Both the position numbers and the translations under genes were made by a program. From Pseudomonadota bacterium (GTDB lineage Bacteria; Pseudomonadota; Alphaproteobacteria; Acetobacterales; Acetobacteraceae), in the NCBI GenBank assembly GCA_021805545.1, contig JAJZFB010000018.1:1-43133 (forward strand): a stretch of DNA of 43,133 bases, read 5' to 3'. This document shows, one piece after another, positions 1-43,133 of the stretch. Under the pieces are notes generated by a model. It saw only the letters and a program-made list of their open reading frames with translations, was not told the origin of the DNA and searched no databases. How positions within the stretch are numbered: position 1 is the stretch's first letter; each line of letters begins with the position of its first letter.

Positions 1-212
1 CTGGGATGCCCAACACGGTACATGCCCGTGTAAGACGCCGTGATGTCGAGGTTCACTTCCCATTTGTTGCCATGCTGGCTGCCATCGTAAAGCTGAAACG
101 CATGCGCCGCAGGCGCTACCGCAAATACAGCAGGAAGGCCAAGCGTGAGAGATAACGGATAAGAAATGCATCGCCGATTGGTGTTATAGAATCGCTTTTT
201 TAGTTTGGGCAT
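1..212 (-). CDS. DUF1302-type outer-membrane protein, N-terminal part (runs off window)
   Basis: Reading leftward from ATG at 212 gives 70 codons before the window edge. A GGGAG ribosome site lies just upstream. The first ~40 residues form a basic then hydrophobic signal peptide ending in an AHA-type cleavage site. The mature start (FQLYDGSQHGNKWEVNLDIT, then an aromatic beta-strand-like stretch ASYTGMYRVG) resembles the start of DUF1302 proteins. These are predicted outer-membrane proteins often found with DUF1329 genes near steroid or hydrophobic-compound catabolic genes. The family call rests on only ~30 mature residues, so it is tentative. The gene points the same way as the P450 gene upstream, 240 bp away. 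Confidence 0.5.
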   Translation of the reverse strand, partial: MPKLKKRFYNTNRRCISYPLSLTLGLPAVFAVAPAAHAFQLYDGSQHGNKWEVNLDITASYTGMYRVGHP

Positions 213-341
213 TGTTGCTCCCCTTATTCTTTTGCTTTGGATGGATGCTCGCGTTTTTCGTTTTTGTTCTGGCGCGGTTACATATTATTTTCAGACAGCG
301 CCGCCTTCGCGCAAATTTTGCAGCTGATTTGCCCGATTTTT

Positions 342-372
342 AATGCCCGAACGGCCCATGAAGCCGGGCATT
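342..372. repeat. Inverted repeat between P450 and DUF1302 genes
   Basis: AATGCCCG and CGGGCATT form perfect 8-bp arms around a 15-base loop. The repeat sits in the 242-bp gap between two leftward genes. No T-run follows on the minus strand, so it is not a convincing intrinsic terminator. It could be a processing or attenuation hairpin. Nothing else coding is seen in this gap. Confidence 0.4.
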
Positions 373-454
373 TCCCGATGGTTTGGATAACATCTATGCT
401 ACGCCGGATTGATCCTTTCCTTTTTTAACGGCATGAAGGCTTTGCTCTTTTCTT

Positions 455-1735
455 TCAGTGCAGCAAGACATTCAGGGCGGACATGCCACGCTGCTCCAGC
501 CCGCCTGTGAGATAAGGCGGCGGTGCATCGGGGTCGAGGCGCAGATTTGGGAACGCATCGAGCAGCGCGTTGATACCGGCATTGATCTCGCTGCGCGCGA
601 CATTCTGGCCCATGCAAAGATGCGAGCCGATGCCAAAACCAAGATGCGTTTGCAATGGCCGGTGCAGATTATACGCATCGGGGGTCTCCCAGCGCGACGG
701 GTCGCGGTTTGCGGCGCCGAGGCAGATTTCCAGCGCCGATCCAGCAGGAATGGCGATTCCGCCAAGCTCCATATCCTTGACAACAAGCCTGCTGAACACG
801 GGGTCGGTCGGGTTCCAGCGGACGGCTTCCTCGATTGCGGCATCTACCAAAGAACGGTCAGCGCGCACGGCCTCCAACTGCTCGCGATGGGTAAGCAAGG
901 CCCATAGCGTGATACCAAATTGGCGCCAGGACGTGCCGCCGCCAGCCAGCATGACGAGGCGGCAATTAAGCATGATTTCCCGGCTGGTAAGCGGGCGGGT
1001 GGTGCCATCGGGCAGGGTCAGGCTGGAGGCAATCAGCCCGCTCACCACATCATCGCCGGGTTCCGCACGGCGGCGGGCGATGAGGTCCAGCAGCATGGTC
1101 TCGACGGTTTTAGCAGCCGCCGCGCGTTCTTCCGCCGAGATGCTGTGCGACCCGGTCCTTATCAGCGCGTTGCGGAAGGGCAGAGACGCATCGCCCTCCA
1201 TGCCTACCGCGCGGGTGATTGTGTGCACCGGCACGCGGGCGCAAAGTTGCAGGTTCAGCTCGGCACGGTCCTGCCGTTTCAACCCTTCCACAAGTTTATC
1301 GACGATGTCGTTGATCCAGCGCTCGCGCCACCAGCCAATAGCACGGGGTTTGACGAACATCGGCTGCATTGTTGCGCGGTGGCATCTATGTTCGGGTTCG
1401 TCCATTTCCAGAAAAGCAAGGCGGCGTTCGCCATCAGGTGAGGGTAACCGCAAAATTTCCATCGAGAGATGCGTGGTATCGCGGAATGCTTTTTCGCATG
1501 CTTCGAAACTGAAACATGTATAGCCTGGCTTGCCTTGTGCGGCGGCATGGCGGTGATGTTGCGGCAGGCCCAGCAGGTTGCGCAAATAACCTTTATGCAC
1601 CGCTGCCTTTTCGCGCAGCGCATTCATGCCCGGGTTAACATCTTCCTCGACAAGATTGCCAATTTCCAATGCCTCGCGGCGTACATCGTAAAGCTCTTCA
1701 TAAAGCGGGTCGTCGGCAAGCAAGGCTTCGGTCAT
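455..1735 (-). CDS. Cytochrome P450
   Basis: A bacterial class I-type soluble P450 of 426 residues. The heme-binding loop FGIGSHLCMG has its cysteine ligand near residue 374. The K-helix ExxR is present as EEAVR, and the I-helix carries AGGGTSW. There is no N-terminal membrane anchor, so the enzyme should be cytosolic and need a ferredoxin/reductase pair, which this window does not encode. I chose ATG at 1735 because GGGGG lies 5 bases upstream; the longer GTG start at 1741 would fall inside that ribosome site. The acidic residue that normally precedes the I-helix threonine is glycine here. Substrate unknown; the neighbourhood suggests a hydrophobic molecule. It is divergent from the kinase gene at 1954. 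Confidence 0.93.
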   Translation of the reverse strand: MTEALLADDPLYEELYDVRREALEIGNLVEEDVNPGMNALREKAAVHKGYLRNLLGLPQHHRHAAAQGKPGYTCFSFEACEKAFRDTTHLSMEILRLPSPDGERRLAFLEMDEPEHRCHRATMQPMFVKPRAIGWWRERWINDIVDKLVEGLKRQDRAELNLQLCARVPVHTITRAVGMEGDASLPFRNALIRTGSHSISAEERAAAAKTVETMLLDLIARRRAEPGDDVVSGLIASSLTLPDGTTRPLTSREIMLNCRLVMLAGGGTSWRQFGITLWALLTHREQLEAVRADRSLVDAAIEEAVRWNPTDPVFSRLVVKDMELGGIAIPAGSALEICLGAANRDPSRWETPDAYNLHRPLQTHLGFGIGSHLCMGQNVARSEINAGINALLDAFPNLRLDPDAPPPYLTGGLEQRGMSALNVLLH

Positions 1736-1953
1736 AGGCACCCCCGTTTTACACAGGCCAGGTACTGATTCCCCGGCAATAAATTCGATATTTAGAATAT
1801 AATATCTGTATATAGATTAAAGAGTCAAGCGGACATGAGCGGCCTATTAAAATTTTAAGAATTTTATTCGTAATTTCGAATAGATTTCTTGAACAATGTT
1901 CACAGCCAAATTATGGCTGAACCTGACTACAATAGCAGGGGAAACGGCGAAAA
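1736..1953. promoter_or_regulatory. Divergent promoter region with three palindromes
   Basis: A strongly AT-rich 218-bp gap between the divergent P450 and kinase genes. It holds GATATT-N8-AATATC (1787-1806), ATTCG-N6-CGAAT (1866-1881) and TGAAC-AAT-GTTCA (1890-1902). The dyads and base composition fit regulator binding at two back-to-back promoters. No regulator gene adjoins it, so which protein binds is unknown. Confidence 0.5.
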
Positions 1954-3000
1954 ATGTCCAATTACACCACCACCCTTCCCGTTACGCTGGACCAGGCACT
2001 GGCGCCGGCATGGCTGACGGGGGCGTTGGCGCCTGAAACGGGCGGCGCCCCGGTTACCGCGGTGGAAATTGTGGAGGTGATCCGCACCGTGGCCACCAAG
2101 GTGCGCTTTACCGCCGCGTGCGAGGCCGTGCCGGGCGGCAAATTGGCGCTGTGCCTGAAGGGGTTTTTGGATGCCGGACCGCAAACCATGCGCGGCGGGG
2201 CCACAACGGTGCTGGAAGCGGATTTCTACAGCCTGCTGGCGCCGCGCCTGGCCATTCGCCGCCCGCCTTGTGTGGCCAGCATTATAGACCGCGAGGCACC
2301 GCTGGGCATTGTGATTATGCGCGACCTGATTGCGGCGGGTGCGCGATTCTGCTCCGCGCTGGAGCCGTTTAGCGCGGATGAGACGGCGGAAAGCCTGGCG
2401 CAGCTTGCCCGGCTGCATGCGGCAAGCGGGCTATTGCCAGAGCTGCCATGGGTGAAGCCGCGGCTTGCGGATTTTGTTAGGAACCAATACGTGCCGCAAC
2501 CCGTATTGCAGGAAATGATGAGCGGCCCGCGCGGCGCGGGGCTGTGCGCCCGCACGCGCGATGCGGGAATGCTGCTGCAAGCACTGGCCGCGCTGGCAGA
2601 GCGGAATGCGGCCTGGCCGCCCTTCCTCATCCACGGCGATTGCCATGCGGGTAACATTTACCGCATGGCGGAAGGGCCGGGGCTGATTGATTGGCAGATT
2701 CTGCAACGCGGCAGCTGGGCGCTGGATGTAGCCTACCATATTAACGCCGTGCTGCCGGTGGAGGTTGCAGAGCACGAGGAACGGCGCCTGCTGGGGCATT
2801 ACCTGGAGACAATGCGCGGGCTGGGGGCGGATATACCGGATATGGAAACAGCCTGGGCCGATTACCGCATGGCGCTTGTGTATGGGTATTATCTATGGTC
2901 GATCACGCGGCGCGTGGAGCCGGCGATTACCCATTTGTTCACCCAGCGGCTGGGCCATGCCGTGATGCGGCATGGCAGTTTCGGGCTGCTGGGGGTGTAA
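1954..3000 (+). CDS. Small-molecule kinase, aminoglycoside phosphotransferase / CHK-like fold
   Basis: A 348-residue protein with the phosphotransferase catalytic loop HGDCHAGN near residues 227-234. The metal-binding aspartate follows in LIDWQ near 245. This order is typical of the APH/choline kinase/ecdysteroid-kinase-like superfamily, which phosphorylates hydroxyl groups of small molecules with ATP. The N-terminal lobe is divergent, as is usual for the CHK-like branch. The setting beside a P450 suggests it phosphorylates a hydroxylated substrate rather than giving antibiotic resistance, but this is inference. It starts at ATG with an AGGGGAA/GGCGA stretch upstream. It is transcribed divergently from the P450 and converges on the ligase gene at 3011. 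Confidence 0.8.
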   Translation: MSNYTTTLPVTLDQALAPAWLTGALAPETGGAPVTAVEIVEVIRTVATKVRFTAACEAVPGGKLALCLKGFLDAGPQTMRGGATTVLEADFYSLLAPRLAIRRPPCVASIIDREAPLGIVIMRDLIAAGARFCSALEPFSADETAESLAQLARLHAASGLLPELPWVKPRLADFVRNQYVPQPVLQEMMSGPRGAGLCARTRDAGMLLQALAALAERNAAWPPFLIHGDCHAGNIYRMAEGPGLIDWQILQRGSWALDVAYHINAVLPVEVAEHEERRLLGHYLETMRGLGADIPDMETAWADYRMALVYGYYLWSITRRVEPAITHLFTQRLGHAVMRHGSFGLLGV

Positions 3001-3010
3001 CGTGTAGCGG

Positions 3011-4573
3011 CTATGGCGCGCGGCCCAGCCTTTCGGCCATCAGCCGCTCTATCTGCCGGCGCGCCACCTTATTGCTGGGCAGCATCGGCACATCCTCGCG
3101 CGCAATGGCCACATAGGCGCGCGGCACTTTGTAGCTGGAGAGGCGCTGGCGCAGTTTTGTTTCAATTTCCGTGAAGTCGAGCACGGCACCCTCGCGCGGC
3201 ACCACGGCGGCGGCCACGAGCTGGCCGCGCTCTTTATCGGGCAGGCCGACCACATAGGCGGAATGCACGCCTTCAAGCCGCTGCATTTCCTGCTCCACCT
3301 CGGCGGGCGAGACGTTGGAGCTGGCGGTCTTTATCATGTCGCCATCGCGGCCCGTGAACAATATGCGCTTGCCCTGGGCTACGCCCATATCTCCGGTATG
3401 GTAGAAGCCATCTGGCGTGAAATATTCCGCGCGCTCGATTTTGTGCAGGCCGGGGCTGAGCGCATAGCCACGCACCTGGATTTCGCCGCGCGCGCCTTGC
3501 GGCACGGTGTTGCCGTTTTCATCGGCCAGCCGCACCTCGAAACGTTCGGCGATATGGTCCAGCGGCGCGCAGAGCGGGTAGCCGGGCACGCGCTGTTCAT
3601 CGGCATAGGAATACGGCCCGAGCGTTTCCGACATGCCGAGCGCCCAGATGGTCGGCATCTGCGGCATGGATTTCAGGTCTTCCTCGGCCAGCACGCTGCC
3701 CATGGCGAAGCGGCTGGAGCTCATCGTGCCCTCGGTGCAGGTAACGGTTGCGCCCGCCGCCAAGCCCGGCAGCAGATACATCATCAGCCCGCCCACCCAG
3801 AACATGGGCAGCGGCGCGGGCACTTGCTTGTGCCGCTCGATGCGCAGCATGGGCCGCAGCCAATGGGTGCGGAACAGCACCGGGCCATGATTATGCTTCA
3901 CCCCCTTGGGCGCTGCCATGGAGCCGGAGGTGTAAATTTCTACCATCTGGTCCGTGGTGTGGATTTCCGATTCCACTTCCAGCAGCACTTCCTCGCTCAC
4001 GCCAGGCGCGGCTGCGGTGAGGAATTCCATGCCGTGAATGGTGGGGGGCAAATCCTCGCCGGTGGAAATAATCCAGCGCAGATATGGGAGTTTTGAAAGC
4101 CTTAGTTCCGGGCTTTGGCGCGCGCGCAATTCGGGCAAGGCATCGCACAGCCGGGCCACGTAATCATGGCCCAGCAGCCGCCGTTGCACGATAAGCCCGG
4201 CGAGGTCCGACTGACGCAGCACGCGCACCAGCTCGTCGGCCTTGAGCAGCGTGCTGATGGGGATGGCAATGGCACCGATGCGGGCAATGGCCGCCAGCAT
4301 AAGCGCGAAAGACGGGCCATTGCCGAAAATGAAGCCAATACGCGTGCCCTTGCCCACGCCACGGGCCAGTAATCCCTTGGCCAGCTCGGCCGATTTGCGC
4401 TCCAGCGCGGTGAAGCTCAGCGCATCATCGGGGGTTGTATCGCCTTTCAGGCTGATGGCCGTATCCTCGCCATAGGCGGCGGCGGCGGCGCGGAGCAGTT
4501 GCGGCAGAACCTGCGCCGAAGCGGGATCACCCGCGCAATAATCTTGTCTGCTCACCGCCACCGCACTCCCCAT
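3011..4573 (-). CDS. AMP-forming acyl-CoA synthetase / ligase
   Basis: A 520-residue ANL-superfamily adenylating enzyme. Motif A3 appears as TSGSMAAPKG near residues 213-222, with Met where Thr is usual. YHTGDMG and the hinge region FTGRDGDMIK follow. The C-terminal catalytic lysine lies in LPSNKVARR near residue 500. It would convert a carboxylic acid, ATP and CoA to an acyl-CoA; the acid is not identifiable from sequence. It is the last gene of a leftward operon after the cupin and CurA-type reductase genes, with only 20 bp to the reductase. This suggests activation of a carboxylate made or used by those enzymes. Confidence 0.9.
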   Translation of the reverse strand: MGSAVAVSRQDYCAGDPASAQVLPQLLRAAAAAYGEDTAISLKGDTTPDDALSFTALERKSAELAKGLLARGVGKGTRIGFIFGNGPSFALMLAAIARIGAIAIPISTLLKADELVRVLRQSDLAGLIVQRRLLGHDYVARLCDALPELRARQSPELRLSKLPYLRWIISTGEDLPPTIHGMEFLTAAAPGVSEEVLLEVESEIHTTDQMVEIYTSGSMAAPKGVKHNHGPVLFRTHWLRPMLRIERHKQVPAPLPMFWVGGLMMYLLPGLAAGATVTCTEGTMSSSRFAMGSVLAEEDLKSMPQMPTIWALGMSETLGPYSYADEQRVPGYPLCAPLDHIAERFEVRLADENGNTVPQGARGEIQVRGYALSPGLHKIERAEYFTPDGFYHTGDMGVAQGKRILFTGRDGDMIKTASSNVSPAEVEQEMQRLEGVHSAYVVGLPDKERGQLVAAAVVPREGAVLDFTEIETKLRQRLSSYKVPRAYVAIAREDVPMLPSNKVARRQIERLMAERLGRAP

Positions 4574-4593
4574 TTTCTCTCTCTCATCTTGCT

Positions 4594-5619
4594 TCAGGCC
4601 GCGCCGATTTTCACCAGTAATTTGCCGACATTGCGATTGCCGCTGAAAATACCGGCAAAAGCCGCCGGGGCGGCATCCAGCCCTTGAACAATGGTTTCAG
4701 GATAGCGGAGCTTGCCCGCCTGAATCCAGCCCGCCATGTCGCGCAGCGCATCCGGCCCGGCGGCGACGATACCGCCAAAGCCGCGCACTTCCAGCCCCTT
4801 GGACATGATGGTGCGCATGAAGCCCGGCAGCTTGTCCGGCCCTGGGCCTTCGCGCCCCACGCCGTAATAGGCGATGAAGCCGCACACCACCATGCGGGCG
4901 CGGTATTTAAGCAAGGGCAGAACAGGCCCGGTCACCGCGCCGCCGACATTCTCGATATAGGCATCGATGCCCTCGGGCACCGCCGCCGCCAGTTGCGCGG
5001 CATAGTCCGGCGCCTTGTAATCCACACAGGTATCGAAGCCCACGGCTTTGAGTGCCGTGCATTTTTCCGCACCACCCGCAATGCCCACCACGCGCGCGCC
5101 CAGAATTTTGCCAATTTGCCCGGCCAGCGTGCCCACGGCGCCGGCGGCGGCGGAAATCACCACTGTTTCGCCCGCCGCGACGCGCCCGACTTCCACCATG
5201 CAGCAATGCGCCGTCTGCCCCGGCATGCCCAGCACGCCGAGCGCGGTGGAAAGCGGGGCGAGCGCGGGATCGATTTTACGCAACGGCACGGTTTTGGGGT
5301 CGATGGCGGCATATTCGCGCCAGCCCGTGCGGCCTTCCACAAACTCGCCCGGCTTGTAGTCCGGGTGCTGGCTTTCCACCACTTCAGCAACGGCGCCGCC
5401 GTAAATAACCTCGCCCAGCCCCACATGGGCGCGGCCGGTGACGAGGTTTTCATCGAGCGCGAAGCGGATAAGCGGGTCCAGCGAGAGCCAGATGGTGCGC
5501 AGCAGCACCTGGCCGGGGCCGGGTGGGGGAATGGGCACGGTCTCGAGCGCGAAATCCCCGGTTTTGGGCGTGCCTTTGGCGTAAGCGCGCAGGACAACCT
5601 GCCGCATGGTGCCGCTCAT
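4594..5619 (-). CDS. NADP-dependent MDR oxidoreductase, CurA/leukotriene-B4-dehydrogenase type
   Basis: A 341-residue zinc-free medium-chain reductase. The Rossmann signature AAAGAVGTLAGQIGK is clear, and AGGAEKC follows the second strand, as in NADPH-dependent 2-alkenal/prostaglandin/curcumin reductases. The N-terminal RTIWLSLDPLIR matches the family's usual motif. It probably reduces an alpha,beta-unsaturated carbonyl. An upstream in-frame extension to 5856 lies over the cupin gene and should be ignored. The true ATG at 5619 has a GGGGG ribosome site and overlaps the cupin stop codon as ATGA, implying translational coupling. Confidence 0.9.
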   Translation of the reverse strand: MSGTMRQVVLRAYAKGTPKTGDFALETVPIPPPGPGQVLLRTIWLSLDPLIRFALDENLVTGRAHVGLGEVIYGGAVAEVVESQHPDYKPGEFVEGRTGWREYAAIDPKTVPLRKIDPALAPLSTALGVLGMPGQTAHCCMVEVGRVAAGETVVISAAAGAVGTLAGQIGKILGARVVGIAGGAEKCTALKAVGFDTCVDYKAPDYAAQLAAAVPEGIDAYIENVGGAVTGPVLPLLKYRARMVVCGFIAYYGVGREGPGPDKLPGFMRTIMSKGLEVRGFGGIVAAGPDALRDMAGWIQAGKLRYPETIVQGLDAAPAAFAGIFSGNRNVGKLLVKIGAA

Positions 5620-6014
5620 TCCCCCGCACCTTCCGGCGCGGCACGCGCCGCGCCGTTGCGCAGCACCGCCTCCATAAGCTGGCGCAGCTCCTTGTGCGGG
5701 TTTATCTCGAGGTGGTGCGTGGCCTCCTCGTAGATCAGCACATGGTTTTTCGGAATCCAGTAAACCTCGCCAGGGCCGATGATTTCTTCCGTGCCATCCT
5801 GATAGCGGGCGCGGATACGGCCGGAGAACACGTAGCCATAATGCTCGCACGGGCACACGCCGCCGGGCAGGCCGGCATAAACATAGGAATAATCCGCCGG
5901 GCCAGTGGTCCAGGTGGCGCCAATTTCCATGTCTCCGGCCTTGATTGAGCGCATGCAGCCGCCGCCGCTGTTTTCTGGTGTGATTCGCGGAATATCCTCA
6001 AGTTTGTAATGCAT
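5616..6014 (-). CDS. Cupin-domain protein
   Basis: A small protein of 132 residues. A beta-rich core has a Gly/Pro turn pattern and PCEHYGYVFSGRIRARY, then GPGEVYWIPKNH and a late HHLEINPH. These match the two cupin motifs with histidine/glutamate metal ligands. Its role could be enzymatic or as a small-molecule sensor; the substrate is unknown. ATG at 6014 is preferred over one at 6083 because GGGAG lies 7 bases upstream and the extra N-terminus would run through the promoter palindrome. First gene of the leftward operon with the reductase and ligase. Confidence 0.75.
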   Translation of the reverse strand: MHYKLEDIPRITPENSGGGCMRSIKAGDMEIGATWTTGPADYSYVYAGLPGGVCPCEHYGYVFSGRIRARYQDGTEEIIGPGEVYWIPKNHVLIYEEATHHLEINPHKELRQLMEAVLRNGAARAAPEGAGE

Positions 6015-6032
6015 GCGCCGCTCCCATTTATT

Positions 6033-6051
6033 CTCTATAATAGATATAGAG
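6033..6051. promoter_or_regulatory. Perfect palindrome upstream of cupin operon (candidate operator)
   Basis: CTCTATA-N5-TATAGAG, with perfect 7-bp arms, lies 19 bp upstream of the cupin ATG in AT-rich DNA. Its position fits an operator overlapping or just below the promoter. AGAGTCA at its edge recurs upstream of the P450 (1821), a weak hint of common control. Confidence 0.5.
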
Positions 6052-6134
6052 TCATATATACGAATTTTTATCAGCATGTCCATGCGCGCGGGCTACGCCG
6101 CAAATGCCCGCGCAACCCCGAAACAGGCGCCCGG

Positions 6135-7475
6135 CTATAAGAAGACGAACATGATGATAACGGCTACCGTCATGACGGCGGTGCAAAGCCAGCCCATGGC
6201 GCAGAGCGGCGCGGGCAAGGTGAAGGCGCCCATGACGCGCTTTTGCATGCTCATCACCATAATCATCACCATAAGCGGCACGGCGATGACACCGTTGATG
6301 ACCGCGCTCCAGAACAGCGCCTTGATGGGATCCAGTTTGACGAAATTGATGAACACGCCAATGAGCGTGCCGATGGCGATGGTGGTGTAAAAGGCTTTTG
6401 CGTCGCGCGGCAGCCTGGCAAGCCCGGTGGACCAGCCCAGGGCTTCGCCCACCGCATAGGCGGCGGAGCCTGCCAGTACCGGCACGGCGAGCAAGCCAAT
6501 GCCGATAATGCCCACGGCGAAGGCGGCGAAGCTGAAATTGCCGGCGATGGGGCGCAGAGCCTCCGCTGCCTGGGCCGAACTATGAATATCGGTAATGCCC
6601 CTGGCATGCAGCGTGGCCGCCGTGGCGACGATGATGAACCAGCTGATGAGATTGGAGAAACCCATGCCGATATACGTATCGGCGCGGATGCGGCTGATGG
6701 CCGCCTGCGCCTCGCCTGGCGCCTCCAGCAGCGTGTGCGCGTTGGGGTTGATCCGCTGTTCCTCCGCTTCCGCGGATGATTGCCAGAAGAAGCAATAGGG
6801 CGTGATGGTGGTGCCGAGCACCGCGACGATGGTGACGATGTAGTCCTGCCGCCAGAGGAAACTGGGGACAAATGTGTCCACCGCCACGTGGCGCCACGGC
6901 ACACCGGCAACCAGCGCCACCGCCACATAGGCGAACAGCGACAGCGAGGTCCATTTCAGGATCATCGCGTAACGCTCGTAACGGGAGAATATTTCCAGCA
7001 GCGCGCAGCCCACGGCGAAGGCCACGACATAGACACGGGCGGAAAAAGGCAGCAGCAGATTGGCCGCGTCGCCCATGGCGCCGAGATCGGCCCCCAGATT
7101 GAGGATGTTGGCCACCAGCAGCAGGCCCACAATGCCGCGCAGCAGCCAGGGCGGGTAATGGGCGCGGATATTGCCGGCAATGCCCTGGCCAGTGACCCGG
7201 CCAATGCGGGCGCTTATTTCTTGTATGGCGGCCATGAAGGGGTAGATGAACAGCATGACCCAGGCCATGGCGTAGCCAAACTGCGCCCCGGCCTGAGAAT
7301 AAGTGGCGATGCCGCTGGGGTCGTCATCCGAGGCGCCGGTAATCCAGCCCGGGCCGATGAAGCGGAGGAAACGCTTTTCGCGGGCGGCAAGCCGGCTCCA
7401 ATGCTGGGCAATGCGGCCAGCAAGCGGAAAGGCCCGGCGGGCCGCGTGGCGGGAGGGCTGCATGGGATTGGTCAA
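6135..7475 (-). CDS. Nramp-family-like divalent metal transporter (divergent branch)
   Basis: A 446-residue integral membrane protein with about eleven hydrophobic segments and the Nramp fold signature. The first-helix motif reads DDDPSGIATY (residues 50-59) where classical Mn/Fe transporters have DPGN. The sixth-helix MPH motif is replaced by TITPYCFFWQ near residue 222. The metal site therefore differs from canonical MntH, so the transported ion cannot be assumed to be Mn or Fe. It lies 175 bp from, and divergent to, the FrmR gene. No metal-responsive site was recognised for it. Confidence 0.85.
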   Translation of the reverse strand: MTNPMQPSRHAARRAFPLAGRIAQHWSRLAAREKRFLRFIGPGWITGASDDDPSGIATYSQAGAQFGYAMAWVMLFIYPFMAAIQEISARIGRVTGQGIAGNIRAHYPPWLLRGIVGLLLVANILNLGADLGAMGDAANLLLPFSARVYVVAFAVGCALLEIFSRYERYAMILKWTSLSLFAYVAVALVAGVPWRHVAVDTFVPSFLWRQDYIVTIVAVLGTTITPYCFFWQSSAEAEEQRINPNAHTLLEAPGEAQAAISRIRADTYIGMGFSNLISWFIIVATAATLHARGITDIHSSAQAAEALRPIAGNFSFAAFAVGIIGIGLLAVPVLAGSAAYAVGEALGWSTGLARLPRDAKAFYTTIAIGTLIGVFINFVKLDPIKALFWSAVINGVIAVPLMVMIMVMSMQKRVMGAFTLPAPLCAMGWLCTAVMTVAVIIMFVFL

Positions 7476-7605
7476 TTTGGCTCTGCTCTATGTTCGTTCC
7501 GTGCAGGAATCGCACCATGCCATGGTTGTGCCCGGCTGCAAACCACGCGGCTTGGCCAGCGCGGGCCCATGCCAAAAATTAAGGCGGGCGCCGCCGCGCG
7601 GGCGG

Positions 7606-7626
7606 TTGACATACTCCCATGAGTAT
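7606..7626 (+). promoter_or_regulatory. frmR promoter with palindromic operator
   Basis: A TTGACA -35-like hexamer (7606-7611) is followed at once by ATACTC-CCAT-GAGTAT (7611-7626), a perfect 6-bp-arm dyad. An AT-rich TATATAA follows, ending 21 bp before the frmR ATG. A dyad inside the promoter fits autorepression by the CsoR/RcnR/FrmR-family product encoded next. Confidence 0.65.
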
Positions 7627-7650
7627 ATAAAGCAGGCATGGGGAGACACC

Positions 7651-7929
7651 ATGCCTCATACACCCGAAGACAAGAAAAAGGCGCTCACGCGGTTGCGGCG
7701 CATAAAAGGGCAAGCCGAAGCCCTGGAGCGGGCGATTGAGGCGGGCACTGAATGCGCCCTGCTTTTACAGCAGATTGCGGCACTGCGCGGCGCCGCGGGC
7801 GGGTTGATGGCTGAAGTGCTCGAGAGCCACCTGAAGGAAACATTCGGCCAGCACGGCGGGGCGGCCGTTACGCCACCCGGCAGCGGCATGCATGAGGTTA
7901 TGGGAATTCTCAGAACCTACCTTAAATAA
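7651..7929 (+). CDS. frmR: Formaldehyde-responsive repressor FrmR (CsoR/RcnR family)
   Basis: A 92-residue all-helical repressor, close in length and sequence to enterobacterial FrmR. The start MPHTPEDKKK keeps Pro2, and Cys35 and His60 fall at the same positions. In characterised FrmR, formaldehyde cross-links Pro2 to Cys35 and releases DNA. The motif LQQIAALRGAAGGLMAEVLE is family-typical. The start is ATG at 7651 after GGGGAGA; longer in-frame extensions cross the promoter. The next gene is the formaldehyde dehydrogenase, the classical partner, 25 bp downstream. Confidence 0.93.
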   Translation: MPHTPEDKKKALTRLRRIKGQAEALERAIEAGTECALLLQQIAALRGAAGGLMAEVLESHLKETFGQHGGAAVTPPGSGMHEVMGILRTYLK

Positions 7930-7954
7930 ACTTATTATTTGGAGAGAGAGCCAA

Positions 7955-9067
7955 ATGAGATCACGCGCTGCCGTAGCCTGGGGAGCAAACCAGAAGCTGA
8001 CCATTGAAACCGTGGAAATTGGCGGGCCGGAGGCGGGCGAGGTCCTGGTTGAGATCATGGCGACGGGCGTTTGCCATACCGATGCGTACACATTGTCGGG
8101 GCTGGATTCCGAAGGCAAATTTCCCGCCATCCTGGGCCATGAAGGTGCGGGCATTGTGCGCGAAGTGGGGGCTGGCGTAACGTCAGTAAGGCCGGGCGAC
8201 CATGTTATTCCGCTTTACACGCCAGAATGCCGGCAATGTAAAACATGCTTGTCGCAGCGCTCAAATTTATGCACATCCATCCGCACCACACAGGGCCAGG
8301 GGCTGATGCCCGACAGCACCACGCGGTTTTCATGCCAGGGCGGTGAAATTTTTCACTATATGGGCTGCTCGACATTTTCTAACTTCACCGTGCTGCCGGA
8401 AATTGCCGTTGCCAAGGTGCGCGCGGACGCGCCCTTCGACAAAATTTGCTATATTGGCTGCGGTGTGACCACCGGCATTGGCGCGGTTGTTTACACGGCG
8501 AAGGTTTGGCCCGGGGCCAATGTGGTTGTGTTCGGGCTTGGCGGCATCGGCCTTAACGTGATTCAAGGCGCGCGCATGGTTGGCGCCGATAAAATCATCG
8601 GCGTGGACCTTAACCCCGCCAAGGCTGAAATGGCCAAAAAATTCGGCATGACGCATTTCATCAACCCTGATGAGGTTGGGCGCGACAAGGTTGTGCAGGC
8701 AATCATCGACCTGACCGGCGGCGGCGCGGATTTCTCGTTTGAATGTATCGGCAATGTGCATACCATGCGCCAGGCGCTGGAATGCTGCCACCGGGGCTGG
8801 GGTGAATCCATCATCATCGGCGTTGCGCCATCTGGCACGGAAATTTCAACCCGGCCATTCCAGCTTGTTACCGGGCGCGTCTGGAAAGGCTCGGCATTTG
8901 GCGGCGCGCGGGGGCGGACGGATGTGCCGAAAATTGTCGATTGGTACATGGAAGGCAAGATCAATATCGATGATCTGATCACCCACACCATGAAGCTGGA
9001 TGACATCAACACCGCCTTCGACCTGATGCATGAGGGCAAGTCGATCCGCTCGGTTGTGGTGTACTGA
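7955..9067 (+). CDS. frmA: S-(hydroxymethyl)glutathione dehydrogenase / class III alcohol dehydrogenase
   Basis: A 370-residue zinc MDR enzyme of normal class III length. It has the catalytic-zinc segment GVCHTDAYTLSG, GHEGAGIV, the structural-zinc cysteines CRQCKTCLSQRSNLC, and the Rossmann glycines GLGGIGLNV. It oxidises the spontaneous glutathione-formaldehyde adduct to S-formylglutathione using NAD. ATG at 7955 follows GGAGAGAG; an upstream extension overlaps frmR and is not needed. It probably shares the frmR transcript. The usual S-formylglutathione hydrolase gene does not follow and is not in this window. Confidence 0.95.
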   Translation: MRSRAAVAWGANQKLTIETVEIGGPEAGEVLVEIMATGVCHTDAYTLSGLDSEGKFPAILGHEGAGIVREVGAGVTSVRPGDHVIPLYTPECRQCKTCLSQRSNLCTSIRTTQGQGLMPDSTTRFSCQGGEIFHYMGCSTFSNFTVLPEIAVAKVRADAPFDKICYIGCGVTTGIGAVVYTAKVWPGANVVVFGLGGIGLNVIQGARMVGADKIIGVDLNPAKAEMAKKFGMTHFINPDEVGRDKVVQAIIDLTGGGADFSFECIGNVHTMRQALECCHRGWGESIIIGVAPSGTEISTRPFQLVTGRVWKGSAFGGARGRTDVPKIVDWYMEGKINIDDLITHTMKLDDINTAFDLMHEGKSIRSVVVY

Positions 9068-9305
9068 TAAACCATTTTGGCCCTGGCGGCATAACCGGCT
9101 TGTGATGGCTTCTGGCCAGAACCCTGCCACCCGCGCGGCGCGCCATGCCAGCCCCACGCGCGATACCAGTGCCGTACATGGCTGTGATAAGAATCTTCAC
9201 GTTTTGACCCCTAACGGAAGACGGCGAAATCACATAAGCATTCGCCTGTGCCGCCGCAGGCTTGGTAGCCTCGCGGCACTTCATATAGAAACGGTGCGGT
9301 AGACT
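9068..9305. other. Intergenic region, nothing recognised
   Basis: About 240 bp after frmA with no convincing ORF, RNA gene or strong terminator. The last part becomes AT-rich before the small membrane ORF. Confidence 0.4.
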
Positions 9306-9431
9306 ATGGCTCAGGCAATTGCGATTATCGGATTTTCACTCGTTCTTCTTGTCGTATCATTGCTGGCGATTGCCTACGCTCCTAAAGATCCCCCCCGTGA
9401 GAAGGAAACCGGGCGCGACCCGTCCGAATAA
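9306..9431 (+). CDS. Small single-pass membrane protein, 41 aa
   Basis: ATG at 9306 opens a 41-codon frame. A 20-residue hydrophobic helix (IAIIGFSLVLLVVSLLAIAY) is followed by a short charged cytoplasmic-type tail rich in Pro, Lys, Glu and Asp. The ribosome site is weak (GCGGTAG). The sharp helix-plus-charged-tail pattern is unlikely in random GC-rich DNA, which supports a real small protein. Its role is unknown. It sits alone between frmA and the amidase gene. Confidence 0.5.
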   Translation: MAQAIAIIGFSLVLLVVSLLAIAYAPKDPPREKETGRDPSE

Positions 9432-9629
9432 ACCCTCAAAACCATCCAGCCATGCCAGGCCCATGCATCTGTTTGTTACACTGCATTAAAATGTTACATG
9501 TTATTACAACAAGTGATTGAAATGAAACCTTCATCTCTTCCCCACGGTAATTTCTTAAGCTAATATAACAAGAGTCATCTTTAACATCTTGATGAAAAAC
9601 ACGTATCTGCAACGCTAAGAGGACCACCA
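9432..9629. other. AT-rich leader region upstream of amidase
   Basis: About 200 bp, much more AT-rich than its surroundings, with repeated TGTTACA-like words around 9473-9510. It probably carries the promoter of the amidase gene. No defined operator or gene was recognised. Confidence 0.35.
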
Positions 9630-9659
9630 TTGCTTTTGCGATGGCCGGGGGCACATGGG

Positions 9660-10493
9660 ATGAGGTTCACGCGCCGCTTACTCTGTAATTTCGGCCTGAG
9701 AGCAACGCTCAGCGCGCCGCTCTGGGCGAGGTCAGGCTTTGCCCAGGCGGATGAGACTCCCGCCGCAACGCCGCAAATCTCTCCGGCCGCTTCTCCCTCG
9801 CATCTCATCGTCATCGACCCTGGCCATGGCGGGCGGGACCCTGGCTGTATCGGTGCCGGCAACGTCTATGAAAAAGACATCGCGCTGGACACGGCCATGG
9901 ACTTGAATGCGCTCCTGCGTAAATCTGGTTACCAAACCATGATGACCCGCGACCGCGATGTGTTCATCCCCCTGCCAGACAGGGTTGAGTTTGCCGAGCG
10001 TCATCAGGCGGCACTGTTCATCTCTGTTCACGCAAACGCGGTTGCCGGAGATCCCAGCATACGTGGCGCATCGGTTTTCACCTTCTCGCCCGATCCATCC
10101 GACCCGCTCGCCGCCGCGATCGCGCGTAGCGAGAACAGCGTGGAAGCCATCTCCTCTCCCTCATTCAAAGGTGTTTCGCCGCAGGTCAGCGGCATACTTT
10201 TCGGCCTCATGAGCCGCAGCACAAAAATAGAATCTGTTCTGGCGCAGCAGAAAATGGTGGCCGCTCTTTCACGGCATGTGGACATGCTGCCAAACCCAGC
10301 CCGGCAGGCAACTTTTGCCGTGCTGCAATCAGCCGCAATTCCCAGCATTCTGGTTGAAACTGCTTTTTTGTCCAACCCGCAGGATGAAAAAGCCCTGAGA
10401 ACTCCTTACTTCCGGCACCAACTCGCCCTCTCCATGAAATCCGCCGTCGATACCTGGTTCGTTGCCCGGCGGCACGCCATCGCCAATCTCTAG
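9660..10493 (+). CDS. N-acetylmuramoyl-L-alanine amidase (amidase_3)
   Basis: A periplasmic zinc amidase that cleaves the MurNAc to L-Ala bond of peptidoglycan. The amidase_3 fold shows the zinc and catalytic residues in DPGHGGRDPG, the E of YEKDIAL, the H of SVHANA and the E of VETAFLSNP. The N-terminus MRFTRRLLCNFGLRATLSAP, ending near AQA, is a signal peptide with an arginine pair. ATG at 9660 has GGGGG upstream. A TTG at 9630 with AGAGGA is an in-frame alternative adding ten residues. No SH3b or AMIN domain is present. The following gene is a class B PBP, so the two may form a cell-wall pair. Confidence 0.92.
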   Translation: MRFTRRLLCNFGLRATLSAPLWARSGFAQADETPAATPQISPAASPSHLIVIDPGHGGRDPGCIGAGNVYEKDIALDTAMDLNALLRKSGYQTMMTRDRDVFIPLPDRVEFAERHQAALFISVHANAVAGDPSIRGASVFTFSPDPSDPLAAAIARSENSVEAISSPSFKGVSPQVSGILFGLMSRSTKIESVLAQQKMVAALSRHVDMLPNPARQATFAVLQSAAIPSILVETAFLSNPQDEKALRTPYFRHQLALSMKSAVDTWFVARRHAIANL

Positions 10494-10542
10494 CTTAGAT
10501 GCGCGAACTTAAAAATATACCCTATCAGTTTGTATTCAGGCT

Positions 10543-12441
10543 TTGAAGACCCTCGATCCTCCGCCACGGCAAAACCGTACCTATGTGCCGTCCAGGATGT
10601 GGCACAGGAAGTACAGGGCGCGGATGAGCTTTTGCATCTTTGCGTTCATTTTCGCCTATTTTGTGGTTCTGCTCCGCGTTGCCGATGTAACGGCCATAGC
10701 GCCTATAAAACCAAACCCAGCCATATTGGCGGCCGTTTATCCAAGCACGCATTTCAAGGCACCACTGCCCGATCGCGCTTCCATCGTTGACCGCAATGGC
10801 CGGCTTCTGGCGGTTTCGCTGCCAGGCGCGGCGCTGTTTGCCAATCCGCAGCAAATCGCGCATCCCAGAGCCGTGGCTGAAAAGCTCAAACATATTCTGC
10901 CGGGCATTGATGAGGAACTGACCGTCCGGAGATTATCTCTGCAGCAAAGCCATTTTGCCTATATCGACCGCGCGCTCACGCCAGACCAGGAGCTGGCCGT
11001 GAACAGGCTGGGCATACCAGGGCTCCATTTTTACCCAACCTGGCAGCGCCATTATCCAAATGGCTCGGCCGCCACGCATATACTGGGCGGGGTTACGCCT
11101 GGCCAGAACGGCATTGCCGGTGTCGAGGACACATTTAATAAGCGGCTTCTCGCGCATCCCGGAAAACCCCTCAGACTCTCGATCGACCTGCGTGTTCAGG
11201 CCATCGTCCAGCGTGAGCTTTCCCGTGCCGTAGCCAATTACGATGCCCGCGGCGGCTGCGCCATTGTGGAAGGCATGACGGGGCGGATCGTGGCCATGGT
11301 CAGCCTGCCAACATATAACGCCAATAATTTTCATAACGCCCCGCCAGATGCACTCATCAACCGCTGTATCTCGGGTGATTATGAGCCGGGCAGCGTTATG
11401 AAGCTGATGACCCTGCCGGCGGCCCTGCAATCGGGCATGCTGCATGTATGGGACAAGTTCAATACCACCCACCCGCTATTCGCCGATGGCTTCGCGGTAA
11501 CCGATTACGAGCCTGTGCATCACTGGCTGGAAATGCCCGCCATACTTGCGTATTCGTCAAACATCGGCGCCTCGCGGATCGCGACCATGCTGGGGCCGAA
11601 AATTCAGCGCATATGGCTGCGGAAAATGGGTTTTTTCAACCGTTCACCAATTCAACTGCCGGGCGCGCAATACGGTATATGGCATGGCCGCAACGAGTGG
11701 AATTTGCTCACAACAATGTCTGTCAGCTTTGGCAACGGCATCGCCATGCCACCAATTATTCTCGTAAACGCCGTTGTCGCCGATGTTAATGGCGGCATTC
11801 TCTACAAGCCGGACATATTGGCACGCACCCCCGGGGCACCGCGGCGCATTGGCGTGCGGGTCATGCGGCCCGGCGTGTCTGTATTGATGCGCAAGATGAT
11901 GCGCGGCGTGGTGCTGTCCGGCACTGGCGTTTATGCGCGTGTTCCCGGCTATCTGGTGGGTGGTAAAACCGGAACATCGCAGGTGGTTGGACCCGATGGG
12001 CGTTATGACACAGACCTGAACAACTCCTCCTTCATGGCCGTTTTTCCCGTAAACCATCCGCGCTACGTGGTGTATGCGCTTGTCATCCACCCCAAGCCGA
12101 CCAAAAAAATGGCGCATTTTTCTTACGGTTTTACAACCGGCGGCTATGTTGCCGCGCCAGCCGTGGGCCGCATTATCAGCCGCATCGGCCCCATGCTGGG
12201 AATCTACCCGCTCGCAGGCAAAACCTTGGCGGCAGCCAATGCCCAATGGCAGATACCGCTGGCGCCGCCGGCGCCGCCCAGCACCTTGGCGCTGGGGCCG
12301 GGCCATCCATTCCCGCCCGGTGCGAATGAGTTTGCTTACATGCTGGCCAATAAGCCCATCCCGAAACACCCGGACCGCGCGGCGCAAATGGCGGCCCTGA
12401 AACAGGCAAGCCTGGCGAAAAGAGAAACCGCGAGCCTCTGA
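10543..12441 (+). CDS. Class B penicillin-binding protein (FtsI/PBP2-like transpeptidase)
   Basis: A 632-residue protein with a short cytoplasmic N-terminus, one membrane helix (about residues 28-48), a PBP dimerisation domain and a transpeptidase domain. The three active-site motifs are EPGSVMK (SxxK), YSSN (SxN) and GGKTGTSQ (KTGT). It cross-links septal or side-wall peptidoglycan. No other division gene adjoins it, so it is probably an FtsI paralogue or a relocated ftsI. The TTG start at 10543 has only AGG upstream; ATGs at codons 19 and 28 are alternatives. The Pro/Ala-rich C-terminal tail (last ~80 residues) looks disordered. Confidence 0.92.
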   Translation: MKTLDPPPRQNRTYVPSRMWHRKYRARMSFCIFAFIFAYFVVLLRVADVTAIAPIKPNPAILAAVYPSTHFKAPLPDRASIVDRNGRLLAVSLPGAALFANPQQIAHPRAVAEKLKHILPGIDEELTVRRLSLQQSHFAYIDRALTPDQELAVNRLGIPGLHFYPTWQRHYPNGSAATHILGGVTPGQNGIAGVEDTFNKRLLAHPGKPLRLSIDLRVQAIVQRELSRAVANYDARGGCAIVEGMTGRIVAMVSLPTYNANNFHNAPPDALINRCISGDYEPGSVMKLMTLPAALQSGMLHVWDKFNTTHPLFADGFAVTDYEPVHHWLEMPAILAYSSNIGASRIATMLGPKIQRIWLRKMGFFNRSPIQLPGAQYGIWHGRNEWNLLTTMSVSFGNGIAMPPIILVNAVVADVNGGILYKPDILARTPGAPRRIGVRVMRPGVSVLMRKMMRGVVLSGTGVYARVPGYLVGGKTGTSQVVGPDGRYDTDLNNSSFMAVFPVNHPRYVVYALVIHPKPTKKMAHFSYGFTTGGYVAAPAVGRIISRIGPMLGIYPLAGKTLAAANAQWQIPLAPPAPPSTLALGPGHPFPPGANEFAYMLANKPIPKHPDRAAQMAALKQASLAKRETASL

Positions 12442-12497
12442 CGCGCGTGCCAGCCCTGGCGGCTGAGGCGGCTTGCATTCACGGCACGGCCGCTCTA

Positions 12498-12515
12498 AGA
12501 GAGTGTTCACTATCT
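12498..12515. promoter_or_regulatory. 18-bp operator upstream of VOC-sulfotransferase operon
   Basis: AGAGAGTGTTCACTATCT is a near-perfect dyad with one arm mismatch, 50 bp upstream of the VOC ATG. It matches 15 of 18 bases of the site at 17990-18007 in front of the flavoprotein gene, with the same 6-6-6 spacing. The TetR encoded between the two is the likely binder (inference). Confidence 0.6.
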
Positions 12516-12565
12516 TTTTGCTCTCAACCGTCAATAACCAAGCAAGCGTAGTGGAGGAATCGGCC

Positions 12566-13072
12566 ATGAAGCCAGTCTTAACCCGGCCCGGGACCAAATT
12601 CGGCAGCGGCTTGTTCCGCCGTGACCATTTCCAGATTGCCTATAATACCAATGACATGGACCGCGCGGTGGCGCTTTTTGGCACGCGCTACGGCATACAT
12701 GCCTGGCAGAAGCTCGAAGGGCCCATGGCGGGGGGCGGGCAGGTGCGCATGCACATTGCCTGGGCTGGCGGGGTTATGTACGAGCTGATCTGGGCCGAAG
12801 GGCCTGGCGCGGAAGTCTTCCGCGCGGGCCTGCCAGAGACTGAATTCGCGATCAGGACGCATCATCTTGGCTATAATGTGCCAGACGAGGCGGCCTGGAC
12901 CGAGTTACTGGCCGATATTGAGCGTACGGGGCGCAAAATTGTGCACACCACCCATGTGCCGGGCTTTTTGCGCGCCATCATCGTCGAGCAGCCGGAGCTG
13001 GGGCATTTCCTTGAATACATCCTGCCCGAAGCTGGCGGTGTCCAGTTCTTCGAGACGGCGCCAAGCAACTAA
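12566..13072 (+). CDS. VOC-family (glyoxalase-like) protein
   Basis: A 168-residue protein of two paired beta-alpha-beta-beta-beta modules. The likely metal ligands are the H of DHFQIAY, the E of MYELIW, the H of THHLGY and the E of GHFLEYI. It is homologous to the VOC protein at 40037, which ends its core in GHYLEYTW. VOC enzymes include isomerases, epimerases and extradiol dioxygenases; the reaction here is unknown. ATG at 12566 follows GGAGG by 8 bases. It is the first gene of a five-gene operon, with the next start 16 bp after its stop. Confidence 0.85.
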   Translation: MKPVLTRPGTKFGSGLFRRDHFQIAYNTNDMDRAVALFGTRYGIHAWQKLEGPMAGGGQVRMHIAWAGGVMYELIWAEGPGAEVFRAGLPETEFAIRTHHLGYNVPDEAAWTELLADIERTGRKIVHTTHVPGFLRAIIVEQPELGHFLEYILPEAGGVQFFETAPSN

Positions 13073-13088
13073 TCAGCCGGAGGCAACC

Positions 13089-14255
13089 ATGAAAGATGAT
13101 TTTTTTGCCCTGCTCGCGCCGCTGCAAGGCGCGGTGGATGGGCTGAAGGATACCTGGCACCCGGACGACCCGGCCTTCCAGGCCGATGTGTACCGCCAGA
13201 CGATGACCAGCCTCTCCTACGCCTATTTCGCCTATTTCCACGCCACGCCGGAACACCCGGACTGGGCGCCGCTATGGAACCCGGTTTACACGCTACAGCC
13301 CAACCCGGACGATATTTATCTCTACGCGCCGTTGCGCGGCGATCTTACCTATCGCGTCTCGGGCAATCGCGGCACCTGCAAAATTCTCAGCTTCACCACG
13401 CAGCGCGCCATGTCTGGCATGGTGGACGAGATGCCGCGCCCGAGCGGGCATAACGAGGTAGACGACACCGATCTCGGCCTGGCCCTGGGCGAGGATTTCG
13501 AGGTGATTTTTTCCGCCGAAAAACCTGCGGGTTACACGGGTAAATGGGCGCCCATCGACAGCCAGGCCGGCGGCATGATGGTGCGCTATCGCTCCTATGA
13601 CTGGGCAAACGAGACCGACCCCGTTCTCTCGATTGAGTGCCTAAACAAGGTGCCGCCCAAGCCACGCCTGACGCGCGAGGAGATTCTGGCGCGCATTCAG
13701 GAAATGGCGAAATACCCGCGCCGCAAAACCAGGCTTTATTACGGCATGCAGAATGGCGTGAAAGAGCGCGTGGGGTATAACGTGTTCGAACCCATACGTT
13801 ACGTTGGCGCGCTGGCCAAGCAGGTTTACTGGCCCGCCTGCTTCCAGCTGGAGGAAGACGAGGCGCTGATTATAGAGACAGAGCTGCCCGAAAAGCGCCC
13901 TTACTGGAACATCCAGCTCAACGACCCGTATTTCAACGCGCTGGAATATGTGTACCGGCTCTCCAGCCTTAACGGCCACACCGCCAAGGTGAGTACGGAT
14001 GGCAAATTCCGCGCCGTTATCGCGCTGACGGACCCCGGCGTGCCCAACTGGCTGGACCCGGCCGGGTACAAGGAAGGCGGCATATACGGGCGCTGGTTCG
14101 ATTGCGATACGAGCCCCACACCCATCATCAAACGCGTGAAGCTGGCGGAGCTGCGCCAGCACCTGCCCGCGGATACACCGGTTGTAACTGAGCAAGAACG
14201 CGCCGAGGAATTGCGCACCCGCGTAAAAGCCTGCCAGCGCCGCAGAAGGTGGTAA
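13089..14255 (+). CDS. DUF1214-like protein, copy 1
   Basis: A 388-residue, probably cytosolic protein of unknown function. The motifs NPDDIYLYAPLRG, YRVSGNRGT, EDEALIIETELPEKRPYWNI and DPGVPNWLDPAGY recur in the protein at 23988 in the same order, so the two are paralogues. DUF1214-type proteins have a beta-sandwich fold and often lie near hydroxylase and steroid or terpenoid genes, but have no agreed activity. ATG follows GGAGG by 7 bases. The gene sits between VOC and SDR genes in a tight operon; the next ATG is 4 bp after the stop. Confidence 0.75.
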   Translation: MKDDFFALLAPLQGAVDGLKDTWHPDDPAFQADVYRQTMTSLSYAYFAYFHATPEHPDWAPLWNPVYTLQPNPDDIYLYAPLRGDLTYRVSGNRGTCKILSFTTQRAMSGMVDEMPRPSGHNEVDDTDLGLALGEDFEVIFSAEKPAGYTGKWAPIDSQAGGMMVRYRSYDWANETDPVLSIECLNKVPPKPRLTREEILARIQEMAKYPRRKTRLYYGMQNGVKERVGYNVFEPIRYVGALAKQVYWPACFQLEEDEALIIETELPEKRPYWNIQLNDPYFNALEYVYRLSSLNGHTAKVSTDGKFRAVIALTDPGVPNWLDPAGYKEGGIYGRWFDCDTSPTPIIKRVKLAELRQHLPADTPVVTEQERAEELRTRVKACQRRRRW

Positions 14256-14259
14256 GACT

Positions 14260-15045
14260 ATGATTACGGAACAACTGAATTTCTCTGGCCGCGTGGCGAT
14301 TGTTACTGGCGGCGGCACGGGTATTGGCTACGCCACGGCACTGCAACTGGCCCGGCTTGGCGCATACGTGGTGGTGGCCAGCCGCACGGCGGATGAGCTG
14401 GAGAAAGCGGCGGCGGCGATTGCCCAAGAGAGCGGCGGAAAATGCATCGCCGTGCCGACGGATGTGAAGAATGAGCAGTCCTGCATCAACCTTGTGCAAA
14501 AGACCATGGATACGTTTGGCAAGATTGACATCCTCATCAACAATGCCGGCGGCACGCGCATGGGGCCGCTGGAAAACATCCCCACGCGCGGCTGGGATTC
14601 GATTTACGACCTCAACGTAAAATCCGCTTATATTTGCACGCGTGAGGCGGGCAAGCACATGATCGCGCAGAAATCCGGCGCCATCGTCAATATCTCGTCC
14701 ACCTCCGGCATTGGCGGTGTTAAGGGCGGAGCGCATTATGCCTCGGCCAAGGCGGCGCTGCAGATGTTCACAACTGTAACGGCGGCGGAATGGGGCCGTT
14801 TCAATATCCGCGCCAATTGCGTGGCATCTGGCATGATTGCCAGCCCGCGCGCCGCCGCGGCATGGGATGCGGCAGGGCTCGACCAGGCGGAAATGGGCGC
14901 CAATATCCCCCTCCGGCGCCCCGGCACGCCGGATGAAATCGCCAACATGATCGTGTTTTTCGCCTCCGACGCCGCCTCCTACATTACCGGCCAGACCATC
15001 GCCGTGCATGGCGGCCCGTCGCTCGGCGGCATCAAGCTCGACTGA
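14260..15045 (+). CDS. SDR-family oxidoreductase
   Basis: A 261-residue classical short-chain dehydrogenase. The cofactor motif GGGTGIGYA spans residues 17-25, with NNAGG, a serine in ISSTSGIGG, and the catalytic YASAK near 160-164. The C-terminal ITGQTIAVHGG is family-typical. It probably interconverts an alcohol and a ketone with NAD(P). It lies in the VOC operon with 2 bp before the sulfotransferase ATG. Confidence 0.92.
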   Translation: MITEQLNFSGRVAIVTGGGTGIGYATALQLARLGAYVVVASRTADELEKAAAAIAQESGGKCIAVPTDVKNEQSCINLVQKTMDTFGKIDILINNAGGTRMGPLENIPTRGWDSIYDLNVKSAYICTREAGKHMIAQKSGAIVNISSTSGIGGVKGGAHYASAKAALQMFTTVTAAEWGRFNIRANCVASGMIASPRAAAAWDAAGLDQAEMGANIPLRRPGTPDEIANMIVFFASDAASYITGQTIAVHGGPSLGGIKLD

Positions 15046-15047
15046 CC

Positions 15048-16238
15048 ATGGACGATAGCTACAACCCGCCCGCACGTTTCGCCACCGCGCTCGACGAGCT
15101 TCACGAGCTGGTGGCGAGGGAAGTAGGCAGCCATGATTTCGGCGGCACGGATTATCTGCCGGGGCTGCGCGTGCTGCTGCAATCCATGGATTACGACCCG
15201 CGCTTTTCCGAGCGCGGACGGCGCTATGCCTGGGGCACGGTGGTGGGCGTGCTCAAGGGCCGGGCGCAGGCCATCAAATCGATGGCCGAAAATCCGGGCT
15301 TCGACAAACATGCCATCGGCAACCCCGTGGTGATTACCGGCGTGCCGCGCACCGGCACCACGGCGCTGCACCGGCTGATGGCGGTGGATGAACGCTTCCA
15401 GGGCCTGCAAACCTGGCTGCTGGACAGCCCCATGCCCCGCCCGCCGCAAGAACGCTGGGCGGATTACCCCGGCTTCCACAAAACCGCCGCGGTGCTGGAG
15501 GCACGCTACGCCGCCGCCCCCGGCAAGCGCGCCGCGCACCACATGGCGGCGGAAGAGGTGGATGAATGCTGCCTGGTGCTGCGCCAGGGTTTCGTCTCCA
15601 ATCTGTGGAGCTGCGGCTGGTCCGCCGCCACTTACGATGCCTGGTGGCAGAGCCAGAGCGAGGCGCATTGCTACGCGCATTTCTACCGCTGCATGCAGCT
15701 TATTGGCAGCACCACGCCCGAGAAACGCTGGCTGCTGAAAAACCCTGGGCATATCGAGAATCTCGACCTGCTCTTCGCCATTTTTCCCGGCGCCAAGGTC
15801 ATCCAGACGCATCGCGACCCGGCCTTTGCCGTGCCCTCGCTCTGCGCGCTGCTCATCCAGCTTCATCCCATTATGGAAGACGGCCGCCGGCAAGAGCGCG
15901 CCCATAACATGCTGGCGCGCGAGGTGGCGAAATGGGCCAATGCGGTACGCAAGGCGCAGCGCGTGGCGCAGGCGCATCCGGGCCAGGTGCTGGACCTTGT
16001 CCATGGCGATTTCCACAGCAACCCGATGCAGGTGCTGGAACGCATCTACGATTTCATCGGCATGGACATCACCGGTGAAGCCCGCGCCGGCATGGAAAAG
16101 CGCATTGAAGAAAAACCCGAGCTGCAGCACGGCGTACACCGTTACGACGTGGCGGATTTCGGCCTGACGAAAGAAGAAATCCGTGAACGCTTCGGCGATT
16201 ATGTAGAACGGTTTAATCTCGTGAGGGAGCGCACATGA
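15048..16238 (+). CDS. PAPS-dependent sulfotransferase, copy 1
   Basis: A 396-residue enzyme of the Sulfotransfer_3-like group. The 5'-phosphosulfate loop is GVPRTGTTALHRL near residues 98-110. The 3'-phosphate motif is QTHRDPAFAVPS near 253-264. It would transfer sulfate from PAPS to a hydroxyl of a small molecule. It shares the fold and motifs with the sulfotransferase at 22023. Its ATGA overlap with the next gene implies coupled translation. No PAPS synthesis gene is in the window. Confidence 0.88.
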   Translation: MDDSYNPPARFATALDELHELVAREVGSHDFGGTDYLPGLRVLLQSMDYDPRFSERGRRYAWGTVVGVLKGRAQAIKSMAENPGFDKHAIGNPVVITGVPRTGTTALHRLMAVDERFQGLQTWLLDSPMPRPPQERWADYPGFHKTAAVLEARYAAAPGKRAAHHMAAEEVDECCLVLRQGFVSNLWSCGWSAATYDAWWQSQSEAHCYAHFYRCMQLIGSTTPEKRWLLKNPGHIENLDLLFAIFPGAKVIQTHRDPAFAVPSLCALLIQLHPIMEDGRRQERAHNMLAREVAKWANAVRKAQRVAQAHPGQVLDLVHGDFHSNPMQVLERIYDFIGMDITGEARAGMEKRIEEKPELQHGVHRYDVADFGLTKEEIRERFGDYVERFNLVRERT

Positions 16239-17251
16239 AGGCAGCCATCTATCCCGGCCAGGGTAAACGCATTTTCATTGCCGATATGCCAGACCCCACG
16301 CCGGGGCCGGATGATGTGGTCATCAAGGTGGCACGCTGCGGCGTCTGCGGCACGGATTTGTCCATGACCAAGGGCGGCATGTGGGATTATGGCGCCAACT
16401 GCCAGATCGGCCATGAATATGCCGGCGAAATCGTTGCCCTCGGCAAGACTGTGGAAGGTTTCAGGCCCGGCGAAAAAATCACCGCCGTGCCCTCGCTTTC
16501 CTGCGGCCAGTGCGAGGCCTGCAAGCATGGCAACCCGGTGCTATGCCGCAGCGCCACCGGCACCGCCATGGTGGGGTTTGCCGATTATGCGCGCATACCC
16601 GCCAGCGTGGCGGTTAAATTGCCCAATACGCTTTCCTTTACCGATGGCGCGCTCATCGAGCCGCTGGCCGTCAGCCTGTACGGCGTGCGCCATGCCGGTA
16701 TTACGCCCGGTGCGCGCGTGCTGGTGCTGGGTGGCGGCGCGGTAGCGCTTTATGCCATTTACTGGGCACGCCGTTTGGGGGCAGGGCGGATGGTTGCCAT
16801 GTCGCGCTCCGCACGGCGGCGGGATTTGTGCCTGCAAATGGGCGCGGATGAATTCATCGCCTACGGCCCCAGCGAGATTGGCGCGGTGACGGAAGCGCTG
16901 GGCGGCGCGCCGGACATTGTGTTTGAATGTGTGGGCAGCGAAGGCATGCTGGGCAAGGCCGTGATGCACGCCGCCAATTTCGGCAAAATCGTCTCGCTCG
17001 GCTTCTGCACCGCGCCAGACCCCATCATGCCCGCCATCGCCGCCTATAAATGCGTGAGCATGCAATTCCTCGTTGGCTATACCATGCGCGATTTCCTCTA
17101 TATCGCGGACCAGATGGACAAGGGCCATGCTGCCCCCAAGGCAACCGTCACCAGCGAGGCACCGCTGAGCGCCCTGCCCGAGATATTCGATAAATTGCGC
17201 GGCCCGAATGAGGAAACCAAGGTTCACATCACACCCGGCGCATGGACGTGA
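16235..17251 (+). CDS. Zinc-dependent alcohol dehydrogenase (MDR)
   Basis: A 338-residue enzyme. The catalytic-zinc cysteine lies in ARCGVCGTDL (residues 33-42), GHEYAGEIV follows near 60, and the structural-zinc cysteines are CGQCEACKHGNPVLC near 90-104. The Rossmann glycines are GGGAVALYA. It oxidises an alcohol or reduces an aldehyde/ketone. It ends the operon VOC-DUF1214-SDR-sulfotransferase-MDR, starting inside the sulfotransferase stop (ATGA). The TetR frame follows 52 bp later. Confidence 0.9.
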   Translation: MKAAIYPGQGKRIFIADMPDPTPGPDDVVIKVARCGVCGTDLSMTKGGMWDYGANCQIGHEYAGEIVALGKTVEGFRPGEKITAVPSLSCGQCEACKHGNPVLCRSATGTAMVGFADYARIPASVAVKLPNTLSFTDGALIEPLAVSLYGVRHAGITPGARVLVLGGGAVALYAIYWARRLGAGRMVAMSRSARRRDLCLQMGADEFIAYGPSEIGAVTEALGGAPDIVFECVGSEGMLGKAVMHAANFGKIVSLGFCTAPDPIMPAIAAYKCVSMQFLVGYTMRDFLYIADQMDKGHAAPKATVTSEAPLSALPEIFDKLRGPNEETKVHITPGAWT

Positions 17252-17303
17252 CGGCGGTAAAGCGGCTATTTCACGCAACGGACAGGATTTGAGGATAAAG
17301 CCC

Positions 17304-17960
17304 TTGCGTACCCAAGCTCCCCCGGCTCCAGCCCGCAAACCACGCCGCGCGCCTGCCGAAATACGCAAGCGCATACTCCAGGCGGCTGGCGAAGAGTTCA
17401 AGGCCCATGGCTTTTCCGGCGCCACAACCCTTAACATCGCCAAGCGCGCCGATGTGACCGAGGCTCAGCTTTTCCGCTATTTCGCCGCAAAACCCATATT
17501 ATTCCGCGAGGCCGTGTTCGAGCCGCTGGTCCGGCATTTCGATGCGTTCGACGCCAAATACCATGCAGGTGCTGCGGAAGGGGCGAATTTGCGTGAAAAC
17601 GCGCGGCTTTATATCAGCGAGCTTCAGCATTTCATCCGCGAACACTCGCAAATGCTCATGTCTCTGGTCTTCGCCCAAACCTACGCCCCATTCAACACGC
17701 CCGGCGTGGGCGAAATCGACTCCCTGCAAAGCTACTTCGCCCGCGGTGCCGCGATGATGACGCGCAGGACCAAAGACAAAGCCAAGGTGGAGCCAAAGCT
17801 GATGGTGCGCGTCTCCTTCGCCGCCGTGCTGGCCGCCATTTTGTTCAAAAGCTGGCTGTTCCCGCCGGGCCTGGCCAGCGAAGAGGAGATCAGCGGCGCG
17901 CTGATCGATTTCGTCATCGACGGTATCGCCATGAGTCTGGACCAGGCACAGCAGGCGTGA
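17304..17960 (+). CDS. TetR-family transcriptional regulator
   Basis: A 218-residue regulator. After a Pro/Arg-rich N-terminus comes a helix-turn-helix, RILQAAGEEFKAHGFSGATT then NIAKRADVTEAQLFRYFAAK. The C-terminal helical domain would bind ligand. TTG at 17304 is preferred because GAGG lies 9 bases upstream; an ATG at 17208 would overlap the preceding gene. It lies between two transcription units that carry the same 18-bp dyad (12498 and 17990), so it is the best candidate for their repressor. It may be cotranscribed with the upstream operon. Confidence 0.88.
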   Translation: MRTQAPPAPARKPRRAPAEIRKRILQAAGEEFKAHGFSGATTLNIAKRADVTEAQLFRYFAAKPILFREAVFEPLVRHFDAFDAKYHAGAAEGANLRENARLYISELQHFIREHSQMLMSLVFAQTYAPFNTPGVGEIDSLQSYFARGAAMMTRRTKDKAKVEPKLMVRVSFAAVLAAILFKSWLFPPGLASEEEISGALIDFVIDGIAMSLDQAQQA

Positions 17961-17989
17961 GGCTTGCCGCGCGCCCTGAATCGCCATTA

Positions 17990-18007
17990 AGATAGCGTTA
18001 ACTATCT
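17990..18007. promoter_or_regulatory. 18-bp operator upstream of KstD-like gene
   Basis: AGATAGCGTTAACTATCT is a dyad with perfect 6-bp arms (AGATAG/CTATCT). It lies 20 bp before the flavoprotein ATG and 29 bp after the TetR stop. It shares 15 of 18 bases with the site at 12498-12515. Confidence 0.65.
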
Positions 18008-18027
18008 GCCGGGGGAGAAGCGTTCAA

Positions 18028-19701
18028 ATGAACGGATGTGACGAGGTTTACGATTTCATCGTGGTGGGCAGCGGTGCTGGCTCCATGTGCGCCGGGCTGG
18101 TCATGCGCAATGCGGGCAAGCGCGTGCTCATCATCGAGAAAACCGGGCTCATCGGCGGCACCACCTGCAAATCTGGCGGGGTGATGTGGATTCCCAACAA
18201 CCCGTTCATGCAGCGCGGCGGCGTGCCAGACAGCCCGGAGCAGGCGCTCGCCTATCTGGAGTCTGTTACCGGCGCCTCGGAAAACGCGCCCGGCGCCACG
18301 CGCGAGCGGCGGCTGACCTATATCGAGGAATCGCCGCGCATGATCGATTTCCTGCTCCAGAACGGGCTGAAGCTGGAGCGCCCCAAATACTGGCCAGATT
18401 ATTACGACGACCGCCCTGGCGGCTCCAAGGCCGGGCGCACCGTGGTGGCGCAGCTTTTCGATGCGAACGAGCTGGGCGCGTGGAAGGACAAGCTCCGCCC
18501 CGGTTTCAACCCCTACGCCGCCACGCTGGAAGAAACGCTGAGGCTGAAAACCTACAAGCAGAGCTGGGCCGGCAAAAAACTGGTGATGAAGGTGGGGCTG
18601 CGCACTGTTCTTTCCCGCCTGCTGGGCAAAAAAATCCTCTCCTGCGGCGCCGCGCTGCAAGGCCGCATGCTCCATGCCGCGCTAAAGGCGGGGGTGGAAT
18701 TCAGCCTGGACACGCCAGTGCAAGAGTTGCTGCTGGAAGATGGCGCGGTAAAAGGCGTGCTGGCGCAGAAAGACGGCAAGCCCTGGCGCGCGGGCGCGCG
18801 GCTGGGCGTGCTGGTAAATGCCGGCGGCTTTGCCCGCAACGCGGAAATGCGCGCCCAGTACCAGCCCGGCACCAATGTGGCCTGGTCCAACGCCGCGGAA
18901 GGCGATACGGGCGAGATGATCCGCGAGATGATGCGCATCGGCGCCGCCCTTGGCCAGATGGAAGAAATGGTTGGCTACCAGACCACCATGGCGCCAGGCG
19001 TGGAGAATGACTACGTAAAGCCGCCCGGCCAGAGCCTTACCGCCGCGCCACACGCCATACTCGTGGACCAGAGCGGCGTGCGCTACATGAATGAAGGCGG
19101 CTCCTACATGGCCTATTGCAAGGGTATGCTGGAGCGTAACAAAACCGTCCCCGCCGTGCCAAGCTGGGCTATTCTCGACAGCCAGTTCATGCGCAACTAC
19201 ATGCTGGGCAACACCATGCCCGGCTCTAAAAAGCCGCAAAGCTGGTACGATACGGGCTATCTGCGCAAGGCGGATACAATCGAGGAATTGGCGGCGCTGC
19301 TGAACATAGCCCCGGCCACGCTGAAAGCCACCGTGGAGCGCTTCAACGGCTTCGTTGCCAAAAATGACGATGCGGATTTCAAGCGCGGCGCGCGCGCCTA
19401 CGATAACTGGCTGGGCGACCCATACCACAAACCCTCCGCCACTTTGGGCATAATCGCCGAGGCCCCGTTCTACGCCGTGCCCATTGTACCCGGCGATGTC
19501 GGCACCTATGGCGGCGCGGTAACGGATGCGCATGGGCGCGTGCTGCGCGAGGATGGCAGCGCCATCCCGGGGCTGTATGCCACGGGTGTTTCCACCGCCA
19601 GCGTCATGGGGCGGTTCTACCCCGGTGCCGGCTGCAGCATCGGCCCGGCCATGACCTGGGGTTACCTCTCGGCGCGCCACGCGGCGGGGATAAATTCATA
19701 A
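18028..19701 (+). CDS. FAD-dependent oxidoreductase, 3-ketosteroid-delta1-dehydrogenase-like
   Basis: A 557-residue flavoprotein of the fumarate reductase/KstD superfamily. The FAD dinucleotide motif VVGSGAGSMCAGL is at residues 12-24, followed by EKTGLIGGTT and SGGVMWIPNN, as in KstD-type enzymes. The C-terminal RFYPGAGCSIGPAMTWGY places Tyr531 and Gly535 with the spacing of the KstD catalytic tyrosine/glycine pair. It may desaturate next to a ketone in a cyclic substrate. Whether the substrate is a steroid is inference. It has its own operator at 17990 and ends in a 6-bp convergent overlap with the LuxR gene. Confidence 0.88.
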   Translation: MNGCDEVYDFIVVGSGAGSMCAGLVMRNAGKRVLIIEKTGLIGGTTCKSGGVMWIPNNPFMQRGGVPDSPEQALAYLESVTGASENAPGATRERRLTYIEESPRMIDFLLQNGLKLERPKYWPDYYDDRPGGSKAGRTVVAQLFDANELGAWKDKLRPGFNPYAATLEETLRLKTYKQSWAGKKLVMKVGLRTVLSRLLGKKILSCGAALQGRMLHAALKAGVEFSLDTPVQELLLEDGAVKGVLAQKDGKPWRAGARLGVLVNAGGFARNAEMRAQYQPGTNVAWSNAAEGDTGEMIREMMRIGAALGQMEEMVGYQTTMAPGVENDYVKPPGQSLTAAPHAILVDQSGVRYMNEGGSYMAYCKGMLERNKTVPAVPSWAILDSQFMRNYMLGNTMPGSKKPQSWYDTGYLRKADTIEELAALLNIAPATLKATVERFNGFVAKNDDADFKRGARAYDNWLGDPYHKPSATLGIIAEAPFYAVPIVPGDVGTYGGAVTDAHGRVLREDGSAIPGLYATGVSTASVMGRFYPGAGCSIGPAMTWGYLSARHAAGINS

Positions 19702-20802
19702 CCTCCCGGCAATGGCCAGCACGCTGCGCAGCACAAACCGCACCAAATCCGTCTGCCCGCGCGCACCCAGCTTGGAGTATATCTTCTTCGAGTAATTGCG
19801 CGCGGTTTCCACGGTAATGCCCAGCTCGGCCGCCGCCTCGGCAATGCTCATGCCGCGGCTTAGCGCCAGGGCCAGCCGTGCCTCGCTGGGCAGCAGCAGA
19901 AACAGCTCCGCCAACTGCTCGCAGCAATCGGCGGAAGACCAGTTATCGCCATGCACATAGGCAATCGCCACCGGGTCCGGCTTGGCGGAAAGCCCGCGTT
20001 TGCGCGCGGGCATCAGCAGCATATCCAGCCATGGGTCGCGGTTGAGGATGAGCACGCGCGGGCGCGCCCGGGTATCCGCCGCCACGGCGCGCAGGGCGGC
20101 GGAAATTTCCCGTGCCAGGCCGCGCGGCTTTACCAACAGCCTGCCGCCCGCATCGCGCCCCAGCACGCCAGATTGCGCGAACAATGTTTCCGCCTGGCGG
20201 TCGCTTTCCAGCACCTGCCCCTCTTCATCCAGCGTGAACCAGCCAAAGGCGAGGCGGCGTATGGCATCGTCCGCCACGGCGGCGTTAAAACGCTCCTGCT
20301 CCAGCGCCACGAAATTGCGCAGCGCCCCGCGCAGATACGGCGCCAGCGCCTCCATCAGCGCCTCATCGGCGCGGGCAAACTCGCCCTCCCGGCGCGAAAC
20401 ATGCAGCCAGCCATTCACCCCGCTCGCCTCGCGCACGCGCATCATGCGCATCGCCGCCATGCCGCTGGGCACAATAATATCCTGGTAATAGCGCTCATGC
20501 GCCTTGTCGCCCGCGCGCAGCATATCGTGCAGCGCATAGGCACGGCCTTCCTCCAGCTCGTAGTAGGGCAGCGGGTCGGCTTCGTGCAGCTCCTCGTGGT
20601 ACAGCCGCGAGACCAGCGGCGGCGATGCGGCGCCGGCATAAAGATGCACCACCTGGTTCAGCGGCTTCCCCGGCGGGCGGAAGGTCAACGCCGTGTAATC
20701 GGCCCGCATGGCGTGGCGCAACGCCTCTAAAAACCCGCCCCATGGCGGATCCTCGAACACGCCGTCAAGCAGCGCGGGCAGCAGGTTCAAGAGCTGTTGC
20801 AT
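19696..20802 (-). CDS. LuxR-family transcriptional regulator
   Basis: A 368-residue protein. The C-terminal LuxR helix-turn-helix reads LPSEARLALALSRGMSIAEA, then LGITVETARNYSKKIYSKLG. The N-terminal ~300 residues resemble a PAS/GAF-like sensory region with no recognised autoinducer domain. ATG at 20802 is preferred over a longer frame to 21090, which only shadows the LLM gene. A GGGAGG-containing palindrome and GGTGGG lie just upstream. It is divergent from the LLM operon by 81 bp and probably controls it (inference). Confidence 0.87.
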   Translation of the reverse strand: MQQLLNLLPALLDGVFEDPPWGGFLEALRHAMRADYTALTFRPPGKPLNQVVHLYAGAASPPLVSRLYHEELHEADPLPYYELEEGRAYALHDMLRAGDKAHERYYQDIIVPSGMAAMRMMRVREASGVNGWLHVSRREGEFARADEALMEALAPYLRGALRNFVALEQERFNAAVADDAIRRLAFGWFTLDEEGQVLESDRQAETLFAQSGVLGRDAGGRLLVKPRGLAREISAALRAVAADTRARPRVLILNRDPWLDMLLMPARKRGLSAKPDPVAIAYVHGDNWSSADCCEQLAELFLLLPSEARLALALSRGMSIAEAAAELGITVETARNYSKKIYSKLGARGQTDLVRFVLRSVLAIAGRL

Positions 20803-20812
20803 GGCCCACCAT

Positions 20813-20828
20813 CCTCCCGAATGGGAGG
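20813..20828. promoter_or_regulatory. Palindrome between LuxR and LLM operon
   Basis: CCTCCC-GAAT-GGGAGG, with perfect 6-bp arms, lies 10 bp upstream of the LuxR-family start in the short divergent gap. It could be an operator. The arms resemble ribosome-binding sequence, so the symmetry may be partly coincidental. Confidence 0.4.
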
Positions 20829-20883
20829 TTTGTCCATTAAGCGGCGCGGGCATGATAAGCATAAATCCCGGAGGACCAGAATT

Positions 20884-22026
20884 TTGAGCAACGCCGCGTC
20901 CATGCCCGTTCAACCCGCTGCCTTTTTGCGCACCACGCTGCCGCTCGATCTTTCCGTTCTCCCAGCGCTGGATTCCGGGCGCTACCATTCCATCTGGCTG
21001 CCGGACCACATGGTCAGTTTCTGGCCCGAATCCATCTGGACGCCGGAATTCACCGACCTCGCCATCACCTCGCCCTCGCCACACCGGCACCTAGATGGCC
21101 TGGCCGTGGCCGCCGCCGCCGCCGTGCTGACGCAAAAAACCCCGCTCGCCACCAGCGTGGTGGATACGGTGCGCCGCCACCCCTCGCTGCTGGCGCAAAC
21201 CGCGCTCACCATCGACCACCTTGCCAAAGGCCGCTTCATCCTGGGCCTGGGCAGCGGCGAGACGGAAAACACCGTGCCCTACGGGTTCGATTTCGCCAAA
21301 CCCGTCGCGCGGTTTGAGGAATCGCTGAAAGTCATCCGCCTGCTCTGGGAAAGCGAAGGCCCGGTGGATTTTGATGGTAAATTCTACCAGCTTCATCATG
21401 CGCGGCTGGATACCGAGCCTTATAATGGCCGCTTCCCGCGCATCTGGATTGGCGCCAGCGGCCCGCGCATGCTCGACATTACGGGCCGTTACGCCGATGG
21501 CTGGTGGCCCGCCGGTGCCTGGACGCCGGAGGATTACGCCGCGAAGCTCGCCGTCATCCGCGCCGCGGCTGAGCGCGCCGGGCGCGACCCGATGGCGATT
21601 ATACCGGCCAACATCCAGACCTGCCTGATCGGCGATGATGCCGAGCTGGACGAAATCCTCAACGCCCCGCTGGTAAAGGCGCATGTGCTGCAAATTTCGT
21701 CTGAATTGCTGCGCGCCCGTGGCTTCGCCCACCCGCTGGGTGAAACCTGGAATGGCTACCAGGACATAAACCCCGCCGTGCTGCCGCGCGCACGCATTGT
21801 GGACATGCTCGGCAAGGTCACGCCGGAGATGATCATGTCCATCGTCCCCACCGGCAGCCCGAAGAAGATTGCTGTCATCATGAAGGGATTCGCCGATGCC
21901 GGGCTGCGCGTGCCGAAAATCCTCGATTATGGCGGCATGGCGGGGCTGAAATATGCCGCGCGCTCGGCGCAGAAAGTGCGCGAGACGGAGGATGAGCTGC
22001 TGCGCCTGACGGGGCAGATTCCATGA
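20884..22026 (+). CDS. LLM-class (luciferase-like) flavin-dependent monooxygenase or reductase
   Basis: A 380-residue TIM-barrel protein of the bacterial luciferase-like superfamily. LPDHMVSFWP, an SVVDTVRRHPSLLAQTALTI segment and the GRFILGLGSGE motif match the F420/FMN-dependent LLM class. The cofactor (F420 or FMN) cannot be settled by eye. TTG at 20884 sits 9 bases after GGAGG; ATG at 20902 is an alternative. It is the first gene of a five-gene operon and overlaps the sulfotransferase start (ATGA). It is not a true LuxA or LuxB. Confidence 0.88.
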   Translation: MSNAASMPVQPAAFLRTTLPLDLSVLPALDSGRYHSIWLPDHMVSFWPESIWTPEFTDLAITSPSPHRHLDGLAVAAAAAVLTQKTPLATSVVDTVRRHPSLLAQTALTIDHLAKGRFILGLGSGETENTVPYGFDFAKPVARFEESLKVIRLLWESEGPVDFDGKFYQLHHARLDTEPYNGRFPRIWIGASGPRMLDITGRYADGWWPAGAWTPEDYAAKLAVIRAAAERAGRDPMAIIPANIQTCLIGDDAELDEILNAPLVKAHVLQISSELLRARGFAHPLGETWNGYQDINPAVLPRARIVDMLGKVTPEMIMSIVPTGSPKKIAVIMKGFADAGLRVPKILDYGGMAGLKYAARSAQKVRETEDELLRLTGQIP

Positions 22027-23186
22027 GCCTGAACGCCGCCGCCCTGCTGGAAGCCGCCGAGGCCGCAACCCGCGCCAGCGATTATGGCGATGACACGCTC
22101 CCCGCGCGCTTCGCCTTGGCGGTGGATCACCTCAACAGCATCGGCATGGATAAAAAAGGCGAACACGCCGCGGCAGATGTCTGCCATTGGCTGCTCACCT
22201 CGCGCCTGCAGCTCTTCGCGGACCGCAAGCGCTGGCCGGTTGGGGAAGAAATTATAGACCGCCCGATGTTCGCCACTGGCGAGCCGCGCTCCGGCACAAC
22301 CCTGATGCATGCGCTGATGTCCGTGGACCCCGATGCGCGCGCCTTGCGCTTCTGGGAGGTTATGTACCCATCGCCCCCGCCCGGCACCACCGGGCCGGAT
22401 GACCCGCGCCGCGCCAGGGCCGATGCGGATTGGCGCGAGATAAACGCCAAAATGCCGAAATGGCTGCATTGCCACCCGTATAACGACATGCTGGGCAACG
22501 GCCTGCCGGAAGATGAGCGCACCTGGGCATTCGATTTCCGCGTAATGACCCCCACCGCCTGGTGGCGCGTGCCGATGCAAACCCTCTCCATGGGCCTGCC
22601 CACCGATGCAGCGGCGCAATACCGGCTCCACAAGGCCATGCTGCAGCAATTCCAGTATAATCGCCCCAGGAAATACTGGGTGCTGAAAGGCTTCCACGGC
22701 TTCCGGCTGAAAGAGTTTTTCGATGCCTACCCCGATGCCAGCCTCGTCTGGCTGCACCGCGACCCGGTGCAGGTGGCAGCCTCGCGCACCATGATGATGG
22801 CGGATATTCTGGACGGCATTGTCGGGCGTATCGATTTGAAGGCGGAAGCAAAGATGCACCTGATCATGACCCGCGCCAGCATCGCCAACACCATGAGCAA
22901 CCCGCTGGTGAACGATAAACGCATATTGCACATACGCTATACCGATTTCGTGGCCGACCCGGTGGGCACAATACGGCATTATTACGAATTTTCCGGCCGG
23001 CCCTTCACCCCGGCCGCCGAGGCAGCGATGCGCGATTACCTGAAGAACAACCGTGGCGACCGCCACGGAAAATTCCACTATTCCACCAAACTCCTCACCG
23101 ATATTGGCGAAGATCTCGACGCGCTGCACGAGGAATTCGCCCCCTTCCGCGCGCGTTTCGGCGTGGAAATCGAGAAGCGCGGCTGA
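22023..23186 (+). CDS. PAPS-dependent sulfotransferase, copy 2
   Basis: A 387-residue homologue of the enzyme at 15048. The 5'-phosphosulfate loop is GEPRSGTTLMHAL near residues 86-98, and the 3'-phosphate motif is WLHRDPVQVAAS near 243-254. It should sulfate a hydroxyl group of an unknown acceptor. Its ATG overlaps the LLM stop and its TGA overlaps the next ATG by one base, so all three genes look translationally coupled. Confidence 0.88.
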   Translation: MSLNAAALLEAAEAATRASDYGDDTLPARFALAVDHLNSIGMDKKGEHAAADVCHWLLTSRLQLFADRKRWPVGEEIIDRPMFATGEPRSGTTLMHALMSVDPDARALRFWEVMYPSPPPGTTGPDDPRRARADADWREINAKMPKWLHCHPYNDMLGNGLPEDERTWAFDFRVMTPTAWWRVPMQTLSMGLPTDAAAQYRLHKAMLQQFQYNRPRKYWVLKGFHGFRLKEFFDAYPDASLVWLHRDPVQVAASRTMMMADILDGIVGRIDLKAEAKMHLIMTRASIANTMSNPLVNDKRILHIRYTDFVADPVGTIRHYYEFSGRPFTPAAEAAMRDYLKNNRGDRHGKFHYSTKLLTDIGEDLDALHEEFAPFRARFGVEIEKRG

Positions 23187-23986
23187 TGCATGAGCGCATT
23201 TCCGTGCACAGCATCTGCTTCCCCCAGGCGGGGGTGGAAGAGCTGTGCCAGAACTGGCGCGCGCTTGGCGCACAGCGCGTCAGCTTCTCCAGCGGGCAGG
23301 TTCTGGGTTACGGCGCGCAAAAACTGCGCGCCATGCTGGGTGACGCCGGGCAGCGCACGGAAACCGTCACCCATGTGTTCCGCACCGGCCCGCTCGCGGC
23401 AAACATGCAGGCCGAGCGCAGCGAGCTTGCCCGCGCCATAGAGGCCGCCGCCACGCTCGGCGCAAACTCCATCTACATGCTCACAGGCGGGCGCGGCGCG
23501 CTGGGCTGGGAAGAAGCCGCAACCCTCTTCGCCAAGGCCATCGCCCCATGCCGCGCCCTGGCGCGCGATGCAGGCGTGGCACTCGCCATCGAGAACACAT
23601 CGCCCTTCTACGCCCACGCGCATCTCGCCAATAATCTGCGCGATACCATCACCCTGGCCGAGCGTGCGGAAATCGGCGTGTGCATCGACATATTCGGCTG
23701 CTGGACAGAGGCGGAGCTGCACGCGCTGATCCTGCGTGCCCTGCCGCGCTGCGTGCTGGTGCAGGTGAGCGATTACGTGCTGGGCGATAAATCCCTGCCC
23801 TGCCGCGCCGTGCCGGGCGAGGGCGCCATACCCTGGCCGCAAATCCTGCGCTGGTTGCACAAGGCCGGCTATGCTGGCAATTTCGACCTGGAACTGATCG
23901 GCCCGCGCATAGATGCCGAAGGCGCGCTGAACGCCGCCGCGCGCGCCGCGAAATATATCGAAAACCGGCTGAACCTGGGGGAATGA
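23186..23986 (+). CDS. Sugar-phosphate isomerase/epimerase-like TIM-barrel protein, copy 1
   Basis: A 266-residue xylose-isomerase-like (AP_endonuc_2) barrel. Alternating strands include ALAIENTSPFYA, GVCIDIFGCW, VLVQVSDYVLGD and FDLELIGPRID. Their Glu, Asp and His/Asp residues are placed like the metal site of this superfamily. The reaction is unknown; the family also includes cyclases and dehydratases. The gene starts one base inside the sulfotransferase stop, and the DUF1214-like ATG begins one base after its own stop. A second member lies at 32008. Confidence 0.8.
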   Translation: MHERISVHSICFPQAGVEELCQNWRALGAQRVSFSSGQVLGYGAQKLRAMLGDAGQRTETVTHVFRTGPLAANMQAERSELARAIEAAATLGANSIYMLTGGRGALGWEEAATLFAKAIAPCRALARDAGVALAIENTSPFYAHAHLANNLRDTITLAERAEIGVCIDIFGCWTEAELHALILRALPRCVLVQVSDYVLGDKSLPCRAVPGEGAIPWPQILRWLHKAGYAGNFDLELIGPRIDAEGALNAAARAAKYIENRLNLGE

Positions 23987-23987
23987 C

Positions 23988-25208
23988 ATGGCGGACGAGA
24001 ACTGCCCGGGCGACGAAAAACTACAGGCCGCATGGGATAATTTCTGCAACCAGCTAAAGGCGGCGGGCGCCAAGGCCTTCAAACCGCAAAACCCCGCCAC
24101 AGCATTGCACCGGGCCGACGCGTTCCGCTTCCTCACGCAAAATCTCGGCCAGGCCTTCGATCTGGCGCTGGAAACCAAAAACACCCGATACCCCGCGCTG
24201 CATCTCTTCAACAGCCCCACGCGCAAGCTGGGCGGCGATTGTGCGGATTTCATCTATCTCCAGGCCTGGATCGACGGGCATTCCACCTACCGCATCAGCG
24301 GCAATCGCGGCACCGCGCCGTTTCTCAATTTCACCGTGCAAGGCCCGCGCCCGGAGAAAACCCCCGCCGGGCATGCGCCCTTGCACGAGCCATTCGGCGA
24401 TACGCCGGAAGCCAATCTCTTCGGCCACCAGCTTGCCACGCATTGGGATGGCAGCTTCGAGCTTTATATCGGCGGCGAGCAGCGCGGCCCCAACTGGCTG
24501 CCTGCCACACCGGGCACGCGCAAACTCTTCATCCGCCAGGGCTTCGATGGCTGGGACGAAATCCCCGCCAAAATCCGTATCGAGCGCGTGGACATGGCCG
24601 CGCCAAAGCCGCTGCCCACACCGGCGGAAATGGTAACCGCCATGGAATGGGCCGGTGAATTTTTAACCGGCGTGATGCGCGACTGGCCGGACTGGATGTT
24701 CGCCCATGGCGGCGTGGATGAGCATGAGCCCAACAGCTTCCCGCCCGAAGCCGATACGGCGGACGACAAAAAGCGCGGCCGCGCCGCCGCCAACATGCAT
24801 TGGCACATCGCGGAAGACGAAGCCCTCATCGTCGAATTTCCCGCGCATGAAGGGCTGTGGATGCTCACCAATATGGGCGTGTTCTGCAATTCCATGGATT
24901 ATCTCTACCGCCCGGTAAGCTACACACCCAGCCGCAGCAAAGCCGATGCCGACGGCATAATCCGCATGGTGCTGGCACATGACGATCCGGGTTTCCACAA
25001 CTGGATCGACACGCAAGGCTTCCTGCGCGGCAACCTTACCTACCGGCACATGCTGGCGGGCCGCCCCGTGCCGCTGGCCACCCGGCTGGTAAAACGCGCG
25101 GCGCTGGAACAGGCCATGCCCGCAAACAGCGCGCGCGTAACGCCGGAAGAGCGCAGCGCGCAGCTATGGGCGCGTTTTAATGGTATACGCCAACGTTACG
25201 GGCTGTAA
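23988..25208 (+). CDS. DUF1214-like protein, copy 2
   Basis: A 406-residue paralogue of the protein at 13089. It shares DFIYLQAWIDG, YRISGNRGT, EDEALIVEFPAHEGLWML and DPGFHNWIDTQG in the same order, at low overall identity. Function unknown. It lies between the TIM-barrel and hydrolase genes with little spacing, in an operon that also carries a sulfotransferase, as copy 1 does. Confidence 0.75.
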   Translation: MADENCPGDEKLQAAWDNFCNQLKAAGAKAFKPQNPATALHRADAFRFLTQNLGQAFDLALETKNTRYPALHLFNSPTRKLGGDCADFIYLQAWIDGHSTYRISGNRGTAPFLNFTVQGPRPEKTPAGHAPLHEPFGDTPEANLFGHQLATHWDGSFELYIGGEQRGPNWLPATPGTRKLFIRQGFDGWDEIPAKIRIERVDMAAPKPLPTPAEMVTAMEWAGEFLTGVMRDWPDWMFAHGGVDEHEPNSFPPEADTADDKKRGRAAANMHWHIAEDEALIVEFPAHEGLWMLTNMGVFCNSMDYLYRPVSYTPSRSKADADGIIRMVLAHDDPGFHNWIDTQGFLRGNLTYRHMLAGRPVPLATRLVKRAALEQAMPANSARVTPEERSAQLWARFNGIRQRYGL

Positions 25209-25219
25209 GGAGAAACACG

Positions 25220-25951
25220 ATGGATTACGTATTCCTGCATGGCGGCGGCCAAGGCGGCTGGGTTTGGGCCGAGACCATCGCCGCGCTAAAGCTGCAAGAT
25301 TCAGGCCCGCTCCGCACCCTGGCGCTGGATGTGCCAGGCTGCGGCGCCAAGCACGGGCGGGATACCAGCCAAACCAGCGTGGAAGACATCGCCACCGAAC
25401 TACTGGCCGATATTGAGGCCGCCGGGCTGCGCGATGTCGTCCTGGCGGGTCATTCCCAGGCTGGCTCCATCATGCCGCATATGCTCAGCGCCCGGCCAGA
25501 CCTGTTCCGCCGCGCCATCTACATCTCCTGCTCCATCCCCCAGCCCGGCCAGACGGTTATAGCCATGATGGGCAACGGTGTGCATGGCCAGAACCCCGAT
25601 GAAATCGGCTGGCCCGTGGACCCGCAGACCCACACGATGGAGCAACGCTTCAAACTGATGTTCTGCACCGGCATGGACAGCGCCACGGAAACAGCCTTCA
25701 TGAGCCGCCTGGGCGCCGATGCCTGGCCCGCACCCAGTTACACCCATACAGATTGGCGCCAGGACCAGCTTGGCCAGGTGCCCGCCAGCTATGTGCTATG
25801 CCTGCGCGATGGCATTCTGCCCATGCCCTGGCAGGAAATCTTCACGCAACGCTTCCGCACGGAACGCAGCATCTACCTGGATTGCGGGCACCAGGCCATG
25901 ACCACCCACCCCCACAGCCTGGCCGAAATCCTGCGCCACGAGGCTGCTTAA
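25220..25951 (+). CDS. Alpha/beta hydrolase
   Basis: A 243-residue small esterase-type hydrolase. The oxyanion strand FLHGGGQGGWVW opens it, the nucleophile elbow is GHSQAG near residue 77, the acid is probably the D of LRDGILPM, and the base the H of CGHQAMTTHP. It resembles the salicylate esterase/hydroxynitrile-lyase-like group. It starts 11 bp after the DUF1214-like gene and ends the LLM operon, overlapping the convergent TetR stop by 4 bp. Confidence 0.87.
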   Translation: MDYVFLHGGGQGGWVWAETIAALKLQDSGPLRTLALDVPGCGAKHGRDTSQTSVEDIATELLADIEAAGLRDVVLAGHSQAGSIMPHMLSARPDLFRRAIYISCSIPQPGQTVIAMMGNGVHGQNPDEIGWPVDPQTHTMEQRFKLMFCTGMDSATETAFMSRLGADAWPAPSYTHTDWRQDQLGQVPASYVLCLRDGILPMPWQEIFTQRFRTERSIYLDCGHQAMTTHPHSLAEILRHEAA

Positions 25952-26610
25952 CGCCGCCGCATCCCGTTCAACAGCAGCCCCACGGCAAAGCGTATGCGCG
26001 CCTCCATCTCCGCCTCGTCCAGCACATTGCCGGAAACAATAATGCGCGCCGGGCCGCTGACAACCAGGCTCAGGAAAGCCACGGCGGCGCGCTGCGGCTC
26101 GGCCACATCAATCTCACCCGTGGCATTGAAGCGCTCGAACAGCCGGCTCAGCACATCAATCACGGGACCGGCGCCCTGCTCGAATGATTCGTTGAACAAC
26201 GCGGGAAAGCGGAAGGATTGCGCGCCCAATATACGCTGCAGCTTGGTGGCCACGGGCGTGCTTATATTGGCGATACGCTGCCGCCCAATCGCCACCAGCG
26301 TCTCTTCCAGATCATCCGTCACCAGCGCCTCAATGGCTTCCCGGGGCAATGTGTAAAGCTCTATGGCGCGCCGCACGGCGGCTTTGAACAAAGCCGCCTT
26401 ATCTTCGTAATAGGCATAGACCGTGCGTTTGGACATGCCCACGCAGGTGGCAATCTCCTCCATGGTGGCCTGCTCAAACCCGCGTTCCAGAAAAACATCC
26501 AGCGCCACGGCAAGCAGCTCCTCGTGGCGCTGCGCCTGCTGCGCGCGCGTGGGGCGCCCGGCCCGCACCGCGGAAATTTTCGCGTCCTGCTGAATTCTCT
26601 TGCCCTCCAC
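25948..26610 (-). CDS. TetR-family transcriptional regulator
   Basis: A regulator of about 220 residues. Its N-terminal helix-turn-helix runs LAVALDVFLERGFEQATMEE and then CVGMSKRTVYAYYEDKAAL, followed by a TetR C-terminal helical domain. The frame is open to an ATG at 26727, but the first 39 codons would cover the promoter of the divergent LuxE-like gene. GTG at 26610 with GGGG upstream is therefore preferred. It probably regulates the LuxE/LuxC operon (inference). Confidence 0.85.
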   Translation of the reverse strand: MEGKRIQQDAKISAVRAGRPTRAQQAQRHEELLAVALDVFLERGFEQATMEEIATCVGMSKRTVYAYYEDKAALFKAAVRRAIELYTLPREAIEALVTDDLEETLVAIGRQRIANISTPVATKLQRILGAQSFRFPALFNESFEQGAGPVIDVLSRLFERFNATGEIDVAEPQRAAVAFLSLVVSGPARIIVSGNVLDEAEMEARIRFAVGLLLNGMRRR

Positions 26611-26660
26611 CCTTGTACCCCATATAATGAAACGGTCCAGTACCGCCGAGGCGGACACTG
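26600..26660 (+). promoter_or_regulatory. Promoter and operator of LuxE/LuxC-like operon
   Basis: TTGCCC (26600-26605) and TATAAT (26623-26628) are spaced by 17 bp, a good sigma-70-type pair reading rightward. Ten bases downstream is the nested dyad CAGT-A-CCGCC-GA-GGCGG-AC-ACTG (26638-26660). Its position would let the divergent TetR block transcription. This leaves a leader of roughly 130 bases before the LuxE-like ATG. Confidence 0.55.
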
Positions 26661-26768
26661 TTCCGGGAAGCAACCAGCCAGCCAAGCCTGAAAACGGCAG
26701 GGTTAACACGCGGTCACTCTCCGCCATTCAAGTAAATGACCCTAGCCCGGTCGAGAAGGAGAATTTTC

Positions 26769-28118
26769 ATGGGAAACGCAGCCGACCGCCTCACCCGCCT
26801 CGTACAAGACGAGAATCGCTACGATATTCCGCACGAAGAGGTGCGCGCCGCCCAGATCGAGGCCATGAATGAGCGCTTCCAGGAGCGCCGCGAGGCCATA
26901 AAGCTGGTCGGCCACCGCGCGAAAGAGGCCAACCTGACCGAAGTGCGCAGCTTCGAGGACATGGTGCAGCTCCTGCTCCCGCACACCGCCTATAAGAGCT
27001 ACCCGGAATCCTTCCTGGTGGGCGAAAAATGGGACCGGCTGGGCAAATGGCTGGACACGGTTGCCACCTACCGCGTGCCGCCGCAAGATCCCGCCACCAT
27101 CAACGGCATCGATGACTGGATCGCCAAGCTGGAACAGAGCGGCCATTACGTCTCCTGCTCCAGCGGCACCACCGGCAAATCCGCCATGCTCGTGGCCTCC
27201 AGGCAGGACATGGAATGGTGCAAGAAAGAAGCCGTTGCGGCCTATAGCTGGGGCTCTGGCGTAAAACCCAATAAAGACCGCCAGATGTTCGGCATGGCCC
27301 CCGTCGCCAAGGTGGCGCGTAACGATGCCACGGGCGAGGCCTATACCGAAGCCCTGCAGGACCCCAGCGCGGAGCGCTTCGCCTACCCCGTGCCTGCCAT
27401 TACCGTGGGCGGGCTTACCTCCATGGTGGTACTGCGCAAGGCCATCGCCGAGGGTACCGCAAAACCCGAGGACATAGCCAGATACGAGCAAATGTCCGCC
27501 GAGCGCCAGAAAGCCATCGACGCGGCCGTCGGCATCACCGCCCAGGCGGTGGTCGAGGCCCGGGACAAAAAGCTGCACGTCTCCGGCCTGTGGTCCGGCC
27601 TGTACGCCGTGGCCAAGGCGGTGCGCGACATGGGCTACAGCGCCAAGGACTTCAACCCGGATAACTCTATTTACGTGGGCGGCGGGCTGAAGCGCGCCAA
27701 ACTGCCGGATGATTACCGCGAATTTGTGTACGAAACCTTCAACATCCAGCCCGAGCGCAACTACCAGAACTACTCGATGCAGGAGATGCACACCGGCATG
27801 CCGCGCTGCCAGAAGGGCGGGCGCTACCATCTGCCGGCCTGGCTGGTGCCGCTGGTGCTCAACAAAGACGGCACCGCGCTGCTGCCCATCACCAAGGGCG
27901 AATATGAAGGCCGCGCCGCCTTCTTCGATCTCTCGCTCGATGGCCGCTGGGGCGGCGTGATCTCCGGTGACAAAATCTCCATCGATTTCAGCCCCTGCGC
28001 CTGCGGCGCGCGCGGCCCGTCAATCCGCGATAATGTGGTGCGCTATGCCGACCTTGAAGGCGACGACAAGATTGGCTGCGCCGGCACGGTGGATGCTTAT
28101 GTGCGAGGTGTGGCATGA
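26769..28118 (+). CDS. LuxE-like acyl-protein synthetase / PaaK-type adenylate-forming enzyme
   Basis: A 449-residue member of the LuxE family. The phosphate-binding loop SCSSGTTGKSAM lies near residues 127-138, and YQNYSMQEMHTG near 340 corresponds to the adenylate-binding motif. In luminous bacteria LuxE activates a fatty acid with ATP and passes it to the LuxC reductase. Here the acyl substrate is unknown. ATG at 26769 follows AAGGAGA. The stop overlaps the LuxC-like ATG as ATGA, the tight coupling expected for a complex. The protein is longer than classical LuxE (~370 residues). Confidence 0.87.
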   Translation: MGNAADRLTRLVQDENRYDIPHEEVRAAQIEAMNERFQERREAIKLVGHRAKEANLTEVRSFEDMVQLLLPHTAYKSYPESFLVGEKWDRLGKWLDTVATYRVPPQDPATINGIDDWIAKLEQSGHYVSCSSGTTGKSAMLVASRQDMEWCKKEAVAAYSWGSGVKPNKDRQMFGMAPVAKVARNDATGEAYTEALQDPSAERFAYPVPAITVGGLTSMVVLRKAIAEGTAKPEDIARYEQMSAERQKAIDAAVGITAQAVVEARDKKLHVSGLWSGLYAVAKAVRDMGYSAKDFNPDNSIYVGGGLKRAKLPDDYREFVYETFNIQPERNYQNYSMQEMHTGMPRCQKGGRYHLPAWLVPLVLNKDGTALLPITKGEYEGRAAFFDLSLDGRWGGVISGDKISIDFSPCACGARGPSIRDNVVRYADLEGDDKIGCAGTVDAYVRGVA

Positions 28119-29533
28119 ACGCCATTACAGATACCAAACAAGGGGGCGTGATCTCCGCGCCCTTCTTCGCCCGCGGCAAGGTTATCGAAGGCAGCGATTC
28201 GCAGCACCGCTCGCGCGATCTCGGCGTGGATTTCGTAACCCCGAAAATCAACCTGAACGAGGTGGTGCACCCGCGTACCGAAGTGCCGCCTCTGCTCAAC
28301 GTACCCGTCGCGGAGATCATCGATTTCCTCGTCGAGACCGGGCAGAAAATGCTGGCTTCGGACAATCCCTATATGCAGGAATGTTTCGACCGCATGGCCT
28401 CCACCCATATCCTGCCGCGCAGCGTGGTGGAGACCACGGCGAAACATGCCGTGGCTTACCTGAACAAAAACATCCTGATGGCCGAGCTGGAGCAGAACTT
28501 CCCCGACCCGAAGGCGCTGGATGGGTGGATCCCGAAACAGGATTTCACCGGCCGCAAGAGCTTCGTGCGCGCCTTCGCGCCGCGCCTCATCCACGTTCTG
28601 CCCGGCAATTCTCCTGGCGTGGCCGTTAAATCCGTCGCGCAGGGCGCGATGGTAAAGGGCGTCAACCTGTTCAAAATGTCCTCCGCCGACCCGTTCACCA
28701 TGGTCGCCATTCTGCGCACCATGACACTGGTGGACCCAGAGCATCCCATCGTTAAATCCATGTCCGCCGTGTATTGGCGCGGGGGCGACACCGCGACCGA
28801 GCAAGTGCTCTACCGGCCGCAATATTTCGACAAGATCGTGGCCTGGGGCGGCGGCGATGCCATCAACAATGTCATCAAATATCTCGGCCCGGGCTTCCAG
28901 CTCATCTCTTTCGACCCCAAAACCTCCATCTCCATGGTCGGGCGCGAAGCCTTCGAATCCGAAGAAACACTGGCCCTGGCGGCCGATCTGGCATCGGCGG
29001 ATGTGATGACGCTGAACCAGGAAGCCTGCGTGGCCAGCCGCTTCCAATTCGTGGAAGGCACACAAGAGCAAGTAGACCGCTTCTGCGCCGCCCTGCACAA
29101 GCGCATTGCCGAACGCGCCGCCGCCTCGGGCGATATCCGCAAGCTGGACATGGATTTGCGCGAGCAGATCGAGACCATGATGATGATGGATGATGAATAC
29201 GGCGTCTGGGGCAAACCAGACGGCAGGGGCATCGTCATCCGCTCGGAAGAGCCGGTGGATTTCCACCCCATCAACAAAACGGCCAATGTGGTGCGGGTAG
29301 ATTCGCTGGACGATGCGGTGAAATACATCAACGTCGCCACACAGACCGTGGGCTTTTACCCGTTCCACCGCATGCCCGATTACCGCGACCGCCTGGCCAG
29401 CGGCGGCGCGCAGCGCATCGTGCATCTGGGCGAAGCCGGGCCCAGCACCATCGGCAACCCGCATGACGCCATGTACCCCATGCACCGCTTCGTGCATTGG
29501 ATGGCCCATGAGGACGGGAAAATCCCGGGTTAA
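28115..29533 (+). CDS. LuxC-like acyl-CoA/acyl-protein reductase
   Basis: A 472-residue aldehyde-dehydrogenase-superfamily protein of the LuxC type. NSPGVAVKSVAQGAMVKGVN and the following FKMSSADPFT form the cofactor region. Cys305 in LNQEACVASR matches the LuxC acyl-cysteine. The family reduces an activated acyl group to an aldehyde with NADPH. No luxA, luxB or luxD of the classical type is present, so light emission is not implied. A hairpin follows at 29541. Confidence 0.9.
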   Translation: MNAITDTKQGGVISAPFFARGKVIEGSDSQHRSRDLGVDFVTPKINLNEVVHPRTEVPPLLNVPVAEIIDFLVETGQKMLASDNPYMQECFDRMASTHILPRSVVETTAKHAVAYLNKNILMAELEQNFPDPKALDGWIPKQDFTGRKSFVRAFAPRLIHVLPGNSPGVAVKSVAQGAMVKGVNLFKMSSADPFTMVAILRTMTLVDPEHPIVKSMSAVYWRGGDTATEQVLYRPQYFDKIVAWGGGDAINNVIKYLGPGFQLISFDPKTSISMVGREAFESEETLALAADLASADVMTLNQEACVASRFQFVEGTQEQVDRFCAALHKRIAERAAASGDIRKLDMDLREQIETMMMMDDEYGVWGKPDGRGIVIRSEEPVDFHPINKTANVVRVDSLDDAVKYINVATQTVGFYPFHRMPDYRDRLASGGAQRIVHLGEAGPSTIGNPHDAMYPMHRFVHWMAHEDGKIPG

Positions 29534-29540
29534 ACCATAC

Positions 29541-29569
29541 GGGGAGCGCGCGAATTTCACGCGCTCCCC
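29541..29569 (+). terminator. GC-rich hairpin after LuxC-like gene
   Basis: GGGGAGCGCG and CGCGCTCCCC form a perfect 10-bp stem with a 9-base loop, 8 bp after the stop. There is no T-run, so it may be a weak terminator or an mRNA-stabilising hairpin that lowers expression of the dioxygenase gene downstream. Confidence 0.5.
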
Positions 29570-29636
29570 GCCACAAGGGCCTAGCAGCCTTCTCCTGTCT
29601 TCGTTAAATGACATGAAAAATCCGTAGGAGACGCAC

Positions 29637-30449
29637 ATGGCCTTCATCACCAGCAATCTTTCCCCCCGCATCGGCACTCGTATCGAGACGGACCACGCCA
29701 CGCTGCTGAGCGGCGAAAAATCCGCCGGGATACGCGAGCTTCTGGAACTGCGCGGCGTTCTCATCTTCCCCGTCATAAACTTCACGGATGAAGAGCAGAT
29801 GCAATTCTCGCGCACCCTCGGCGCGCTGGTGGACCAGGGTGAAAAGGGCCTCTACAAAGTCACGCTGGATGCCAAGATAACGCCCACGGCGGAATATTTG
29901 CGCGGCACGGTGCTCTGGCATTTCGACGGCTTCAGCGACGACGTGCCGGCCCGCGCCTCAATCCTTACCGCGCGCAAAACCTCGCCCATTGGCGGGCAGA
30001 CGGAATTTGCCAACACCTACGCCGCCTACGACGACCTGCCGGAAGAGCGAAAGCAGGCCCTAAGCAAATTGCGCGTGGTGCACACCATGGCCGCCACGCA
30101 GCGCGACGTATTCCACAACGCCCCGGCGGAAATGCAGCAACGCTGGGCCAGTTTTCCGCCCAAAGTACAGCCTCTGGTCTGGACGCACCGTTCCGGCCGC
30201 AAATCGCTCCTGCTCGGCTCCAGCGCCGATTGGATAGAAGGCATGGACAAAGCCGAAGGCCGCGCCCTGCTGGATGAATTACTGGCCTGGACCACACAGC
30301 CCAAATTCGTCTACCGCCATGAATGGCAGGTGGGCGACATGGTCATCTGGGATAATTGCGGCACAATGCACCGTGTGGAAGCCTACCCCAGCGATAGCGG
30401 CCGCATGATGCACCGCACCACCCTGGTTGGCGAAGAGCCCATCGCCTGA
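29637..30449 (+). CDS. TauD/TfdA-type Fe(II)/2-oxoglutarate dioxygenase
   Basis: A 270-residue dioxygenase. The iron facial triad is His95 and Asp97 in WHFDG with His245 in MHRVEAYP; an arginine for 2-oxoglutarate follows in HRTTLVGE. It hydroxylates or oxidatively cleaves a substrate with O2 and 2-oxoglutarate, giving succinate and CO2. ATG follows GGAG. It lies 103 bp after the LuxC-like gene in the same direction, so it is likely part of that module but separated by a hairpin. Confidence 0.9.
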   Translation: MAFITSNLSPRIGTRIETDHATLLSGEKSAGIRELLELRGVLIFPVINFTDEEQMQFSRTLGALVDQGEKGLYKVTLDAKITPTAEYLRGTVLWHFDGFSDDVPARASILTARKTSPIGGQTEFANTYAAYDDLPEERKQALSKLRVVHTMAATQRDVFHNAPAEMQQRWASFPPKVQPLVWTHRSGRKSLLLGSSADWIEGMDKAEGRALLDELLAWTTQPKFVYRHEWQVGDMVIWDNCGTMHRVEAYPSDSGRMMHRTTLVGEEPIA

Positions 30450-30486
30450 GAAAACGCGGTGCTGCCACCTGCGGCACCGTATTTTC
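30450..30486. terminator. Bidirectional terminator between TauD and SDR genes
   Basis: A long hairpin fills the whole 37-bp gap between convergent genes. Outer arms GAAAA and TTTTC enclose CGGTGCTGC and GCGGCACCG, with a 5-base loop and a few mismatches. A-run and T-run flanks on both sides suit termination in both directions. Confidence 0.75.
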
Positions 30487-31362
30487 TTAAACCCCTAATT
30501 TGGCGAGAATCGCCTCGCTCTCCTCCCATAACCTCTGCGCCGCCGTATCGTCCAGCGCCTGCGGTGCCGGGGTTTCCTCGCGCATATCGTAAAAATAGCG
30601 CCCAGCCTTGCGTCCGGCCTCCTCGCTTTCCGCCATCCACACCAGCGTGCGCGCCGGCTCATCGGGCTGGGCTGTTTGCGCATTCGCCATGTAGCTTTGC
30701 ATTGCCGCATCGCCATGGCTGGCAAAATTGCTGGCAATCCGGCCCGGATGCATGCTCTGCGCAACAACGCCATCCGCCGCCGCCCGGCGCGCCAGCGCGC
30801 GGGTAAATAGAATATTGGCCAGCTTGGCCTGGCAATAGGCACCGCCCGTGCTGAAATTGCCGAGCATGTTCAGGTCGTCCCAATTCATGCCCGGGCAAGC
30901 CATATGGCCAGAGGAGGAAACGGCAATCACCCGCACGCTGCCCGCTTGCCGCACCGCCGCCGTGCGTTTCAGCAACGGCATCAGCTCGCGCGTCAGCAAA
31001 AACGGCGCCATATGGTTCGCCGCGAACATCGCCTCCAGCTTTTCGCTGGTCATATAAAGTTTGTCGCGCACACCACCGGCATTGTTAATCAGCACATCCA
31101 GCCGGTCCGTGGCCTGTGCAATCTCTGCCGCCACGCGCTTCACATCCCGCATCTCGGTAAAATCGCCGCGCAGGAACCTCACGCTGGCCTCAGGCGCGGC
31201 AGCGGCGCGTATCTCCGCCTCAGCGGCCTGGCTGCGCGCCGCATCGCGCCCAATGCCAATCACGTTCCAACCAGAAGCAGCCAGCATGCGCGCCGTAGCT
31301 TTGCCAATACCCGCGCTGGCGCCGGTAACAACAACCACCCGGCCTTGCGTGTCCATGCTCAT
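30487..31362 (-). CDS. SDR-family oxidoreductase (retinol-dehydrogenase-like)
   Basis: A 291-residue short-chain dehydrogenase. It has GASAGIGKA near residues 15-23, NNAGG, a serine in AVSSSGHM and the catalytic YCQAK. The long form with a C-terminal extension resembles the retinol dehydrogenase/WWOX-like SDR group that acts on lipophilic alcohols. ATG at 31362 has GGGAG upstream. It is a single gene converging on the dioxygenase, with a repeat element upstream. Confidence 0.9.
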   Translation of the reverse strand: MSMDTQGRVVVVTGASAGIGKATARMLAASGWNVIGIGRDAARSQAAEAEIRAAAAPEASVRFLRGDFTEMRDVKRVAAEIAQATDRLDVLINNAGGVRDKLYMTSEKLEAMFAANHMAPFLLTRELMPLLKRTAAVRQAGSVRVIAVSSSGHMACPGMNWDDLNMLGNFSTGGAYCQAKLANILFTRALARRAAADGVVAQSMHPGRIASNFASHGDAAMQSYMANAQTAQPDEPARTLVWMAESEEAGRKAGRYFYDMREETPAPQALDDTAAQRLWEESEAILAKLGV

Positions 31363-31468
31363 CCCTGCTCTCCCAACCGTGCCGCCGGAAATCTGGCGGT
31401 ACTATCGCGTACCATATTGCAGCGCAGGTTGAAATGGGCGGCGCTCATACAGCGCCGCCCGCCACCGC

Positions 31469-31574
31469 CTAGAGCAATATCCGATCAGCTTGAATCGAAG
31501 ATTTAAGCTGATCGGATGAAATTGCTCGCCCAAGCAAATTTAGCGCGTTTCCGATTGATCGGAAAATGCTCTAG
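31469..31574. repeat. 106-bp CTAG-bounded palindromic element, copy 1
   Basis: The element begins and ends with CTAG. It contains two hairpins: CCGATCAGCTT with AAGCTGATCGG (extended by AATC/GATT), and TTTCCGAT with ATCGGAAA. An inverted copy at 41789-41894 differs at one base of 106. It is too short to code for a transposase, so it looks like a MITE or REP-type non-autonomous element. Its terminal CTAG supplies the TAG stop of the VOC gene beside it. Confidence 0.85.
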
Positions 31575-31951
31575 TCTGGCGGGCCGAAACGGAAGGCAAC
31601 AAGTTTATTGCCATCCAGGTCGCGGAAATAGGCACCGTAAAACCCGTTCGGGTCGTTGCCACGCACCCCAGGCGCGCCTTCGCATGTGCCGCCCATTTCC
31701 AGCGCCTTGGCATAAACCGCATCCACCATGGCGCGGCTCTGCATGGCCATGGTCACCTGCGTGCCATTGCCAGAACTGGCGGCGCCTTCAAATGGCTTGC
31801 CAATCAAAAACATTCCGCCCTCGGCGCCTTTATACGCCACCACATCTGGCCGCTCAAACACGCGCTGCGCCCCGGCGATTTTGGCGATTTCATCATAAAA
31901 TACCTTGGCTTTTTCAATATCATTCGTGCCGTAGCGCGCACCGTTCAGCAT
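31571..31951 (-). CDS. VOC-family (glyoxalase/bleomycin-resistance-like) protein
   Basis: A 126-residue single-domain VOC protein, usual length. The start MLNGARYGTNDIEKAKVFYD and the end GAYFRDLDGNKLVAFRF are typical of small glyoxalase-like proteins. Function unknown. Its TAG stop is formed by the end of the adjacent 106-bp repeat, so the last residue or two may have changed on insertion. It lies alone, 57 bp upstream of the TIM-barrel gene's stop and in the same direction. Confidence 0.83.
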   Translation of the reverse strand: MLNGARYGTNDIEKAKVFYDEIAKIAGAQRVFERPDVVAYKGAEGGMFLIGKPFEGAASSGNGTQVTMAMQSRAMVDAVYAKALEMGGTCEGAPGVRGNDPNGFYGAYFRDLDGNKLVAFRFGPPD

Positions 31952-32007
31952 GGCTTCCTCACTTTGTTAAACATAAAAAAACAGGCGGATGCCGCCCTGG
32001 GCACAGA

Positions 32008-32811
32008 TTAAAACAGCGCCTTCGCCACGGCAACCGCGGGGGCCAGCCTTGTGCGCGGGTCAATACCCGCCTGCGCCTGTGCCAGCATTGGTATTTCCAG
32101 CCCTATGGGCACATCCGCCGGTAGCGCCGCCACAAACGCCGCCAACGGTAACACACCCTGGCCCGGCGGGCGGCGGTTGAACATCGCCTCGCGCATGTAA
32201 TCCGGCTCCTCGGCGGGCATCGGCACATCGCAAAGCTGGGCGTAGCAGATCACGCCTGGCGGCAGCGCCCGCAGCGCTTCCACCGTGCCGCCGGAGCGGA
32301 AAAAATGCATGGAATCCAGCAATAATCCAAAATTTGGCCGGTTTACATGGCGCACCACGTTAAGCGCCGCCGCCAGCGAATCTACCGCGCTGCCAGGCAC
32401 CAGCTCCAGGCTCGCCTTCATCCCGCGCGCGGCCGCCAATTCCGCCAATATGGCGCATTGGTCCCGCACCCGCCCCGTATCAGGCTCCAAGGCGCTGGCC
32501 CCGGCGCATAACACGCCCAGCCCGGCCATAATATCCATATCCGCCGCGCGCGCCGCCATGTCCGCTTCCGGCCGGATGGTGAAGCCCTCGCCCAGAGAGA
32601 TGGCAACGCCCCGCTCCCGCAGCACCTCCTTCAGCCGCCGCCGCAACGCCGCATCGTCACGCAACGACCAGCTTGTATAGCCATGCGGATTGAATGGCAG
32701 TTGCGTCAGCCCTGAAGAGATATAGGCGCAGCCCAAATCCGCCGCGAGTTCAACATGCTCAACAGGGTTCATGCCGAACACGCTGAGCAGTTCAATCCCC
32801 AGCCGGTTCAT
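32008..32811 (-). CDS. Sugar-phosphate isomerase/epimerase-like TIM-barrel protein, copy 2
   Basis: A 267-residue xylose-isomerase-like barrel with SLELVPGSAVDS, FGLLLDSMHFF, YAQLCDVP and IGLEIPMLAQ segments carrying the probable metal ligands. It belongs to the same broad family as the protein at 23186, though similarity is low. ATG at 32811 follows GGAGG; a longer frame to 32997 only shadows the MDR gene. It starts 2 bp after the MDR stop, so the two are cotranscribed. Confidence 0.8.
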   Translation of the reverse strand: MNRLGIELLSVFGMNPVEHVELAADLGCAYISSGLTQLPFNPHGYTSWSLRDDAALRRRLKEVLRERGVAISLGEGFTIRPEADMAARAADMDIMAGLGVLCAGASALEPDTGRVRDQCAILAELAAARGMKASLELVPGSAVDSLAAALNVVRHVNRPNFGLLLDSMHFFRSGGTVEALRALPPGVICYAQLCDVPMPAEEPDYMREAMFNRRPPGQGVLPLAAFVAALPADVPIGLEIPMLAQAQAGIDPRTRLAPAVAVAKALF

Positions 32812-32812
32812 T

Positions 32813-33850
32813 CTAAAGCCTCCCCGGGTCCACCACCGTGCGCACCGGCGCCAGCGGGCCAGACATTTGCGCCATCGCCGCCGCCACGCCGCCCAGCCCC
32901 ACCGGCGCATCGCCCAGCCAGGCGCGCACATCCACGCGCCCATCGGCAATGGCGCGCAGGGCCAGCTCCATGTCCTGCTTCTCCTCGCCTGCGGCAAAAT
33001 GCACGGTCAGGCGCTTATTCTGCGCGGAAAACACGTAGAAAGGCTCAGGCTCCATGCAATAGCCGCCCATTACAATGCGCGCGCCAAACCCCACGCCGGA
33101 TATAATCTGCTGCATCAGCCCCGGCAGGCCGACACATTCATAAACCAAACTCGCGCGCTTGCCGTTCAGCGCCGGCAGCGCCCCGTAGGGCGAAATCTCG
33201 CGCGGATCGGCAACAATATCCACCCCCATGCGCAGCGCCAAATTCCGGCGTGATTCATGAAAATCCGCCGCCACGATGGGCGCGATGCCCATCAGCTTCA
33301 ACCCCGCAATCACCCCCAGCCCGATGGCACCGCACCCCACCACCAGCGCCACATCGTCCTTGCCCGGCATACCGCGCCGCGCATGTTCCAGCCCCACGGC
33401 CAAAGGCTCGGTCATGGCGGCCAGATCATCCTCCAGCCCATCCGGCACCTCCATCAGCGCGTCCTCGTCCAGCAGCATCAGCTCGCCAAACCCGCCGGGG
33501 CAGTCGTGAGAAAACCCAATCACCGCATGTGCCCCGCCCTGGCGCATCACGGGCACCGAGGTCACCTTGCGCCCCGGCTTAACCGTGCGCGCGCTGCCCG
33601 GCCCGTAATCCAGCACCTCGCCCACATATTCATGCCCGGGCACAAAGGGGCGGCTCATATCCAAACTGGCATAAGCCCCGCCATGCTGGCGTGAAAGATC
33701 AATCACATTCTGCCCGGCATGGAGAAAATGTGCTTCCGACGCGCACATGCCGCAGCGCAGGGAGCGCACCAGCGCCTGCCCCTTGCCCGGCACCGGCTCG
33801 GGCATCTCGCCCACGCAAACACGGCCATTCTGAATATAGGCTGCCTTCAT
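32813..33850 (-). CDS. Zinc-type MDR dehydrogenase lacking the structural zinc site
   Basis: A 345-residue MDR enzyme. The catalytic region keeps LRCGMCASEAHF and PGHEYVGEV, and the Rossmann motif is VVGCGAIGLGVIAG. The four-cysteine structural-zinc lobe is replaced by MRQGGAHAVIGFSHDCPGGF, so only catalytic zinc is expected. The substrate is unknown. ATG at 33850 has GGAGCGGGAG upstream. It sits in a leftward set with SDR and SnoaL-like genes upstream and the TIM-barrel gene downstream. Confidence 0.87.
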   Translation of the reverse strand: MKAAYIQNGRVCVGEMPEPVPGKGQALVRSLRCGMCASEAHFLHAGQNVIDLSRQHGGAYASLDMSRPFVPGHEYVGEVLDYGPGSARTVKPGRKVTSVPVMRQGGAHAVIGFSHDCPGGFGELMLLDEDALMEVPDGLEDDLAAMTEPLAVGLEHARRGMPGKDDVALVVGCGAIGLGVIAGLKLMGIAPIVAADFHESRRNLALRMGVDIVADPREISPYGALPALNGKRASLVYECVGLPGLMQQIISGVGFGARIVMGGYCMEPEPFYVFSAQNKRLTVHFAAGEEKQDMELALRAIADGRVDVRAWLGDAPVGLGGVAAAMAQMSGPLAPVRTVVDPGRL

Positions 33851-33860
33851 CTCCCGCTCC

Positions 33861-34355
33861 TCACCCCAGCACGGCGTAAGATGGGTCGTTACGGTCCCGC
33901 CGTCCCACCTCATGCTCATACATCGCCGTTACGTCACGTATCTCGTCAAAATCGCGTATGGCGATGCGCTTCTCCAGCCCCCAGCGCCCATCGCGGCACG
34001 ACCAGCAATCAACATAGCGCGACCACACCATCATCTGCACCAGCCGCCCCTCGCGCCGCATGCGCAGCGTGGCGGTGCAATAGCTCTCGCTGCCCGCGCG
34101 CGCGCCATCCAGCGTGATGAGAATATTCGTAACCTGATGAGAATGATGCAAAAGCCCCTGATGCGCCTTGCATATCTGGTCAATAACCCCCTTGCCCGGC
34201 CCCTGGTAGTAATCGGCGCCATAATCGGCATAGGCATCATCATGCCAGATGGAATGGCCAAGCGGCACATCCAGCCGGTCCACGGCCCGGCAATAGCGAT
34301 AGATGCAACCGGTAATCGCCTGCCTGTCCGCAAGCGCGCGTAAATCGGCGGTCAC
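33861..34355 (-). CDS. SnoaL-like / NTF2-fold protein, copy 1
   Basis: A 164-residue protein of the nuclear-transport-factor-2-like family. The N-terminal helix RQAITGCIYRYCRAVDRLD and the later beta-strand SRYVDCWSCRDGRWGLEKR give the usual cone fold, with HHSHQVTNILI between. Such proteins include hydratases, isomerases and dehydratases of steroid and polyketide pathways; many have no known activity. ATG overlaps the upstream SDR stop (ATGA) and the stop is 10 bp before the MDR gene. Confidence 0.8.
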   Translation of the reverse strand: MTADLRALADRQAITGCIYRYCRAVDRLDVPLGHSIWHDDAYADYGADYYQGPGKGVIDQICKAHQGLLHHSHQVTNILITLDGARAGSESYCTATLRMRREGRLVQMMVWSRYVDCWSCRDGRWGLEKRIAIRDFDEIRDVTAMYEHEVGRRDRNDPSYAVLG

Positions 34356-35164
34356 GCGCCGTGCTTCCCGCCAAACACCGCCTTGCTGGCCTGGGCAATC
34401 ATCTCCACCCGCGCCCGGCGCTGCGCGGCCGATGCCGTGCCGAATTTCGCCTCGTCATCCGCCTGGCCCCAATTATGCACCGGCCCAAAGGGCAGCCGCG
34501 CCAGCCCGTCGCGCGCCACATCGGCGGGTGCCGCCAAATCCGCAGGCACTGGCAGGTTTTTTTCGGCCAGCAAGGCACGAAAGGCCGGCGTATCGGTCTT
34601 GTTCAGCGCAAGGTACAGCACATCCACCCCGCTGGGTTGCAGCTCCGCCCACAGCCCTTCCGCAAAGCACAGGTCAAACGCCTTGGCACCGGAATACACG
34701 GCCAGGTTCGGCGCGCTGCCGTAACACGCCCCGGAACCAACAAGCAGAATCCCGCCCCGCCCGCGCGCGCGCATCAACCGCCCAAAATGGTGGCAGCAGC
34801 GCAGCGATGTCATCACATTGCAATTCACCAGGCCAAGCCAGGCCTCGATGCCCTTATCGAGAAAATACGAACCATTGGGGTCAGCCCCGGCGTTGCTCAC
34901 GTAAAGCCCAACCTCGCGCGCGCCCGCCAGTTCTATAATCCGCGCCGCCGCATCCGGGTGCGCCAGATCAACGGAGCAAATCACGATTTCCACCCCATGC
35001 GCGGCGCGCAATTCCGCCGCCAGCGCCTGCAACGGCGCCTCGCGCCGGGCGATGAGAATACAGTTAATCCCCGCCGCCGCAATCTGCTGGGCAAAAGCGC
35101 GGCCCGTACCTTCCGAGGCACCGGCAATTATCGCCCACGGCCCGTAGCGTTCGCTCAGATTCAT
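34352..35164 (-). CDS. SDR-family oxidoreductase
   Basis: A 270-residue short-chain dehydrogenase. The cofactor motif is IAGASEGTGRAFA near residues 12-24; SNAGAD replaces NNAG, and the active site is YSGAKAFD. It resembles the SDR group annotated as DltE/ketoacyl-reductase-like. ATG at 35164 has AGGGGG upstream; the frame extends to 35215 without a better site. It is the first gene of the leftward SDR-SnoaL-MDR-TIM operon, divergent from the LysR gene. Confidence 0.88.
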   Translation of the reverse strand: MNLSERYGPWAIIAGASEGTGRAFAQQIAAAGINCILIARREAPLQALAAELRAAHGVEIVICSVDLAHPDAAARIIELAGAREVGLYVSNAGADPNGSYFLDKGIEAWLGLVNCNVMTSLRCCHHFGRLMRARGRGGILLVGSGACYGSAPNLAVYSGAKAFDLCFAEGLWAELQPSGVDVLYLALNKTDTPAFRALLAEKNLPVPADLAAPADVARDGLARLPFGPVHNWGQADDEAKFGTASAAQRRARVEMIAQASKAVFGGKHGA

Positions 35165-35245
35165 CTTTTCCCCCTGGCTGGTTCTTCTCGCCCCCAAGCT
35201 GATAACGCGGGCCAAGCTATGCTTCCACTACAATTTCTGGCACAA

Positions 35246-35266
35246 ATATATATCAAAATCATATAT
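35246..35266. promoter_or_regulatory. AT-rich dyad between SDR operon and LysR
   Basis: ATATATATC and CATATAT flank AAAAT in a short divergent gap, just upstream of the LysR start. The arrangement fits a LysR-type T-N11-A box controlling both directions. The low complexity limits confidence. Confidence 0.4.
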
Positions 35267-35278
35267 CAGAGACCGGCA

Positions 35279-36172
35279 TTGGACGTCAGGCGCCTCACTT
35301 ATTTCATGCGTATCGCCGAGGATGGCTCGCTCACCCGCGCCGCCAATGTCCTGCGCATCGCCCAGCCCGCGCTCAGCCGGCAAATGCGCCTGCTGGAGGA
35401 CGAGCTGGGCGCAAAACTCTTCACCCGTACCGCGCGCGGTATGCGGCTGACTGAACAAGGCGAAGCCCTGCGCGCCTCCATCGCGGGGCCGCTGCGCGAG
35501 CTGGACCTGGCGCTGCAAAACATCCGCTCTTACCCCGCCGCCACGCAGGCCAATCTCGTGCTCGGCCTGCCGCTAAGCCTGGCGGATCATCTCGCCGCCC
35601 CTTTGGCGCTGCGCCTCGGGCAGCTTTTTCCACGCATCAAACTCACAATCGTTGAAGGCCTGACGGGCAGCCTCATTGATTGGCTCAACCGCGGCATCAT
35701 GGATCTTGCCCTGCTGGAAGACCAGACGCATAACAGCCAATTACGCGAACGAAAACTCTGCACCCTGCCGCTGATCCTCGCTGGCCCGGCAGATGAGCAC
35801 CTGCCGCCCGGCCTGCCCGTGCCCTTCCCCATCGCCGCCCGGTTGCCGCTTATTTTGCCATCGCACCATCTCGGGCTGCGCGCCATCATCAACGATGCCG
35901 CTTTATCGGCACAGGCCAAACTCAACATCCGTATGGAGGCCGATTCAGCCCGCCTGATCAAAGAGCTGCTCGCCGCCGGCAAAGGCTATTCCATCATGCC
36001 TTCGAACATTTGCACGCATGGCCGGGCCAATGGCCCATTCCAGCACTGGCCCCTCACAAGCCCCGCGCCGGTCCTCGGCATCATCCTCGCCTCCCGGAAA
36101 AACAGCCAGATCACCAGCGCGGTTGAGGACCTCATCGCCAGCATCGTCACCGAAAAATTGGCAGGCTCATAG
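35279..36172 (+). CDS. LysR-family transcriptional regulator
   Basis: A 297-residue regulator of normal family length. The N-terminal winged helix-turn-helix reads LTYFMRIAEDGSLTRAANVL, then IAQPALSRQMRLLEDELGAK. The periplasmic-binding-type effector domain follows. The open frame continues far upstream on the antisense of the SDR gene, but the family alignment begins at TTG 35279 (LDVRRLTYF). The upstream ribosome site is weak. Divergent orientation suggests it controls the SDR-SnoaL-MDR-TIM operon (inference). Confidence 0.9.
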   Translation: MDVRRLTYFMRIAEDGSLTRAANVLRIAQPALSRQMRLLEDELGAKLFTRTARGMRLTEQGEALRASIAGPLRELDLALQNIRSYPAATQANLVLGLPLSLADHLAAPLALRLGQLFPRIKLTIVEGLTGSLIDWLNRGIMDLALLEDQTHNSQLRERKLCTLPLILAGPADEHLPPGLPVPFPIAARLPLILPSHHLGLRAIINDAALSAQAKLNIRMEADSARLIKELLAAGKGYSIMPSNICTHGRANGPFQHWPLTSPAPVLGIILASRKNSQITSAVEDLIASIVTEKLAGS

Positions 36173-36207
36173 GCCCTGCTTCGAGAAAACGCCGCGGCAG
36201 ACTCCCG

Positions 36208-36759
36208 CTACCAGCGCGCGCCGGGGCCGCCAATCACATATGGCCGGTGGTAAGACAAATCCTCGCGGTCGCGTGTGCCTTTCAAAAACCCCTTTACCGG
36301 CGGCGTGTAGAGCCAGCTTGCATCACCCTGCATGGCTACCTCAACCGTCGAGCGGCGCCACAAAATGCGCCATTCACCGTTACGCTTTTCAAGCTGGTCC
36401 ATGTAACGGCCAGCCGCCATCGTGCATGTCTGGCCGTCGAGCGAAAGCATTGTGCCAACCACGTAAGTTTCACAATAGGCGGTATCGCCGTCAATCTCAC
36501 AGCTATGGTTCGCCAGATTGTGCTGGTTCACCGAAAACGCACCGGCATGGCCTTTATTGGCTTTCTCCGGGTATTCCGCCGCGGAAAACGGCACCGGACC
36601 ATGCTCATCCGCACCCTCCGGCCAGTAGCAGCTCGCGGTCAGCGCCGCATCATGGCGGTCCCGGCCGCGTGATTCGCGTATAATAACGTCCAGAACCTCC
36701 TGCCGGTCTTTCAAATACTGCACATCGCGCCGGAGCTGCTCAAATTCAGCATCATTCAT
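36208..36759 (-). CDS. SnoaL-like / NTF2-fold protein, copy 2
   Basis: A 183-residue member of the SnoaL-like family. DRQEVLDVIIRESRGRDRHD begins the fold, AGRYMDQLEKRNGEWRILWR is its signature strand pair, and DREDLSYHRPYV closes it. The same layout, including GGRYIDRLEKRDGVWRI, is seen in copy 3 at 39297. ATG at 36759 follows GAGGTGAG. It is 10 bp downstream of the SDR gene in the same operon. No activity can be assigned. Confidence 0.82.
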   Translation of the reverse strand: MNDAEFEQLRRDVQYLKDRQEVLDVIIRESRGRDRHDAALTASCYWPEGADEHGPVPFSAAEYPEKANKGHAGAFSVNQHNLANHSCEIDGDTAYCETYVVGTMLSLDGQTCTMAAGRYMDQLEKRNGEWRILWRRSTVEVAMQGDASWLYTPPVKGFLKGTRDREDLSYHRPYVIGGPGARW

Positions 36760-36769
36760 GCCACTCACC

Positions 36770-37633
36770 TCACCGTATGATGTTGGGATATTGCACATGC
36801 GGCGCCACCTTATGCGTGTCGCGGTAAGAGGGCGGCTGCCGCCCGCCCGCATCCTTAATGCCGTACTTAACCGCCATCTCCGCGCCAATCACCGTCTGCC
36901 CGCTCAGCGCCATCACATCCGGGTCGTTATAAAGCGCCCATATCACATGGCCGGTCAGCTCCGGTGTTTCCAAACGCTCAGCCAGATAGCCATATTTCTC
37001 CGGCTCCGCCGCCATCATCTGGCTCAGCCTGTCCGTCAGCAGCGCGCCCATCCATATGGACAAGCAAGCCACGTTGTAATCCTTGAAATCCACCGCCATG
37101 TCGGCGGCCAGCTTGTCCATGCCCGCCTTATGCGCCCCATAGGCCGGGCCAAACACGTAATGCACCGCGCCCGAGGCCGAGGTGAACACCACCAGCCCAT
37201 GCCGGCGCGCGGCCATGTGCGGCGCGGCATAATAGCTGGCCACGTAACCGCTGCGCAGCCCCACATCCAGCATATCCACCAGCTTCAGCGGTTTTTCCCA
37301 GAACATGCCGGGCTGGCTCAGCTCGTCATACACGGCGGCGGCGTTGTTCACGAGAATATCAATCCGCCCCTGCTCGCGCATCACCTGCGCCATCAGCGCT
37401 TCCACCTGCGTATCATCGCCATGGTCCACGCGCACGGCAATGCCGGTGCCACCCGCCGCCGTCACCGCTGCTGCAGTTTCGTAAATCGTGCCGGGCAAGG
37501 CATGGTCACCCAGTTTCTCTGAACGCCCGGTGACATACACGATGCAGCCATGGGCCCCGAGCGCCACGGCAATGCCCCGCCCAGCCCCACGGCTGGCGCC
37601 CGTTACAATGGCAACCGGTGCAGTACCCGCCAT
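36770..37633 (-). CDS. SDR-family oxidoreductase
   Basis: A 287-residue short-chain dehydrogenase. It has VTGASRGAGRGIA near residues 10-22, a VNNAAAVYD motif, FTSASGAVH and the active-site YGAHKAGMD. The middle and C-terminus resemble the DHRS1-like SDR group. It pairs with the SnoaL-like gene downstream. Its promoter contains a TetR-type dyad at 37671, and a TetR gene is immediately upstream in the same direction. Confidence 0.9.
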   Translation of the reverse strand: MAGTAPVAIVTGASRGAGRGIAVALGAHGCIVYVTGRSEKLGDHALPGTIYETAAAVTAAGGTGIAVRVDHGDDTQVEALMAQVMREQGRIDILVNNAAAVYDELSQPGMFWEKPLKLVDMLDVGLRSGYVASYYAAPHMAARRHGLVVFTSASGAVHYVFGPAYGAHKAGMDKLAADMAVDFKDYNVACLSIWMGALLTDRLSQMMAAEPEKYGYLAERLETPELTGHVIWALYNDPDVMALSGQTVIGAEMAVKYGIKDAGGRQPPSYRDTHKVAPHVQYPNIIR

Positions 37634-37670
37634 GCGCTTCCCCCATCTTTTGCGTTATATCACCCGCATA

Positions 37671-37686
37671 CTATACAAACGTACAG
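37671..37686. promoter_or_regulatory. Candidate TetR operator upstream of SDR/SnoaL pair
   Basis: CTATACAAACGTACAG, an imperfect dyad (CTATAC/GTACAG, one mismatch), lies 38 bp upstream of the SDR start, in the 73-bp gap after the TetR gene. A TATAAC -10-like element lies between it and the start on the minus strand. Confidence 0.4.
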
Positions 37687-37706
37687 CACCCCGCCGTCAA
37701 GCCCGG

Positions 37707-38303
37707 CTATGCCTCTTCCGGCTCCACCAGCGCCAGCCAGCGCTCTACAACGGCCCGTGCCTCCTGGTGGCCAAAATCCATGCCAATGCCCTGCTCCATC
37801 ACCAGCGCGCGGGCAATCCCGGCCAGAATCACGCTCACCCCCTCTGGCGGGCCAAAATCGGGCGCATCGCGCAGCAGCCTAGCCAAGGCTTCGGCCTGCA
37901 ATTTTCTGTTATGTGTGGCCTGGCGCGTAATTTCGGCGCCAATCTCCTTGCGGTGGTTCGCCAGCGCCATTAACTCAATACCCAAGGCAGTACGCTCAGG
38001 GTCCACCGCCAGCGCCCATAAGGCGTGTAATGGCCTGGCTGCCGCCAAAGCCTCCTGCTGGCGCTCCAGCACGCGCGCGGCGCCAAAGCGGTAGGTTTCC
38101 AGCAGCAGCTCATCCATGGAGCTGAAATAATATTGCACCAGCGCCGGTTTAACGCCTGCCTGGGCCGCCACACGGCGCGCGCTTACGGCGGCGTAACCCT
38201 GCGCCACCATCAGCGCCTGCGTGGCCTCCAGAATAAGCTGCCGCGTGGCAGATTGCACAGACCCAACCCGCCGCGCGGCCATTCTCCCATCCTCACCCGC
38301 CAT
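37707..38303 (-). CDS. TetR-family transcriptional regulator
   Basis: A 198-residue regulator with helix-turn-helix AQGYAAVSARRVAAQAGVKP, then ALVQYYFSSMDELLLETY, and a C-terminal domain with a conserved TetR helix bundle. An alternative start eight codons in (MAARRVGSV) is possible. It lies between two SDR/SnoaL pairs and may control one or both. Confidence 0.88.
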   Translation of the reverse strand: MAGEDGRMAARRVGSVQSATRQLILEATQALMVAQGYAAVSARRVAAQAGVKPALVQYYFSSMDELLLETYRFGAARVLERQQEALAAARPLHALWALAVDPERTALGIELMALANHRKEIGAEITRQATHNRKLQAEALARLLRDAPDFGPPEGVSVILAGIARALVMEQGIGMDFGHQEARAVVERWLALVEPEEA

Positions 38304-38349
38304 GGGCCCCCGCTACCACGCGGGGGGCTGGCGGCTCAAGAATGGCCGC

Positions 38350-39264
38350 CTACCCCGCCGCCTTGGCCATCTCGCAAGAGCGTTTGATATGGTCCATATG
38401 CCCATGCTCCGCCGGGTGCAGCGTCCACAAACCGGCCGGGTCGCGAATCTCATCAATCCGCGCCGCCACGTCATCAATGCTCCATTCCGGCTGGAACACG
38501 CCCTCTGTTTCCACAACATAAGCCCGCGCGACGCGGCCTGCTATGGCAACCAGCATCTCGCCGGTAATGCTGCATGATTCATGCGCCAGCCAGCCCACCA
38601 CGGGCGCCACCAGCTCCGGCCCCATGGGCGGGTAGAACGAGGTATCCAGCCCATCCGCCATGCGCGTCACCGCACCCGGCACAATGGCATTGCACTTCAC
38701 GTTATGCGCGGCACCCTCAATCGCGGCCACATTGTTCAGCCCAATCATTGCGGCCTTGGACATGGCGTAATTCACGGTATTGTTCATGCCATACAACCCG
38801 CCAATCGAGGATGTCAGCACGACCCGCCCATAGCCCGCCTTGCACATCAGCTCAAAAGCCGGGCGCACCACGTTAAAAGCGCCCAGCAGATGCACATCGA
38901 GCACCGCGCGGAAATCCTCGTTGCTGATTTCCGCCAGCGCGCCGTAACGGACATTCCCGGCATTATGGATGAGAATATCGATACGGCCATATTTATCGAG
39001 CGCGGCCTGAATAATGGCCTTGCCGCCTTCAGGCGTTGCCACGGAATCGGTATTCGCCACCGCCTCGCCGCCCGCGGCCTTAATCTCGCGCACCACCTCT
39101 TCCGCCGGGCCAACATCGGCGCCCGCGCCAGACATGGCGGCACCAATATCATTCACCACCACCTTGGCACCCAGCGAACCCAGCAGCAGCGCATAGGCCC
39201 GGCCCAGCCCGCGCCCAGCCCCGGTAATCACCGCCACGCGGCCATCAAATCTACGTTCCGTCAC
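38350..39264 (-). CDS. SDR-family oxidoreductase (peroxisomal HSD17B4-like domain)
   Basis: A 304-residue short-chain dehydrogenase. GAGRGLGRAYALLLGSLGA, the NDIG cofactor-selecting loop and the active-site YAMSKAAMIG match the (3R)-hydroxyacyl-CoA/17-beta-hydroxysteroid dehydrogenase type 4 group. GTG at 39264 is preferred because AAGGAGA lies 8 bases upstream; a TTG at 39300 overlaps the preceding stop. It would oxidise a hydroxyacyl or hydroxysteroid-like substrate (inference). It is the second gene after the SnoaL-like copy 3. Confidence 0.88.
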   Translation of the reverse strand: MTERRFDGRVAVITGAGRGLGRAYALLLGSLGAKVVVNDIGAAMSGAGADVGPAEEVVREIKAAGGEAVANTDSVATPEGGKAIIQAALDKYGRIDILIHNAGNVRYGALAEISNEDFRAVLDVHLLGAFNVVRPAFELMCKAGYGRVVLTSSIGGLYGMNNTVNYAMSKAAMIGLNNVAAIEGAAHNVKCNAIVPGAVTRMADGLDTSFYPPMGPELVAPVVGWLAHESCSITGEMLVAIAGRVARAYVVETEGVFQPEWSIDDVAARIDEIRDPAGLWTLHPAEHGHMDHIKRSCEMAKAAG

Positions 39265-39296
39265 GGACAATCTCCTTCCTTCATTCCCTGCGCCTA

Positions 39297-39845
39297 TCAA
39301 GACGGAATTTTCCGCGCCCGCAAGTTGGTCAGCGGCCGCCGATAAGAGGGATCATCCTTCCCGCGCGCCGGCGCGCCGTTGCCATGAATATCCGGCACAT
39401 CATGGAACGGCAGGGGCATGGTCGGCACCACGCCCGACCATTCTATGGCATTGGTCCGCACCGCAATGCGCCACACGCCATCGCGCTTTTCCAGCCGGTC
39501 TATATAGCGCCCGCCGGCAATCCAGTTGCTCTCATCGCGGTTGCGGCCAACAAACAGATAATACGTCTCCGTATGCGCCACATCGCCCTCAATCTCGATG
39601 GTGCAGTTCAGCAGGTTATGGTGCGTCGCCACCTGCCCCGCCTCATGCATCGGCATGGCCCAATCATAACAATCCGCCGCACTGCCCACAAACGGCCCCG
39701 CCGCCATCACCGCATCTTCATGAAACGCCGAGAGGTAGGTCTCGCGGTCAAACCTGTCCATGCCGCGTGAAAAGCGCGTCAGGCAATCGCGAATTTCCTG
39801 CTCATCCAGCAGGCGCTCTAGTTTTTTGAGTTTATCAGCATCCAC
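39297..39845 (-). CDS. SnoaL-like / NTF2-fold protein, copy 3
   Basis: A 182-residue SnoaL-like protein. DEQEIRDCLTRFSRGMDRFD, then HHNLLNCTIEIEGDVAHTET, and GGRYIDRLEKRDGVWRI follow the same plan as copy 2, and both end in a DPSYRRP/DLSYHRP-like tail, so they are probably paralogues. The activity is unknown. It is the first gene of a leftward pair with the HSD17B4-like SDR. Confidence 0.83.
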   Translation of the reverse strand: MDADKLKKLERLLDEQEIRDCLTRFSRGMDRFDRETYLSAFHEDAVMAAGPFVGSAADCYDWAMPMHEAGQVATHHNLLNCTIEIEGDVAHTETYYLFVGRNRDESNWIAGGRYIDRLEKRDGVWRIAVRTNAIEWSGVVPTMPLPFHDVPDIHGNGAPARGKDDPSYRRPLTNLRARKIPS

Positions 39846-39910
39846 GGTCAGCCTCCGCCCCCTTGCCCGTCAAAGCCCCTATGCGGCTGAACGCGCGCCG
39901 CATTCCTTAC

Positions 39911-39926
39911 TGTCCAGATCGGGACA
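39911..39926. promoter_or_regulatory. Dyad in divergent gap before VOC gene
   Basis: TGTCC-N6-GGACA, with perfect 5-bp arms, is followed at 39931 by TTGACA and a further half-site CGGACA. It is in the 191-bp gap between the SnoaL-like gene and the rightward VOC gene and could serve either. Confidence 0.45.
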
Positions 39927-40036
39927 AGGCTTGACAGATTCGGACAAATCCCATGCTGCGCCGCAACACCAAAAGAGTGGCGCGCTTGACTTTACCCGCC
40001 ATCTTCCGGGCTTATACACCAAAGGGAGAATTATCC

Positions 40037-40504
40037 ATGCTCGAAGGTTTTCATTATCAAAACGCTTACGTCACGCGCGACATCGATAAATGGATCAAGA
40101 CATTCAACGAGCGCGCCAAGGTGGACCGCGTAATGACCTATGAGGGCACCACCCAGGTCACCACGGTAAAGGGCCCCGGCACGCAAACCAACAAGCTCGC
40201 CTTTATCTGGGTTGGCGATCTGCAGTACGAGCTGATCCAGCCCGTATCCGGCGATGTCGAGCTTTATGCCGAGGCGCTGCCCCAGGATGACGGGCTGAAA
40301 TTCCACCATATCTGCATGCGCATCCCCAACTGGGAGGAATTCCGCGCCCGCGTGGACCAGCAACCCTACCCCGTGGTGCTGGAAGGCGGCAACGAGCTGC
40401 TCCGCTTCCTCTATCTCGACGCACGCCCCTTCCTTGGCCATTACCTTGAATATACCTGGATGGTTGACGAGCGCTGGGCGCAAATGGGCGGCCCGGTAAA
40501 ATAA
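40037..40504 (+). CDS. VOC-family (glyoxalase-like) protein
   Basis: A 155-residue VOC protein homologous to the one at 12566. The likely metal ligands are the H of FHYQNAYV, the E of QYELIQP, the H of FHHICMR and the E of GHYLEYTW. The substrate is unknown. ATG at 40037 follows AGGGAGA; a longer frame upstream crosses the promoter and is not supported. It is a single gene, ending 32 bp before a palindromic repeat and converging on the AraC gene. Confidence 0.86.
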   Translation: MLEGFHYQNAYVTRDIDKWIKTFNERAKVDRVMTYEGTTQVTTVKGPGTQTNKLAFIWVGDLQYELIQPVSGDVELYAEALPQDDGLKFHHICMRIPNWEEFRARVDQQPYPVVLEGGNELLRFLYLDARPFLGHYLEYTWMVDERWAQMGGPVK

Positions 40505-40535
40505 CGGGGCTGGCCATCCGGCTCTCAATCAATGA

Positions 40536-40603
40536 CGTAGAGCGCGATTGAGGCTTTCGAATCGCTCCCAAAGCGAGCGCAGCTCAAGTCATCGCGCTCT
40601 ACG
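40536..40603. repeat. 68-bp palindromic repeat between VOC and AraC genes
   Basis: The ends are CGTAGAGCGCGAT and ATCGCGCTCTACG, perfect 13-bp inverted arms, with a second inner hairpin around CGCTCCCAAAGCGAGCG. It overlaps the AraC stop codon, which lies in its right arm. It may also terminate both convergent transcripts. It resembles REP/MITE-type intergenic elements. Confidence 0.7.
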
Positions 40604-41660
40604 CCGCCGCCGGGCCAAAAGCCCGCAACCGGCTGGGTGAAAGCGCAAACCAGCGATGGCAATAGCGGCTCATCACCGATTGCTCGGCAAAACCCAGCCG
40701 CGCTGAAATGCTGCAGAAATCCAAACCGGTTTTCTGCACATAATACAGCATGAAGTCGCGCCGCACCTCATCCTTAATCTTCTGAAACGATGTTCCCGCC
40801 GCCGCCAGCCTGCGGTGCAACGTGCGCGGGTGCAGATTCAGCGCCGCCGCGATATGCTCATTCGTGCAGGCCTCGGTGCCCAAATGCTGCAACACCATGC
40901 CACGCACCAGCGCATGCAGCGGCGGGCGGTGCGCGGCAAATTCAGTGTCGATGAACAAAGCCGCCATGCTGCGCGCATCCGCATCGGCGCCCGTAATCGG
41001 GCAGGCCATGTCTTTCTCTAAAAAATACACCCCGTCCTCGTTTTGGCCGAAGCGAACCTCACACCCAAAATAGCGCCGGTACACCGCGCGCGCTGCAACC
41101 GGCTGGTGGCGGAAATGCACCCGGCGCGCCCGCACCTGCCCGCCAGTCATCTCCATCACACCCAAATTCCCGGCCAGCAGCAACTGTTCCATGGCCTGGC
41201 TTTTATCCTCCACGCCATCAAGCAGAATATCATGGCCGGAAAAAATCATCCCCTCATCGGGGAACCGCCGCAGCCAGATGCGCGCCGCCGGGCTATGCGC
41301 GAAATTGTGCTTCACCACATAATCCAGCGCATCGCCAAACTGGCGCGAATGCCGCATCACCATGCCCAGCGGCCCAAAAATCTCGCCGCCCTGGCGCGCC
41401 GCCAGCCTCATGCCAAAATCCGGGCAATCCAGCCATTCCGCCGCCAGCGCCACAAGGGCAATCATTTGCCGGTAGGTGGCGGCAATGCCCTGCCCGGCCA
41501 TGGCTGGCGGCGCCATCTGCGCCTGCCGCAAAATCTCCCGGCAATCGCCGCCCAGCTCCTCCACCAGCTCGGGAAAAAACCGCAGCACCCGGGCATGAAT
41601 CACATCGAACGCCGCCGCCGCGCGGCCATTGTGCTGCAACTCGCCCTCTCCACGGATCAT
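40599..41660 (-). CDS. AraC-family transcriptional regulator
   Basis: A 353-residue regulator with an arabinose-binding-type N-terminal domain of the OruR/ArgR-like group and a C-terminal AraC helix-turn-helix. NEHIAAALNLHPRTLHRRLA and ISARLGFAEQSVMSRYCHRW form the two DNA-binding helix pairs. Its TAG stop is formed by the end of the 68-bp repeat. It is flanked by repeats on both sides and has no obvious operon partner. Confidence 0.9.
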   Translation of the reverse strand: MIRGEGELQHNGRAAAAFDVIHARVLRFFPELVEELGGDCREILRQAQMAPPAMAGQGIAATYRQMIALVALAAEWLDCPDFGMRLAARQGGEIFGPLGMVMRHSRQFGDALDYVVKHNFAHSPAARIWLRRFPDEGMIFSGHDILLDGVEDKSQAMEQLLLAGNLGVMEMTGGQVRARRVHFRHQPVAARAVYRRYFGCEVRFGQNEDGVYFLEKDMACPITGADADARSMAALFIDTEFAAHRPPLHALVRGMVLQHLGTEACTNEHIAAALNLHPRTLHRRLAAAGTSFQKIKDEVRRDFMLYYVQKTGLDFCSISARLGFAEQSVMSRYCHRWFALSPSRLRAFGPAAA

Positions 41661-41726
41661 CGCCGCATATTAAGCTGTCGCGCCTTGCTTTTCCAGCATC
41701 GCCGGGGCACTAGAAAAATCAATAAG

Positions 41727-41792
41727 CTAGTGTGATTCAGCTTCTGAAATTCGCGATATTTCACATCACGAATTTCAGAACCATCACACTAG
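41727..41792. repeat. 66-bp CTAG-bounded palindrome
   Basis: CTAGTGTGAT and ATCACACTAG are terminal inverted arms (10 bp). Inside, TTCTGAAATTCG and CGAATTTCAGAA are perfect 12-bp arms. The right CTAG (41789-41792) is shared with the 106-bp element that follows, so the two elements are fused at the CTAG. No coding capacity. Confidence 0.8.
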
Positions 41793-41894
41793 AGCATTTT
41801 CCGATCAATCGGAAACGCGCTAAATTTGCTCGGGCGAGCAATTTCATCCGATCAGCTTAAATCTTCGATTCAAGCTGATCGGATATTGCTCTAG
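41789..41894. repeat. 106-bp CTAG-bounded palindromic element, copy 2 (inverted)
   Basis: The reverse complement of copy 1 at 31469-31574, with one base different in 106. The pair brackets a 10.2-kb segment in inverted orientation. Copy 2 ends 9 bp upstream of the esterase frame and so may affect its promoter. Confidence 0.85.
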
Positions 41895-41903
41895 CCACGA
41901 GTA

Positions 41904-42992
41904 ATGAAATATGGCCAGGTTGGGCGCTCAACACCCTGGTCAGCGCCCATGCTCCCAATCCCCTTCCCAATCCCCATGCTCCCAATCCCCATGTTCCCAA
42001 TCCCCATGTCCCCAATCCCCCTGCCCTCAGCGCCCGCGTCCCCGCTCGCCCTTGTCGATCCGCAGTTGCGTGACGCCGCACAGCGCATGCGCGATGTCAC
42101 GGCAAGCTACATGCCGCTCTCGCTGGAAAAACTCGGCCAGCGCCGCGCCGCCATTGCCGCGCTGGCGGCGCCCTGGCACACGCATATCCCGGTCGAGGAA
42201 CGGCAAATTCCAGGCGGGCAAGGCGCGCCAGATGTCACCATCTTCATCGTCAACGCCAGGCCAGGCGCCAAAACCCCCGCCATTTTGCACCTGCATGGCG
42301 GCGGCTTCAACGCCGGCTCCTCACGCGCCGCCATGCCGCAAATTCAAGAGCTGGCGGCTTCACTGGGCTGCGTCGTGGTCAGCGTGGAATACCGCCTCGC
42401 CCCTGAAACAATTTTCCCCGGCGCCCTGGCCGATAATCTGGCCGCTTTGCGTTGGCTGCACGCCAATGCCGCGCAAATCAGCGCCGATCCCGCGCGCATC
42501 GCCGTATTGGGGGAAAGTGCCGGCGGCGGCCACGCCGCCATGCTGGCCCTGGCCGCGCGCGGCATGGCGGATTGCCCCATAAACTTCCTCTGCCTGCTCT
42601 ACCCCATGCTCGACGACCGCACCGGCAGCACGCGCAAAGCCCCGCCGCATATCGGCGCCTTCGGCTGGAATGAGGAGAGCAACCGCTTCGGCTGGGCCTG
42701 CTTCCTGGGCCAGGAACCCGGCACCCCCAGCGTGCCCGAGGCCGCCGTGCCCGCCCGGTGCCAAAACCTCGCGGGCCTGCCGCCAATTTTCATCGGCACC
42801 GGCGCGCTCGACCTGTTTGTCGAGGAAAACATCGCCTTTGCCCAGCGCCTCATCGCCACCGGCATCCCCACGGAACTCATCGTCACCCCCGGCGCCATCC
42901 ATGGGTTCGACATGCTGGCGAAAAACACCGCCATCGCCCAGCGCTTCACGGCGCAAAAACGCGCCGCCCTGCGCCGCGCCCTGGCGCTTTAG
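41904..42992 (+). CDS. HSL-type alpha/beta hydrolase (esterase/lipase)
   Basis: A 362-residue frame. The hydrolase domain has the hormone-sensitive-lipase oxyanion motif HLHGGGF, the nucleophile elbow GESAGG, and a late acid/base pair with IHGFDM. It is probably a cytosolic esterase of short acyl esters. The first ~40 residues hold five MLPIP-like repeats and are not part of the fold, so the true start could be one of the repeat ATGs or the ATG at 42006. The 106-bp repeat lies immediately upstream. Confidence 0.85.
   Translation: MKYGQVGRSTPWSAPMLPIPFPIPMLPIPMFPIPMSPIPLPSAPASPLALVDPQLRDAAQRMRDVTASYMPLSLEKLGQRRAAIAALAAPWHTHIPVEERQIPGGQGAPDVTIFIVNARPGAKTPAILHLHGGGFNAGSSRAAMPQIQELAASLGCVVVSVEYRLAPETIFPGALADNLAALRWLHANAAQISADPARIAVLGESAGGGHAAMLALAARGMADCPINFLCLLYPMLDDRTGSTRKAPPHIGAFGWNEESNRFGWACFLGQEPGTPSVPEAAVPARCQNLAGLPPIFIGTGALDLFVEENIAFAQRLIATGIPTELIVTPGAIHGFDMLAKNTAIAQRFTAQKRAALRRALAL
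41949..42020 (+). repeat. Tandem 15-bp repeat in the esterase N-terminus
   Basis: Five units of the type ATGCTCCCAATCCCC (one shortened to 12 bp) lie head to tail, encoding MLPIP, FPIP, MLPIP, MFPIP and MSPIP. Units are multiples of three, so gain or loss keeps the frame. Most units begin with ATG, giving several possible starts. Confidence 0.8.
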
Positions 42993-43033
42993 CGCCGGAT
43001 GATTTTAGAGTCTGACTCTGAATGGTAGTCTAC

Positions 43034-43133
43034 CTAACTTTGACGTGCGATTTTTCTTGTGAGCATTCGGATGTTGGCGAGCAGGACCCATGCTTTTGCA
43101 CTGGCGATTGTTGCCTCGAAATCCTTTGCGAGG
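43034..43133 (-). mobile_element. IS5-type transposase gene, 3' end (runs off window)
   Basis: Reading leftward from the window edge, the frame gives LAKDFEATIASAKAWVLLAN, then IRMLTRKIARQS and a stop at 43034. This is the typical C-terminus of IS5-family transposases. The remainder of the element lies outside the window. Its end would fall near 43009-43030, where GAGTCTGACTC is a short palindrome that may mark the terminal repeat. A recent mobile insertion bounds the accessory region on this side. Confidence 0.75.

Follow-up and report, generated by a model that had tools for sequence, protein, structure and literature searches.

What does a gene pair of the LuxE/LuxC type do in a genome in which no luciferase is recognised? 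The window, i.e., the whole stretch of DNA analysed here, is one entire contig (C82) of 43,133 nt that ends at the window edges and belongs to the genome of a non-luminous soil bacterium (2.79 Mb, 97.75% complete, 96 contigs). The original prediction described an acyl-activation and reduction pair without luciferase, positioned behind a promoter with a TetR-operator-like dyad, and this reading is supported. Protein families, catalytic residues, gene pairing, co-occurrence, and the conservation of promoter and dyad were computed here (Table 1).

Table 1. Features of the LuxE/LuxC locus, with positions in the window.
Feature	Position	Strand	Basis
TetR/AefR-like repressor, divergent	25948..26610	-	PF00440, PF14246; start codons; 42/68 sources (lower bound)
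Sigma70-type promoter (TTGCCC-N17-TATAAT), overlapped by a TetR-operator-like dyad	26600..26644	+	Core in 42/44 loci
LuxE-like acid adenylating/acyl-protein synthetase (predicted), 449 aa from ATG 26769 (ORF listed from 26736)	26769..28118	+	hhalign, PDB profile, AF2 fold, common residues
LuxC-family acyl reductase, nucleophile Cys305	28115..29533	+	PF05893 2.3e-51; 7xc6_A 1.2e-34; Cys305 87/87
Strong GC hairpin in the LuxC-TauD gap, lacking a T tract	29540..29570	+	Folding vs shuffles
TauD/TfdA-family Fe(II)/2-oxoglutarate dioxygenase, accessory	29637..30449	+	PF02668 8.9e-57; PDB 5bke_A
Short-chain dehydrogenase (SDR)	30487..31362	-	PF00106 1.9e-33; 37/68 sources (lower bound)
Second operator-like dyad, upstream of SDR gene	31398..31417	-	2 mismatches

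As predicted for the window, no luxAB or luxD is recognised in the window or the genome; the LuxD search gave no match, and neither did its controls. The genome holds seven LLM genes, no two of them directly adjacent, the best of which shares 31% identity over 170 aa with true LuxA. Pfam matched the TetR, TauD, LLM, and alpha/beta-hydrolase identities proposed originally. The parallel drawn between the LLM gene of the window and luciferase did not hold up. This gene (20797-22026) lies 4.7 kb upstream of the pair on the same strand and has homologues near the pair in two relatives (L006, L007), which would suit a degenerate or alternative lux-like system with the LLM protein as aldehyde-using monooxygenase. 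However, F420-type LLM families rank best among the NCBIfam models listed for it, none of which it matches above cut-off, identity to true LuxB is 20% over 121 aa, and outside the Acidocella-like loci the homologues near the pair are weak (24-33%; L010, L023, L071). We therefore rejected the LLM protein as a luciferase and regard such a system as very improbable.

The LuxE-like and LuxC-family proteins

The LuxE-like gene most likely starts at 26769, where AAGGAG precedes the ATG as it does in homologues, and not at 26736, from which its residues are numbered here. The profile search against LuxE that had been proposed as a check was half successful: the single protein sequence did not match Pfam LuxE (PF04443), and the PF04443 profile found nothing in the genome's contigs, but profile-profile alignment with hhalign recovered the family (99.5%, E 1.1e-22). 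The top PDB profile match is the LuxE subunit of the LuxC-LuxE complex (7xc6_E, E 0.001). The protein carries the SSGTTG loop (142-147), K319, E350, and the acyl-carrier Cys448 near its C-terminus. The latter three are invariant in 65/65 relatives and 27/27 PF04443 proteins, and the loop positions are kept in 59-65 of the 65 relatives and, allowing S/T, in 25-27 of the 27 PF04443 proteins. The longer loop motif SCSSGTTGKS is intact, as originally stated: the stretch Cys141-Lys148 is invariant in an alignment of 28 sequences (A1), where Ser140 and Ser149 are nearly so, and in the wider set (n=65) Cys141 and Lys148 are kept in 59 and 61 sequences, respectively.

The AF2 model (pLDDT 83.9) adopts a PaaK/ANL adenylating fold, with low confidence at residues 144-147 (adenylation loop) and 440-460 (Cys448 arm). 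Among the 50 Foldseek matches listed, PaaK-type CoA ligases rank first, a 2-hydroxyisobutyryl-CoA ligase is also near, and 7xc6_E does not appear. Because of this ranking, the protein might be a PaaK-type acyl-CoA ligase, with LuxC reducing acyl-CoA and the route passing through free CoA thioesters; one relative (L143) has genes for a thiolase, a CoA transferase, and an enoyl-CoA hydratase close to the pair, which would fit. The LuxE subunit as top sequence-profile match and the C-terminal acyl Cys, kept throughout both protein sets, argue against this route, which we consider improbable. Judged from sequence, the gene is a divergent LuxE with predicted acyl-protein synthetase activity.

The neighbouring LuxC likewise had been put forward for a profile search, and here the family was matched outright, PF05893 aligning over model positions 3-401 of 401. 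Its score against the NCBIfam model for lux LuxC, 172.5 bits, is far below the cut-off of 750. Cys305, claimed to be intact, is the aligned nucleophile: this position is a Cys in every aligned LuxC, including those of two lux operons (L105/L106), where it corresponds to the Cys of YDQNACFSTQ. Its counterpart in P. phosphoreum is Cys286 (YDQQACFSTQ), an acyl site given together with LuxE Cys364 in PMC8301110. In the tree (root for drawing only), 77 LuxC proteins including that of the window are split from the two lux proteins by a branch with support 99/96. The proposed phylogeny thus placed the window LuxC outside the lux branch.

The ATGA overlap of the two genes was found at 28115-28118, as described originally. 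LuxC lies within 1.5 kb of the LuxE-like gene in 51/66 loci and directly adjoins it in all 17 plasmid records. Twelve of the 66 loci extend at least 3.6 kb downstream without a LuxC in that stretch, and therefore the two genes need not be co-transcribed. Eleven of these 12 belong to nine genomes, each with a LuxC elsewhere; the genome of L061 lay outside the search. The window's own genome has one full-length LuxC and a further 210-base match on contig C6. LuxE-like and LuxC genes co-occur across genomes. Among 199 genomes from the family of a Novosphingobium (G692), 14 have both, two LuxE only, one LuxC only, and 182 neither (Fisher p 1.6e-18), and in the window's order two genomes have both and 297 neither (p 2e-5); relatedness among the genomes is not accounted for in either p-value, and each set contains one genome picked for having the gene.

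Promoter, dyads, and recurring neighbours

The TetR ORF as listed, from 26727, extends too far; translation probably begins around 26610 or 26568. The promoter consists of a -35 element (TTGCCC, 26600-26605) and a -10 element (TATAAT, 26623-26628) and is overlapped by the TetR-operator-like dyad TAATGAAACGGTCCAGTACC (26625-26644). On its own, TTGCCC-N17-TATAAT is no better than chance (one found, 1.0 +/- 1.0 expected). We take the promoter as real because 42 of the 44 loci with a divergent TetR, the window counted, preserve its core; this bears out the predicted arrangement of promoter, nested dyad, and divergent TetR. All but one of these 42 loci also carry TTGC or TTGT where the -35 element would lie, and the core plus either tetranucleotide occurs in 47/5000 random stretches. 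The right half of the dyad, loosely defined, is present in 38 of the 42.

The second dyad reads ATATGGTACGCGATAGTACC. Matches with up to three mismatches number six against 3.3 expected, a count that is not significant by itself. Among 39 loci examined, a dyad before the SDR gene exceeds shuffles in the window, L006, L007, L008, and L064, and in no others; in L064, the SDR and LuxE genes are divergent and share one dyad between them, which is no second copy. We infer that the dyads before luxE and the SDR gene are candidate TetR binding sites. The operator pattern is not enriched genome-wide (17 matches against 42 in a reversed control), and a genome-wide regulon was rejected on this basis. 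One exact match, possibly by chance, lies on contig C49 (L148).

The original prediction regarded TauD as the coupled partner of the pair and suggested surveying TetR-LuxE-LuxC-TauD synteny. The partner that recurs is instead the SDR: the TetR family is present in 42, the SDR family in 37, and TauD in only seven of 68 sources, all lower bounds, as many loci are short. In terms of gene content, the recurring unit is TetR, LuxE, LuxC, and SDR, with TauD as an accessory in few relatives. The SDR carries the motifs GASAGIG and YCQAK, from which it presumably prefers NADP, and is proposed to be the aldehyde reductase/alcohol dehydrogenase of the module.

TauD, with an HxD motif (95-97) and His245, comes directly after LuxC, on the LuxC strand, in four loci: the window (at a distance of 103 bp), L006, L007, and L008. 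Homologues of 42-51% identity lie near the pair on the opposite strand in L009, L012, L037, and L051, and one of 25% in L069. Hence, TauD might use what LuxE/LuxC take up or produce, and could, for instance, cleave an alkyl sulfate formed by the sulfotransferases nearby; the sulfate-ester dioxygenases Rv3406 (5.2e-24) and AtsK (2.6e-18) are among the PDB relatives of TauD. However, the best relative is TfdA-type (5bke_A, 6e-38), the family is rare around the pair, and a strong hairpin stands between LuxC and TauD (z -3.92 for a 111-nt stretch; 0/200 shuffles equally stable), perhaps setting TauD partly apart from the operon. We consider this role clearly unlikely.

Predicted reactions and substrate

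The module is probably a TetR-repressed system for carboxylic-acid reduction, in which LuxE-like, LuxC, and SDR would act in succession. The LuxE-like protein would convert a carboxylic acid and ATP into the adenylate and load the acyl group onto its Cys448, from which it would be handed to Cys305 of LuxC. LuxC would then reduce the acyl group to the aldehyde with NAD(P)H, and the SDR, whose gene this TetR is predicted to control as well, would interconvert aldehyde and alcohol, most likely toward the alcohol. Release of TetR from both dyads, the one at luxE and the one at the SDR gene, is probably triggered by an acid or aldehyde. Reaction order, cofactor, SDR direction, TetR repression, inducer, and substrate are what we infer from this arrangement.

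The acid is likely alicyclic, terpenoid- or steroid-like, because the module sits among a KstD-like dehydrogenase gene and sulfotransferases, which hint at catabolism of such compounds. KstD homologues occur within 10 kb of the pair at 57-62% identity in L028, L029, and L143, and at 86% in L007. Sulfotransferase homologues near the pair are good in L006, L007, and L100 (42%) and weak in L005, L018, and L040, so that this link is suggestive only. The terpenoid or other hydrophobic acid proposed originally is compatible with these neighbours. As to steroid ring cleavage, a profile of the steroid hydrolase HsaD gave five matches in this genome, all sub-cut-off, so that a complete steroid pathway is not supported.

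A biosynthetic module for a fatty aldehyde, fatty alcohol, or natural product, with no catabolic step, would account for a distantly related pair on a Pseudonocardia plasmid, which shares an operon-like stretch of genes with a P450 and a type I polyketide synthase, and perhaps for the many Novosphingobium loci near a gene that, on our reading of cluster 6, resembles a peptide-chain release factor. The KstD-like gene of the window, KstD alongside the three CoA-pathway genes in L143, and KstD/CoA-pathway-type genes shared by several of L020-L030 according to sequence clustering speak against it, and we regard biosynthesis as unlikely. Within the preferred reading of acid reduction, a more speculative and quite doubtful extension is that the substrate is a terpenoid- or steroid-like polycyclic acid whose hindered carboxyl LuxE/LuxC and SDR turn into an alcohol. 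Linked sulfotransferases and an EcKL-type kinase would then esterify this alcohol, creating a leaving group that is removed later. If true, bacteria would remove a carboxyl beyond the reach of beta-oxidation via a dedicated, horizontally spread pair.

Relation to known systems

The module resembles the LuxC-LuxE fatty acid reductase of luminous bacteria (PDB 7xc6) in the adenylation loop, the near-C-terminal acyl Cys of LuxE, the acyl Cys of LuxC, and the pairing of the genes. It differs in the gene order E-C, the divergent TetR, the SDR, a LuxC that stands apart in the tree, and a longer LuxE-like protein (449 vs about 375 aa) that Pfam LuxE misses, and luxD, luxA, and luxB were not found with it, the LuxD search being silent in its controls as well. 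Carboxylic acid reductases (CAR) and routes combining PaaK with an acyl-CoA reductase also use ATP-dependent activation followed by NADPH reduction, whereas in the window these steps fall to separate proteins, two in number, between which a Cys-to-Cys transfer is predicted.

Non-luminous lux-like sets are known: mel2 of Mycobacterium marinum combines LuxA/B-, LuxG-, and LuxH-like genes with a LuxC homologue and, according to PMC1793995, no clear LuxE, and Aeromonas flagellin glycosylation islands carry luxE/luxC outside luminescence, there in a flagellin-glycan context (PMC7874193). In the non-lux PF04443 loci that we fetched, LuxC is either far more divergent or not detected in the flanks. 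Among the papers listed by searches of the open-licence PMC literature (queries without Acidocella), none was recognised as describing the LuxE-like/LuxC pair, and the main text of the tomatine paper PMC10653915 contains neither 'LuxC' nor 'acyl-CoA reductase'.

If the preferred reading is right, luciferase-free acid reduction of the lux type would be a metabolic step that recurs and is regulated, and the inducing acid could be sought directly by way of the conserved operator-like dyad. The analysis marks out a LuxE branch together with its own LuxC branch. Isolates holding this LuxE-like branch fall into at least two phyla (Pseudomonadota, Actinomycetota), and its members are labelled 'hypothetical protein' in 16/16 annotated plasmid records, the 17th record being without annotation.

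Identity of the LuxE-like and LuxC proteins

The LuxE-like/LuxC pair, together with its own regulator and a short-chain dehydrogenase (SDR), is a luciferase-free putative acid-reduction module. LuxC or LuxE homologues without luminescence are already known from mel2 (PMC1793995) and from Aeromonas flagellin islands (PMC7874193). Searches of open-licence PMC papers found no description of a LuxE branch that escapes Pfam, together with the LuxC branch paired to it and a conserved promoter/dyad. The window is the whole contig of a 2.79 Mb genome, and among named genomes in the homologue scan an Acidocella MAG comes closest (86% in LuxE).

Coordinates of the gene pair and of features discussed with it
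Feature	Sequence	Position (strand)	Remarks
LuxE-like gene	window	26736-28118	ORF; best start 26769, preceded by AAGGAG and matching starts of close homologues
LuxC gene	window	28115-29533	PF05893, 2.3e-51
SDR gene	window	30487-31362 (-)	
KstD-like FAD dehydrogenase	window	18028-19701	upstream of pair; 3-oxosteroid 1-dehydrogenase 7p18, E 1.9e-90
Sulfotransferase/ADH set	window	15048-17251	
Sulfotransferase/ADH set	L142	18867-22186	Novosphingobium RL4 plasmid
Sulfotransferase/ADH set	L100	5004-8378	Paraburkholderia sprentiae plasmid
Distant LuxE-like + LuxC	L103	11866-14795	Pseudonocardia ant-associate plasmid

The predicted ATGA overlap of the two genes is borne out by their coordinates, and the PF05893 profile confirms the LuxC assignment. 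LuxC also matches the LuxC chain of the solved LuxC-LuxE complex (1.2e-34) and is the sole full-length LuxC found in a genome search; a further match on contig C6 spans 210 bases (1.4e-5). In P. phosphoreum LuxC, acylation occurs at Cys286 within YDQQACFSTQ (PMC8301110). Cys305, proposed as the nucleophile in the original prediction, aligns to this position, which is Cys in all 87 distinct LuxC sequences compared; each of these matches at least 300 positions of a LuxC profile derived from relatives of the window. In a tree of these 87 sequences, drawn with a root for display only, 77 including the window LuxC are split from two lux sequences (support 99/96), consistent with a branch apart from lux operons, and from the LuxC of eight PF04443 loci (99/94); deep placements are unsure because of long branches.

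The LuxE assignment held at the level of aligned families but not by single-sequence Pfam search: the single-sequence profile scan gave no LuxE in the protein, and the PF04443 model run on the genome gave no match. Relatives were gathered from 66 loci, and 65 of 71 sequences were kept after removal of six with odd length. The PF04443 set comprised 28 loci, found in 27 of the 398 genomes searched within the phylum, and was reduced to 27 sequences by removal of L085 (in-frame stop). Profile-profile comparison of the two sets yielded 99.5% (E 1.1e-22). Furthermore, K319, E350 and Cys448 (numbered from the ORF start) are identical in 65/65 LuxE-like and 27/27 PF04443 sequences in three MAFFT modes, and the SSGTTG loop shows few exceptions among them. 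The acyl-transfer site of P. phosphoreum LuxE is the C-terminal Cys364 (PMC8301110). The fold of the AlphaFold model (pLDDT 83.9) is similar to that of PaaK-type adenylating enzymes (TM about 0.5), with low confidence in the adenylation loop and Cys448 arm.

Two PF04443 sequences (L072, L073) are assigned to lux operons because a LuxC profile match precedes LuxE in the wider stretches L105 and L106, and because of frame order and sizes in L105, where the frames between and after LuxC and LuxE are presumably luxD, A, B and G. In family f42, the loci L074, L075, L076, L078, L079 and L080 each hold a single frame (822-833 aa) that matches the PF04443 profile as well as the LuxC profile; these are apparent natural LuxE-LuxC fusions.

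Pairing of LuxE-like genes with LuxC

At 51 of 66 loci, the distance from the LuxE-like gene to LuxC is at most 1.5 kb. Of the remaining 15, three (L022, L070, L071) stop too early to judge, while 12 have at least 3.6 kb of downstream sequence with no LuxC in it. All 13 genomes searched, nine of which carry 11 of these 12 loci, contain LuxC somewhere. The 44 matches listed in this search collapse to 30 loci, 29 of which are confirmed by the LuxC model (L133 fails); a LuxE-like gene falls inside the 1.5 kb flanks of 23 of those confirmed, some of them coinciding with members of the 66. On plasmids, LuxC directly adjoins the LuxE-like gene in 17/17 records.

Among 199 genomes from the family of a Novosphingobium (G692, itself picked as a carrier and counted), both genes occur in 14, LuxE-like only in two (G770, G799), LuxC only in one (G846) and neither in 182 (Fisher p 1.6e-18, kinship ignored); the G728 LuxC match is a mere 51-residue piece. 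Among 299 genomes of the window's order, both genes occur in the same two, the window's own included, and one alone in none (p 2e-5, kinship again ignored).

At least two LuxE-like matches lie near one LuxC in L016, L034, L036, L042, L050, L051 and L100, which suggests that a single reductase serves several acid-specific synthetases; certain of these matches, for instance those in L050 and L051, could be fragments of one gene. L027 has at least two such matches and no LuxC near.

Promoter and dyad

The predicted TTGCCC-N17-TATAAT promoter taken alone is at chance level (one site vs 1.0 expected); conservation across loci argues for it and its dyad. Counting loci with a divergent TetR match within 500 bp of LuxE (a gap rule that leaves out the TetR-bearing L007, L020 and L052), the core AA[TC]G[AG]NAC[GT] is kept in 42 of 44, window included, and absent in L036 and L040. 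Inspection of 15 loci served to define the pattern, and it recurs in 29 of the 31 counted loci outside these. TTGC or TTGT stands at -35 distance in 41 of the 42 core-bearing loci (exception L061), and the right half of the dyad, under a loose definition, is present in 38 of the 42. Random stretches of the same loci contain the core in 101/5000 and core plus TTG[CT] in 47/5000 cases.

Upstream of the SDR gene, at a distance of 36 bp, is a second copy of the dyad with two mismatches; the number of matches with up to three mismatches in the window is not significant (6 vs 3.3 expected). A like dyad precedes the SDR in L006, L007 and L008, and L064 has one dyad between divergent SDR and LuxE; in the remaining loci of the 39 examined, no dyad before the SDR stood clear of shuffles. 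In most Novosphingobium loci the SDR follows just past TetR on the same strand, so that a separate dyad would be unnecessary. The operator pattern is not enriched across the genome (17 vs 42 in the control).

Neighbouring genes and spread

The proposed TetR-LuxE-LuxC-TauD synteny recurs in its TetR part (42/68 sources, families clustered at 35% identity), but TauD is found in 7/68; the SDR family reaches 37/68. The TauD protein, separated from LuxC by a GC hairpin, has HxD and His245, and among solved structures its best match is a TfdA-type dioxygenase.

Upstream of the pair are the KstD-like gene, two sulfotransferases and a DUF1214 protein, with an EcKL-type kinase near the left end of the window. 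KstD-like homologues also occur near LuxE/LuxC in L007, L028, L029 and L143. One stretch of Paraburkholderia sprentiae carries LuxC, LuxE-like, sulfotransferase, DUF1214, ADH, EcKL and sulfate-activation genes, and on a Sphingobium sp. V4 plasmid, typed conjugative, TetR, LuxE, LuxC, SDR and KstD are accompanied by a thiolase, a CoA transferase and an enoyl-CoA hydratase. The KstD-like, sulfotransferase, DUF1214, EcKL and CoA-pathway neighbours point to catabolism of alicyclic compounds.

In the window, L142 and L100, the sulfotransferase and ADH genes are adjacent or almost adjacent and accompanied by a DUF1214-like gene; the P. sprentiae set adjoins cysDN and cysQ. The V4 plasmid (L143) and Sphingobium sp. 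TCM1 (L028) share the same LuxE/LuxC island with near-identical protein starts, suggesting recent mobility. Records labelled Verrucomicrobia, Actinobacteria or Parafrankia (L013, L033, L037, L051, L064, L067) also carry LuxE-like genes, which suggests a wide spread, although binning errors may explain some of the MAG labels. In L103, a type I polyketide synthase and a P450 belong to the same gene run as the distant pair, which may supply an aldehyde-forming step to a natural product.
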